Part shown: piece by piece, positions 1-44,562 of the stretch
How the letters are laid out: each line of letters begins with the position of its first letter
Position numbering within the stretch: the stretch's first letter is position 1
Assembly (NCBI GenBank): GCA_012517355.1
Contig: JAAYVD010000076.1
Location: forward strand, 1 to 44,562
Length of the DNA: 44,562 nucleotides
Source of the DNA: Candidatus Rifleibacteriota bacterium
GTDB taxonomy: Bacteria; Muiribacteriota; Ozemobacteria; Ozemobacterales; Ozemobacteraceae
Reading direction: 5' to 3'
Notes under the pieces: model-generated
What the model was told of the DNA's origin: nothing
Database searches by the model: none
Seen by the model: only the letters and a program-made list of their open reading frames with translations
Program-made: the position numbers and the translations under genes

Positions 1-10
1 AAGGCTTGCC

Positions 11-180
11 GAAGGGGCTTTGCCCCTTCACCCCACCAGGGCCGATGGCCCTGGACCCTTTCTGCTGGCGAGGTGAACGCTGACGCGTTCACCTCGCGGA
101 AGCTCCGCTTCGCGGTTCGTTTGCCCTGGACCGGACGGTAGCTTTTTTCCTGCCTGCCGAACGCGGAGCGTTCGGCAGGC
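11..180. repeat. cluster of perfect GC-rich hairpins
   Basis: Four perfect inverted repeats lie in 170 bases: 11-18 with 22-29, 36-43 with 47-54, 68-80 with 85-97 (13 bp, four-base loop), and 152-164 with 168-180 (13 bp, three-base loop). None has a T-tract, so they look like dispersed palindromes rather than simple terminators. The 152-180 hairpin and the sequence after it recur in diverged form at 28782-28875. No gene is seen in 1-441. Confidence 0.75.
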
Positions 181-332
181 GGGCCGCCCAGGCCGTGTTT
201 CTCTGCTGACGAGGCGGGTTTCAACCTGGCGTGTGCCCTGCCCCTCACCCCTTGTACCTGGAACCGCGGTGGGTTACCATGTGGGCCATGACCTGCATGA
301 CTTACGGACCCACCGCCCTGAGGCCCAGGGGA

Positions 333-420
333 TGACCCGACCGGCACGATGTCGGAAGGGCTTCCCCTTTGCCGCCACGGATCGCGGCGCGAAACGAATG
401 CGTCGCGCATCGCCAGGGGT
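333..420 (+). repeat. REP-like dispersed repeat, copy 1
   Basis: This is a copy of a repeat of about 90 bp built from two short stems: CCGAC...GTCGG followed by GCCGCC...GGCGGC, then a GCGAAAC block. Related copies are at 15902-15995, 19821-19888 (opposite strand), 26553-26640, 34173-34270 and 37575-37620. An ATG at 349 lies inside the repeat and opens the cytochrome frame, which argues against it being the real start. Confidence 0.7.
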
Positions 421-441
421 CCGCCCTGGCCTCCCTCACCC

Positions 442-1449
442 ATGACCGGCATCCCACGCTGTGGGCGCAGCGCCGTTGGGGTGCTGGCCGTCCTCGGCCT
501 TGCCGCGTGCCTCGCCGGAGCCGTCTGGGCGGTGACCGCCAACCTGCGCTTCTCGCACCGCACCCACTATGACCAGAACGTGGCCTGCGAGCGCTGCCAC
601 GTGCTGGCCGACCCCGCCTCGCCACCCCCGACGCCGGCCGGCTGGGTTCCGCTGCAGCCGTCCCGCGTCATGCGCGGCGTGGAACCGGCCGCGGGGGGGG
701 CAGGCGACCCGCTCGCCGACCCCGTCGCCGGTCGCCTGCCCGCGACGCCCGGTGACGGAGCCCCTTCCATCACGATCGACGGTGAGCCCGGCCCGGCCAC
801 CGATTCCGCAGCTGGCACGCCCCCCGGTCCCGCCGCCCTCGACGGCCCACCCGATGCGGCCTCCGCCCCGCCCGCCCTGGCGCCGACCTTCGGCCGGCCC
901 CCCGAGAAGACCTGCCTGACCTGCCACCCGCGCAGCCGGCACGGCAAGGAGTGCGGCCTCTGCCACCTCGGCCGGCCCATGCCCACCGAGCGCGACCGTA
1001 AGAGGCTTCCCGAGGGCATCCGGTTCCCCCACGAAGCGCACAAGGACACCGACTGCCTCGACTGCCACCCCCGCGTCACCGACTGGGAGACCCTCGACGG
1101 CACCATGCAGGACCACCGCATGGAGGGCTGCCTGAAGTGCCACACGGGCGTCAAGGTCAAGCGCGACTGCACCCTGTGCCACGACCCGACCCCGCACCCC
1201 AAGGACCACGTGCGGAACTTCGAGGAGAAGCACGGCCTGGCCTACCGTGCCGACCCGCACCGGTGCCGCACCTGCCACGAGGACTCGAGCTGCGTTGCCT
1301 GCCACGCCCAGCGCCCCCGCAGCCACACCCTGGCCTGGGTCAGCCGCCGCCACGGCCTCACCGCCGCCAGCCGCCCCGACTCCTGCAAGGCCTGCCACAC
1401 CGACCCCGGCGTCTGCCTGCGCTGCCACGACAGCAACCGCTTGCCCTGA
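442..1449 (+). CDS. membrane-anchored decaheme c-type cytochrome
   Basis: The protein has 335 residues and ten CxxCH heme-binding motifs (CERCH, CLTCH, CGLCH, CLDCH, CLKCH, CTLCH, CRTCH, CVACH, CKACH, CLRCH). A single hydrophobic N-terminal segment (about residues 10-32) is either an uncleaved anchor or a signal peptide, so the hemes should face the periplasm. The heme spacing and extra His residues resemble cytochrome c3/c7-type multiheme proteins used in respiratory electron transfer. About 85 Pro/Ala-rich residues separate heme 1 from heme 2, giving an isolated N-terminal heme and a compact nine-heme C-terminal part. The start at 442 is chosen because the upstream in-frame ATG (349) lies in a repeat; no strong ribosome site precedes either one. 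No oxidoreductase partner is adjacent, so the donor and acceptor are unknown. Confidence 0.9.
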   Translation: MTGIPRCGRSAVGVLAVLGLAACLAGAVWAVTANLRFSHRTHYDQNVACERCHVLADPASPPPTPAGWVPLQPSRVMRGVEPAAGGAGDPLADPVAGRLPATPGDGAPSITIDGEPGPATDSAAGTPPGPAALDGPPDAASAPPALAPTFGRPPEKTCLTCHPRSRHGKECGLCHLGRPMPTERDRKRLPEGIRFPHEAHKDTDCLDCHPRVTDWETLDGTMQDHRMEGCLKCHTGVKVKRDCTLCHDPTPHPKDHVRNFEEKHGLAYRADPHRCRTCHEDSSCVACHAQRPRSHTLAWVSRRHGLTAASRPDSCKACHTDPGVCLRCHDSNRLP

Positions 1450-2112
1450 GGGGCCGCCCATCCTCGCTCCCCCCCCCAATCCTTCGCTCCTTTCGTTCCA
1501 GCATCCATCCCTCCAACCTTCCCCATTTTCCTTCCCCAACCAGATCTTGCGCCAAATGCTCCTGCCCCCCCGAGCGGGTCGTCCCCGCTCTCCCCTTCCC
1601 CCAATTCACCCCTTCACCTTTTCCCTCGTTCCTCCGTCCTTCGTTCCTCCTTCCTCCGTTCCTCTTCCCTTCGTTCCCCTTTCCTTCGCTCCTTTCATCC
1701 CATCATCCATCCCTCCAACCTTCCCCATTTTCCTTCCCCAACCAGATCTTGCGCCAATTGCTCCTGCCCCCCCGAGCGGGTCGTCCCCCCTCTCCCCTTC
1801 CCCCAATTCACCCCTTCACCTTTTCCCTCGTTCCTCCGTCCTTCGTTCCTCCGTCCTTCGTTCCTCCGTCCTTCGTTCCTCCGTCCTTCGTTCCTCCGTC
1901 CTTCGTTCCTCCGTCCTTCGTTCCTCTTCCTGCCGTCCCCCTGTTTCCCTTTCCTTCCGTTCCTTCGCTTTTTTCTCCTCACTTCCCATCCTGATCCTTC
2001 TACTTCGATCCCTCTTTCTCCCGTTCCCCATTCCGCCGGACGTCCGACCCCCGATCGCCATTCCCGGGGACCTCTTCCCCCTCCCCTTCGCTGGTGGTAT
2101 CATGGATGAACG
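1450..2112. repeat. polypyrimidine tract with nested duplications
   Basis: This 660-base stretch has almost only C and T on the plus strand. A 149-bp block at 1502-1650 is repeated nearly exactly at 1704-1852 (offset 202). Inside the second copy starts an array of six identical 15-bp units (TTCCTCCGTCCTTCG) at 1831-1920; the first copy has only about one and a half units. Open frames across it are low-complexity and not credible genes. Near-pure pyrimidine tracts can form triplex or unusual DNA structures; that role is only inferred. Confidence 0.9.
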
Positions 2113-3423
2113 ATGACCGAACTGGCACCCTACCTGCGGAATCTCGTCGAAGAGCGCCTTCCCGAGCTCCTCCTGTTGTTCGAGGACTGCCTGAAGATCC
2201 AGTCCTTCAGCGGCCGGGAACAGGGGCTCGCCAACCTCCTCCTCGACTTCTTCCGGCGCCACCACCTGCCAGCCGCCCGCACCCCGCGCGGCAGCGTCGT
2301 CGCCCTGCTCGCCCCCGCCGCCATCTCCCCCGGCGGCCTGCCCCCCAGCCTGCCCGATGCCGAGGCGGTCGCCCGCCTGAACAGCCTGCTCCAGACCGTC
2401 CGGAACCAGAAACTCCCCGTCCTCGCCTTCAACGCCCACATGGACGTCGTCGAACCCGGCGAGGGAACGCGATGGGAACACCCCCCCTTCGCCGCCACCA
2501 TCGCCAACGACCGGGTCTACGGCCGCGGCACCTGCGACATGAAGGGGGCGCTGGCCACCATGGCCATGTCGCTGGTCCTGGCCCAGGCTTTGTCCGCCGA
2601 CCGGCCACTGCAGCGCGCCATCCTCGCCTGCTTCGTCACCGAGGAGGAAGCCGGGGAAGGCCTCGCCTTCAAGGAGATCATCCACGACCTGCAGTGGCGC
2701 CCCGACGCCGTCATCCTCGGCGAACCCTCCGAGATGCAGATCGCCCGCGGCCAACGCGGCAAGCTCGAGTTCCTGCTGCATGCCCACGGCAAGCGCGCCC
2801 ACACCTCCGTCCCGGAGGTCGGCGAGAACGCCGCCTACAAGATCGCCCGCGCCATCCTGTCGGTCGAAGCCCTGGACCGGGGCGAGTTCCGGGCCGTCGG
2901 CCCCGACCCCCAGAGGCTCCTCGAGCGCTCCACCCTGGTCGCCACCTCGTTCCGCACCGTCCCCTTCACCAAGTCGAGCGTTCCCGACAACGCCGAGGCC
3001 CACGTCACCGTCCGCCTCGCCAAGGGCGAGACCTTCGAGAGCATCAAGCAGAAGCTGTTCGACCGCGGCGGCTGGCCCGAGGTCGACATCGACCTGGTCA
3101 CCTACCGCGGCCGGTCCTACACCGGCCAGGAGGCCGACTGGCCCGCCTGCCACCCGGCCTGGGAGGTCCCCGCCTCCCATCCCTTCTTCGCCTTTTTGCG
3201 CGGCGCCATGCGCGACATCCTGGCCCGCGACCCCACCGACCGCATCTGGCCGTTCTCCACCGACGGCGTCTACAGTGCCGGCCACGAGGGCATTCCCACC
3301 CTCGGCGTCGGCCCCGGCCGCGAGGACGTCGCCCACGTCGTCGACGAATACGTCGAGATCGGCCACCTGCGCGAAGCGCTGGCGCTCTACTCCTTCCTTC
3401 CCTTCGCCCCCGGCACGTTCTGA
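2113..3423 (+). CDS. M20-family zinc hydrolase, YgeY-like
   Basis: The protein has 436 residues and the order of motifs of M20 metallohydrolases: AHMDVV (first metal His and catalytic Asp), RGTCDMKG (bridging Asp), VTEEEAGEG (catalytic Glu pair), GEPSE, and a late GVGPGREDVAH segment that supplies the last His. The blocks RGQRGK, TFFST-like 'FSTDGV', and the C-terminal GPG...AH context resemble YgeY of the selenium-linked ygeW-ygeY-ssnA group more than ArgE or DapE. The family removes acyl or carbamoyl groups from amino-acid-like substrates in the cytoplasm; the substrate here cannot be read from sequence. The usual YgeY neighbours (transcarbamylase, SsnA, selenium-dependent genes) are absent. 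The ATG follows the polypyrimidine tract with only a weak ribosome site. Confidence 0.85.
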   Translation: MTELAPYLRNLVEERLPELLLLFEDCLKIQSFSGREQGLANLLLDFFRRHHLPAARTPRGSVVALLAPAAISPGGLPPSLPDAEAVARLNSLLQTVRNQKLPVLAFNAHMDVVEPGEGTRWEHPPFAATIANDRVYGRGTCDMKGALATMAMSLVLAQALSADRPLQRAILACFVTEEEAGEGLAFKEIIHDLQWRPDAVILGEPSEMQIARGQRGKLEFLLHAHGKRAHTSVPEVGENAAYKIARAILSVEALDRGEFRAVGPDPQRLLERSTLVATSFRTVPFTKSSVPDNAEAHVTVRLAKGETFESIKQKLFDRGGWPEVDIDLVTYRGRSYTGQEADWPACHPAWEVPASHPFFAFLRGAMRDILARDPTDRIWPFSTDGVYSAGHEGIPTLGVGPGREDVAHVVDEYVEIGHLREALALYSFLPFAPGTF

Positions 3424-3630
3424 GACCGGCCACCGACGCGTCGGAGGCGGCCACGGGGTCCGCCCCTCCAGGAAATGCCGCCCAGCCCTGTTCCTCCCCG
3501 CGCCGGTTGGTCACGCCCAGGCACAGGTTTCCGGGTGATCCATGTCCATCCGTGTTCCATGGCCGTGCCACCTGCACCCATCGGACGAACAGCCTGAAGC
3601 CCCCCTTCTTTCCGGCATCCGGAGAAGGGG

Positions 3631-3659
3631 TTGACCTTCGGGCCCACCTCTCCTAGACT
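3631..3659 (+). promoter_or_regulatory. sigma70-type promoter for carbamoyltransferase
   Basis: TTGACC (3631-3636) and TAGACT (3654-3659) are separated by exactly 17 bases. They lie 31 bases before the ATG at 3690, with an AGGAGGGGA ribosome site between. This is one of the clearest promoters in the window. The gap 3424-3630 before it holds no gene; 3535-3565 carries a phrase similar to the repeat at 7642. Confidence 0.7.
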
Positions 3660-3689
3660 GGGCACATCGCGAATGCCAGGAGGGGAACC

Positions 3690-5420
3690 ATGGGCACCAC
3701 CATTCTCGGCGTCAACTCCGCCTACCACGAGTCGTCGGTCTGCCTGCTGCGCGACGGCGTCATCCTCAACGCCGTCGAGGAGGAGCGGTTCAACCGCATC
3801 AAGCACGCCAAGCAGAGCCGCGTCGACAACCCCGACGAGCTGCCGGACCAGGCCCTCGAGTGGTCGCTGCGCGCCGCCGGCATCACCCCCGAGCAGATCG
3901 ACCACGTGGCCTTCTCCTTCGATCCCGAGGAACGGCTGCGGGGCAACCGCAACCTGGGGGAACAGGGCATCCCCGCCGGTGACTACGGCACCCCCGAAGG
4001 CGAGGAGACCTTCCACCGCCACCTGTACAAGGCTGCCGCCGAACTGAAGCGCCGCTTCCCCAAGGCCCAGTTCCACTTCCTGCGCCACCATCTCTGCCAC
4101 GCCGCCAGCACCTTCTTCCCCTCGCGCCACGAACAGGCCGCCGTGCTGGCCATCGACGGCATCGGCGAATTCAACACCACCTGGATGGGCATCGGCGAGG
4201 GCAACACCCTGAAGGCCATCCACGAGGTCCCCTATCCGCATTCCCTGGGCTTCGTCTGGGAGCGCATGTCCGAGCACCTCGGGTTCGACGTCTACGGCGG
4301 CCCCGGCAAGGTCATGGGCTACGCCTGCATCTCCGACCCCATCGGCGAGGACAGCGGCATCGACTACGCCGAGCGCTTCCGCCGCGTCATCCGCCTCACC
4401 GACACCGGTTTCACCGTCGACAACGACGTCATGCGGTTCCGCACCCGCGACTTCAGCGGACTCGAACCTCTGTTCGGACCCCGCCGCACCAGCATCGTCG
4501 ACCGGTTCGAGGAGGCCAGCATCGCCGCCGGCCTGCAGACCGTCACCGAAGAGGTCTTCATCCACCTCGCCAAGATCCTGTACCGCAAGACCGGCCTCGA
4601 AGCCCTCTGCCTCGCCGGCGGCGTCGCCCTCAACTGCGTGGCCAACGCCCGCCTCCTGCGCGAGACCCCGTTCAAATACCTGCACGTCATGCCCGCCGCC
4701 AACGACGCCGGCACCGCCGTCGGCGCCGCCGCCTACCTGTGGTGCCAGACGCTCGGGAACAAGACCCGCCCCCGCCTCGACCACACCTACCTCGGCCCCG
4801 AATACACCCCGGCCGAGATCGAAACCGCCCTCGCCACCGCCGGGTTGAAAGCCGGACAACCCGACGACCTGCCCCGCCAGGTCGCCCGCATGGTCTACGA
4901 CGGCAAGGTCGTCGCCTGGTTCCAGGGCCGCCTCGAGTTCGGGCCCCGCGCCCTCGGCAACCGCTCCATCCTGGCCGACCCCAGCCGGTTCGACGTCCGC
5001 TCACGGCTCAACTACAAGGTCAAGGAACGGGAGAGCTTCCGGCCCTTCGCCCCCAGCGTCCTGCCCGGCGACCTCGGCCGCCACCTGCAGGCCCCCGCCG
5101 ACACCGACGCCGCCGAGTACATGCTGCTCGCCCTGCCCGTCGTCGAACCCCGCGACGTCCAGCGCATCCCGGCCGTGGTGCAGGAAAACGGCATCACCCG
5201 CACCGCCACCGCCCGACCCCACGTGGTGCGCCCCGAGGTCAACCCGATCTACGCCCGACTCCTCCAGGAGATGAAGGCCCTGTCCGGCCTCGGCATGGTC
5301 CTCAACACCTCGTTCAACATCAGCGAGCCGATCGTCGCCACCCCCGAACACGCCATCGCCACCTTCCAGAAGTCGCGCATGGACGCCCTCGCCATCGGCC
5401 CCTTCCTCGTCAAACGGTGA
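3690..5420 (+). CDS. NodU/TobZ-type O-carbamoyltransferase
   Basis: The protein has 576 residues, normal for this family. It begins with the ASKHA-fold phrase ILGVNSAYHESSVCLL and an EEERFNR block. It has the metal-binding RHHLCHAAS motif (around residue 132) typical of the Kae1-like carbamoyl-adenylate-forming domain, AIDGIGE, and CLAGGVALNC. It ends with the C-terminal family signatures FGPRALGNRS, VKERESFRPFAPS and LNTSFN. Members move a carbamoyl group from carbamoyl phosphate, through carbamoyl-AMP, to a hydroxyl on a sugar or natural product. No glycosyltransferase or biosynthetic cluster is nearby, so the acceptor is unknown. It has its own promoter and an excellent ribosome site (AGGAGGGGA). 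Confidence 0.92.
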   Translation: MGTTILGVNSAYHESSVCLLRDGVILNAVEEERFNRIKHAKQSRVDNPDELPDQALEWSLRAAGITPEQIDHVAFSFDPEERLRGNRNLGEQGIPAGDYGTPEGEETFHRHLYKAAAELKRRFPKAQFHFLRHHLCHAASTFFPSRHEQAAVLAIDGIGEFNTTWMGIGEGNTLKAIHEVPYPHSLGFVWERMSEHLGFDVYGGPGKVMGYACISDPIGEDSGIDYAERFRRVIRLTDTGFTVDNDVMRFRTRDFSGLEPLFGPRRTSIVDRFEEASIAAGLQTVTEEVFIHLAKILYRKTGLEALCLAGGVALNCVANARLLRETPFKYLHVMPAANDAGTAVGAAAYLWCQTLGNKTRPRLDHTYLGPEYTPAEIETALATAGLKAGQPDDLPRQVARMVYDGKVVAWFQGRLEFGPRALGNRSILADPSRFDVRSRLNYKVKERESFRPFAPSVLPGDLGRHLQAPADTDAAEYMLLALPVVEPRDVQRIPAVVQENGITRTATARPHVVRPEVNPIYARLLQEMKALSGLGMVLNTSFNISEPIVATPEHAIATFQKSRMDALAIGPFLVKR

Positions 5421-5458
5421 CCCCCAGCCACACCAACCGCCCCGGCCGGCCCCCGCGC

Positions 5459-5602
5459 GGGGAACGCGGCAGCGTTTCCCGCGCCGGCACCCGGGATCCA
5501 AGGGCCTCCGGCCCTTGGTGGGGAGGCCGGGAGGGGCAAAGCCCCTCCCCCCTGGTCTTCCCGCGCCCCCTGGTCTTCCCGCGCCCCCTGGTTTTTCCCG
5601 TT
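5459..5602. repeat. intergenic hairpins plus 18-bp tandem repeat
   Basis: Perfect stems occur at 5498-5506/5510-5518 and 5529-5537/5541-5549. They are followed by two exact 18-bp units (5548-5565 and 5566-5583, CCCCCTGGTCTTCCCGCG) and a third degenerate unit at 5584-5600. The block fills the gap between the carbamoyltransferase and the radical SAM gene and may attenuate or stabilise read-through transcripts (inference). Confidence 0.75.
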
Positions 5603-5646
5603 CCAGGGATTTCCCAGCGGTCCTCTCTCTGCCAGGCACGCCCGGC

Positions 5647-6618
5647 ATGAGCCACGCCAACGGCGATCCGCGCCAACCCGTCTGGGTGGAGCGCGCCCCC
5701 ACCAGCCTCGACGGGCAGCCGACCGACCGCCTGCTGTTCATCTTCCGGGCGGTGGGCTGCACCTACGCCCGCCGCCCGGAAGGCGGTTGCACCATGTGCG
5801 GGTTCACCCCCATGACCCTGCCGGCCGGCCAACTCACAGACGCCGACCTCATCGCCCAGTTCGACTCGGTCTTCGCCGACCCCGCCCGCCTCACCGGCAT
5901 CGGCCAGGCCGACCTCTACATGTCGGGCTCGTTCCTCGCCGACGACGAGATGCCCCCACCCGTCCGCGACCACGTCTTCCGCCGGCTCGCCGCCCTCGGC
6001 CTGCGCCGCGTCCTCATCGAGTCCCGCCCCGAGTTCATCACCGCCGCCGCCCTGCGCGAGGCGGCCGTGCTCCCCCCCGGCGTCCTCGAGGTGGGAATCG
6101 GCCTCGAGAGCGCCGACGACCACATCCGCGAGGTCCTCATCCGCAAGGGCTTCGGCCGCGCCGCCTTCGAACAGGCCGCCGCCCAGCTCGCCCGCGCCGG
6201 CGCCCGCCTCCTCGTCAACGTCCTGCTCAAGCCCCTCGGCGTGACCGACGACGCGGCCGCCGTCGCCGACGCCGTGGCCACCGGCCGCTACGTCTTCGAC
6301 CTGGCCCGCCGCCTGGCCCTGCCCACCCGCGTCGCTTTGCAACCGGTCTTCGTCGCCCCCGGCACCCCCCTCGAGCGCGAGTTCCTGGCCAGTCGCTACC
6401 AGCCCCCAAGCCTCTGGTCCGTCGTCGCCGCCGTACGCGGGCTCCACCCCCTTGGCGAAACCACCGTCGGCCTCAGCGACGAAGGCCTGGAACCGCATCG
6501 CGCCCCCGCCGGCTGCCCCCGCTGCGACGCGGCCTTGCGCACCGCCCTGCGCGAGTTCAACCGCCACCGCTCCCTCGCCGTGTTCGACGGCCTGTCCTGC
6601 CCCTGCCAGAAGGGATGA
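5647..6618 (+). CDS. RaSEA-like radical SAM protein (TIGR01210-type)
   Basis: The protein has 323 residues. The Cys cluster is C-x9-C-x2-C in the form GGCTMCGF near residue 48, matching the GC..GCTMCGY style of the archaeosine-synthesis radical SAM protein RaSEA. Further family landmarks follow in order: SGSFLADDE, IESRPEF, GIGLES, IRKGF, LLKP, and YQPPSLWSV near the C-terminus. A late Cys set (CPRC, CPC) may bind metal. In Archaea RaSEA works with ArcS to make archaeosine at position 15 of tRNA; bacteria do not have archaeosine, so the role here is open. An earlier in-frame ATG (5515) lies in hairpin repeats and encodes low-complexity sequence, so the ATG at 5647 is preferred although its ribosome site is weak. 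Family assignment is by remembered motifs. Confidence 0.8.
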   Translation: MSHANGDPRQPVWVERAPTSLDGQPTDRLLFIFRAVGCTYARRPEGGCTMCGFTPMTLPAGQLTDADLIAQFDSVFADPARLTGIGQADLYMSGSFLADDEMPPPVRDHVFRRLAALGLRRVLIESRPEFITAAALREAAVLPPGVLEVGIGLESADDHIREVLIRKGFGRAAFEQAAAQLARAGARLLVNVLLKPLGVTDDAAAVADAVATGRYVFDLARRLALPTRVALQPVFVAPGTPLEREFLASRYQPPSLWSVVAAVRGLHPLGETTVGLSDEGLEPHRAPAGCPRCDAALRTALREFNRHRSLAVFDGLSCPCQKG

Positions 6619-6716
6619 GGGACAGCCCAACCTTCCCCTACCCCTCCCCCACGCCTGGAACGAAGCGGCGCCGGAGCGGACCGCGACAGACCGCCGCGCC
6701 CGTGACCTGCCATAAA

Positions 6717-6773
6717 CGGAAAGCCCCCAGAGAAGCCCGCCAGGGACGGCGGGACTTCCGCTGAGGGTTTCCG
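6717..6773. terminator. bidirectional hairpin between convergent genes
   Basis: A two-part stem has an outer pair CGGAAAGCCC (6717-6726) with GGGTTTCCG (6765-6773) and an inner pair GAAGCCCGCC with GGCGGGACTTC around 6732-6757. It sits between the plus-strand radical SAM gene and the minus-strand cyclophilin gene, where a shared terminator is expected. There is no T-tract on either side. Confidence 0.6.
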
Positions 6774-6797
6774 GGGGAACCAGAACCCGGGCGGGAC

Positions 6798-7478
6798 CTA
6801 CTTCTCCTCGATCGTCACCTTCTGCAGCACGGGCGGGTCCTTCGGTTTGCTGGGCTCGCCCGAGGCGCTCGGCCCGACCTCGACCGAGCTGATCTTCAGC
6901 ACGACGTCCATGCCCTCGACCACCTTGCCGAACTGGGTGTAGTTGGGCCGGGAATCGAGCCGCCTGGCGCCGTCACCGTTGCAGATGAAGAACTGGCTGC
7001 CCTGGGTGTTGGGGCCGGCGTTGGCCATGGCCACGATGCCCGCCTCGTAGGACCGCTTCACCGGCAGTTCGTCGTCGAACCGGTAGCCGGGGCCGCCCAT
7101 GCCGGTGCCATCCGGGTCGCCGCCCTGGATCATGAAATCCTTGATGATCCGGTGGAAGATCGTGCCGTCGTAAAACCCTTCCCGCGCCAGGAAAACGAAG
7201 TTGCCGACGGTGCGGGGGGCATCCTTGGCGAACAGCTCGACCTTGACGTCGCCCAGGCTGGTCTTCAGCGTCGCCACGTAGGTCTTGGCCGGATCGAGGG
7301 CGATCGCCGGCGGCGTCGGCCAGGACTTCTTCGCGGGCGCACCCGCCGGGGCGGGAACCGCGGCGGGGGTCTCCACCGCGGGGGAGACCGACGCGGGCGG
7401 CACGACCGGCTCTTCGGCGAGGGCGCCGGGAACCACGACCACCAGGGCGAGCACGACCAACAACCAGCACTTTGCCAT
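6798..7478 (-). CDS. exported cyclophilin-type peptidyl-prolyl isomerase
   Basis: The protein has 226 residues. Residues 1-21 form a signal peptide (hydrophobic run ending ALA), followed by a Pro/Ala-rich linker to about residue 50. The cyclophilin domain shows FHRIIKDFMIQGGDP (catalytic Arg in FHRI), GPNTQGSQFFI, and a Tyr-Thr-Gln-Phe-Gly substitute for the usual HLDG.HVVFG segment. It should catalyse cis-trans isomerisation of prolyl bonds during folding of envelope proteins. A ribosome site (GAAGGAAC) is adjacent to the ATG, and a 17-bp-spaced promoter lies upstream at 7536-7564. Confidence 0.92.
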   Translation of the reverse strand: MAKCWLLVVLALVVVVPGALAEEPVVPPASVSPAVETPAAVPAPAGAPAKKSWPTPPAIALDPAKTYVATLKTSLGDVKVELFAKDAPRTVGNFVFLAREGFYDGTIFHRIIKDFMIQGGDPDGTGMGGPGYRFDDELPVKRSYEAGIVAMANAGPNTQGSQFFICNGDGARRLDSRPNYTQFGKVVEGMDVVLKISSVEVGPSASGEPSKPKDPPVLQKVTIEEK

Positions 7479-7535
7479 GTTCCTTCAGACTCCTGTTTCC
7501 GGGAATTTCCGGGCGTGGCGCCCGGATCGTGAACA

Positions 7536-7564
7536 TGTATGCCACGGAATCCCCGTGGTTTCAA
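7536..7564 (-). promoter_or_regulatory. promoter of cyclophilin gene with palindromic spacer
   Basis: Read on the minus strand: TTGAAA (7564-7559), a 17-base spacer, then CATACA (7541-7536). The spacer itself is an inverted repeat, CCACGG-N5-CCGTGG (7542-7558), placed where a bound regulator would block polymerase. The start codon is 58 bases downstream. Confidence 0.5.
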
Positions 7565-7641
7565 GCCCCCCCGGCCTCCATGATCGACGATGCAGACAGG
7601 CGGATGTCCGCTGGGACATCCCCCAACCATTCTCCGCTCCT

Positions 7642-7750
7642 GATTCCTGCCTGGCCAACGTCACCCACCAGGAGACCCCTCCCCGCTTCCGATCCGCTCG
7701 ATCGGCGTCCATCCGCGTTCAACCGCGGCCTGATCCTCTTGGACTTTTTC
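7642..7750 (+). repeat. dispersed repeat B, copy 1
   Basis: The block starts GATTCCTGCCTGGCCAACG and continues with a CCAGG, CCCTCCC, CGATCCG, GCGT-CATCCGCG pattern. The same order of phrases is found at 9587-9735. The gap 7479-7977 otherwise holds only the cyclophilin promoter and an untranslated leader; no gene is seen. Confidence 0.6.
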
Positions 7751-7977
7751 CTGGCAAAACCCAAGCAAAGCGGATCCCCGTGTCCGCCCCTGCCGGACGT
7801 GGCCAACCGGGTTTTCCAGAGCCATGGCCGCCTCCAGGGTGGCTTCCACCTTCGAATCCCGGAGTCTGCCATGGTCAGCGGAATCCTCGCCATTTCAACC
7901 TGGATCTGGCATGATGGTGGCGACCCCAGGTCACTTCCAGGGGTTGCCCATATCATACTTTTCGGAGGATACGGACC

Positions 7978-8985
7978 ATGCAGCATTTTCCCGGAATTTC
8001 CGTTCTGCTCGGCCTTTTCGTCTTGGGTACCCTGTTGGCGGCCCTGCCCACCGCGGCGGCCGCGGCTTCCGACCAGGACAAGGCGGCCGCCCTCGCTGCC
8101 TACGAGGCCCTGCGCCAGGAGCGGGAGAGATTGCGCGAGACCACCTACAAGATCGAGAACGGCCAATGCCACCCGATGAACTGGGCCCCCTTCCTCGACG
8201 AACTCGAAAAATACGAGAAGACCGAATCGCCCGTCGTCCAGGAGAAGATCGCCGCCCTCGGCAAGGCCTGCGGCAACAACCTCGAGACCCTCGAGACCGA
8301 CATGGAGACCCTGTTGGGCAAAAACCCCTCCGGTTGGGACTGGAGCGCCGAGGTCAAGTATTTCGACATGATCCTGAAGGCCATCCCCACCCTGCGTCAG
8401 AACATCGCCAAGGACATCGCCGACCAGGCCGCCCAGAACCTCCAGATGATGGCTGTTTTCGACGAGGCCATCCGGGCGGCGAAGTTCGGCGAACTGAAGG
8501 ACCTGGTCAAGCTCGGCCTCCGCTATGACCCCCACAACGATGCCCTCATCGACCTCGGCCCCAAGGTCGAGGAAGCGGCCGCCGGCGATGCCGCGGCCAT
8601 CCAGAAGCAGATCGAGGATCGACAATGGCCCGGCCACCACAAGGGATTCGCCGGCCCCGGCTCCCCCGACGAACTGGCCAAGGCCGCCCTCGACTACTTC
8701 AACTCGACCTGCAAACCCACCGAGAAGGCGCTGGCGGCCTGCATCGTCGAACCCGAGTGGTATTGCTTCAAGCGCAACATCTTCGGCCAGCCGGTGCAAT
8801 GGGCCCTGACCTTCTGGGTCGCCGTCGACGTCCAGGGCGAGACCACGCCGGACGTCGTCAACGCCTGGAGCATCTCCTTCATCACCGAGGAGAAGGTCGA
8901 TGTGGCCAAGGCTCCTCCCTTCCGGTGGGCCGCCTTCAACTTCAAGCAGAAGATGAAGCGCGCCAACGTCCCCGGCCTGAAGTGA
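7978..8985 (+). CDS. exported protein of unknown function
   Basis: The protein has 335 residues with a clear signal peptide (residues 1-29, ending AAAAAS). The mature part is mostly helical and charged; it has a short coiled segment after the signal (residues 35-55), Cys residues in scattered pairs, and a C-terminal beta-rich region with several Trp residues (WYCFKRN, WALTFWVAVDV, RWAAFNF). I recognise no family. A ribosome site (GGAGGATAC) precedes the ATG at normal distance. It is likely periplasmic and expressed alone, since a strong hairpin (9041-9072) follows it. Confidence 0.85.
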   Translation: MQHFPGISVLLGLFVLGTLLAALPTAAAAASDQDKAAALAAYEALRQERERLRETTYKIENGQCHPMNWAPFLDELEKYEKTESPVVQEKIAALGKACGNNLETLETDMETLLGKNPSGWDWSAEVKYFDMILKAIPTLRQNIAKDIADQAAQNLQMMAVFDEAIRAAKFGELKDLVKLGLRYDPHNDALIDLGPKVEEAAAGDAAAIQKQIEDRQWPGHHKGFAGPGSPDELAKAALDYFNSTCKPTEKALAACIVEPEWYCFKRNIFGQPVQWALTFWVAVDVQGETTPDVVNAWSISFITEEKVDVAKAPPFRWAAFNFKQKMKRANVPGLK

Positions 8986-9040
8986 GGGCACCGACGCGCC
9001 CCCCGGAACCACCCGACCGCCAACAAGCTGTCACCCCCCA

Positions 9041-9072
9041 CCCCCCTGCCGCCAGAATGGGCGGCAGGGGGG
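9041..9072 (+). terminator. perfect 13-bp hairpin after exported unknown
   Basis: CCCCCCTGCCGCC (9041-9053) pairs perfectly with 9060-9072 around a six-base loop, 56 bases after the stop codon at 8985. There is no T-run, so termination is likely but not certain. Confidence 0.6.
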
Positions 9073-9144
9073 CCGTCTCGCCCGTTGCGGGGGGCCCACG
9101 CCCCCCCGGGCCGGCCCCGGGGTGACCGCAGGAGGAGCCCTGCC

Positions 9145-9588
9145 ATGACCGGATCCCCCGACGAGCCGGCTTCCCGCCCCATCACCCCTCTTCCCCCGTT
9201 GCCGCCATTGGAACCGGTTCCCCGACAGATCGAGGTCGGTTTCTCCCGATCGTATATCGGCCTCCATCTCCTCCTGATCCCGCTCACGCTGGGCATCGTC
9301 CCGCTCTTCCTGTGGTGGTACAACCGCCGGCTCTACCCCTGGACGATCGACCGGGAAGGCATCGTCCGGCGGGACGGAGTCCGGGTCATCTGGAAAGACC
9401 TGGACCAGGTGGCTCCCTTCTCCCATTCCGCTCTCGGGCCACACGACACCGGCGGGGTCGACCTCGGATTCCACGGCGTCTGGATCCGCATCCACCCCTT
9501 CTGGCTGGACGACGGTTTCGCCGTCCTGAACTTCGTGCGCCTCGTCTCCCGGTGGCCGGGTGGCATCGGCGTCGGCCGGTCCGATTGA
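9145..9588 (+). CDS. small membrane protein, possible bacterial PH-like
   Basis: The protein has 147 residues. The N-terminus is Pro-rich (residues 8-28). One or two hydrophobic stretches follow (about 36-58, ending LFLWWYNRRLY), then a soluble beta-rich tail with the pattern W-T-I-D-R-E-G-I-V-R-R-D-G and V-I-W-K-D-L. A membrane hairpin followed by such strands resembles small bacterial PH-domain (YdbS/DUF304-like) proteins, but the match is weak. The AGGAGGAG ribosome site fixes the start at 9145 rather than the upstream in-frame ATG at 9085. The stop codon lies at the edge of dispersed repeat B. Confidence 0.75.
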   Translation: MTGSPDEPASRPITPLPPLPPLEPVPRQIEVGFSRSYIGLHLLLIPLTLGIVPLFLWWYNRRLYPWTIDREGIVRRDGVRVIWKDLDQVAPFSHSALGPHDTGGVDLGFHGVWIRIHPFWLDDGFAVLNFVRLVSRWPGGIGVGRSD

Positions 9589-9735
9589 TTCCTGTCTGAC
9601 CAACGTCACTTGCCAGGGGCCCCTCCCGGGTTTCGATCCGACCGATCCGACCGATCCGACCGATCCTCCCGATCAGCGGCGGTCTGCGTCGATTGGCGTT
9701 CATCCGCGGCCGGTCCCTTTGACCATTTCCCGGCA
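9587..9735 (+). repeat. dispersed repeat B, copy 2, with 9-bp tandem array
   Basis: This is the second copy of the 7642 element and begins at the stop codon of the preceding gene. It contains three exact 9-bp units CGATCCGAC (9634-9660) and a fourth degenerate unit (9661-9669). Copy 1 has only one or two such units, so the array has expanded or contracted. The gap to clpX holds nothing else except the clpX terminator. Confidence 0.65.
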
Positions 9736-9789
9736 GGCTCAAGGAACCGGGCCAGGAGTGGGGAACCGCCGGCGGTCCCCTCGAAGCAC

Positions 9790-9814
9790 GAAACCCGCCT
9801 GATCGGCGGGTTTC
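9790..9814 (-). terminator. terminator of the tig-clpP-clpX operon
   Basis: A 10-bp perfect stem (GAAACCCGCC, 9790-9799, with 9805-9814) has a five-base loop. It begins 29 bases after the clpX stop codon, measured on the minus strand. AT pairs at the base of the stem substitute for a strong T-tract. Confidence 0.7.
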
Positions 9815-9842
9815 ATTGGGGTCGGGGCAAAGCTGCCGGGAT

Positions 9843-11087
9843 TCAGGCCGTCTGTTCGTTGGCCACCCGGTAGACGATCTGGTAGGGTTCCTTCTTCTCG
9901 ACGCACCGCTCGTGGATGATGACCTTGGCGATGTCGGGATTGGAGGGGATGTCGAACATCAGGTCGAGCATCAGTTCCTCGATGATGCGCCGCAGGCCGC
10001 GGGCACCGGTCTTCTGGCGGATGGCCTTGCGGGCGATGGCGTGGAGGCCCTTGGGGGTGATCTCGAGATCGACCCCTTCCATGCGGAGCAACCGCGAGAA
10101 CTGCTTGGTCAGCGCGTTCTTGGGTTCGGTCAGGATCCGCACCAGGTCGTCGACCGACAGGGGGTCGAAGGTCGCGATGATGGGCACCCGGCCGATGAAC
10201 TCGGGGATCATACCGAACTTCAGCAGGTCTTCGGGCATGATCTCGGCGAGCAGGTCGCCGATGCGCCGGTCTTTCTTCGACATCGGGGTCGAGCCGAAGC
10301 CCATCGATTTCTGGCGGGTGCGGGTCTCGATGATCTTTTCGATGCCCTCGAACGAGCCCCCCATCACGAACAGGATGTCCTTCGTGTTGAGCTGGATGAA
10401 ATCCTGGTGGGGGTGCTTGCGACCGCCCTGGGGAGGCACGTGGGCGACCTTGCCCTCGAGCATCTTCAGCAGGGCCTGTTGGACCCCTTCCCCGGAAACG
10501 TCGCGGGTGATCGACAGGTTCTCGCTCTTGCGGGCGACCTTGTCGATCTCGTCGATGTAGACGATGCCCTTCTCGGCCCGAGCCACGTCGTAGTCGGCAT
10601 TGCGCAGCAGGTTGAGGAGGATGCTCTCGACGTCCTCGCCGACGTAGCCTGCCTCGGTGAGGGTGGTGGCGTCGGCGATGCAGAACGGCACATTGAGCAG
10701 CTTCGCCATGGTCTGGGCGACGTAGGTCTTGCCTGATCCGGTGGGACCGAGCAGCAGGACGTTCGATTTCTGGACCTCGACGTCGTCCTTCTTGGCGCCC
10801 GCCAGGGTGATGCGCTTGTAGTGGTTGTAGACGGCCACCGAGACGATCTTCTTGGCCCGCTCCTGGCCGACCACGTATTGCTGCAGGAAGTCGACGATCT
10901 CCTTAGGTTTGAGGACGTTCTTCATCTCGAGCGAGGCGTCGTCGTCGACCTCCTCGAGGATGATCTCGTTGCACAGCCCGATACACTCGTCGCAGATGTA
11001 CACTTCCGGACCGGCAATGAGTTTCTTGACCTGGTCCTGGCTCTTGCCACAGAAGGAGCAACGGAACTGCGGGCCTTTCGACAGCAT
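9843..11087 (-). CDS. clpX: ATP-dependent Clp protease ATPase subunit ClpX
   Basis: The protein has 414 residues, standard for ClpX. The N-terminal zinc-binding domain has four Cys (10, 13, 32, 35; CSFC and CDEC). The AAA+ core shows Walker A GPTGSGKT, Walker [10 protein letters not shown], a GYVGEDVE pore-1 loop, and sensor regions, ending with [11 protein letters not shown]. ClpX unfolds tagged proteins and feeds them into ClpP. The gene follows clpP: an ATG at 11093 overlaps the clpP stop as ATGA, but the GAGGA site sits six bases before the ATG at 11087, which I prefer. The two differ by two residues. Confidence 0.98.
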
Positions 11088-11089
11088 GC

Positions 11090-11701
11090 TCATTCCTCGC
11101 CGGGCTTGGTGGCTCCGGGCACGTTGCGCTGGACGACCTCGTCGATGAGACCGTATTCCTTGGCCTCGAGGGAGGACATGAAGAAGTCGCGATCGGTGTC
11201 TTTCTTGATGCGTTTCAGGGGCTGACCGGTGTGGTGGGCCAGGATGTCGTTCAGCTTGTCCTTGATGCGGAGGATCTCCTGCGTCTGGATCTCGATGTCG
11301 CTGGCCTGCCCCTGGGCCCCGCCCAGCGGCTGGTGGATCATGATGCGGGAATTGGGCAGGGCGTACCGCTTGCCGGGGCTGCCCGCCGCCAGCAGCACGG
11401 CGCCCATGCTGGCGCACTGGCCGATGCAGATGGTGCTGACATCGGGCTTGATGTACTGCATGGTGTCGTAGATGGCCATGCCGGCCGTCACGACGCCGCC
11501 GGGGCTGTTGATGTAGATCGAGATGTCCTTCTCGGGATCTTCGGACTCGAGGAAGAGGAGCTGGGCGATGATCAGGTCGGCCAGGTGGTCCTCGATACCG
11601 CCACCAATGAAGACGATGCGGTCCTTGAGAAGGCGGGAATAGATGTCATACGCGCGTTCCCCGCGACTGCTTTGCTCAATTACGATCGGAACCAGCGTCA
11701 C
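11090..11701 (-). CDS. clpP: ATP-dependent Clp protease proteolytic subunit ClpP
   Basis: The protein has 203 residues with the complete Ser-His-Asp triad: Ser98 in GQCASMGA, His123 in MIHQPLGG, Asp172 in DTDRDFFM. It also has the YINSPGG oxyanion motif. It forms the tetradecameric peptidase chamber used by ClpX. The start codon is GTG at 11701, 26 bases inside the 3' end of tig; a GGGGGAAG site precedes it. The overlap with both neighbours implies translational coupling across tig-clpP-clpX. This is a canonical single-copy housekeeping ClpP with no odd residues. Confidence 0.98.
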
Positions 11702-13028
11702 CTGAGGCTTCCCCCTTGTTCAATTCGGCTTCTTTCACCATATCGTAATGAACTTCGTTGTTCTTTAGCAAAAACTCCCGGATCTTGCGGTTCCGGATGG
11801 CGTGGCGGATGTCAGACTCCATCTCCGTGCCGGTCACCGAGCCCAGCAGTTTCTCGACCGGGACGTTGTAGTCCTTGGCCCGCTGCTCGATCTCGGCCCG
11901 GTAGTCGGCCTCGGTCACCTCGACCTTCTCCCGGTCACCGATGGTGTCGATGATCAGCATCACCTTGGTCTGGTGGATGGCCTTCTCCCGGAAACTCTCG
12001 CGGAACTCCTTCATGTCCTTGTGGGACTTTTTGAGGTATTCCTCGATGTTCGTGCCGAACTGCCGCCACCGGCGGTCGATGCGCTGCACGAAGAAGTCGA
12101 TGGTCCGCTGGATCATCGACTCGGGAACCTTGATCTCGAGCTTCTCGGCGACCTTCTCGAGGACCTGGTCGAACCCCCGCTCCTCGGCGTCGCTCCGCGC
12201 CCGCTTCTCGAGATCGGCCCGGATCTTCGCCTTCAGGTCGTCGAGGGACTGGTATTCCCCGACCTCCTTGGCGAACTCGTCGGTCAGCTCGGGAACCATC
12301 GGCCGCGAAATGCGTTCCAGGGTCACCTGGAAATCGACCTTCTTGCCGGCGAACTTCGAGTCTTTTTCCGACTCATGGTCGAAGGTGTACTGGTAGCTGC
12401 GGCTTTCGCCGATCTTCAGGCCCTTCAGCGGCACCAGCATCCGGTTCTCGTCGACCATCTTGTGGTACCCCTTCTCTTCGGTCAGCTCGGGTTCGACCTG
12501 GCCGTCGATGGTCGCCTGGATGTTGGCCAGGAAGTAATCGTTGACCTGCAGTTCGCCCGCCTCGAGGGGCTGGGTCTTGCTGAACTGTTCGCGCAGCTGC
12601 CCGAGCACCTTCTGGACGCTCTCCTCGTCGACGATGGCCTGCTGCACCTGCACGTGGTGGCCGGTATAGGCGATGTCGCCGATCTTCGGCTTGATCTCGA
12701 AGACCGCCTTGAAGGTGAACGGCTCACCTTCCTTGAGATTCGACTCTTCGACCACGTAGGGGCTGACCGGCTCGAGCTTGGCCTCCCTCACCGCCTGCGG
12801 ATAGACGGTCTCGAGCAGTTCTTCCTCGATCTGGCTCTTGACCGCCTCGGGGCCGATGAACTTGGCGAGCACCGGGCGGGGGGCCTTCCCCTGCCGGAAC
12901 CCGGGGATCTTGACCGAGCGGGCGGCCCGCTGGAAAAACGAGTTGTAGGCTTCCGCGACCTTGTCTTTCCCCACTTCCACCAGGAGGGCGACTTTGTTGG
13001 GCTCCAGTTCCTGTATCTGGGTCTTCAT
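11676..13028 (-). CDS. tig: trigger factor, ribosome-associated chaperone
   Basis: The protein has 450 residues in the usual three parts. The N-terminal ribosome-binding domain carries the signature [12 protein letters not shown] (about residues 35-46, family GFRxGKxP). A PPIase-like middle domain follows (about 155-245), and a long helical substrate-binding C-terminal domain completes it. Trigger factor holds nascent chains at the ribosome exit. Its position just before clpP and clpX is the common bacterial order. An AAGGAG site precedes the ATG at 13028; a longer frame upstream would translate through the tRNA genes and is rejected. Confidence 0.97.
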
Positions 13029-13081
13029 ACGATTCCGAGACTCCTTGCGATGTATTCCCGGTGTGGGAAAAATAAAAAGAA

Positions 13082-13154
13082 AGCGGGAGACGGGACTCGG
13101 ACCCGCGACCTCCTGCTTGGAAGGCAGGAGCTCTACCAACTGAGCTACTCCCGC
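13082..13154 (-). tRNA. tRNA-Gly (anticodon TCC)
   Basis: The cloverleaf reads GCGGGAG acceptor arm closing with CTCCCGC, a D-arm with AGTTGGTAGA, anticodon stem CCTGC/GCAGG around loop CTTCCAA (anticodon TCC, reading GGA), and a T-arm of the GTCCGAGTC form. The discriminator is U; CCA is not encoded. It lies 53 bases upstream of tig on the same strand. Confidence 0.95.
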
Positions 13155-13170
13155 AAGGTATGGCGTCCGG

Positions 13171-13252
13171 TGCGAGGAGCGGGACTTGAACCCGCACGGT
13201 GGTCACCACAAGATCCTAAGTCTTGCGCGTCTGCCAGTTTCGCCATCCTCGC
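13171..13252 (-). tRNA. tRNA-Leu (anticodon TAG)
   Basis: This is a class II tRNA with a long variable arm. The acceptor GCGAGGA pairs with TCCTCGC and the discriminator is A. The anticodon stem CAAG/CTTG encloses ACTTAGGAT, giving anticodon TAG (reads CUA/CUN). The T-arm is GCGGGTTCAAGTCCCGC. CCA is not encoded. It is the first gene after the promoter at 13269-13297. Confidence 0.95.
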
Positions 13253-13268
13253 AACGTGAACGGGAAAC

Positions 13269-13297
13269 AGAATACCAGATTCCCTGGAGAATGACAA
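13269..13297 (-). promoter_or_regulatory. promoter for tRNA-Leu/tRNA-Gly/tig-clpPX
   Basis: On the minus strand TTGTCA (13297-13292) and TATTCT (13274-13269) are 17 bases apart, 17 bases before the mature 5' end of tRNA-Leu. With no other promoter visible before tig, it may drive the tRNAs and the chaperone-protease operon together. Confidence 0.65.
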
Positions 13298-13332
13298 GGT
13301 GTAGGATTCCCTGAAGTCCCTGGGGAGCCGGA

Positions 13333-13351
13333 ATTCCCCGATCGGGGGAAT
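13333..13351 (-). terminator. hairpin after the cyclase operon
   Basis: A near-perfect inverted repeat, ATTCCCC around GATC with GGGGGAAT, starts 43 bases downstream (minus strand) of the downstream cyclase stop and before the tRNA promoter. No T-tract. Confidence 0.45.
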
Positions 13352-13393
13352 GCACCGACAGAATGGGTACAGTCCACCCCCCCTTCATCCACC

Positions 13394-16300
13394 TCAGGTC
13401 GCCGGGGGGCGCCACCCGGCAGGCACTTCGTCCCCGACCAGCAGATGGAGCGCCAGGGGTTCCGACTTGCCCTTGAGGGAAATGCGCTCGAGAGGCCGGA
13501 AGGCCCCCTCGGGGGCGGCCTGGCGGACCGCCTCCGAAACCACCACCGCGGGGGCCCCCTGCTTTTCGGCCACCCCCAGCAACCGCGCCGCGGTGTTGAC
13601 CGTGTCCCCCATCACCGTGAAGGCCAGCTGCCCCTGGCGCGCCGCCGACCCCACGTTGCCGGCGATCACCGGCCCCCCGTGGATGCCGATGTCGGTCCGC
13701 ACCCCGAACCGGCCGGCCGCCCGACGGTCCCGGTCGAACCCCGTCGAGATCTCCTGCATCCGGCGCGCCGCGCCCACCGCCCGCGCCCCCGGCAAGGGAT
13801 ACCCGGGAATGGGATCGAAGACCGCCATCACCTGGTCCCCGATGAACTTGTCGATCCAGCCGTGGTGCTCCTGCACCGCCGCCTCGAACCCGGTATGGTA
13901 CTCCTGCAGGAAACCCACCACCTCCTCGGGCGGATACCGCTCCAACAAATCGTCGCAGCCTTGCAGCCGCGAGAAGAGCACCGCCACCTGCAGCTCCTGC
14001 CCGCCCAGGGCCAACCCCTGTTCGGGGTCTTCCTGCGTGCGCTCCCAGACCTTTTCGGAAACGAATTGCCGCAGCCGCTCACGCTGCTGCAAACCCTCGG
14101 CCATGGCGTTGAAGGTGACTGCCAGGTGGGAAAGCTCGTCCTGTCCGGGGTCCTCGACACGGGCCCCGAATTCCCCCTGCCCGACCGCCGCCACCAGTCG
14201 CCGCAGCCGCTCGACCCGCGCCAGCAGGCTGCGCGAGATCCCGGCGGCCGCCCCGCCCAAAAAGCCCACCCCCAGCAGCAGGGCCATTCCCATCAGCCCC
14301 AGCAGGAACCCCCGGCCCCGCTCCAACTCCCGCCGGTCCACCATGGCCACCAGCCGGTATCCGTTGAACCGGTAGGGCGAGAGGGCGGTGGCCAGGGCCT
14401 CCCGCCCGCCCCACTCCACCAGGTCGCTCTCGAACGCCCGCGTCACCCTGGCCCGGGTCACCAGCGCCTCCATCCCCTCGGACGGCGCCACATAAGCCGG
14501 CTGCCACCTCCCGTCCGGGGCGACGCCGCACAGGCGAAGGGCCCCGGCGGTCTCCCCCGCCGGACCGGCCGGAGCCAGGACGGGCCCCAACCATGTCTCC
14601 AGGAGACGCCGATGGCCGGCCACCCGGTCCATGACCGGTTCCGGCCCCACCCCCCCGCCGGTGACGGGGCCGGACCCGGTGGCTCCGACCGGGCATTCCG
14701 CCTCGACCACTGGTGGCCAGGAGGCCAGGAGGAACCGGTTCAGGGAGTCGACCAGGTCGTCGAGGTCGTCCCGGTCCAATCCCGCTTCGGCCGCAGGATC
14801 GAGCCAGCGGCCGGCCGGCCCGGCGGCCAGGTGCCCCCGGACGGTCTCTCCGAGCCGCCCCGGCGCCGCACGCAGGTGCCGGGCCACGGCCGGAAGGTCG
14901 GGGAACTCGCCCGGTGAGAAGGCCCGGCTGCCCTGCAGGCGCGCGATCTCCTGCACCAATGCAGGATGGGCCAGGGCCGCCCCGTCGAAGAACCAGCTCA
15001 GCAGCCCGTGCACCTGGCCGGTGTCGATGTCGGTGAGGATCACCACCCTCTGGTAGAGCGGGTATCCCTCGTAGGTAAACGGATGGATGCCCCGGACATT
15101 CGACTTCACCAGGAAATGGGTCACCTGGTCGAGGGAGTTGCCCGCCACCAAGGCACGGTCCGAGGTGAACAGCGGGGGGACCGGCTGACCCTTCTCGCTC
15201 AGCACCTGGCCCAGGGCCTGCCGGAGGAAGGTCTGGAAGGTCCGGCCCTCGTGGAAACACGGAAACCCTCCCTCCCGCCTCACTTCCTGGCCGCGGCTGG
15301 TCAGGAGGATGGCATCGAAAGCCCCGCCCACACCCCGCAGGCCATCCAGGGCGCCTTGGAGGGTTTCGCTCGAGGCCGAAGCCACCACCAGCGCCTGCAG
15401 GGCCCGCTCCTGGCGGTCACACCAGTCCTGCCGGGCTTCCAGATGCCGGCCGAACGACTCCTCCATGCCGGCAAACAGGCTCTGCATCCGGTGTTCCCAG
15501 CGGATCCGCTCGCGCCGCCCGGCGTCCCCGATCCGGTCGAACCCCAGCCAGGTGACGAGTATCAGGGGCACCACCGCCAGGCCGAGGAAGATCCCCGCCA
15601 CGCGGCCTTTCAGCCCGAGCCCGAGCGGCAGGCCGCGCCACCAGACCCGGTGGGCGCCCACCAGCAGCAGGACGGCGGCCGCCATCCCGGCCGCTCCCGG
15701 CCAGGACCACCCCAGCCGGCCCAGGCCGGGCCGGGGCGGGCGTGGCATTCCCAGAACCACCCACCGGCCGTTCTCTCCCGGAAGATACCGCGCCGTCCAG
15801 GCCACCCCCCCGGCGACCACCCTGGTCCAGCCGCGGACGAGGCGGCGCATGGCCTCCGGCGGTGGCAACCGGCCCCGGGCGCGCGTTTCTGCGACAAACC
15901 CGGGGCCGACCGACACGACGTCGGAAGGGCTTCCCCCTTGCCGCCACGGAGGGCGGCGCGAAACCCCCGTTTCGCCCCCCGCAAAGGGGCCGACCTCCCG
16001 CACGATGGCGGCGTGCCGAACGTCGGTGGGAAGCCGCCGCAACGCCCACGCCCCCACTTTCGTGGCGGGAACCCGCTCCTGTTCGAGCAGGAGCCACAGC
16101 CCCCCCCGGCCTGACGTCCCGGGTCCCCCCGCAGGGACCGCCGGCAGGGCCCACGAGATCACCCGCACCCCGCGCCGCAGCACCAGGCGCGGCCCCACCC
16201 CCGGCCCGCCGAGGTCTTCCAGGTCGGTCAACCCGCCAAACAGGGCCTGGCAGTGGCTCCGGGCCCGGCGCCGGGCCTCCGCCCGGCCGGCCTGGCGGCC

Positions 16301-16780
16301 GGCCCCGCCTGTCCCGGCCGCCAGGCCGGCCCACAGGATCTCCCAGGACCGCCGGCCGGTACCACCCACGGGGAAGGTCAGCCGCCCGTCCCCGTCGAAC
16401 ACCATCACCCGGGCCTGCGGGAACCGCCGCTCCAGCGCCCCGGCCAACGCGGACAAAGAGCGGGGTCGCGACTCCGGCCCCCCGGCCCGGGACATGGCCA
16501 GCCGCTCCCAGGCCCGGCACCGGAGCCGGAACCATTCCAGCCGGTCGAAAGTGGCCGCCACCGTGGTGGCGGCATCCCCCAGCGTCTTGCGAATGCGCTC
16601 GTCCTCGAAGACCCCGGAACGGGAACGGACCTGGTCGATACTCCAGATCGCGCCCCACCCCCCACCCACCCACACCAGGAGGAAGGCCAGGAAACGCCAG
16701 CGCCGCGGGGCAGGGACCACCGCGGACCCCGTCGCCAATGGGCGCGCGGATTGATCCCGGGTCGGGAGGAGGTCGTTCAT
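13394..16780 (-). CDS. receptor-type class III cyclase, C2-like partner
   Basis: The protein has 1128 residues. Membrane segments are seen near residues 28-48, 355-375, 393-415 and 817-845, with large extracytoplasmic regions between them. A HAMP-like linker (about 845-905) and a C-terminal class III nucleotide cyclase domain (about 930-1115) follow. Catalytic residues by eye: Lys978 and second metal Asp982 (DKFIGD), adenine-reading Asp1059 and transition-state Asn1062 and Arg1066 (GDTVNTAAR) are present. The first metal-binding Asp, normally in F-A-D-L-R, is Arg938 (FSRLQG). Alone it should not bind both metals. It starts in a 4-base ATGA overlap with the upstream cyclase, whose missing residues are complementary. 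Residues about 262-293 are encoded by a REP-like repeat. Confidence 0.9.
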   Translation of the reverse strand: MNDLLPTRDQSARPLATGSAVVPAPRRWRFLAFLLVWVGGGWGAIWSIDQVRSRSGVFEDERIRKTLGDAATTVAATFDRLEWFRLRCRAWERLAMSRAGGPESRPRSLSALAGALERRFPQARVMVFDGDGRLTFPVGGTGRRSWEILWAGLAAGTGGAGRQAGRAEARRRARSHCQALFGGLTDLEDLGGPGVGPRLVLRRGVRVISWALPAVPAGGPGTSGRGGLWLLLEQERVPATKVGAWALRRLPTDVRHAAIVREVGPFAGGETGVSRRPPWRQGGSPSDVVSVGPGFVAETRARGRLPPPEAMRRLVRGWTRVVAGGVAWTARYLPGENGRWVVLGMPRPPRPGLGRLGWSWPGAAGMAAAVLLLVGAHRVWWRGLPLGLGLKGRVAGIFLGLAVVPLILVTWLGFDRIGDAGRRERIRWEHRMQSLFAGMEESFGRHLEARQDWCDRQERALQALVVASASSETLQGALDGLRGVGGAFDAILLTSRGQEVRREGGFPCFHEGRTFQTFLRQALGQVLSEKGQPVPPLFTSDRALVAGNSLDQVTHFLVKSNVRGIHPFTYEGYPLYQRVVILTDIDTGQVHGLLSWFFDGAALAHPALVQEIARLQGSRAFSPGEFPDLPAVARHLRAAPGRLGETVRGHLAAGPAGRWLDPAAEAGLDRDDLDDLVDSLNRFLLASWPPVVEAECPVGATGSGPVTGGGVGPEPVMDRVAGHRRLLETWLGPVLAPAGPAGETAGALRLCGVAPDGRWQPAYVAPSEGMEALVTRARVTRAFESDLVEWGGREALATALSPYRFNGYRLVAMVDRRELERGRGFLLGLMGMALLLGVGFLGGAAAGISRSLLARVERLRRLVAAVGQGEFGARVEDPGQDELSHLAVTFNAMAEGLQQRERLRQFVSEKVWERTQEDPEQGLALGGQELQVAVLFSRLQGCDDLLERYPPEEVVGFLQEYHTGFEAAVQEHHGWIDKFIGDQVMAVFDPIPGYPLPGARAVGAARRMQEISTGFDRDRRAAGRFGVRTDIGIHGGPVIAGNVGSAARQGQLAFTVMGDTVNTAARLLGVAEKQGAPAVVVSEAVRQAAPEGAFRPLERISLKGKSEPLALHLLVGDEVPAGWRPPAT
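15902..15995 (+). repeat. REP-like repeat inside a coding sequence
   Basis: This copy keeps both stems of the family: CCGAC...GTCGG and CCGCC...GGCGG, with the GCGAAAC block. It lies within the minus-strand cyclase gene and is read through in frame without a stop, adding about 31 residues to the sensor region. It closely matches intergenic copies at 34173-34270 and 333-420. Confidence 0.8.
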
Positions 16781-19644
16781 GCCGGCCCGCTCTCCCCGCC
16801 GTCAAGCCCCTTCCAGGGGAGCCCGACCTCGAAACAGTCCTCTCCGGCCCCGGGCAACGACCACTGCGGAAACTCCCCGCCGAGGCGCTCCGCCACCGCC
16901 GCCGACACCACCACCCGGCTGCGGGTGGCCAACTTGCTGGCCGCCTCCAGCCGCATGGCCCGGCCCACCTCCTTCCCCAGGACGGTGAGGTCGCGCCGCC
17001 CGGTCCGGGAACCGATGCGGGCTTCGATGAGCCCGCCGAAGTGGATGCCTACCCCATTCTCCAGGGGAAAGCCGCCGTCCCGGAGTCGCTGCCGGTTCAG
17101 GTGGGAAAGCCGGGCCCGCATGGAAAGGCCCGCCACCACCGCCCTCCGACAGGGGTCATCCTCCCCCTCCACGACCGGGAACACGGCCAGGATGGCATCC
17201 CCGATGAACTTGTCGATCTGGCCGCCGTTGCGACGGATGAGCCCGTCCATGGCCGTGAAGTAGTCGTTCATCATCCGGATGACCTGGCCCGGGGTCCGGC
17301 CTTCCGAGATGCCGGTGAAGTTGCGCAGGTCGGCGAACAGCACCGCCGCCTCCACCCGACGGGCGACCGCCGCCCCGGGCTCATCCCGGCCGGTCTCCTG
17401 CCAGACCCCGGCCGACACGTAGCGGCGCATCCGTTCCCGGTGTTCCAGCCCTTCCGCCATCCCGTTGAAGGCCCGGCAAAGGTCGCCCAGTTCGTCGGCC
17501 CCCGGAATGGGAAGGCGGACCTCGAACCGGCCCGCCGCCAGGGCCCGCGCCCCGCCGTCCAGCAGCAGCACCGGTTGCAGGAACAGCCGCCGGACCAGCA
17601 GGACCGCGACCAGGAGACTGCCCAGCCCGAGCACGATCTCCCCGGCGATCAGCCACAGATCCTGCCGGCGGCTTTCCTCGAGGCGGGCCTGGTCGACAAC
17701 CCCGAACAACCGGTGTCGCGGCAGAAAGGTGGAGACCATCGCCTCGGCCAGAACGGGGGCACTCCCGATGACCCCCGTCGTCCCCTCGATGGTGCGTGAC
17801 CGGTAGGCCCGCTCCGCCAGCTCGCCCAGGAACGGGACATCCCGGAAGGCCAGGGGCAGGATCTGGAAATCCATGATCGAACCCCGCCGGACCCCGTCTC
17901 TGGGCAGATCGGTTTCATACTGGGCATGGAACTTCCAGGCGAGATCGGCATTGGTGAACATGGCATGCATGACGCCGAGCAGACGGCCATCCAAAGCGGT
18001 GACCCCATCGAGGAATCCCGTGGTGATTTCCCCGAAGGCATCGGCGGTGACGAGTCGGCCATGGTTGAGAAAGAACGGTTGGAACAGGTTCCTCTCGCCG
18101 AGCAGTTCCTCGAGCCCCAGCTCGACGCGGGGCGGGGCCGGTGGCGCCGTTCCCGGGGCGCTTCCTTCCCGCATCTCCGAAAGATACTGCAGAAACTCCC
18201 GCAGGACGACCCGGACCAGCCGGCCGACCGAGTTGTCCTTGCCCGCATACTGCCGTTGGGCGAGCTGGTTCATCCGCAGGACGCCCTGCCGGTCGAGAAA
18301 GAACAGCACGACCCGCCGGAACGCGTTCACCTCCGGGTCTTCGGGAAGGTCCAGGCCAGGCTGCCGGCCGAGGCGGCTGCGCCACGCCCCGAAATCACGC
18401 TGCAGCCGGTCCACGCGGTGGATAACGCCGCGGTCACCCTCCTGCAACACCCGCCGGATCGCTCCCCGCCAGTGGTTCTCCCACAGGGTCCGGGTTTCCA
18501 GGAGGCGGGTCAGGCCGAAATACCCCAGGATCAGCCCAGGAACCAGCCCCCCGAAGGCGAAGGCGGCACCCAGCTGCCAGGTCAGGGGCCACCCCAGCCC
18601 CTCCGGCCGCCCCAGGCGGCCACCCACCGACCACCCGGCGACCAGCGTGAGGAGGAGCAGCCCGGCCTGGACCACGGTCACCCACGGGCCGGGACGGACA
18701 CTGTACCAGGGCCGGGCGATCCCCACCACCACCTGGTGCCGACGGGAGTCGCGCCCCGTGGTTTTCAGGAAAAAGCCCTGCGGAAACGCCTCGACCTCGT
18801 CCTCCAGGATGGGAACGGGAAAGGACGGAATGCCCGCGAAGGGCGACCGGACCACGCTGGCCACCGCCCCGCCGCCCGTGGGAAGGGCGGCCGCGTAGGC
18901 GACCTCGGCGGGGGCTTCCTCCAGGGCCAGGCGCCAGACCGCCTCGGCGCGGAGGTTCTCCTCGTCGATCTCGAGATGGACGCCGGTCTTGAACTTCCGG
19001 CTCTCGAAGACCGACCGGTCCAGGCAGACGTGGGTGGCTGAGGCGTGCCGGGTGGCGAGCCGGAAGGAAAACCCTGCCGCCCGGGCGACCTCGTTGAGCG
19101 TGATCTGGTGGCCATACAAACGGGTGAGAGCGGCACGGCCCCGCTCGAGGTCCTCAGGCATGCCGGGAACGGAATCCCCCCGACGGATGTCGAGATCGAC
19201 ATCCCGCCCGACCCAGACCTGACGAACCAGCTCCGCCTCTGGGGAGGGGTCGGGATAGCAGACCTGAAAGGGAAGCTTCTCGGGATCGCGGGGAGCCATG
19301 ACGAACAGGCGGAATCCATGGTCCAGGGAATGGAGGAACGGGGCGAAGCCCTCCCGGAGGCGGGAGACCAACGACGGTGCGGCCCCGGCCGTGAAGCCGG
19401 GGATGCCGGTCGGAAAGGCGCGCAGGAAAATCCGTTGCAACACGGTCGCCGGTTCCGCCGCTTCCCGGACCCTGACCGCGGCGGGGAAAAGGAGCCGCCG
19501 GGCCTCCTCTTCACTGGAACGCCACGTCAGTTCCTGGAACCCGTTCCACAACGCCGCCAGGAACACGGCGGGAAGAACGGCAACCAGGGCCCCAACGACC
19601 CGCCAGCCCCGGGCTTCCCTCCTTCCGGTGGCGGCGCCGCTCAT
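16777..19644 (-). CDS. receptor-type class III cyclase, C1-like partner
   Basis: The protein has 955 residues with the same plan as its downstream neighbour: N-terminal membrane segment (16-36), an extracytoplasmic sensor region, paired membrane segments near 318-340 and 351-380, a second sensor region, a membrane segment near 661-684, HAMP (about 685-740), and a cyclase domain (about 765-940). Metal ligands Asp772 (FADLRNFT) and Asp816 (DKFIGD) are present, as is Lys812. The adenine-reading Asp is Lys891 and the transition-state Asn is Gly894 (LGKEVGRAMR); Arg898 remains. It should bind metals but not complete catalysis as a homodimer. The two genes look like a tandem duplication that divided the active-site work. 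Product (cAMP or cGMP) is inferred to be cAMP from Lys and Asp identities in the composite site. Confidence 0.9.
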   Translation of the reverse strand: MSGAATGRREARGWRVVGALVAVLPAVFLAALWNGFQELTWRSSEEEARRLLFPAAVRVREAAEPATVLQRIFLRAFPTGIPGFTAGAAPSLVSRLREGFAPFLHSLDHGFRLFVMAPRDPEKLPFQVCYPDPSPEAELVRQVWVGRDVDLDIRRGDSVPGMPEDLERGRAALTRLYGHQITLNEVARAAGFSFRLATRHASATHVCLDRSVFESRKFKTGVHLEIDEENLRAEAVWRLALEEAPAEVAYAAALPTGGGAVASVVRSPFAGIPSFPVPILEDEVEAFPQGFFLKTTGRDSRRHQVVVGIARPWYSVRPGPWVTVVQAGLLLLTLVAGWSVGGRLGRPEGLGWPLTWQLGAAFAFGGLVPGLILGYFGLTRLLETRTLWENHWRGAIRRVLQEGDRGVIHRVDRLQRDFGAWRSRLGRQPGLDLPEDPEVNAFRRVVLFFLDRQGVLRMNQLAQRQYAGKDNSVGRLVRVVLREFLQYLSEMREGSAPGTAPPAPPRVELGLEELLGERNLFQPFFLNHGRLVTADAFGEITTGFLDGVTALDGRLLGVMHAMFTNADLAWKFHAQYETDLPRDGVRRGSIMDFQILPLAFRDVPFLGELAERAYRSRTIEGTTGVIGSAPVLAEAMVSTFLPRHRLFGVVDQARLEESRRQDLWLIAGEIVLGLGSLLVAVLLVRRLFLQPVLLLDGGARALAAGRFEVRLPIPGADELGDLCRAFNGMAEGLEHRERMRRYVSAGVWQETGRDEPGAAVARRVEAAVLFADLRNFTGISEGRTPGQVIRMMNDYFTAMDGLIRRNGGQIDKFIGDAILAVFPVVEGEDDPCRRAVVAGLSMRARLSHLNRQRLRDGGFPLENGVGIHFGGLIEARIGSRTGRRDLTVLGKEVGRAMRLEAASKLATRSRVVVSAAVAERLGGEFPQWSLPGAGEDCFEVGLPWKGLDGGESGPA

Positions 19645-19820
19645 TTGACGCCGGCGCCGGACGACCGCAGGCCGGTCGACCGTGCCCCCTCTGTCCGCTT
19701 CACGGGAGGCATCGGGTCATCAGGACCACCTGGCGAGGGGCGAGACGAAGGTTTCATCACGCCATCGGTGGCAGCAGGAAGGCCGTTCCGGCCCTTTTCC
19801 AGTGGACCTCTGGGCGGCAG

Positions 19821-19888
19821 GCGCGCCAGGGGTTTCGCGGCCCCCTCCGGGTCGGCAAAGGGCCTCTTCAGACATCGTGTCGGTCGGG
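19821..19888 (-). repeat. degenerate REP-like repeat, minus orientation
   Basis: Read on the minus strand it shows GACCGACACGATGTC, a TTTGCCG block and GCGAAACC in the family order, with more mismatches than the other copies. It lies in the 255-base gap between the histidine kinase and the cyclase operon; nothing else is seen there. Confidence 0.5.
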
Positions 19889-19899
19889 AACCGTCCGTG

Positions 19900-22518
19900 T
19901 CAGGAAACACTCCCGCTCCCGTCCTTGGTACGCGCCGGGGTTCCCCCCGGGCCACCCGCCCCGGCCCCCGCCTCCGGATCGGCTTTCGGCTGCACGAAGG
20001 GCAGTTCCAGAAGGAACCGCGCGCCCTTCCCCGGCTCGGATTCGACCCGCACCTCGCCGTGGTGGGTCAGGGCGATCTGCCGCACGAGCGCCAGGCCGAG
20101 CCCGGTGCCCCCGATCTCGCGGTTGAGGGAGTTTTCGACGCGGAAGAACTTCCCGAACAGCCTCTTCTGGTCTTCGACGGAGATGCCGGGCCCGGTATCG
20201 CGCACGCCGATCTCGTAGGTCGCGGTCGCATACCGCAGTCCCACCTCGATCCGCCCACCGGCGGGGGTGTACTTGATGGCGTTGGTGACCAGGTTCAGCA
20301 CGGCTTGGTGGAGCAGGTCAGGATCGAACACCGCGGTGCGGCCCGACTCGGGGAGGGTCATCTCCAGGTGCAGGTTCTTGTGCTGGGCGTCGGCCCGGCA
20401 GACGGTCACCACTTTTTCGACGATAGTACCAGGCACGCCGGACTGGAAGTGGAGCACCCGCCGGCCCGCCTCCATCTTCGACAGGTCGAGGATGTCGTTG
20501 ATCAGGTTGGTCAGCCGTTCCGATTCGCCGAGGATGATCTGGACGTATTCCTTCGCGGTGGCGGGGTCGGGGTGCTCCTCGTCGAGCAGCATCTCGGCAT
20601 ACGCCCGGATCGAGGTCAGCGGGGTGCGCAGTTCGTGGCTGACGTTGCTGACGAACTCGGTCTTCATCCGGTCGATCTCCCGCTCCAGGGTGATGTCGCG
20701 GGCCACCCCCATCACCGCGATGGGCTGGCCGGCTTCGTCCAGGACCCGCTTGGTGTAGAACCCGAGGCGCCGCTTGACCATCCCCCTGGTGTCGAGCAGG
20801 ACGGCCTCCCCGCCGCCCGGACCGGCGCAGGGGGCGGCCACCTCGGCCGCGCCTGGCTGGGACGGCCCGGCCGGGGCGCTTTCCTCCGGGGCGGCAGTCC
20901 CGGTCCTTGCCGTTTCAGCCTGGGCAGCGCCGGTCTGAGCGGATTGGGCCTCGGCCGCGCCATCGGGGACGGCGCCGGCCCGGGCGGGACCGTCCCGGCC
21001 GACTCCGGCTTGGGAACCCGCCGTGGAAGCCGCACCAGCCCCGAGGGTGGCCGCCGCCCTGGTGCCGCCCTGGGCAGAGACCACCGCCTGGACCTGGATG
21101 AACGGGCGCTGGAAGATCTCCTCCCACCGTTTCCCCGTCCAGGGGTCGGAACCCAGTTCGAACAGGCTCTGGAAGGCCGGGTTGAGGTAGCGGATCTCCC
21201 CTTCCGGGCCGAGCAGGGCGATCCCCTCGTTGGTGGCAGCGAACAGGGCCGCGAAGACGGTCCGCTCGTCGGCGAGGGTGCGCGAGGTGCGGGCCGCGCT
21301 GGTCTCGGCGGCGGACAACTTCTCCTGCGTGACGGCGAGGTTCTCGTTGGCGGCCTTCAGCCGTTCCTCGAGCGCGCCGGCCATCTCCTTCGCCCGGGCC
21401 ATGAGCAGCGGCGTGAAGATGGAGTAGAACCCGAAGAAGAACGCCCAGTGCAGCAGCAGGCCGGGCAGGCCGTTGATCAGGGCCCGCACGAACAGCCGCG
21501 GATCGCCGCCCGATACCGCCACCATCTCCCGGACGCTGCCGGCAAGGAAGAAGAAGGTGACGCACAATCCGAGGACCCCCGCCCACAGCGCCCGTTTCCG
21601 GATTCCCCAGCCCACGGTCAGCAGGAAGGCTCCAAGAAACAAAGGGACGAGGGAGTCGCCGCGGATGGCCGCTCCCCACCGGCCCGGGCCAGGCGAACCG
21701 TGCGGGTCGGTCCTCACAGGGCCCGTTCCCGTCCTCCGGGCACCGGAATGCTCCGAAGCCCGTTTCGCGGCCGGTTCCGTGACATTCCCCGTGCCCGGCC
21801 CCCCGGCGGGTTGCGCAGCACTCCCCGTATCCGGCTCCGCGGCAGGCTCCCCACCCGATTCGGCGACAGGCTCAGAGTCCGGCTCCGCGGCGGTTTCCAC
21901 GACAGGCCCCTCGCCGGTTCCCGTGCCGGTCGCGGCCGGAGGTCCACCCTTGGGGGTCCCGACCGAAACCAGGTACCGCCCCTCCTCCTCCCCGCCCGCG
22001 CCGGATCGCGACACCGCGACGCCCGGCTGCTCGATCCGGGGCCTGATCTCCAGTTTCAGCAGGGAAAGGAAGTGCAGCACCCCGATCAGGAAGAGGACGG
22101 AACCCATCGTCAGCACCAGCGTGCCGGCACACCCCACCCACCGCTGCGGGTCGAGGTCGGTCAGCCAGCGCCGCGCGCCCCGCAGCAGGTTGGCCAGCGG
22201 AGCGGTTCCTGAACTGAGATACCCGAGCCCGAACAGCAGGGCGGCAAGCTGGACCTTGCCGGGCAACAGGAACAGGACACCCAGGAAATACCACAGGCAC
22301 CCCAACCCCCGGCCCCGCGGCTGCCCTTCCCCCGCCCCGGTCTCGAGGCTGTCCTGCAGCGCGGCCGCCGCCAGGAACAACAAAAGCGCCCCGGCGACCA
22401 TGTCGAGGCAGAGGCCCAGGCTGGACAACCCGGCCAGCGCCCCGGCGATCACCAGGACCAGCGAAAACCCCCGCAACACGCGGGGCAGCAGGAAGGACTT
22501 CGCAGCAGGCGGTTCCAT
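19900..22518 (-). CDS. multi-pass membrane sensor histidine kinase with PAS domain
   Basis: The protein has 872 residues. Hydrophobic segments lie at about 12-60, 71-100 and 125-155, and again at 280-370. A Pro/Gly/Ala/Glu-rich linker of about 110 residues (165-275) separates the two membrane sets. A coiled segment leads to a PAS domain (about 410-610) that is split by about 80 Ala/Gly-rich residues. HisKA carries phospho-acceptor His628 in SHELRTPL. The ATPase domain shows NAIKYT (N box), DTGPGI (G1), and GGTGLGLAL (G2). It should autophosphorylate and pass phosphate to a response regulator, probably one of the two encoded divergently at 23041 and 23411. A possible extended -10 (TGGTAGAAT, minus strand 22536-22528) lies close to the ATG. 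Confidence 0.93.
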   Translation of the reverse strand: MEPPAAKSFLLPRVLRGFSLVLVIAGALAGLSSLGLCLDMVAGALLLFLAAAALQDSLETGAGEGQPRGRGLGCLWYFLGVLFLLPGKVQLAALLFGLGYLSSGTAPLANLLRGARRWLTDLDPQRWVGCAGTLVLTMGSVLFLIGVLHFLSLLKLEIRPRIEQPGVAVSRSGAGGEEEGRYLVSVGTPKGGPPAATGTGTGEGPVVETAAEPDSEPVAESGGEPAAEPDTGSAAQPAGGPGTGNVTEPAAKRASEHSGARRTGTGPVRTDPHGSPGPGRWGAAIRGDSLVPLFLGAFLLTVGWGIRKRALWAGVLGLCVTFFFLAGSVREMVAVSGGDPRLFVRALINGLPGLLLHWAFFFGFYSIFTPLLMARAKEMAGALEERLKAANENLAVTQEKLSAAETSAARTSRTLADERTVFAALFAATNEGIALLGPEGEIRYLNPAFQSLFELGSDPWTGKRWEEIFQRPFIQVQAVVSAQGGTRAAATLGAGAASTAGSQAGVGRDGPARAGAVPDGAAEAQSAQTGAAQAETARTGTAAPEESAPAGPSQPGAAEVAAPCAGPGGGEAVLLDTRGMVKRRLGFYTKRVLDEAGQPIAVMGVARDITLEREIDRMKTEFVSNVSHELRTPLTSIRAYAEMLLDEEHPDPATAKEYVQIILGESERLTNLINDILDLSKMEAGRRVLHFQSGVPGTIVEKVVTVCRADAQHKNLHLEMTLPESGRTAVFDPDLLHQAVLNLVTNAIKYTPAGGRIEVGLRYATATYEIGVRDTGPGISVEDQKRLFGKFFRVENSLNREIGGTGLGLALVRQIALTHHGEVRVESEPGKGARFLLELPFVQPKADPEAGAGAGGPGGTPARTKDGSGSVS

Positions 22519-22547
22519 CAGAACCCAATTCTACCAGGGGGAATTTC

Positions 22548-22760
22548 GGGGACACATGACTTTTTTGCCAAAGATTCAGCAATTTTGTCATGTGTCCCCC
22601 GAACTCAAGACTCGCTCCTGGCCTGCCCACGAGCTTTGGCCAGACAGGACTTCCACCTGCAAGATTCCATCAGCTTTTCCCAGCGCACTCCCCCGTTCTC
22701 TGGTTTCTCCTGCGGTGACTGGCGACTCGCCAGATTCCGCCATTTTGGTCATGTGTCCCC
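22548..22760. repeat. GTCATGTGTCCCC inverted/direct repeats between divergent genes
   Basis: GGGGACACATGAC (22548-22560) and GTCATGTGTCCCC (22587-22599) form a 13-bp perfect inverted repeat. A third copy, GTCATGTGTCCCC, is at 22748-22760 with similar flanks (TTTTGG before, GAATTTCCC after). Such GTGTCCCC palindromes often flank or derive from REP-associated Y1 transposase elements; no transposase is present. The rest of 22519-23040 has no gene. 22837-22887 resembles 37290-37345 on the other strand. Confidence 0.7.
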
Positions 22761-23040
22761 GAATTTCCCAGAATTTCCCCCCACCCCGCCATGTCGGTTA
22801 CCCTTGCCAAGCCAGGGTGCCCGGGCCCCGATCGCCCCTTCCCCACCCTTCCCCTTTTCCCCTGCCGTCTCTCGAGGTTTCTGGATACGTGACGGAGCGT
22901 CAGGGTCTCGCCTTGTGTCCCGGCATTCCCAATCCCGCCCATAGCCCGAAGGTGGTCTTCCCCGCTTCCCCTTCGGCGGGCTGGTGTGCTACAGTGGCGG
23001 CAGGGCGGCTGCCAGACGGCCGCCGCGAGATGGGGGCCAC

Positions 23041-23442
23041 ATGGCGTCGATCCTGGTCATCGAGGACGAGGCATTCATCGCCCGGGCCGTGCGGGACAAA
23101 CTGTCCCACGAGGGACACCAGGTCGATTCCGTCCATTCCGGCCCCGACGCCCTCGCCTGGCTGAAGACCAACCGGCCCGACCTGATCATCCTCGACGTGC
23201 TGATGCCCGACATGGACGGCTTCGAAGTCGTGGCGAGGCTGAAGGCCGACCCGGCCACCGCCACCATCCCCATCATGATGCTCACCGTGCTGTCGCAGGA
23301 CGACCGCATGACCCAGCTGGGCATCGACGCCTATCTCACCAAGCCCTACCGCGGGGCCGACCTGCTGCGGACGGTCCGCGAGGTCCTGGCCCGAACGACA
23401 GGAGGTCAGAATGGAAAGCAAGAAGATCCTGGCGGCCGATGA
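23041..23442 (+). CDS. single-domain response regulator (REC)
   Basis: The protein has 133 residues and only a receiver domain: acidic pair Glu8/Asp9, phospho-acceptor Asp52 (ILDVLMPDMDG), a Thr in MMLT and Lys in LTKPY. No output domain follows; the last 20 residues are polar. It can act by protein contact or as a phosphate relay. The ATG at 23041 is favoured over an in-frame ATG at 22984, which would add a non-homologous leader. The 3' end overlaps the next regulator by 32 bases. Partner kinase is probably the divergent gene at 19900-22518. Confidence 0.93.
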   Translation: MASILVIEDEAFIARAVRDKLSHEGHQVDSVHSGPDALAWLKTNRPDLIILDVLMPDMDGFEVVARLKADPATATIPIMMLTVLSQDDRMTQLGIDAYLTKPYRGADLLRTVREVLARTTGGQNGKQEDPGGR

Positions 23443-23794
23443 CGAGCCCCACATCCTGCGGGTGGTCAAAGACAAGCTGGCCAACGCCGGGTTCACGGTC
23501 TTCACCGCCGTCAACGGCGAGGAGGCCCTGCAGACCGCCCTGCGCGAGAAACCCGACCTCATCCTGCTCGACGTCATGATGCCGAAGATGAACGGGTTCG
23601 ACGTCTGCCGCACCCTGCGCGCCGATCCCGCCTTCGCCGCCGTCCCCATCCTCCTGCTGACCGCCCGCGGCCAGGAGATCGACCGCAGGATGGGCCTCGA
23701 GGCTGGCGCCACCGAGTACATCACCAAGCCTTTCAGCCCCCGCCAGCTGCTGCAGACCGTCCAGGAGAAACTCGGGCTGGCCGCCGCCTCCTGA
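23411..23794 (+). CDS. second single-domain response regulator (REC)
   Basis: The protein has 127 residues, again receiver only: Asp10/Asp11, phospho-acceptor Asp54 (LLDVMMPKMNG), Thr in LLLTAR, Lys in ITKPFSP. It starts inside the preceding regulator gene, with an AGGAGGT site before its ATG, so the two are translated together. It ends two bases before the HD-GYP gene. Two receivers next to one kinase suggest branching or a phosphate sink, with this one likely tied to the HD-GYP protein. Confidence 0.93.
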   Translation: MESKKILAADDEPHILRVVKDKLANAGFTVFTAVNGEEALQTALREKPDLILLDVMMPKMNGFDVCRTLRADPAFAAVPILLLTARGQEIDRRMGLEAGATEYITKPFSPRQLLQTVQEKLGLAAAS

Positions 23795-23796
23795 CC

Positions 23797-25149
23797 ATGG
23801 ACGCGCGCCTGAAGCACCTGCTGCAGGGCGAGCGGGTCGCCCGCTTCTGGGACGCCATGTCCCGCAACTACCCGCTGCACCTCTATTCCAAGCCGGTCAA
23901 GACCGCCGTGGAAGGGAAGTTCCCGGGCGACGGGAAGTTCTTCCTCGTCGGGGAAAACGTCGACCCGGCGACGCTCGCCGTCATCGGCGCCGCCCTCGAA
24001 CAGCTCCTCGGCTACGAGCACGAGGCGGCCGACCTCACCCGCGAACTTTCCCTCGTCTACGAGGAGATCACCCTTCTCTACCGCCTCAGCACCGCCTTCG
24101 CCGGCAAGCTGCAGATCGAGCAGATCCAGCAGAGCGCCGTCGCCGAGATCGCCGACACCCTCGAGGTGGCCAAGGTCAGCGTCCTCATGCTCACCGAGGA
24201 CGGCCAGGGCCTGGTCCTGTCGGCCGGCCTCGGCGTCGAGAACGGCCGCCTCGGCGCCGTCCGCTTCCGCCGCGGGAAGGGACTGGCCTGGCGGGTGGTC
24301 GATTCCGGCCAGTCGCTGATCGCCAACGACCTGGCCCAGTATGCCGACTTCGACCAGGGGCGGCAGCCCGACCGCTCCCTCCTCCTCGTCCCCCTCGCCA
24401 CCAAGACCGGTCTCGCCGGCGTGCTGGCCGTCTCCAACCCGCGCTACGGCCGCGAGTTCACCTCGAAGGACGAGAAACTGCTGGCCACCATCGCCCAGCA
24501 GATGGGCTCGGTCTGGGAAAACGCCAGCCTGTACAAAGAGGCCCGCGAGCAGTTCCTGCACACCGTCGAGGCCCTGTCGGCCGCCATCGACGCCAAGGAC
24601 CCCTACACCCACGGCCATTCGCGCCGGGTCACCGACTTCTCAATGGCCATCGCCGAAGAAATGGCCCTTCCCCCCGAAGACCTGGAATTGATACGCATCT
24701 CCTCCCTGCTCCACGACATCGGAAAGCTCGGCGTCTCCGAGAACATCCTGCGCAAGCCCGACCGCCTCACCGGCGAGGAGTTCGCCGAGATCAAAAAGCA
24801 CCCGGTCATCGGCGCCGAGATCATGAGCCACGTCAAGAAACTGTCGCGGTTCGTACCCGGCATGATCGACCACCACGAGCGGTTCGGCGGCGGCGGCTAC
24901 CCCGACGGCCGCCAGGGGGAACAGATCTCCCTCGCCGGCCGCATCATCGCCGTGGCCGACACCTTCGACGCCATCACCTCCGACCGCCCCTACCACCCCG
25001 ACCGCAAGGGCCGACCCGACGAGGTCGCCCTCGCCGAGATCCAGCGCTGCCGCGGCAGCCACTTCGACCCCGTCGTCGTGGACGCCTTCCAGCGCGCCTA
25101 CGATCGCGGCCGGATCAAGCAGAACCCGGCCATCCAGGCCCCCGCCTGA
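23797..25149 (+). CDS. GAF domain HD-GYP cyclic di-GMP phosphodiesterase
   Basis: The protein has 450 residues. After an N-terminal region of about 75 residues and a short helical linker, a GAF domain spans about 90-245. The HD-GYP domain spans about 250-430 and has HSRRV, LLHDIGKLG (HD pair), HPVIGAEI, DHHERFGGGGYP (the GYP motif) and VADTFDAITSDRPY. The complete metal set predicts hydrolysis of cyclic di-GMP to pGpG/GMP. It starts two bases after the second receiver gene, making a receiver-receiver-effector operon in which the effector itself lacks a receiver. The GAF ligand is unknown. Confidence 0.95.
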   Translation: MDARLKHLLQGERVARFWDAMSRNYPLHLYSKPVKTAVEGKFPGDGKFFLVGENVDPATLAVIGAALEQLLGYEHEAADLTRELSLVYEEITLLYRLSTAFAGKLQIEQIQQSAVAEIADTLEVAKVSVLMLTEDGQGLVLSAGLGVENGRLGAVRFRRGKGLAWRVVDSGQSLIANDLAQYADFDQGRQPDRSLLLVPLATKTGLAGVLAVSNPRYGREFTSKDEKLLATIAQQMGSVWENASLYKEAREQFLHTVEALSAAIDAKDPYTHGHSRRVTDFSMAIAEEMALPPEDLELIRISSLLHDIGKLGVSENILRKPDRLTGEEFAEIKKHPVIGAEIMSHVKKLSRFVPGMIDHHERFGGGGYPDGRQGEQISLAGRIIAVADTFDAITSDRPYHPDRKGRPDEVALAEIQRCRGSHFDPVVVDAFQRAYDRGRIKQNPAIQAPA

Positions 25150-25152
25150 CCG

Positions 25153-25620
25153 TTGGTCACCCTCGACCGCTTCGAACGGCTGACCGCCCGGGCGGTGCGC
25201 CGCATCCCCCGGCAGTTCCGGCTCGGCGTGGCCGGCTTCTACGTCGAACCCCGCGCCTGCCGCCACCGCACCGCCCTGCCCGGCATCTACGTGCTCGGCC
25301 ATTACCACCGCCGCGCCTACCTGGAAGGGCCGACGGTGACCCTCTACTACGGTTCCTTCCGCAAGGTGTTCCGGGGCGCCCCGGAACCGGTCATCCGCCG
25401 CGAGATCGCGCGCACCATCGCCCACGAACTGCTCCATCATTGGGAAATCCAGTCCGGCTACGACGACCTCGGCGATGACGACCGCAAAAAACTGCAACAA
25501 TGGGCCCAGCGTTTGGGGTATCATGGCGGAGAGGCCGTGGGACACGACCTCATCGAGGCCTTGCTGTTCCTGTTTCTCGTCTTCCTGGGAATCGCCGTGG
25601 CCAGCCGAATGTTGGAGTAG
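25153..25620 (+). CDS. small membrane-tethered zincin-like metalloprotease
   Basis: The protein has 155 residues. It contains an HExxH zinc motif with a downstream acidic residue, H91-E-L-L-H95-H-W-E98, and a C-terminal hydrophobic segment (about 135-153) ending RMLE. It resembles short zincin families such as PF06262 in size, but the motif reads HExxHxxE rather than the HExxHxxG/H usually seen; identity is therefore tentative. The start is TTG at 25153, three bases after the HD-GYP stop, since no ATG occurs before the conserved core. It is probably co-expressed with the signalling genes upstream. Confidence 0.8.
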   Translation: MVTLDRFERLTARAVRRIPRQFRLGVAGFYVEPRACRHRTALPGIYVLGHYHRRAYLEGPTVTLYYGSFRKVFRGAPEPVIRREIARTIAHELLHHWEIQSGYDDLGDDDRKKLQQWAQRLGYHGGEAVGHDLIEALLFLFLVFLGIAVASRMLE

Positions 25621-25627
25621 AAACCGC

Positions 25628-25924
25628 ATGCACCCCGATCACCCGAAACCCCGCCCAGCCACGACCGTTCCCGGCCCCGATCCCACCCTCGAACAGCGGA
25701 TCTGCGAACTGGAGACCCGCCTGACCCACCTGTCCCGCTTCGTCGACGAACTCAACGAGGTGGTCACCGAGCAGTCCACCCGCCTCGAGCGCCTCGAACG
25801 CGAGCACGCCGCCCAGCGCGGCCACCAGGCCGGCGGCGGCTTTTCCGGCCTGGGCGGCGCCGGCCTGGGCGGCTCCGGCCCCGGTGGCGGGACCGCCGGC
25901 ACCGCCGGCGAGGACCCCGCCTGA
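25628..25924 (+). CDS. SlyX-like coiled-coil protein
   Basis: The protein has 98 residues. Residues 20-60 form a heptad-rich coiled coil (L-E-T-R-L, V-D-E-L-N-E-V-V, R-L-E-R-L-E) with the pattern of SlyX proteins: two short leucine-rich helices and an E-L-N-E-V-V core. The tail from about 65 is Gly-rich and low complexity, unlike E. coli SlyX. SlyX function is not established. It starts seven bases after the zincin gene. Confidence 0.75.
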   Translation: MHPDHPKPRPATTVPGPDPTLEQRICELETRLTHLSRFVDELNEVVTEQSTRLERLEREHAAQRGHQAGGGFSGLGGAGLGGSGPGGGTAGTAGEDPA

Positions 25925-25949
25925 CCCCCACGCCAGCAGGAGAACACCG

Positions 25950-26504
25950 ATGAAACTCGCCACCCTGTGCTACCTCCGGCAGAACGGGCACACCCTGATG
26001 CTGCACCGCATCAAAAAGCAGAACGATATCCACGAGGGGAAGTGGAACGGCCTCGGCGGCAAGTTCGAGCCCGGCGAGACCCCCGAGGACTGCGCCCGCC
26101 GCGAGATCTTCGAGGAGAGCGGCCTGCGGGCGAAGAAGCTCGACCTGAAGGGCTTCATCACATTCCCCGAGTTCGCCAAACTGGAAGACTGGTACGTCTT
26201 CGTGTTCGTCGTCCCCGAGTTCGAGGGGGAAATGAAGGTCTCCCCCGAAGGGGTCCTGAAGTGGATCCCCGACGAGCAGTTGCTCGACATCCCGCTGTGG
26301 GACGGCGACCGTCATTTCCTTCCCTGGCTGACGAAGCCCGGCATCTTCTCCGCCCGTTTCACCTACAAGCACGGCCAGCTGCGCGACCACGAGGTCGCCT
26401 TCTACGCCGGGCCCACGACCGTCACCGGCAAGACCCCTGCCACCAAATCCGCCGCCCCGGCCGCCCCCCCCGTGGCCGGCAGCGCCAGCTTCGTCAACTG
26501 GTAG
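25950..26504 (+). CDS. Nudix hydrolase, MutT/8-oxo-dGTPase type
   Basis: The protein has 184 residues. The Nudix box occupies about residues 36-58 (GGKFEPGE ... REIFEESGL), with all invariant Gly and Glu residues. The N-terminal LCYL and KWNGLGGK context is that of MTH1/MutT-like enzymes cleaving oxidised purine nucleoside triphosphates. The last 30 residues are Ala/Pro-rich and likely disordered. AGGAGA six bases upstream sets the start at 25950. It is the last gene of the plus-strand run that starts at 23041. Confidence 0.92.
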   Translation: MKLATLCYLRQNGHTLMLHRIKKQNDIHEGKWNGLGGKFEPGETPEDCARREIFEESGLRAKKLDLKGFITFPEFAKLEDWYVFVFVVPEFEGEMKVSPEGVLKWIPDEQLLDIPLWDGDRHFLPWLTKPGIFSARFTYKHGQLRDHEVAFYAGPTTVTGKTPATKSAAPAAPPVAGSASFVNW

Positions 26505-26552
26505 GGTCACCCGCCCCGCTCCCCCTTCCCGCGCTACCCCCGAACCCCGAAG

Positions 26553-26640
26553 ACCGGCCGACACGTCGTCGGCCAGGCTTCCCGTGCCGCGCAGGACGGT
26601 GGTCTGAAACCGCGGGAATCCCGCCCCGCCAAGGGGCCGG
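26553..26640 (+). repeat. REP-like dispersed repeat
   Basis: The family order is kept: ACCGGCCGACAC-GTCGTCGG, CTTCCCGTGCCGC, GGTGGT, GAAACCGCGGG, then CCAAGGGGCCGG. It fills most of the gap between the Nudix gene and cinA. Confidence 0.6.
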
Positions 26641-26730
26641 CGCCGGCCGCCGGCGGCGCCCCAGGCCCCGAGCCGTCCCCTCCCGGTCCCGAACTGGCAT
26701 CGCCGGTCCTTTTGCGCTATCCTTCCGGCC

Positions 26731-27975
26731 ATGAAACAGCCCATCGCCGAGATCGTCAGTGTCGGCACCGAGTTACTGCTCGGGGAGCTGGTCGACACCA
26801 ACTCCGCCTGGCTCGCGGGCGACCTGCGCGACCGCGGCGTGTTCGTCTACTTCAAGACCGTGGTCGGCGACAACCGCCAGCGCCTGCGCGACACCGTGGC
26901 CCGCGCCCTCGACCGTTCCGACCTGGTCATCGTCGGCGGCGGCCTCGGGCCCACCGACGACGACCTGACCCGCGAGGCCATCGCCGACGCCGTCGGCGAG
27001 ACGCCGCAGGTCGACCCCACCCTGCTGGCCCGCCTGGAGGCCCTCTTCGCCGCCCGCCAACGGGAAATGCCGGCCATCAACCGCAAGCAGGCCTGGCTGA
27101 TCCCTTCCGCCGAGCCCCTCGACAACCCCGTCGGGACGGCCTTCGGCTGGCTGGTCCGCACCCGCGGCAAGCTGGTGGTGGCCATGCCCGGCCCGCCCCA
27201 CGAGATGAAACGCATGTGGCTCGACCAGGCCCTGCCCCGCCTGGCGCTCGGCCCAGCCGGGTTCTGGCACACCACGATCCACACCCTGGGCATCGGGGAA
27301 GGCAGCGTCGGCGAGCTGCTGGCCGCCTTCACCGGCCAGGCCAACCCCAGCGTCGCCACCTACGCCCGCCGGCACGGCGTCGACGTGCGCGTCGCCGCCA
27401 GCGCCCCCACCCCCGAAGCCGCCGCCGGCCTCGCCCGCCCGGTGCTGGCCGAGGTCGAACGGGTGCTCGCCCCCTACATCTGGGGCCGCGACGCCGAGAC
27501 GATCGCCCAGGTCATCGGCCGGCTGCTGACCGACCGCGGACAGACCGTCGCCTGCGCCGAATCGCTGACCGGCGGCCTGGTGGCCGACACCCTCACCGAT
27601 ACCCCGGGCGCCAGCGGCTGGTTCCGCGGCGGCATGGTCACCTATACCCCCGAGGCCAAGCGCCTGCTGGGCGTGCGGGCCGCGACGATCGACAAGAACG
27701 GTGTCGTCTCGGAACCCGTCGCCCGCGCCATGGCCGCCGCCGCGCGTCGGAAATTCGGCGCCGACTGGGGCCTCGCCACCACCGGCGTCGCCGGCCCCGC
27801 CGCCCTCGAAGGCCAGCCCGTCGGCAGGACCTTCCTGGCCGTGACCGGCCCCGCCGGCACCACCGTGGCCGCGCCTCCGACCTGGCTCGGCGAACGCCGC
27901 CAGATCAAGGAACGCACCGTCAACGGTCTGCTGATGCTGTTCTTCCGCCTGCTGCGCGGAGAACCCACCCCATGA
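26731..27975 (+). CDS. cinA: CinA-family protein with NMN deamidase domain
   Basis: The protein has 414 residues, the usual length. The N-terminal MoCF/CinA domain (about 1-170) begins IVSVGTELLLGE and has GGGLGPTDDD and AMPGPPHEM. A short middle domain follows. The C-terminal CinA domain (about 255-410) shows CAESLTGG, GVVSE and TTGVAGP, the signature of nicotinamide mononucleotide deamidase (PncC activity). Together these point to pyridine-nucleotide salvage, possibly with ADP-ribose pyrophosphatase activity in the N-terminal domain. The stop overlaps the start of thpR as ATGA. A weak -10 (TATCCT, 26719-26724) lies just upstream. Confidence 0.96.
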   Translation: MKQPIAEIVSVGTELLLGELVDTNSAWLAGDLRDRGVFVYFKTVVGDNRQRLRDTVARALDRSDLVIVGGGLGPTDDDLTREAIADAVGETPQVDPTLLARLEALFAARQREMPAINRKQAWLIPSAEPLDNPVGTAFGWLVRTRGKLVVAMPGPPHEMKRMWLDQALPRLALGPAGFWHTTIHTLGIGEGSVGELLAAFTGQANPSVATYARRHGVDVRVAASAPTPEAAAGLARPVLAEVERVLAPYIWGRDAETIAQVIGRLLTDRGQTVACAESLTGGLVADTLTDTPGASGWFRGGMVTYTPEAKRLLGVRAATIDKNGVVSEPVARAMAAAARRKFGADWGLATTGVAGPAALEGQPVGRTFLAVTGPAGTTVAAPPTWLGERRQIKERTVNGLLMLFFRLLRGEPTP

Positions 27976-28505
27976 CCACCCCCGCTTCCCTCCGCCTGTT
28001 CTTCGCTGTCCAGGTGCCCGCCGCCGTGCGGGCCGACCTGGCCCGCGCCTGCCGCCGGCTCTCCTCCGACTGGAAGCCCGTGGCCGAGCCCCAGATGCAC
28101 CTGACGCTGGCCTTCCTCGGCGAGGTGCCGGCCGACCGCCTCGCCGAGGTGACCGCGGCCGGCGACCGGGCGGCCGCCGGCGGACAGCCGTTCCCCCTCA
28201 CCCTCGGCGCCACCGACTGTTTTCCCAACCAGCATCAGCCGCGGGTGTTGTTCGTGAAGGCCGACGCCCCGCCGCTCATCCCCCTCGCCGCCGCCCTGCA
28301 GAAGGACCTGGCCGCCTGGGCCGATCCCAAGCCGTTCAAGCCCCACCTGACCCTCGCCCGTCGCCAAGGCGGCCGCGCCGCCCATCACGCCCTGCAGTTC
28401 GCCCATTCCTGGACGGTCGACACCTTCGACCTCGTGCAGAGCGTCCTCGCGGCCAGCGGCGCCACCCACACCGTGGTCAAGACCTTCCGCCTGGGTGGGG
28501 CCTGA
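27972..28505 (+). CDS. thpR: RNA 2',3'-cyclic phosphodiesterase
   Basis: The protein has 177 residues with two HxT motifs of the 2H phosphoesterase family: His43-Leu-Thr and a second HLT at about residue 122 (KPHLTLAR). The opening RLFFAV and the HLTLAFLGE context are typical of ThpR/LigT, which opens 2',3'-cyclic phosphate ends of RNA. It starts in a 4-base overlap with cinA; this cinA-thpR order is common in bacteria, often followed by recA, which is absent here. Confidence 0.95.
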   Translation: MTTPASLRLFFAVQVPAAVRADLARACRRLSSDWKPVAEPQMHLTLAFLGEVPADRLAEVTAAGDRAAAGGQPFPLTLGATDCFPNQHQPRVLFVKADAPPLIPLAAALQKDLAAWADPKPFKPHLTLARRQGGRAAHHALQFAHSWTVDTFDLVQSVLAASGATHTVVKTFRLGGA

Positions 28506-28940
28506 AATCCCGATCCGGCCCACCCCTCCACCAGAAGACCCTCTGCCACGCGAAACGGCGGCCCCGCACCGCCCGCCGTGGTGACACCCGGGAATGGCCG
28601 ACGAGTGCCCGTCCACCTCGCAGTGATGGCGCGAGACAGGCATTGCACCCCGTCAGCCATGGTGGCAGGAGGGCTGTTCCAGGGCGAACGCGAACCATGG
28701 AAAACCCGTTCAGAGCGGGAGGAACTCCGCTCCTCCCGACCACCTCGCCAGGGGCCACAAGCCCCTGGTCCCCTGTTGGCTGCCTGCCGACCGCCCAGCG
28801 TTCGGCAAGGCCTCCCGCCCGCCGCGCGGGCCGTCCAGGCCGCGCGTCTCCTCAGCCAACGCCGATTTCCGGTGTGCGTTTGCCCTGGGGCCGTTCCAAG
28901 CCCATGTCGGTCGGCCCCCGGTCATGCTACACTGAAACCC
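28506..28940. repeat. gene-free gap with hairpin repeats
   Basis: A stem CCAGGGGC...GCCCCTGG lies at 28749-28767. A GCCTGCCGA...GCGTTCGGCA block at 28782-28808, followed by a GGCCG-CCAGGCCG phrase, is a diverged copy of the hairpin block at 152-240. The open frame from 28578 through this region is not gene-like. At the right end TACACT (28928-28933) is a likely -10 element eight bases before the ATG at 28941. Confidence 0.6.
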
Positions 28941-29213
28941 ATGAGCGACCGTCCCCTTTCGGACACCCCCCCGCACATTGCGGCGATGCAGGTCTCCCTG
29001 CTGAGAAAGGCAGGGTTCACCCGGCGCGCGGAGAGGATGTTTTCCCTGTCGCGGAGCGTCGCCCTCCTGGCGTTGAGCGCGATCCGCAGGGCCAACCCGG
29101 GATGGAGCGAATTCGAGGTGAACCTGCGTTTCGTCGAACTGCACTACGGAAAGGATCTGGCGAAGGGCCTTCGCGAGTTCCTGGACCGGCGAGGGCCCGG
29201 CAGGCCGCCATGA
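28941..29213 (+). CDS. small partner protein of a nucleotidyltransferase
   Basis: The protein has 90 residues and is basic and helical. The second half, IRRANPGWSEFEVNLRF followed by VELHYGKDLA, matches a pattern I know from small proteins encoded beside nucleotidyltransferases (a short helix with W-S-E-x-E then a L-H-Y-G block). Function is unknown; by arrangement it may be an antitoxin or specificity subunit. A -10-like TACACT so close to the ATG implies a very short leader or leaderless mRNA. The stop overlaps the next start (ATGA). Confidence 0.75.
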   Translation: MSDRPLSDTPPHIAAMQVSLLRKAGFTRRAERMFSLSRSVALLALSAIRRANPGWSEFEVNLRFVELHYGKDLAKGLREFLDRRGPGRPP

Positions 29214-29794
29214 GCATTCCCGACCTCTGGCAGGCGTTGCACCCCGTCGTCGGCGCTTTCCGGGAACTCGGCATCGACTATTTCATCGGAGGCTCGGTCG
29301 CCAGTTCCGCTTACGGGGTCGCCCGTTCCACCCTGTACATCGATGTGGTCGCCGATCTTCGGGAACCTCAGATCGATCCTCTGGTGAGCGCCCTGCAAAG
29401 CGATTATTACATCGATGCCGGGACGATTCGCCGGGCGCTGGAGGCGCGCGCTTCGTTCAACGTGATCCATCTGGCCACCATGATGAAGGTCGATGTCTTC
29501 ATCCTGAAGGCAACCCCGTATGATCAGACGGCCTTCCAGCGCCGCCGCGCGGATTCCCTGGTGGGGGAGGTATCCACCCTCTTCAGTTTCGCCGCTCCCG
29601 AGGATGTGATCCTGCACAAACTCGGCTGGTATCGCCTCGGTGGCGAGGTTTCGGATCGGCAGTGGTCCGACGTCCTCGGAGTCCTCGAGGTACAGCGGGA
29701 CGCGCTGGATATGGATTACCTGCGGGGCTGGGCGGAACGGCTCGGTGTCTCGGATCTTCTCCACCGGGCGTTGAGCGCGATTTCTCCTTCATGA
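29210..29794 (+). CDS. AbiEii/MenT-like nucleotidyltransferase, altered catalytic motif
   Basis: The protein has 194 residues. The nucleotidyltransferase P-loop-like turn GGSVASSAYG (27-36) is followed by ARSTLYID: the usual T-x-D-I-D metal motif reads Thr41-Leu-Tyr43-Ile-Asp45, so the first catalytic Asp is Tyr. A later Asp95 (KVDVF) fits the third carboxylate. Without the first Asp the enzyme may be weak or inactive, or bind RNA or nucleotide only. GC content looks lower than the neighbours, suggesting transfer. Gene order (small protein first, 4-base overlap) is that of a two-gene toxin-antitoxin-like module. Confidence 0.82.
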   Translation: MSIPDLWQALHPVVGAFRELGIDYFIGGSVASSAYGVARSTLYIDVVADLREPQIDPLVSALQSDYYIDAGTIRRALEARASFNVIHLATMMKVDVFILKATPYDQTAFQRRRADSLVGEVSTLFSFAAPEDVILHKLGWYRLGGEVSDRQWSDVLGVLEVQRDALDMDYLRGWAERLGVSDLLHRALSAISPS

Positions 29795-29925
29795 GACGCT
29801 CCGCGAGCCATTCCCCGTCCGTGCCCTCCATTCCACCCCCGCCTTGATGGCGCCCCTGGGCAGGAGGGTCGAAGATCCTCCGCTGGCCCCATTCCCGGCC
29901 GGCTCTTTTTCCCATCAACGAAAAA

Positions 29926-29952
29926 CCGGGAAGCCGCATCCGGGCTTCCCGG
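29926..29952 (-). terminator. rho-independent terminator, duplicated copy
   Basis: CCGGGAAGCC (29926-29935) pairs perfectly with 29943-29952. Read on the minus strand the stem is followed by a T-run (29925-29921). Nearly the same hairpin is at 31503-31529, because the whole block was duplicated with the TPR gene end. Confidence 0.8.
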
Positions 29953-29983
29953 TCGTTCGGGGGCGTTCAGGACGGGGCGGAGG

Positions 29984-30137
29984 TCGGTTGAAGACCGCCT
30001 CGTGCAGGGACCGCATCATCTCGTAGGCCCGCTTGGCCGCTTCGACCTTGGCCTTGTAGGGGCGATGCAGACGTCGGACAGCCGCCGGGCGAAATCCGGG
30101 TAGTCGTTGGGCAGGCCGGCGCAGGTGTATTCATGGC
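29984..30137 (-). pseudogene. truncated duplicate of the TPR-protein gene at 31561
   Basis: 29918-30062 matches 31495-31640 at over 95% identity (terminator, 3' UTR and the last codons). It then jumps to a match with 32188-32260, encoding AGLPNDYPDFARRLSDV. In the intact gene the two break points carry the same 10-mer GGCGATGTAG (31639-31648 and 32188-32197), so about 549 bp were lost between direct repeats. One G is also missing at the junction (frameshift) and the stop codon TGA became CGA. The 5' part of the gene is absent. It is a dead fragment. Confidence 0.9.
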
Positions 30138-30184
30138 AAGGAAATCGGCCAGGAGGCGTCAGTGTCAAATTTTCCAAAGTTCGA

Positions 30185-30221
30185 TGAAAGACTTTTCCCA
30201 ATCGCCCGGTATACAAGGTGA
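30185..30221 (+). promoter_or_regulatory. shared promoter-type element, copy 1
   Basis: TGAAAGACTT (30185-30194), 14 bases, GTATAC (30209-30214), one base, AGGTGA (30216-30221). The identical layout TGTAAGACTT-N14-GTATTC-N-AGGTGA is at 30801-30837 before the next small gene. GTATAC resembles a -10 box; the -35-like part is not a standard sigma70 sequence, so an alternative sigma factor is possible. Confidence 0.55.
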
Positions 30222-30266
30222 ACGACAGGCACCAAGACCAAAGCGACACGCGGAAGGAGAACGATC

Positions 30267-30704
30267 ATGAACAAGCAGCTCATCGCCCTCTCGCTGGTGG
30301 CCCTCATGGTGAGTGGAACCGTCGTGATGGCGGAGGATGCGGCCAGCCCGTCGGCAGAGAGCCTGGAAGCGGCAGGCGGCAACACCGGAATCTCTTCCCA
30401 GGACGGTGCGGGGGATGACGGTGGAAACCCCTTTTCAGACGACCGGCTCGTGATCGTTGACCGCGCCGCCGGGCACGAATCCCGGGACGAAGAACTCGCT
30501 GTCGAGAACTCCGGCGCCCAGCCGGCTGCGGGGGAAGGCGAGCCGGGGATCGATGCCCCCCTGCCCACCGGGCCTTCCGAGAGCACCGCTGTCGTCGAGG
30601 ACCTTTCCGGGGATGAGGAAGCGGCCATCGAAAACGGGGCCCTCCTCGATGAAAACGGATATCCGATCGAAGGCACCGGCCGCTCCCCCACAGTGATTCA
30701 CTGA
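30267..30704 (+). CDS. small exported acidic protein, unknown
   Basis: The protein has 145 residues. Residues 1-22 are a signal peptide (ending VMA). The mature protein is very acidic, poor in hydrophobic residues, and rich in Gly, Ser, Glu and Asp, so it is probably unfolded. No family is recognised. The AAGGAGAAC ribosome site is strong and identical in form to that of the lipoprotein at 30886, as is the promoter region, so the two are likely co-regulated. Confidence 0.8.
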   Translation: MNKQLIALSLVALMVSGTVVMAEDAASPSAESLEAAGGNTGISSQDGAGDDGGNPFSDDRLVIVDRAAGHESRDEELAVENSGAQPAAGEGEPGIDAPLPTGPSESTAVVEDLSGDEEAAIENGALLDENGYPIEGTGRSPTVIH

Positions 30705-30800
30705 TTCACCACCGGGTTCCTGGGGACCGATCGCGCACTCCGACGGACACGGGCCGCCGGAGTGTTTTTCACAAAATGTTCGAAAGCCGCCCACAATTTC

Positions 30801-30837
30801 TGTAAGACTTCGGCTACCCGGACGGTATTCCAGGTGA
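30801..30837 (+). promoter_or_regulatory. shared promoter-type element, copy 2
   Basis: TGTAAGACTT (30801-30810), 14 bases, GTATTC (30825-30830), one base, AGGTGA (30832-30837), then AAAGGAGAAC before the ATG at 30886. Distances match copy 1 exactly up to AGGTGA and within three bases to the start codon. Confidence 0.55.
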
Positions 30838-30885
30838 GAAAGGCAATCATCCCAGGAAAATCGGAAACGGCAAAGGAGAACTCCC

Positions 30886-31176
30886 ATGATGAAGCGAATC
30901 GGGAAAGGTCTGTTGGCGATCCTCCTGCTGGCGTCCCTTAGCCTTGGCCTGACCGGGTGCCTGGAAACCGCCTCCAATGCCGTCATCCTCGCCGGAGCCG
31001 TGAATGGCATCGGAGCCAGTGCGGAACGCCGCAGCGACGGCTATAACGGCAAATACCCGTGGTTCAAGGAGGAGCCCACAGCCGGATCGTCCCGGCCGGA
31101 TTCCAGCACCAGGAGCAGCGGCAAAAGCGGCACCACCGTCCCTGCACCCGACAGCGATCCCTTCGGCCAGGAGTGA
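30886..31176 (+). CDS. small lipoprotein, unknown
   Basis: The protein has 96 residues. The signal peptide ends in a lipobox LTGC (Cys near residue 25), so the mature protein is lipid-anchored. A short Ala/Val/Ile-rich stretch follows the Cys, then a Ser/Gly/Pro-rich tail without clear fold. Two ATGs in a row (30886, 30889) both fit the AAGGAG site. No family recognised. Confidence 0.82.
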   Translation: MMKRIGKGLLAILLLASLSLGLTGCLETASNAVILAGAVNGIGASAERRSDGYNGKYPWFKEEPTAGSSRPDSSTRSSGKSGTTVPAPDSDPFGQE

Positions 31177-31494
31177 TCCCCGATCCCGGAACCTGCCCGG
31201 ATTGCCAATGGACGGATTCAACGGGACCGGGGGCCACCATCCGTCGTGAGAGGACCACCGTGGAAACCTTCCCCGGGGTTGAGCCCCCTGGTCTTTCCCG
31301 AACCGACGGTTCCGTGCCCCCCGCCGGGGCCACGAGCGGACCCTCTGCCGACCTCGTGTCGCGGTAGGCTTTCTTCCGGTTTTCCCCAGCCCACCCCGCT
31401 GCCGGCATGCCGACCCCGCCCAGGTGCAGCCCATCATCCCATTTCTGACCGGGCCCGCTCCTGAATCCGCCGGTGCCGGGCCGGACCCAAACCT
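31177..31494. other. gene-free gap
   Basis: No credible gene is seen between the lipoprotein stop and the duplicated terminator block. A short phrase at 31342-31365 (GCCGACCTCGTGTCG) is faintly like the REP family but lacks the second stem. Confidence 0.5.
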
Positions 31495-31502
31495 ACGAAA
31501 AA

Positions 31503-31529
31503 CCGGGAAGCCGCATCTGGGCTTCCCGG
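31503..31529 (-). terminator. terminator of the TPR-protein operon
   Basis: CCGGGAAGCC (31503-31512) pairs with 31520-31529; on the minus strand the stem is followed by TTTTT (31502-31498). It lies 32 bases after the stop at 31561. Confidence 0.85.
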
Positions 31530-31560
31530 TCGTTCGGGGGCGTTCAGGACGGGGCGGAGG

Positions 31561-32889
31561 TCAGTTGAAGACCGCCTCGTGCAGGGACCGCATCATCTCG
31601 TAGGCCCGCTTGGCCGCTTCGACCTTGGCCTTGTAGGGGGCGATGTAGTCCTCGATGATCCGGGTGCGGCTGGCCACCACGTCGTTGTAGTGGTCCATCG
31701 CCTGGTCCATCTCGCGGCGGGCCGGCCGGACGAAGTCGTCGATGAACCGCTGGTGGTTGTGCATCAGGTACATCTCGCGGTCGCGGGCTTCCTTGACCTG
31801 CCGGCGGGCCTGGTCGATCAGCTGGGCCGAGGGGGAGGCGGCGCTTTCGGCCTGTTTCAGCTCCTGCTCTGCCCGCATGACCTCGCGCCGGGCGTGGTCG
31901 ACGGCGCGGCGGTATTCGTCCTCGGCCTCGCGCTGGGCGCGGCGGAAGCGGTATTCGGCGTCATCGTAGTTCTGCTTGGCTTCGCGCAGCATGTTCTCGT
32001 AGTAGCGTTCGGCGGCTTCCTTCTGCTGGTCGAGGATGTCGACGGCGCCCATGTAGTCGTTGTGGTAGCGGTCGAGAACCTTCATCGAGACGGCCTTCGG
32101 GTCTTCGCTGCCGGCGATCAGGGAGATCGCCTTCTGGTAGTCGGCGCGGGCCTGGCCGAAGTCGCTCTTGTAGTTGTAGACGGCCTTGGCGATGTAGACG
32201 TCGGACAGCCGCCGGGCGAAATCCGGGTAGTCGTTGGGGAGGCCGGCGTAGGTGTATTTCTCGATCAGGTCGAGGGCGGTGAGCTCGGCCGGGTTGCCGT
32301 CGATCGGCTCGAGGATCTGGAACAGCCAGTAGATGGCTTCCTTCATGCGGCCGTCGAGTTTGTAGCAGTCAACGATCTCGAGGGAGTTGGCGTCGGTGCG
32401 GGCCATCTTGAGGATCCACTGGATGGCCGACTCGTAGTCCTTCAGCGACTTGAAGCAAAAGGCGATGCGGGCGCGGATGCGGTCGTCCTGGCGCTCGATC
32501 TTCAGGTAATACTCGATCGCCTTCTTGAACTCGCCCTTCTTCTCGTAGGTCTGGGCGACTTCGTAGACCTTGTCCTGGACCTGCTTCTGCAGGGAGGCCA
32601 TCTCGCCGCTGATCTGGTCGATCAGCGCCTGCTGCTCGGCCATTTGCCGCTCGATCTCCTTCTTCTTGCTGCCCTGGAACCAGCCACCCACGCCGTCGAG
32701 CTTGGCGCGTTCGACGATCAGGGTGTCGAGCTTCATCTCGGGCTCGAGCAGGGCGGTCTCCTTCTGGATCAGCTGCTTCTCGAGATTGGCGACATCGGTC
32801 TCGTCAGCCGCCCAACCCGTGACGGGAACCAGCAGGACGGCGGCGGTCAACACTCCGAGGAACACGCGCTTGAGGTTCATGGTGATCAT
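31561..32889 (-). CDS. exported TPR and coiled-coil protein
   Basis: The protein has 442 residues. Residues 1-28 form a signal peptide (ending GWAAD). A coiled coil follows (about 30-100, rich in Glu/Lys/Gln), then TPR-like helical pairs (about 105-270, e.g. KKGEFKKAIEYYLKI), and a long charged coiled coil (about 290-440) with many Arg and Tyr. It is probably a periplasmic scaffold. The ATG at 32889 has AGGAAC upstream; MNLKR at 32880 is a second choice. It follows the 32913-33935 gene by 23 bases. A 3' fragment is duplicated at 29984-30137. Confidence 0.85.
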   Translation of the reverse strand: MITMNLKRVFLGVLTAAVLLVPVTGWAADETDVANLEKQLIQKETALLEPEMKLDTLIVERAKLDGVGGWFQGSKKKEIERQMAEQQALIDQISGEMASLQKQVQDKVYEVAQTYEKKGEFKKAIEYYLKIERQDDRIRARIAFCFKSLKDYESAIQWILKMARTDANSLEIVDCYKLDGRMKEAIYWLFQILEPIDGNPAELTALDLIEKYTYAGLPNDYPDFARRLSDVYIAKAVYNYKSDFGQARADYQKAISLIAGSEDPKAVSMKVLDRYHNDYMGAVDILDQQKEAAERYYENMLREAKQNYDDAEYRFRRAQREAEDEYRRAVDHARREVMRAEQELKQAESAASPSAQLIDQARRQVKEARDREMYLMHNHQRFIDDFVRPARREMDQAMDHYNDVVASRTRIIEDYIAPYKAKVEAAKRAYEMMRSLHEAVFN

Positions 32890-32912
32890 CGTTCCTGTTC
32901 CTTTCCTCGCCC

Positions 32913-33935
32913 TCAGCGGGCCGCGACGTAGACGTCGCCGAAATCGGCCTCGTTGTAGTAGATGGCGTCGGCCACCGTGCCGTTGGCGGGAACCACCCAG
33001 ATCTGGAGCTTGGCGTTCTTCAGCCGCAGCTTGTTCTCGCCGGCGACGTTCTCGATCTTGCCCAGGGTCGACAGCTTGCCGTAGTCGTTCTCGGCCATCC
33101 ACTTCCAGGGATCCTTCTCGAGGATCGCCCGGTACCAGTCGAGGCTGCCCGTCTCGGTGGCGTTCGGCTTCGGGGCGACGGTGACGTCGATGGTGGTCTT
33201 GCCCCAGAACCCGCCGGTGGTCAGGGTCATGATCGCCTTCAGGTTGCTGGTCACCTCGCTGCCCTGGTAGTGCCGGATCATGGCTTCGAGCACGAATTTC
33301 TTGCCGGAGATGTAGAAGTTGGTGCGCTTGTCGACGGTCCGTTCGGAGAGCAGGCGGCACTCGTGGCGCTTCAGCATGGCTTTGAAGGCTTCGAGGCGGC
33401 GCTGCTCACCGTTGTCGGTGATCGAGATCACCGCTTCGGCGACAGGAACCTGCACCATCACCAGGGCCCGCTGGCGGCGGTCAAGAAGCTGCTCGGGGCG
33501 GGAAGCCCGGTTCACTTCGGTGTTGGTGAGTTCCTGCGACAGGGGCTGGAGATCTTCGGAGATCAGGTCACCCTGCTGCAGGAAGTTCGCGCGGTCCTTC
33601 AACATCTTGAGGGCGACGCCACTGGTGTGCGACTGCAACGGCCCCTTCGCCCCGAACCCGCGGATCTCCTCGAGGGCGGCCCGCAGGTCTTCCGGGGTTT
33701 CCAGGGCGCCGATCAGCTCGGCCAGGCGCCGCTGGTTCCGGTCGGTGCGGTCGGCCACGGTGTCGTAGGCGGCGCGCTCGGCGGTGCCGGCCTTCTCGCT
33801 CAGGGTGTAAGCCGTCTGGGAGATCCCGTCGGCCAGTTCATCGAGGCTGCCCTGCCAGGCCGCCCCATCCAAAGCCATGGCCGGCAGGCCACAGATCAGG
33901 ATCCCCAGGATCAGGACGCACATCCGCTTGTTCAT
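32913..33935 (-). CDS. exported protein, unknown, first gene of TPR operon
   Basis: The protein has 340 residues with a signal peptide (1-22, ending AMA). The N-terminal half is helical; the middle (about 175-260) has an alternating beta/alpha pattern, A-V-I-S-I-T ... F-K-A-M-L-K-R ... Y-I-S-G-K-K-F-V-L, loosely like LPP20/FlgO-type envelope domains. I do not claim that family. The gene starts with GAGGGGGGAA before ATG and is followed closely by the TPR gene, so the products likely act together in the periplasm. Confidence 0.82.
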   Translation of the reverse strand: MNKRMCVLILGILICGLPAMALDGAAWQGSLDELADGISQTAYTLSEKAGTAERAAYDTVADRTDRNQRRLAELIGALETPEDLRAALEEIRGFGAKGPLQSHTSGVALKMLKDRANFLQQGDLISEDLQPLSQELTNTEVNRASRPEQLLDRRQRALVMVQVPVAEAVISITDNGEQRRLEAFKAMLKRHECRLLSERTVDKRTNFYISGKKFVLEAMIRHYQGSEVTSNLKAIMTLTTGGFWGKTTIDVTVAPKPNATETGSLDWYRAILEKDPWKWMAENDYGKLSTLGKIENVAGENKLRLKNAKLQIWVVPANGTVADAIYYNEADFGDVYVAAR

Positions 33936-34396
33936 GCTTCCCCCCTCGAATTTGGTGGAATGAACGGATGGACGCAAATGATGTACCATCTTTGGGGGGG
34001 GCCAGTCCCCTGAGAAGAGAAGAGGGAAAAATGCCAGAATTCCAACGCCCCCCTGCCGGATTTCGGGCGATTGGTTCCGGGCATCCCTTCCCCGGACCGG
34101 ACGATCGGCGGTCGGAAGCGCCACCCCGGCCACCGACGGCAAACCGAAGCTCCCGTTTCGCACCTCGCCAGCCAGCCGACCGACACGACGTCGGCCAATA
34201 CCCCCTTGCCGCCACGGATGGCGGCGCGAAACGCGAGTTTCCCGCATCGCAAAGGGGCCGACCGACACGATTCGCCCGTCGCCTTGCAGCGCCGTCCGTC
34301 ACGATGTCGATCGGCCAGCCCCACCCACCCAGCCGCCACGAGGGCGGCGGGGAACGCCCGTTTCGCCCACCGCCGGCCCCCAACGAGAGCGGACCA
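33936..34396. repeat. array of REP-like repeats
   Basis: A full copy of the family at 34173-34270 (both stems, GCGAAACGCGAGTTTCCCGC, AAGGGGCCGACCGACACGA) is flanked by partial copies at about 34110-34165 (CCCGTTTCGCACC) and 34290-34375 (GCCGCCACGAGGGCGGC, CGCCCGTTTCGCCC). The gap separates divergent genes and is otherwise empty. Confidence 0.75.
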
Positions 34397-34425
34397 TTGC
34401 CTTTCCCGAACCCCCACGGTATCAT
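34397..34425 (+). promoter_or_regulatory. promoter of the TPR gene at 34463
   Basis: TTGCCT (34397-34402) and TATCAT (34420-34425) are 17 bases apart, 37 bases before the ATG. A GAAAGGGG ribosome site lies between. Confidence 0.6.
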
Positions 34426-34462
34426 GGCCCCCACGTCCTCACGTCCCACGAAAGGGGTCCGT

Positions 34463-35461
34463 ATGCACCGTTCCTATCTGCTGAGCCTTCTGTTCATCCT
34501 GGTCGCCGCCATCGCCATGGCCCAGACCACCACCCCCGTCCCCGCTCCGGCCAAGGGGCCCGCCCCCGTCCCCGCTCCGGCCAAGGCCGCCCCGCCCGCC
34601 GCCGGCGAAACCCAGGTGCCGAGCCGCCCGGTCGACCCGGTCATGCTCAACAACCAGATGATGGTCACCGCCAGCGAACGGATCAAGGCGGGAGCCCTGG
34701 CGGAAGCCCGCAAGATCGCCGAAGACATGATCTACGGCCATGAGAAGATCACCGATTCGGCGCAGGGCATCGTCCGGACCTTCTCCTCGATGATGGGCAA
34801 GAAGCTGTACGAAGCCCAGATGAAACAGGAGGGGCGCCCCGAACCCGTGATCTGGCTCCAACAACCCATCGCCGACGGCTTCTACTTCCTTGCCATCATC
34901 GACTTCCAGGAAAAGAAGTTCGCTGACGCCCTGGCCCACATCCAGCAGGCCATCCAATGGGATCCCACCCGCGCCGCGTTCTACATCGAGCGGGGGTTCC
35001 TGATGGTCAACCAACCCAACCCCGGCTCCCTGGCCGACATCGCCGCCTCCTATCTCAAGGCCCTCGAGCTGGCCGACGGCCCCGAAGACTTCGCCGGCGC
35101 CCTCCGGGGGCTCGGGTACGTCTACATCGAACAGAACGACTGGGAAGGCGGGCTGGCCTGCTACCTGGTATCCCTGTTCTTCGATCCCCAGAGCGAAGCT
35201 GCCAAGCAGGAGATCGATTTCATCAAGTACAACCGGCCGAAGGTGTTCCAGGAACTCGATGGCGGCAAAGCCGTCACCGCCCTCGCCCGCCGCAAGGTGC
35301 CGACCAGGATCGCTCCCATCCACATCCAGACCCTGCTGCAGATCGCCGACGAACTGTCGCCGACCACCCAGGCCAGGGAACTGAAAGCCGTCCTCAAGCG
35401 GGCCCTTCTCCTCGATCCCAAGAACGAAACCATCAAGAAGCGTCTCGCCGCCCTGAAGTAG
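34463..35461 (+). CDS. exported tetratricopeptide-repeat protein
   Basis: The protein has 332 residues. A signal peptide (1-20, ending AMA) is followed by a Pro/Ala linker that repeats VPAPAK twice (a 24-bp direct repeat at 34537-34590). TPR-like helix pairs follow from about residue 130 (FADALAHIQQAIQWDP, GALRGLGYVYIEQ). It is probably a periplasmic adaptor. Its own promoter and the divergent TPR operon suggest related roles, but no direct partner is visible. Confidence 0.87.
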   Translation: MHRSYLLSLLFILVAAIAMAQTTTPVPAPAKGPAPVPAPAKAAPPAAGETQVPSRPVDPVMLNNQMMVTASERIKAGALAEARKIAEDMIYGHEKITDSAQGIVRTFSSMMGKKLYEAQMKQEGRPEPVIWLQQPIADGFYFLAIIDFQEKKFADALAHIQQAIQWDPTRAAFYIERGFLMVNQPNPGSLADIAASYLKALELADGPEDFAGALRGLGYVYIEQNDWEGGLACYLVSLFFDPQSEAAKQEIDFIKYNRPKVFQELDGGKAVTALARRKVPTRIAPIHIQTLLQIADELSPTTQARELKAVLKRALLLDPKNETIKKRLAALK

Positions 35462-35750
35462 AATTCCACCCAGCCGCGCCCCTCCGGCCTTGCCCGGGGG
35501 GGCGCGCTTCTTTCCCTGGCCCGTAGGGGGGCCCTTCTTTCCCTTGCCCGGGGGGGGCGCGCTTTCTTTCCCCGGCCCGGGGGCGGGCCTGAAGGGAAGT
35601 CCCCCGCGCCGACAGGTCGCTCGCCATCCGCGAGGCGAGGGCTGGCAGACAAGAACCTAAGGGGCCTGACGCACGAAACCCTCCCTGGGGATTACCCGGA
35701 GAGGGTTCGTGGGTTGGAAACCGGGAGGGTGGGAAAAGGTCAGGCCGGGA
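35462..35750. terminator. gap with G/C repeats and a hairpin
   Basis: Three diverged units of a CCCGGGGGGG-CGCGCTTCTTTCCC type lie at 35485-35580. A hairpin CGAAACCCTC (35674-35683) with GAGGGTTCG (35701-35709) lies between the convergent genes and may end transcription from either side. No gene. Confidence 0.5.
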
Positions 35751-36542
35751 TCACTTCCCCTTCCCCGAAGCCGTCTTGGTCTTCTTGGATGACTTCCCGG
35801 AAGCCGGGGCGGGGGCTTTGCCGGAGGCCTTGGTGACTGCCGCCGGGGGCTTGGCATCCGGCTTGGCGGCCGTTTTCGCGACGGGTTTCGCGGCCGGTTT
35901 CGCAGCGGTATCCTTCTTCTTCGGGCGGTAGGGAGGGGTGGGCGGGGGGTTGTGCTTCTTGGACTTCTCGGGCCGCCACACGTATTCCTGCGCGAACTGG
36001 ACGAGTTCCTCGTCGGAGATCTCCCCGAACGTCCGGTGGCCCGCCAACGGCGCGGCGGTCAGCGGGGCGGCGGGACCGGTCTTCCCCTGCCGGCCGGGGA
36101 GGGCCGCCGTCGCCGGGGCGGCGGCGGGGGTCAAGGGCGGCTTGAGGCGGAAAGGTTCGGTGGCCACCGGCACCACCGCGGGCGCCACGGCCGTGGACTT
36201 CCGGCGATCGGCCTTGTCCCGCCGTCCCCGGGTCTTTTCCCCCTGTTGGGGGGGCGCGCTGACCTTCGGCTGGTCGGCCGGTTCCGGCTCGGGAGCGGGT
36301 TCCCCGGCGACCGCCGGTTCCGGCTCGGGAACTGGCGTCACGGTCTCGGCCGGCGGTGGAACGAGCACCGGCGCCGGGACGGACAGCTGTTCGGCGGGGC
36401 TTTCCACCGGCTGCGGCGCGAAGGATCGGTGCCGAAGCTGCTCGAGGAGCTGCTTTCCGGCATCGGTCAAGCCGAACAGGGGATGCCCGGCCAGGCAGAC
36501 CAGGCTGGCCAGGAACAGGGGTTTGAGTTCTTTGACGACCAT
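35751..36542 (-). CDS. exported Pro/Ala/Lys-rich protein with histone-like tail
   Basis: The protein has 263 residues. A hydrophobic N-terminal stretch (about 7-24) looks like a signal peptide or anchor. A Pro/Glu-rich spacer follows (45-100), then a basic region, a short ordered core (DEELVQFAQEYVWRP, about 185-200), and a tail of A-A-K-P-type repeats ending in Lys-rich sequence, like histone H1 or cell-wall-binding tails. Such tails bind polyanions. It follows the RlpA-like gene by 62 bases. AAAGGA lies before the ATG at 36542. No family recognised. Confidence 0.75.
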   Translation of the reverse strand: MVVKELKPLFLASLVCLAGHPLFGLTDAGKQLLEQLRHRSFAPQPVESPAEQLSVPAPVLVPPPAETVTPVPEPEPAVAGEPAPEPEPADQPKVSAPPQQGEKTRGRRDKADRRKSTAVAPAVVPVATEPFRLKPPLTPAAAPATAALPGRQGKTGPAAPLTAAPLAGHRTFGEISDEELVQFAQEYVWRPEKSKKHNPPPTPPYRPKKKDTAAKPAAKPVAKTAAKPDAKPPAAVTKASGKAPAPASGKSSKKTKTASGKGK

Positions 36543-36604
36543 GGCGTGTCCTTTGTGGCGGAATGCCCCGGTCTCTCCGGGGGGAGGCGGCGGGGGTCGC
36601 CCCC

Positions 36605-37084
36605 TCAGCGTTTCAGGGCGAACTGGTTGGGTGCCAACCGGAAGATCTTCAACACGATCTTGCCGATGCCGTTGATGCCAAGGGCCTTGGCCCCGTGGGC
36701 ATCGAGGTCGATGATGCGACCGGCGATGAACGGCCCGCGGTCGATGACCCGGCACAGGATCTTGCGGCCGTTGGCCGGATTGATGGCTTTGATCAGCGTT
36801 CCGAAGGGGAGCGTGCGGTGGGCGACCGGGTAGATCCGGTCGGATACCCGGAGGCCCTTGTGCACGACGGGCTCGGGCTTGATGGGGCAGTCATACCACG
36901 AGGCGATCCCGAACTCGACCAGGATCTGGATGTCGGCCTGAAGGCTGTAAACAGGCGACACCGGCCCTTCGGCATGGATCTTCCGGGCGATTTGTTCGAT
37001 GGGCTGCGGGGCGGCCATCGCAGCCGGGATCAGGCTCAGGAACAGGAGCGATCCGATGAGAACCTTGGTACAGCGCAAAATCAT
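36605..37084 (-). CDS. RlpA-like double-psi beta-barrel protein
   Basis: The protein has 159 residues. A signal peptide (1-24, ending AMA) leads to a double-psi beta-barrel domain with GIASWYD, AHRTLPFGT, RVIDRGPF and GRIIDLDAHGAKALG, the usual RlpA landmarks; the catalytic Asp of RlpA lytic transglycosylases fits the Asp of IDRGPF or IDLDAH. There is no SPOR domain, so septal targeting is unlikely. It probably cuts or binds peptidoglycan. AGGAGG lies next to the ATG at 37084; upstream in-frame sequence is not gene-like. Confidence 0.9.
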   Translation of the reverse strand: MILRCTKVLIGSLLFLSLIPAAMAAPQPIEQIARKIHAEGPVSPVYSLQADIQILVEFGIASWYDCPIKPEPVVHKGLRVSDRIYPVAHRTLPFGTLIKAINPANGRKILCRVIDRGPFIAGRIIDLDAHGAKALGINGIGKIVLKIFRLAPNQFALKR

Positions 37085-37710
37085 TCCTCCTGGAAGGGAT
37101 GAGAACGGACCACGGAAACCGGCCCTGGCTACTGAGGGGTGCCCGGCCCGGGAAACCTTGCCCGGGGGACACGGAATGCATGGCGGGCCGCAGGAACGAG
37201 GGCAGATTACCACAAAGCCGCGACCGTGTCGAGCCCCGACCGACACGGGCAGCAACTCTGACTCATCGATCCGGAGACTTCAGCATGTCGACAGAAACCT
37301 CGAGGGAGGCAGGGGAAGGGGAGAAAGTGGGGGAAAGGGCGAAGGGAGTCGCCAACACGATCGGCGCAATCAGCATCGATGGGTGGATGAGGAACGTGGA
37401 TTGATGGGTCAGTCGAAATGCTGGAGTGTCTCGTTCCGAAGCTTTTCTGATGAACAGGGATTTCCGCAGGCATCGGCCTTTTCGACAAGTCAGACCGAAG
37501 TTGCCCGGAGAACCGCTCCAGAGCCCTCAGAGAGTCGCTGCGACACGGGCCCCGACCGGCCGGAGGCCGGCCGAAAACGACCGCCGCCACGAATGGCGGC
37601 GCGAAACGTGGATATCGCGGCTCACACAGGGACCGCCCAGGCTTCACCCTGGACAGCCAGACCGGCGGTGGGGGAAAAGGGACCGGGCCGCCACCCCGGC
37701 CGCCTCCAGG
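37085..37710. repeat. gene-free gap with dispersed repeats
   Basis: 37575-37620 carries the second stem and GCGAAAC block of the REP-like family (CCGCCGCCAC...GGCGGCGCGAAAC). 37228-37246 has CCCCGACCGACACGGGC. 37290-37345 on the minus strand resembles 22837-22887. Short open frames here lack ribosome sites and credible composition. Confidence 0.6.
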
Positions 37711-38364
37711 TTACTTGCGGGGGGGAAGGGCACCAGCCCCGGCCCGCGCCGGGGCATGGGTTTCGGCCAGGATGCCCCGCAGGACGAAATCGACGACCCC
37801 GTCCGCCTCCTTCGCCAGGCCGGGGGGGCAGCCGTGCTGGATCCACCACCAGATGATGCCGTTCAGGGCCCCCAGGATGCAGAACATCAGCTTTTCCGGG
37901 TCGGCCTGGATGAAGACGCCCCGTTTCATGGCTTCGAACACGTCGTTCTTCCGGCGCATGACGATTTCGAGATACCGCTCCATGAAATCGTGACGGATAC
38001 CCTGCCCCCACGGAGTGGCCGGGAGCCCCAGCAGGATCTTCCCGAAGAAGGCGAAGGTCTCTTTCTGGTCCTCGATCTGGGCCAGGTAGTTCCGCAGGAT
38101 GTGCTCGACCATTTTCGCGGAGTCGGCCCCCTCGACCGGCCGCACGGTGAGGGCGGCGCTCTGGATGCTCTCGACGCTGTCGGCGAACACGGCCACCAGA
38201 AGGTCTTCCTTGTTCCCGAAATACCGGTAGATGATCCCCTTCCCGATCCGGGCCTTTTTGGCGATCTGATCGAGGGTGGTTTCCTGGTAGCCCTGTTGGG
38301 AAAACAGTTCCCGGCTGATGCGCAGAACGCGCTGCCGGCGTTCGATCTGTCGGGGGGTGGGCAT
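37711..38364 (-). CDS. TetR/AcrR-family transcriptional regulator
   Basis: The protein has 217 residues. The N-terminal helix-turn-helix domain (about 8-55) reads ILRISRELFSQQGYQETTLDQIAKKARIGKGIIYRYF, shown here in parts: ELFSQQGYQETT, then IAKKARIGKG, then IYRYFGNKEDLL. The C-terminal ligand domain is unrecognised (Trp-rich IIWWWIQHG near 175). Its promoter carries a palindrome at 38391-38405, so it probably represses itself. A target efflux or lipid gene is not adjacent. The ATG at 38364 has GGAGG upstream; an ATG at 38388 lies too close to the palindrome. Confidence 0.93.
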   Translation of the reverse strand: MPTPRQIERRQRVLRISRELFSQQGYQETTLDQIAKKARIGKGIIYRYFGNKEDLLVAVFADSVESIQSAALTVRPVEGADSAKMVEHILRNYLAQIEDQKETFAFFGKILLGLPATPWGQGIRHDFMERYLEIVMRRKNDVFEAMKRGVFIQADPEKLMFCILGALNGIIWWWIQHGCPPGLAKEADGVVDFVLRGILAETHAPARAGAGALPPRK

Positions 38365-38390
38365 GGAATGGACCTCCGTGGGGGGCAAGA

Positions 38391-38443
38391 GTATCCGGTC
38401 GATACCGGGATTCTGATGTACTCCGAACCCCGCCCGATGTCAA
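38391..38443 (-). promoter_or_regulatory. TetR gene promoter with operator-like palindrome
   Basis: On the minus strand TTGACA (38443-38438), 17 bases, TACATC (38420-38415), then the palindrome GTATC-N5-GATAC (38405-38391) just past the expected transcription start. This is the classic place for an autoregulatory TetR operator. Confidence 0.7.
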
Positions 38444-38515
38444 GCCCTGGGCCCGCCAGGAACCCGCTCGCCGTCGCGGTAAGCACGGAAGCCGATCGGG
38501 TTCGCCGGTCAGCGG

Positions 38516-39967
38516 TCAGGGAATGTCGCGCGGGTGGGTGAAGCGGTAGGGAAGGTTCCGGTACAGCTTCCAGACGCCGTCTTCCCGACGCCAGTCGACC
38601 ACCGCCCGGATGGGGCCGGTGCCCGCGTCGACGCCGGGCGCCAGACGGATCACGAGCACGTCGGCAGAGCAATGGACCCGCGCGTGGGTGTCGTCGATGA
38701 TGTCGATGAACCGGATGGTGAAGGAGGCGGTCTTCACGTCACAGGCGTTGAACCGGCTGCGGGCGGTGTTCAGCAGGTCGGCGTAGGTGCTGTTCACGTC
38801 CCAGTCGTTGCCGAAGGTGGGCGAGACGTGCTTTTCGAGGGTGGCGAGGTCCTCGCGGAAGATCGCGGTCTGGAGGTCGGCATGGGCCCTGGCGATCTCG
38901 CCCCACCGGCTGTCGGCCATCACCTGGGTCGGATGACCCGGACGGTACGGCAGGTTCCGGCGGATCTTCCAGAAGGTGCCTTCCTTCCGCCAGAACACGT
39001 CTGAGGTGTAGACCCCGGTGTCGAAGGGGATCTCCGAGATCTCGTACCTGCCCTGGACCTGCCCGGCGGTGCGGATCCGGGCCTGCTCGCCGGGCAGGAA
39101 TTCCATGTCGAGGATGGTGTAGGAGGCGCTGGCGATGACGCAAGCCTTGAAATAGGCGGCCATGGCCTCGTTGAAGTCATGCCAGGACGAGGTGGAATCC
39201 CAGTCGTTGGTGAATTCGGGCGACAGGTAATGCGACAGCAGGTCGGCCTTTTCGTTCATCAGGGCGTTCTGAAGCACCGACCAGGCCTCGCGCAGGTCGG
39301 CCTCGCGCGGCAGGATGGCGGCGGCGAGGGCGGTGGCGGGGGTGTCCACGGCGGGCAGGGCGAGGACGGTCGTGGGAACGCTGCCCTTCGGCAGCTGCAG
39401 GGCCAGTTTGAGGGCGGTGGTGAGCGAGGCCAGGGCGGGCTCGTATTCCCGGGCGGCGATGTCCCACTCGGTCAGTTCGACGTCACGGGCATGGGCCTTC
39501 TGCCACAACAGGGCCCGCACCGTCGAATCGAGGGTCACCTTCAGCTTGGAAACGTCCGTCATCCGAAGGTCGCGCGGATACAGCCGCTTCATCAGGGTGA
39601 CCTTCCCTGCCGTGGCGGTCAGCACCAGGTCGGGGCCGAACGGAACGTCGGCCAGCACGAAACTGCCGTCCTTGGCCGGCCTGGTCGTCTTGCCGCCGGC
39701 GGTGAGGGTGAACACGCTGAAGTCGCTGATCGCCTTGATCTCGGCCGCCGGGCCGCGGGCCGAGGCCAACAGGTCCGACTCGGTCAGCTCGGGAACCACC
39801 AAAGAACCCGCCAACCGGTATTTTTCGCCGGGACTGACCGGGTTGAACCGCAGGTCTCCCTCGTTGACGCAACTGGTGGCAAGCGCCAGCAGCAGCAGGG
39901 CCGGCCAGAGGAGCCGGCGGGACGGGCTCCGCTGGGAATGGGTGGAGAATGCCGACGACCCGGACAC
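38516..39967 (-). CDS. lipoprotein with duplicated NTF2-like module
   Basis: The protein has 483 residues. The signal peptide ends in lipobox LATSC (Cys near 34). A beta-sandwich region (about 50-150; DGSFVLADVPFG) resembles carboxypeptidase-regulatory-like domains. Two similar modules follow, about 255-370 and 372-483. Each begins with a helix, then SP-x-F-x-NDWD, F-x-AC, and ends W-x-x-x-x-G-x-W-K-x-x-RNLPYR-x-x-HP. Such cone-shaped folds (NTF2/SnoaL-like) bind small ligands or peptides. Start is GTG at 39967, with GGAGG eight bases before; earlier in-frame ATG codons lie in unlike sequence. A possible TTGGAG-17-GACTAT promoter is close upstream. Confidence 0.83.
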   Translation of the reverse strand: MSGSSAFSTHSQRSPSRRLLWPALLLLALATSCVNEGDLRFNPVSPGEKYRLAGSLVVPELTESDLLASARGPAAEIKAISDFSVFTLTAGGKTTRPAKDGSFVLADVPFGPDLVLTATAGKVTLMKRLYPRDLRMTDVSKLKVTLDSTVRALLWQKAHARDVELTEWDIAAREYEPALASLTTALKLALQLPKGSVPTTVLALPAVDTPATALAAAILPREADLREAWSVLQNALMNEKADLLSHYLSPEFTNDWDSTSSWHDFNEAMAAYFKACVIASASYTILDMEFLPGEQARIRTAGQVQGRYEISEIPFDTGVYTSDVFWRKEGTFWKIRRNLPYRPGHPTQVMADSRWGEIARAHADLQTAIFREDLATLEKHVSPTFGNDWDVNSTYADLLNTARSRFNACDVKTASFTIRFIDIIDDTHARVHCSADVLVIRLAPGVDAGTGPIRAVVDWRREDGVWKLYRNLPYRFTHPRDIP

Positions 39968-40088
39968 GGGAAAACGCCTCCGCAGGAAATAGTCTCTCTT
40001 TTCTCTTTCGTCTCCAAGGCGGTCTGACCGAAGGGGCAACCCGCCTCCGGGCCACCGGGCCGCTGGGCGACCGGATCGCCGGGACGGC

Positions 40089-40117
40089 TTTGCAGGGGGC
40101 ACGGGCTGGAGTAGAAT
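40089..40117 (+). promoter_or_regulatory. promoter upstream of the gene at 40192
   Basis: TTTGCA (40089-40094) and TAGAAT (40112-40117) are 17 bases apart. An ATG at 40123 falls at the expected transcription start, which supports the later start at 40192. Confidence 0.6.
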
Positions 40118-40191
40118 GCCCCATGAGCCCCATGAACCATTCGACGTTGCCAGCCAAGTATCCCCAATCCGTTGAACATCGGGAAGGGGGA

Positions 40192-41088
40192 ATGCCCCCG
40201 GCCCGCCCCCACCTGCCCGCGCCAGGCCGGGATGCCTCGGCTGGGGTGGCGCCTGATCGGGCGGGGTCTGCCCGGGGCGCACCAGGTCGATGGACGGTCA
40301 CCTGGGCAGGAGCCCTCGGACTCCTGGCCCTCCTGCTGCTCGCCGGGCCGTGCCTGGCCCAGGCCGGGCCGCCGCCCACCCTGACCGAGCTGCAGGCCGC
40401 GTTCGCCAGGCTGTACCAGTGTCCCGAAGACCACGGGCTGTCGACGTTCTCCGCCCTGATCCGCAGCGAGCAGGTCACCTTCACCGCCAACTCCCTGGGG
40501 CTGCCCCCCCCCGCCCTGGAGCTGACCTACGGAGGACTGGAAGGGTTCACCGTCGCCTATGACCGCGACACCCTGCTGCAGGTCGAAAAAGGCTCGCTCA
40601 TCGCCGACGTCGCCGACGCCATCGCCAATGCCGCCGAGGGGTTCTTCCAGGCCTACGAAACCCTGGCCTTCCGCAATCTTTGCACCCGCCTGCCGGCCAC
40701 CCCCACCATCTCCCTGACGGGAACCTCCCTGGTTGTCGCCTATCCCGACCGGGCCCCCGGCCAGACCGTCCAGCTCACCTTCGATGCCGAATTCCGGCTG
40801 CTGATGCTCGAGGCCGCCGACGCCGCCTCCCGATCCGTGCAACGCCTCGTGCCACGCTGGGTCAGGCTTGGCGAAAAGTTCGTCCTGGTCTCGATCGAGG
40901 TGGAGTTCCTCCAGGGCGGGTCGTCTTCCTTCCAGACCCTGTTCAAGGTCGAAAACGAGCCGTGCCAGGGGTTCCTCCTGCCATCCCGCGTCACCCTGTG
41001 CGCCCGGGACGGCGGCATGGAATCCTCCCGCAACGCCCTCATCGATTTCCACGTGGCCAGCTATTCGCTGGGTCTGAAACCACGCTGA
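40192..41088 (+). CDS. exported LolA-like protein, tentative
   Basis: The protein has 298 residues from the ATG at 40192, which follows GGAAGGGGGA; an in-frame ATG at 40123 is less likely. A long N-region leads to a signal sequence (about 33-56, ending LAQA). The mature protein alternates beta strands with residue pattern S-x-x-F-x-A and a helix, and includes F-F-Q-A-Y-E and V-Q-L-T-F-D-A-E-F-R-L-L. The all-beta, single-helix appearance recalls LolA/LolB or DUF-type lipid-carrying envelope proteins, but I see no defining motif. It precedes the AsmA-like gene by 22 bases and may be in its operon. Confidence 0.75.
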   Translation: MPPARPHLPAPGRDASAGVAPDRAGSARGAPGRWTVTWAGALGLLALLLLAGPCLAQAGPPPTLTELQAAFARLYQCPEDHGLSTFSALIRSEQVTFTANSLGLPPPALELTYGGLEGFTVAYDRDTLLQVEKGSLIADVADAIANAAEGFFQAYETLAFRNLCTRLPATPTISLTGTSLVVAYPDRAPGQTVQLTFDAEFRLLMLEAADAASRSVQRLVPRWVRLGEKFVLVSIEVEFLQGGSSSFQTLFKVENEPCQGFLLPSRVTLCARDGGMESSRNALIDFHVASYSLGLKPR

Positions 41089-41110
41089 TCCCCTCCCCGG
41101 AGGTCATCCC

Positions 41111-44100
41111 ATGGATGCCGAAACTCCTTCCTCCCCATCCTCCCCCACACCAATCGGCCCAGAGCCCCAGAGCGAGACGGCCGACCACCCCCCCACGGGC
41201 CGGCCCGTCCTGCGGATCATCGGAACCATCCTGATCGTCGTTCTCCTGCTGGTGGCCGGCGCGGGATACTACGTCTACACCCGCTTCCTCAATCTCGGCA
41301 ACCTCAAGGAGGTCTTCGAGAGCAAGGCGGGCGCCTATCTCGGTCTGCCAGTCAGGGTCGCCAGCCTGGCCCTCGATTTCCCCACCATCCGGCTCACCGG
41401 CGTCCAGCTGGGTGACCCCGCCTCCGAGGCCATGCCGGCCGCCACCGTCGACCTGGTCAGCGTGACCCCCGACTTCTGGGAACTGGTGAAGGGGAACGTC
41501 CTGATCGAAAGCCTGTATGTGGCCTCCGCCGAGGTGCGCCTGGTGCGCGATGCCAGCGGCACCGTGGTCCTGCCGCCCGCCCTGGCGGGCGCCCCGGCTC
41601 CCGCGACGCCCGCTCCCACCCCGGCTCCCGCCTTCGATCCGCGCACCCTTCCCCTCAACCTCCTGGAAATCGAGCGCCTGGGGATCACCCTCATCGACCG
41701 CGAGGCCGGCCTCACCCGCCGCGCCGCCCTGGCCAAGGCCTCCTTCAGCAAGGCCTCTTTCGGGCGGGGCATGCCCTTCGCCGTTGCCCTCGGCCTCGAC
41801 GGCCTGGGCACCATCGACCTCACCGGGACCGTCCTGGCCGATGGCGGCGTCACCGCCACGCTGAAGACCGGCGAGGTGGCCCTGCCCGGCCTGCCGGCCT
41901 GGGGCGTCGCCCTGCCGGCCCTGCCCCCCGGCGTGGCCTCCCCCTCCATCGAGGTCCAGGCCCAGCGCCAACCCGACGGCTCGATCCGGGTCTCCCGGCT
42001 GGTGCTGACCTGCCAGCCCGGCCTCCGGCTCGAAAGCACCATCGACCTGCCCAGCCTCTCCCCCCTCGCGGCTTCCGGCACCGTCACCCTGAACCCGGTC
42101 GGGGTCGAGGTCCTGCTGCCTCTGGCCAGACCGTATCTGCCCGACCTGCAGGGAATCGAACTGAAGGCCGGCCAGCTCGGCGGCGGCGCGCGCTTCCGCG
42201 TCGCCGACGGGAAGATGGCCGAACTCACTGCCTGGGCCCAGCCCCACGGGCTGGTGGTCAAGGCCCCCCAGGTGCCGGTCCCCGTCTCGCTCGCCGACGG
42301 CCGGGTCTCCTACGTCGAGGGGGTGGTGCAATGGAGCGACCTCGGGGTCGAGGTCTCCGGGCTCAAACTGGCCAGCCGCGAGGGTTCCTTCACCCCCGGC
42401 CCCTCTCCCGCCCTGGCCGCCGAGGTCAAGGCCTCCCTCCAACTGGCGCCGACCTTCAAGGATTTCCTGTCGGTGGTCCCCAAAGACCTGAAGTTCCTGG
42501 CCCCCTCCGGCGCCCTCGAGTTCGCCGGCAAAGCGCGCCTGGCGGACGGTCAGGCCGCCCTCGACGGAACTCTCGGGCTGACCGGCGTACAGGTCACCCC
42601 CCAGCCGGGGATGGCCCCGGTGGTGGTCGAGAAGGCCGAGTTCAAGGCCGATGGCCTGGGGGCCAAAACCGGCCGCCTGGTGATCGCTTCCTGCCGGGCC
42701 CGGGTGCTCGACACCCCGCTCGAGGCGACCGGCGAGGTGGTGAACGGGGCCGACCCGAAACTGGCTTTGCAGGCCAGCGGCGTGGCCGACCTCGCCCGCC
42801 TGCAGGCCGCCCTTCCCGTCGAAAACGAGTTGTTCAAGAAGAAGACCCGCCTGGCCGGCAAGGCTGTCCTGAGCGGCAAGGTGACCGGCACCCTGAAGAA
42901 CCCCGAACCCGAAGGGGTGATCCGGCTCGATGGGGCCGAGTTCCACCTCGAGGAACGCCAGCTGCACCTGACCGGCATCAGCGGCACCGCCCGCGGCACC
43001 CCGGCCCGCCTGGCCCTCGAGAAGCTGGTCGCCACCGTCGCCGGGGCCCGCCTGCAGGTCGACGGGGCGCTTACCGACCTGAAGAACCCGACCATCCAGG
43101 GCAAGGCCACCGTCGGCGGCCTCGAACTGGCCGAGGTGCGGTCCTTCCTCGCCGGCAACTTCCCCACCTTCCCGGCCGACCTCGATTTCACCGGCCGCGT
43201 CGACCTCGACTGCGCGCTGAGCGGGCCGGCCGCCACCCCCCAGATGAAGGGGTCGGCGGTGCTGGCCGGGGCCTCCGTCTTCCACCCGGCCATGATGCGG
43301 CGGCTGGCCAACATCGTCGGCCCCGTCCAGTTCGACAACCAGGGCCTGAAGACCGAAGGTCTGCGCACCGATTGGGGCAGTTCCACCCTGAACCTCAAGG
43401 GGAAGGTCGATTCGTGGGCGACGTTCGGCCTCGATTTCGCCTACGATATCGACCCCCTCGACCTGACCGACATCGGCCAGTTCTTCCTCGCCGGCACCGG
43501 GTATGGCCTCACCGGGCGTGGCACCGCCCTGGGCAGGGTGACCGGCCCCATCGGCACCTTCCTGCTGGCGGGAACCGCCAAGGTGCCGGCCGGGGTGATC
43601 GAGACGGCCGTCTCCAAGGGCGCCTCGACGTTCAAGTTCCCCTTCAAGGACCTGACCGCCCCGTTCACCTTCGCGAACAAGGTGCTCGAGGTGAAGGGGG
43701 CCCAGCTCGGCCTGTTCAGCGGCACCGTCCAGGCCTCCGGCAAGGCCTGGGTGGCCGAAACCCCCATCCGGTTCAGCTTCGACACCAAGGGGACCGGCCT
43801 GCAGGCGCAGGAGTTCCTGGCCCTCAATACCGGGTACAAGAACGTCCTCACCGGCGGCGTCGATCTCACCTTCGGGGCCCAGGGCAATACCACCGGCCTG
43901 TCCTCGCTCGACGGCCTGTGGTCGGTCGGGATGAAAAGCGGCAAGTACCAGGCGCCGCCCGTGGCCGCCCAGCTGTTCACCCTGCTGAACGCGCCCCAGC
44001 TCTCGAGCGGCGACCTCAGCAACCTCGCCGGCACGTTCCTGTTCAAGGGTGGCCAGATGCATTCCGACGACCTTCTGTTCAAGAGCCCGGTCGGCCAGAT

Positions 44101-44562
44101 GAGCTACAAGGGGAACGTCGGTCTCGACACCTCCCTCGACGGCACCGCCCAGCTGGTGCTTCCCCGCGAGGTCTGCCAGGGCAGCCCCGTCCTGTCGCAA
44201 CTGGTCGGCAAGCGCCCCACCCTCGAACTGCCCGTGGGGGTCAAGGGCTCCCTGGCCGCGCCATCCATCAATCTGGCCCTCGACAAGCTGCTGAAGAAGG
44301 CGGTCGAGGAACAGGTCAAGGATAAGGCGCAGGATCTGCTGCTGAACGCCCTCACCGGCGGCAAGAAGGCCCCCGCGACCGCCTCGGGAACCGCCCCGAC
44401 CGCCTCCGGAACGGTCCAGCCGGCGAAGCCCACCGCCGGCAAACTCCTCGAAAACGAGCTGGGCAAGCTCCTGGGCATCAAGACCCCGACCCCCGCTCCG
44501 GTGGCCAGCCCCGCCGCCCCCGTGCCGGCTCCGGCCCCCCAGCCGGCGCCCGCCCCCGCCCA
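41111..44562 (+). CDS. AsmA/TamB-like giant envelope protein (3' end missing)
   Basis: At least 1150 residues are visible, and the frame stays open to the window edge. A Pro/Ser-rich cytoplasmic lead (1-33) is followed by one membrane segment (about 36-58) and a long extracytoplasmic region of repeated amphipathic beta strands, with recurrent phrases such as L-x-G-x-x-x-L-x-x-G. The C-terminal part has AsmA signatures, e.g. SSGDLSNLAGTF, DDLLFKSP and GQMSYKGNVGLD, and then a Pro/Ala tail. AsmA-clan proteins are thought to bridge membranes and move phospholipids. GGAGG is seven bases before the ATG. Very long open frames on the opposite strand are GC-composition shadows. Confidence 0.9.
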   Translation, partial: MDAETPSSPSSPTPIGPEPQSETADHPPTGRPVLRIIGTILIVVLLLVAGAGYYVYTRFLNLGNLKEVFESKAGAYLGLPVRVASLALDFPTIRLTGVQLGDPASEAMPAATVDLVSVTPDFWELVKGNVLIESLYVASAEVRLVRDASGTVVLPPALAGAPAPATPAPTPAPAFDPRTLPLNLLEIERLGITLIDREAGLTRRAALAKASFSKASFGRGMPFAVALGLDGLGTIDLTGTVLADGGVTATLKTGEVALPGLPAWGVALPALPPGVASPSIEVQAQRQPDGSIRVSRLVLTCQPGLRLESTIDLPSLSPLAASGTVTLNPVGVEVLLPLARPYLPDLQGIELKAGQLGGGARFRVADGKMAELTAWAQPHGLVVKAPQVPVPVSLADGRVSYVEGVVQWSDLGVEVSGLKLASREGSFTPGPSPALAAEVKASLQLAPTFKDFLSVVPKDLKFLAPSGALEFAGKARLADGQAALDGTLGLTGVQVTPQPGMAPVVVEKAEFKADGLGAKTGRLVIASCRARVLDTPLEATGEVVNGADPKLALQASGVADLARLQAALPVENELFKKKTRLAGKAVLSGKVTGTLKNPEPEGVIRLDGAEFHLEERQLHLTGISGTARGTPARLALEKLVATVAGARLQVDGALTDLKNPTIQGKATVGGLELAEVRSFLAGNFPTFPADLDFTGRVDLDCALSGPAATPQMKGSAVLAGASVFHPAMMRRLANIVGPVQFDNQGLKTEGLRTDWGSSTLNLKGKVDSWATFGLDFAYDIDPLDLTDIGQFFLAGTGYGLTGRGTALGRVTGPIGTFLLAGTAKVPAGVIETAVSKGASTFKFPFKDLTAPFTFANKVLEVKGAQLGLFSGTVQASGKAWVAETPIRFSFDTKGTGLQAQEFLALNTGYKNVLTGGVDLTFGAQGNTTGLSSLDGLWSVGMKSGKYQAPPVAAQLFTLLNAPQLSSGDLSNLAGTFLFKGGQMHSDDLLFKSPVGQMSYKGNVGLDTSLDGTAQLVLPREVCQGSPVLSQLVGKRPTLELPVGVKGSLAAPSINLALDKLLKKAVEEQVKDKAQDLLLNALTGGKKAPATASGTAPTASGTVQPAKPTAGKLLENELGKLLGIKTPTPAPVASPAAPVPAPAPQPAPAPA

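Follow-up and report, generated by a model that had tools for sequence, protein, structure and literature searches.

A RaSEA-like radical SAM enzyme and a NodU/TobZ-type carbamoyltransferase encoded side by side in a relative of Candidatus Ozemobacter

The window, that is, the whole stretch of 44,562 nucleotides analyzed here, is part of contig C155 in the 7.1-Mb, 96% complete genome of a relative of Ca. Ozemobacter (Riflebacteria). On its forward strand, the gene for a carbamoyltransferase (CT) directly precedes that for a radical SAM protein, and the two genes and their immediate surroundings contain the following features.

3690–5420, forward strand: NodU/CmcH/TobZ-type CT of 576 amino acids, the directly upstream partner, assigned from its Pfam domains and as a relative of TobZ.
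5548–5592, no strand: 18-bp tandem repeat (2.5 copies) located within the 226 nt that separate the two genes.
5647–6618, forward strand: RaSEA-like (TIGR01210-related) radical SAM protein of 323 amino acids, with an alternative TTG start at 5515.
5758–5799, forward strand: radical SAM cluster motif C38-X9-C48-X2-C51, its three cysteines invariant in an eight-sequence alignment.
6514–6606, forward strand: C-terminal CxxC (Cys290, Cys293) and CxC (Cys318, Cys320), a possible metal site.

The true start of the radical SAM gene is uncertain, its frame being open further 5′, and translation from the TTG would yield a protein of 367 amino acids. Elsewhere in the window, a protein that resembles multihaem c-type cytochromes and contains 10 CxxCH motifs is encoded at 349–1449 (forward strand), and a long tandem-repeat region with periods of 202, 45, and 15 bp (1480–1967) separates the cytochrome gene from that of an M20-type hydrolase.

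The original prediction had described the protein encoded at 5647–6618 as a RaSEA-type enzyme in a bacterium, based on a series of motifs (GGCTMCGF, SGSFLADDE, ESRPEF, GLES, RKGF, LLKP, and YQPPSLWSV), all of which are present in the 323-residue frame. RaSEA is an enzyme whose discovery paper is said to date from 2019. The profile search that had been proposed as a check returned TIGR01210 (RaSEA) as the sole NCBIfam match at E ≤ 0.01, with no better-matching family among the NCBIfam models (E 2e-49, 168.5 bits; protein residues 13–321, profile positions 2–296 of 313). RaSEA is thus the nearest named family, but the equivalog itself is not reached, the curated cut-off being 212.15 bits. Since G010, a relative of the window-like kind (referred to as type A), scores 218.2 bits, the cut-off runs through the type A clade. 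The host is bacterial, as predicted: the closest named full-length match comes from Ca. Ozemobacter sibiricus (70% identity), and a partial frame in another Ozemobacteraceae record is 79% identical over residues 85–321.

Pfam reports a sub-threshold Radical_SAM match only, and no solved structure was matched by sequence at E ≤ 0.1. Across an alignment of the window protein with seven relatives, Cys38, Cys48, Cys51, Cys290, and Cys293 do not vary, and the CxC is likewise found at the ends of the complete type A frames inspected and of the proteins of L007, L008, L009, and L040. An AlphaFold2 model computed from the eight-sequence alignment (pLDDT 85.1, pTM 0.87) has a radical SAM fold, so that the protein shares with RaSEA a radical SAM core with three cluster cysteines. 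Foldseek places Elp3-containing entries at the top, and VIA-align gives comparable Z values for numerous radical SAM enzymes (best 18.1, then about 16), so that the fold alone does not disclose a function.

The upstream protein contains both Carbam_trans_N and Carbam_trans_C (PF02543, 181 bits; PF16861, 178.7 bits), and TobZ is its best solved relative (E 1e-78). The HHxxHAAS, GPRALGxRS, and KxRExxRPFAPS motifs align with those of TobZ and correspond in the window protein to H133 and H137, GPRALGNRS at 418, and KVKERESFRPFAPS at 443; we take them to be metal- and carbamoyl-phosphate-binding. The protein is not NodU itself, scoring 106 bits against the NodU model NF041651 with its cut-off of 1000, and it is 54–86% identical to the CTs of other type A loci. 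According to a Nei-Gojobori script, dN/dS amounts to 0.20 and 0.17 for the CT and to about 0.24 and 0.30 for the radical SAM gene, relative to L002 and L003, respectively. Both therefore behave as real, constrained genes. The CT is the most informative feature of the locus and had been overlooked in the original prediction.

Pairing of the two genes is conserved in both Ozemobacteria and Myxococcota. A type A enzyme is encoded in 7 of 39 Riflebacteria genomes, directly adjacent to a CT in six of them, and CTs at least 74% identical to that of the window occur in only those six genomes, each directly upstream. In the seventh genome, G017, the first base of the enzyme match is number 193 of a contig, and the search detected no CT; in G012, the CT-paired radical SAM frame is broken. 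A second arrangement, type C, consists of a kindred CT and a more distant RaSEA-family enzyme. It is found in seven further Riflebacteria genomes, where CTs 44–46% identical to that of the window are each directly followed by such an enzyme (TIGR01210 scores of 45–65 bits for the three scanned). In the 39 genomes, each of the 13 full-length CT matches that reach 44% identity is paired. Conversely, a tblastn search (E ≤ 1e-4) that used five radical SAM sequences as queries detected no RaSEA-like partner in the stretch examined at any of 18 other Riflebacteria CT loci (L121–L125, L127–L137, L206, and L207). One further locus, L126, breaks off within its CT, and several more CT matches lie outside the loci covered. 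Paired loci account for 16 of 60 CT loci overall. One-by-one inspection of TIGR01210 matches in the 39-genome search covered those of about 40 bits and above.

Type A pairs are also present in Myxococcota, at the loci of G041 and G219 and at L004, and a type C pair is adjacent in one Myxococcota genome. For the phylum to which the Myxococcales record L005 belongs, 282 genomes were surveyed, and the matches listed include seven full-length CTs of at least 44% identity. Three are paired (G041, G219, and G307) and four unpaired: G256, G101, and G131, at 44–47% identity, as viewed in stretches of 18–19 kb, and G229, as viewed in a 3.7-kb locus. A CT lies beside 3 of the 11 fetched TIGR01210 loci in that phylum. 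From samples of 297 genomes each of the Aminicenantes and Desulfarculus phyla, 30 and 21 loci, respectively, were fetched, and none has a CT alongside (the CT-adjacent L007 is not among the 30); most of these rows are far more distant relatives. The RaSEA-like genes of L008 and L009 have no CT nearby, and the genome of L009 has no PF02543 match at all.

At six of the eight type A loci, each from a distinct genome, the CT stop codon and a start codon of the radical SAM frame share a 4-nt overlap, which reads ATGA in L002, L042, and L048 and GTGA in L003, L004, and L005. At L045 (G012), too, there is an ATGA, in the same frame as the first fragment of the broken enzyme. In the window, the overlap is replaced by the 226 nt between the CT stop codon and the ATG at 5647. 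No third neighboring gene is conserved in the 2-kb flanks (less at contig ends) of the eight loci among ORFs of at least 25 amino acids, beyond the window–L002 and L004–L005 comparisons, the former representing one genus and the latter near-identical sequences. A RiPP-type precursor peptide near the pair was considered and rejected, no small ORF of at least 25 amino acids being conserved beyond these same comparisons. A phage origin was likewise discarded: there was no phage match at E ≤ 0.001, and none of 18 pattern matches in viral contigs was confirmed. Titles and abstract openings in the literature searched, with subscription journals mostly outside its coverage, contained no description of this CT/radical SAM pair, and none of the papers covered mentions TIGR01210 by name. 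Taken together, the two proteins very probably constitute one functional unit.

Phylogenetic analyses address the history of the pairing. A radical SAM tree was built from 38 chosen rows, none of them an archaeal RaSEA. Duplicates of one gene, the broken G012 and cut-off G017 sequences, and additional weak rows of the Acidobacteriota type were set aside. Types A and C form clades (98/95 and 100/100, respectively) parted by starred branches, and the label "CT adjacent" changes three times on this tree compared to 12.1 times in shuffles, none of 500 being as low. In a tree of 49 chosen CT loci (quick search, SH-aLRT only), the CTs of both types fall into one clade (SH-aLRT 98), together with the cut-off L126 and three CTs of the Myxococcota sample without an adjacent partner (L140, L141, and L142). 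On the L142 contig, a weak TIGR01210-like gene is located about 6.6 kb from the CT. The CT of L007 is very distant, on a long branch and 28% identical to the window CT. These placements suggest that CTs and RaSEA-family enzymes came together on more than one occasion, though a single gain of the pairing followed by losses is conceivable. A CT of the paired clade (L140, G256:C40:73625-75328; L170) adjoins a divergent putative NRPS gene, with no radical SAM partner directly alongside.

RaSEA-like genes occur in other surroundings as well. In L007 (Aminicenantes), a CT, a RaSEA-like enzyme that exceeds the TIGR01210 cut-off (229.8 bits), and a PLP enzyme are encoded beside a PKS/NRPS gene. The PLP gene comes right after the RaSEA-like gene both there and in L009 (Desulfarculus), the two PLP enzymes being 61% identical; their best NCBIfam matches, both below cut-off, are GntC (hydroxyarginine cyclase) and VioD (capreomycidine synthase). 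A plasmid search for RaSEA-like genes returned two Streptomyces records only. These plasmids, pFRL3 and pFRL5 (L055, 19899–31045; L056, 11851–22995), have in common an uninterrupted series of RaSEA-like, P450, SHMT/transaldolase-like, GT9, CT, GDSL, and heptose-nucleotide genes, possibly an uncharacterized biosynthetic cluster, and one of their RaSEA-like genes scores 172.6 bits to TIGR01210. Two other Riflebacteria genomes, G003 and G002, encode RaSEA-like proteins over the cut-off that are only about 26% identical to the window protein and have no adjacent CT (L040, 8823–10019; L041, 339–1532); the distant relative in L040 additionally gives weak matches to TIGR01211 and TIGR01212. The Aminicenantes-phylum sample includes two genomes in which a RaSEA-like gene adjoins one for a stand-alone protein with a B3/4 domain, a domain of PheRS beta (L174, 3203–5151; L176, 7588–9585). 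The Aminicenantes genome G042 (L173, L174) has three RaSEA-like genes, two of which lie amid NRPS-type genes and genes for B12-type radical SAM proteins, with one example of either kind checked by Pfam. Finally, TIGR01210-like genes of about 100 bits are found in Riflebacteria between or near radical SAM genes that are putatively of B12 type, judging from their N-termini (L049, 7802–9031; L052, 7786–9054; L053, 7470–8735).

The archaeal system offers a template for a model. In archaea, lysine is added by ArcS and the resulting product is converted by RaSEA; both proteins form a complex, and ArcS of T. kodakarensis alone is inactive (PMC11298593). By analogy, a moderately favored model holds that the radical SAM enzyme and the CT share one substrate molecule, in the way that ArcS and RaSEA handle lysine. 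The CT would stand in for ArcS, so that the transferase is exchanged while the logic of attachment followed by a radical step is kept. In such a scheme, the CT would form carbamoyl-AMP from ATP and carbamoyl phosphate and then move the carbamoyl group to an oxygen or nitrogen of the substrate. The radical SAM enzyme, probably in a complex with the CT or close to it, would generate a 5′-deoxyadenosyl radical. Hydrogen abstraction from a carbon close to the modified heteroatom would be followed by cleavage or rearrangement of the bond there. That carbamoylation precedes the radical step is a plausible, tentative assignment, and C–N or C–O cleavage as the outcome is doubtful. Several points speak against the model. 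Adjacency proves neither a common substrate nor the sequence in which the enzymes act, numerous RaSEA-like genes occur without a CT close by, and the CTs of L140, L141, and L142 have no adjacent enzyme. The window pair itself is separated by 226 nt rather than overlapping, and the G012 enzyme frame is interrupted.

The same two enzymes could also work in the reverse order, with the radical SAM protein altering a natural-product or cofactor precursor to which the CT then adds a carbamate. TobZ, NovN, and GdmN act late in antibiotic pathways, and the reversed order gains from the fact that the best-matching solved CTs are such antibiotic-tailoring enzymes and that related radical SAM genes reside in clusters of the PKS/NRPS or heptose-nucleotide type. 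However, the type A pair lacks such company, no conserved genes for scaffold construction having been found in the 2-kb flanks of the eight loci, and the identity of the window CT to those of the Myxococcota loci L004/L005 (70%) and G219 (54%) would be high for late tailoring. We consider this order unlikely, if still a serious contender.

A lower probability is assigned to modification of a nucleic acid, such as a tRNA nucleoside, in which the CT would carbamoylate a nucleoside hydroxyl and the radical SAM enzyme would work on the same residue. Elp3 tRNA enzymes are the nearest folds in Foldseek, the substrate of RaSEA itself is a tRNA, and the module is stand-alone and well conserved. Moreover, 5-hydroxymethylcytosine in DNA is carbamoylated by a CT of the NodU/TobZ superfamily (PMC8670742). 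Yet neither window protein is basic (pI 6.6 and 6.5; the eight type A rows span pI 4.8–8.3 and net charges of −17 to +2), Pfam reports no RNA-binding domain in either, and relatives are found in PKS/NRPS clusters, which together make a nucleic-acid substrate rather improbable.

A carbamoyl-for-lysine variant of the ArcS/RaSEA reaction can be drawn by analogy. A side-chain amine would be converted to an N-alkylurea, as in the homocitrulline-forming step of StdF, and would then undergo C–N cleavage with release of urea to leave a deaminated product; the N-alkylurea would share its shape with the N-alkylamidine substrate of RaSEA. Such a sequence of steps would amount to a novel route for amine removal via a carbamoyl derivative. 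We regard this variant as improbable; weak support for substrates of this type comes from the PLP enzymes encoded after the RaSEA-like genes in L007 and L009, which best match GntC and VioD, below cut-off.

The remaining question is whether the window protein could be a genuine RaSEA. An ArcS was found above the NF040592 cut-off in none of the 39 Riflebacteria genomes, including that of the window, whose 96% completeness leaves some room for a missed gene, compared with all three control genomes, and the 33.6-bit NF040592 match in the window genome falls within its TGT gene. That gene, the only TGT match in the genome, resides on a different contig from the pair and is of the bacterial Q34 type (TIGR00430, 485.6 bits, cut-off 306.75), scoring 117.7 bits against the model of ArcTGT, the archaeal G15 transglycosylase, with its cut-off of 350. 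The expectation that neither ArcS nor TGT would be encoded nearby was accurate, and the survey of tgt, arcS, and queuosine genes that had been suggested revealed the Q34-type TGT and QueC. QueC is present in 25 of the 39 genomes (E below 1e-30; that of G021 in two pieces) and in all seven type A genomes (E below 1e-60), and a full-length QueC is present in one of seven genomes with a type C pair (G007). Hypergeometric chances are 0.03 for type A and 0.005 for type C, assuming independent genomes, which they are not. With six of seven type C genomes lacking full-length QueC, the type C pair seems independent of it, unless 7-deazaguanine is salvaged; for the type A enzyme, a preQ0-derived substrate is conceivable.

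Archaeosine is very unlikely because no ArcS exceeds the cut-off and the sole TGT is of the Q34 type, and it is close to certain that the window pair does not make it. A substrate other than archaeosine, which the original prediction had entertained, is on these grounds likely, but its proposed lysine adduct found no direct support. That a true RaSEA produces archaeosine or another 7-deazaguanine from preQ0 with the help of an unrecognized lysine transferase is highly improbable: TIGR01210 is the sole family matched, and QueC and a TGT are encoded, but the score is below the cut-off, no ArcS passes the cut-off in any of the 39 genomes, the TGT is not an ArcTGT, and most type C genomes show no apparent dependence on QueC. 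An archaeosine role was rejected as the main reading on account of the TIGR01210 score, the ArcS result, the TGT type, and the QueC distribution.

Most likely, the radical SAM enzyme acts on a different molecule than archaeal RaSEA and is easily misnamed; the RaSEA label should not be transferred to it. More generally, the data suggest that the name of a curated "archaeosine" model is being given to bacterial enzymes for which this function is improbable: the L007 relative, which resides in a PKS/NRPS cluster beside a CT, exceeds the cut-off at 229.8 bits. The compact two-gene system is suited to asking how RaSEA-family enzymes choose their substrates and whether, as a rule, they process whatever a partner transferase has newly added. 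Use of a carbamoyl group as a handle for radical bond cleavage would, if true, represent new enzyme chemistry.

In comparison with known systems, the window protein resembles RaSEA in its sole and nearly full-length profile match, its radical SAM core, its size, and its association with a group-transferring enzyme. It differs from the archaeal enzyme, which converts preQ0-Lys15 in tRNA to archaeosine, in its sub-cut-off score, its bacterial host, the lack of a detected ArcS or ArcTGT, and the identity of its partner as a CT. The upstream protein shares both Pfam domains and the active-site motifs with the O-carbamoyltransferases TobZ, NodU, and CmcH; unlike in those, its gene is coupled to one for a radical SAM enzyme. 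Elp3 and the tRNA-modifying radical SAM enzyme MnmL/YtqA are related through their models, and Elp3 provides the nearest solved fold, but the window protein has no TIGR01211 or TIGR01212 match at E ≤ 0.01 and no GNAT domain reported by Pfam. StdF is a NodU-like CT fused to a peptidase that acts on a peptide lysine to give homocitrulline (PMC13174530). The proposed module would resemble it in having a CT that acts before an oxidizing partner, which for StdF is an MNIO working on a RiPP peptide rather than a radical SAM enzyme (PMC13174530).

Follow-up and report, generated by a model that had tools for sequence, protein, structure and literature searches.

The window, the whole stretch of 44,562 nucleotides that was analysed, carries two adjoining reverse-strand genes for predicted receptor cyclases, P0001 (upstream) and P0002 (downstream). 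Both open reading frames lie where the original prediction had placed them, as does the overlap that joins them, and each protein has a HAMP and a Guanylate_cyc domain. The features of the pair are listed below; borders of the extracytoplasmic regions are approximate.

16777..19644, minus strand: predicted C1-type receptor adenylyl cyclase subunit, P0001, 955 aa (ORF, HAMP, Guanylate_cyc, key residues)
13394..16780, minus strand: predicted C2-type receptor adenylyl cyclase subunit, P0002, 1128 aa (ORF, HAMP, Guanylate_cyc, key residues)
16777..16780, minus strand: ATGA, 4-base stop/start overlap between the P0001 and P0002 genes (ORF coordinates)
16879..17352, minus strand: C1-type catalytic domain (Guanylate_cyc, aa 765-922 of P0001); D772 and D816 kept, Asn replaced by Gly, LKGK missing
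17329-17331, minus strand: D772 of P0001, metal Asp 1
17197-17199, minus strand: D816 of P0001, metal Asp 2
16963-16965, minus strand: G894 of P0001, Gly at the Asn position
13460..13990, minus strand: C2-type catalytic domain (Guanylate_cyc, aa 931-1107 of P0002); R938 for metal Asp 1, with K978, T1055, N1062, R1066 and LKGK kept
13967-13969, minus strand: R938 of P0002, Arg at the metal Asp 1 position
about aa 1102-1105 of P0002: LKGK motif
17443..17598, minus strand: HAMP of the C1-type subunit, aa 683-734 (Pfam PF00672, E 1.4e-11)
14084..14239, minus strand: HAMP of the C2-type subunit, aa 848-899 (Pfam PF00672, E 1.2e-11)
18682..19542, minus strand: C1 subunit extracytoplasmic region 1, about aa 35-321 (hydropathy; no Pfam family)
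17650..18516, minus strand: C1 subunit extracytoplasmic region 2, about aa 377-665 (hydropathy)
15719..16636, minus strand: C2 subunit extracytoplasmic region 1, about aa 49-354 (hydropathy and predicted helices 26-77 and 355-381)
14312..15544, minus strand: C2 subunit extracytoplasmic region 2, about aa 413-823 (hydropathy)

Both proteins fall within the class III cyclases by their PF00211 matches (E 1.8e-15 and 2.1e-13) and by a cyclase fold. In the predicted structures the catalytic domains are confident and match CyaC, Cya2 and CyaB in Foldseek, with TM-scores of about 0.7-0.85, normalised to the target, against bacterial class III cyclases; the upstream domain also matches mammalian VC1. 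The double extracytoplasmic sensors that had been proposed for both proteins are clear in the upstream one. In the downstream protein three transmembrane segments exceed the threshold; a weaker fourth one, at about 355-381, is predicted to be helical. Full-length predictions are weak in the sensor regions, the first sensor of the upstream protein falling below pLDDT 50, and we therefore name no sensor fold; a Pfam search of both proteins likewise matched no family to these regions. A PAS-HisKA-HATPase histidine kinase is encoded at 19900-22518 on the same strand, 255 bases upstream of the pair, and genes for tRNA-Leu, tRNA-Gly, trigger factor, ClpP and ClpX lie downstream.

Six catalytic positions (metal Asp 1, Lys, metal Asp 2, the substrate position, Asn and Arg) were read from a profile HMM alignment. 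The resulting keys are D-K-D-T-G-R for P0001 (D772, K812, D816, T887, G894, R898) and R-K-D-T-N-R for P0002 (R938, K978, D982, T1055, N1062, R1066). Neither chain holds the full set of six that a homodimeric class III cyclase carries, and the losses of the two are complementary, as in a C1/C2-type pair. Of the two domains, only the downstream one has the C-terminal LKGK motif. Alignment to solved cyclases puts R938 opposite the first metal Asp of CyaC (1wc0), so the loss of this Asp from the downstream protein, as stated in the original prediction, is borne out by the alignment. The other residues that it named also occur under the numbers given (D772, K812, D816, K891 and G894 upstream; R938, K978, D982, D1059, N1062 and R1066 downstream).

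One assignment was mistaken. K891 and D1059 had been taken for the adenine-reading position, and this column, the Asp of 'GDxVN', is excluded as the substrate-reading site by the alignments to CyaC, which has Pro there, and to P. aeruginosa CyaB, which has Arg. The substrate-specifying residue lies seven positions before the Asn and is Thr in both proteins (T887 and T1055). Base reading is thus not lost upstream, and the losses there are the Asn (G894) and LKGK. In class IIIb cyclases, Lys plus Thr predicts ATP as the substrate. K978 and T1055 give the C2 domain the Lys plus Asp/Thr combination expected of an adenylyl rather than a guanylyl cyclase, which predicts ATP as the substrate of the window pair. 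Judged by these residues, each protein would be inactive alone. The window C1 domain is among the least decayed of its type, and because it still has K, T and R, residual or weak homodimer activity is possible.

The genome that contains the window (7.1 Mb in 184 contigs, from an Ozemobacteraceae genus) has 87 PF00211 matches. Adjacent or fused cyclase domains form 28 pairs, 16 in separate genes and 12 in single frames of about 1600-2700 aa that hold both a C1 and a C2 domain in one chain. All 28 pairs (28/28) combine a C1-type domain, with both Asp kept and Asn and/or Arg lost, and a C2-type domain, with Asp 1 lost and Lys, Thr, Asn and Arg kept. Sites are incomplete in 56/56 paired domains versus 4/31 unpaired ones (Fisher p about 1e-18, indicative only, because the domains are related by descent). 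The remaining 27 of the 31 unpaired domains have the complete catalytic set; the four that do not are an extra C1 gene in the C20 triple, an orphan C2-type gene (C112) and the divergent C50 and C166. At C20 (locus L035), two C1-type genes and one C2-type gene stand in a row. The orphan C112 (locus L059) belongs to the same subclade as C20, with which it might pair in trans, and both fall in the subclades of the window pair. At two loci, conserved between two genomes of the genus, a complete cyclase stands beside a small divergent cyclase-like protein with the key DADNNA (L062, C166; and L104, C23 of G001).

Most subunits share one layout by hydropathy: four transmembrane segments, two extracytoplasmic regions of about 300 aa, a HAMP domain and then the cyclase. 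Fused chains repeat it, with about eight transmembrane segments. The genes of separate pairs are closely spaced (-20 to +30 bases in 39/47), and 20/47 show the exact 4-base overlap of the window pair. The overlap had been expected to secure equal synthesis of the two subunits; its frequency fits coupled translation, and the overlap does not prove equal synthesis.

Relatives carry the same arrangement. A conserved-stretch scan with a narrow C1 alignment returned named hits that include Ca. Ozemobacteraceae bacteria and Ca. Rifleibacterium amylolyticum. We counted pairs in a first set of eight genomes (G000, G001, G005, G006, G011, G019, G022 and G023), in which C1 stands beside C2 in 79 of 85 cases of same-strand neighbouring cyclase domains. 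The six other cases are the two C1 genes of the C20 triple, a complete cyclase with a small divergent neighbour (in two genomes), a complete cyclase adjoining a C1/C2 pair (G001 C18), an unrelated divergent frame (G020) and, as the sole real exception, G005 C35. With overlap removed, the eight genomes hold 74 complementary pairs and one exception. Pairs number 17 in G001 and 18 in G005, and also occur in G006 and G011 of the same family and in G019 of another. Two more genomes were fetched once the rule had been fixed, Ca. Rifleibacterium amylolyticum and a relative of the same genus as the window (the genome of L127), and 24/25 of their pairs are complementary. For G034 C112 the pair counted is the C2-C1 pair and not the complete cyclase beside it, and some C2 domains showed a gap at metal Asp 1, which was checked in the sequences themselves. 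The trigger factor encoded in the window shares 81% identity with the one from the Ozemobacteraceae bacterium of L127 (contig CALLCO010000297.1) and 59% with the one from Rifleibacterium. Across all ten genomes 98/100 pairs are complementary, although these are not independent events because most of the pairs descend from one ancient split. Relatives were thus found to hold the co-occurring neighbours that the original prediction had called for, and 98 of the 100 homologous pairs divide the residues alike instead of each keeping complete sites. The two exceptions (G005 C35 and G033 C2) are orthologs in which the C2 partner keeps metal Asp 1 and has Glu at Asp 2.

Because only Asp 1, Asn and Arg enter the definition of the two types, the other positions serve as a non-circular test. 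Metal Asp 2 is kept in 78/78 C1 domains versus 41/76 C2 domains. The converse holds for Lys (75/76 C2 versus 35/78 C1), for Thr/Ser at the substrate position (76/76 C2 versus 40/78 C1) and for the KG motif (75/76 C2 versus 0/78 C1). The sequence pattern outside the definition fits the predictions of a heterodimer model. In a tree built without the catalytic columns and their neighbours, the C1 clade holds 75/79 of the C1 domains and the C2 clade 73/73 of the C2 domains plus five others. Distance matrices of C1 and C2 partners are correlated both among the 28 pairs of the window's genome (Mantel r 0.67; at most 0.33 in 2000 permutations) and among 74 pairs overall (r 0.77; at most 0.21 in 2000 permutations), and the window pair groups as sister of the C20 pair in the C1 and the C2 half of the tree alike. 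Together these trees and distances point to one ancient duplication and split, after which the pair was duplicated as a unit.

Similar pairs occur outside this group. In three spirochaete genomes (L189, L199 and L201) the C1 keys are DKDTGE, DKDASE and DKDTTE and the C2 key is HKDTNR; both halves nest among complete cyclases in the tree, apart from the Ozemobacteraceae clades. One of these genomes has a second pair (L208, TKETNR and DSDTRA), and in another of them an asymmetric pair (L205) joins a C1-like domain, DKDTND, to a complete cyclase. Several of the spirochaete pairs have overlapping reading frames and differing N-terminal regions. The pair in G022, from another family of the phylum, forms a small clade of its own. 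By their sequences, the spirochaete and G022 pairs seem to have reached the same split independently, the number of origins being provisional because branch support is moderate. Complete cyclases also occur side by side (L141, L186 and L206), so adjacency alone is not the cause of the split. In G023, of the same phylum, the tandem C1-C2 chains of L079 and L081 resemble sAC and have neither HAMP nor membrane sensors.

The proposal of a C1/C2 heterodimer with one composite site held in all comparative tests, including the alignment and the pairs of relatives. The dimerisation that it presumes is indirectly supported, because natural fusions, gene coupling and tree co-variation all tie the partners together. 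We conclude that the window pair is very probably an obligate heterodimeric C1/C2 adenylyl cyclase. Beyond the observed gene layout, the residue split and the conservation and co-variation of that split over the pairs, we infer how the two chains would dimerise, what they would make and how they would integrate signals. Each gene would provide one subunit of a receptor adenylyl cyclase that works only as a heterodimer; a subunit would comprise four transmembrane helices, a pair of extracytoplasmic sensor regions, HAMP and a single class III catalytic domain. The catalytic domains would form a head-to-tail dimer in which the upstream, C1-type domain supplies the two metal-binding Asp. The downstream, C2-type domain would contribute Lys and Thr to select ATP, Asn and Arg for the transition state, and the LKGK arm. 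Such a heterodimer would have one working site and one dead site, and the latter may serve regulation. Signals received by one subunit or by both would be relayed by the paired HAMP helices and set cAMP output. The cyclic-nucleotide-binding family has 24 matches in the same genome versus the 87 class III cyclase domain matches, so candidate cAMP receivers exist there.

A variant compatible with the heterodimer is that subunits also mix and match among the 28 systems, beyond the gene neighbour. The orphan C2-type gene C112 and the two-C1 locus C20, both from the window pair's subclades, speak for such exchange. We nonetheless regard it as unlikely, since the trees of the partners co-vary and their genes are either fused or coupled in translation. 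Less likely still is a division of labour in which one subunit forms an active cyclase as a homodimer and its partner, a pseudoenzyme, has a purely regulatory role. In its favour, nothing but the Asn and LKGK is missing from the window C1 domain, unusual residues are tolerated in some class III cyclases, and the spirochaete pair L205 combines a C1-like with a complete domain. Yet the C2 domain alone has no complete metal site, and a single decaying partner would not yield complementary losses in 98/100 pairs, nor would it leave both Asp intact in all C1 domains and Lys, Thr, Asn and Arg in nearly all C2 domains; the complementarity of the losses rules out decay of a single partner. It is very improbable that both proteins are devoid of cyclase activity and form a nucleotide sensor or a pure signalling scaffold: although each window domain on its own is incomplete, strong constraint preserves the residues of one composite site while those of the second decay freely. 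Finally, the window comes from a fragmented genome of 184 contigs, but an alignment or assembly artefact is scarcely credible given open frames, the same pattern in more than ten genomes of two phyla and agreeing alignments to solved structures.

Heterodimeric cyclases as such are well known in eukaryotes. Like the mammalian membrane adenylyl cyclases (AC1-9, with a C1/C2 core, e.g. 1azs), the bacterial pairs would take metals from C1 and substrate and transition-state residues from C2, with one active and one dead site, and the fused chains echo the mammalian TM-C1-TM-C2 layout. Unlike mammalian C2, the bacterial C2 domains have Thr (class IIIb type) and not Asp at the substrate position (T1055 in the window; Thr/Ser throughout). 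In place of two 6-TM bundles in one chain, they have four transmembrane helices per subunit, or about eight when fused, together with HAMP and large extracytoplasmic sensors. The bacterial pairs usually occupy two genes, and we saw no sign that the mammalian split shares descent with the bacterial one. Soluble guanylyl cyclase alpha/beta (e.g. 4ni2) likewise combines two gene products in one composite class III site, but it is eukaryotic, makes cGMP, senses NO by haem and is no membrane receptor. The homodimeric CyaC, CyaB, Rv1625c and Cya2 share the fold and the catalytic residue set of the pair as a whole, but hold all residues in one chain, with two equal sites. Tandem cyclases like sAC (ADCY10) put C1 and C2 in one chain with one active site, as do the sAC-like chains of G023; they are soluble, lack HAMP and sensors and lie elsewhere in the tree. 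In a published account, mammalian adenylyl cyclases draw metals from C1 and substrate and transition-state residues from C2, and bacterial class III cyclases are described as homodimers with the full residue set per chain and two equal sites (PMC4174876). We found no bacterial precedent for HAMP-coupled C1/C2 receptor pairs or heterodimeric class III cyclases in the open-access literature.

The 28 pairs in one genome, 12 of them fused, suggest that bacteria have both evolved and multiplied heterodimeric cAMP receptors. It is likely that a bacterial lineage independently invented an animal-style C1/C2 adenylyl cyclase and expanded it to dozens of receptors per genome, including fused chains of about eight transmembrane helices in the order sensors-C1-sensors-C2. 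In each receptor, the input of as many as four extracytoplasmic sensor regions would converge on a single site of cAMP synthesis, leaving the dead site free to become a regulatory pocket. With dozens of paralogous pairs, apparently several origins and natural fusions, the change from a symmetric enzyme to an asymmetric heterodimer can be followed by comparison. The pairs make it possible to test the regulatory role of the dead site and how many parallel cAMP receptors escape cross-pairing, and they may provide bacterial two-input cAMP parts.
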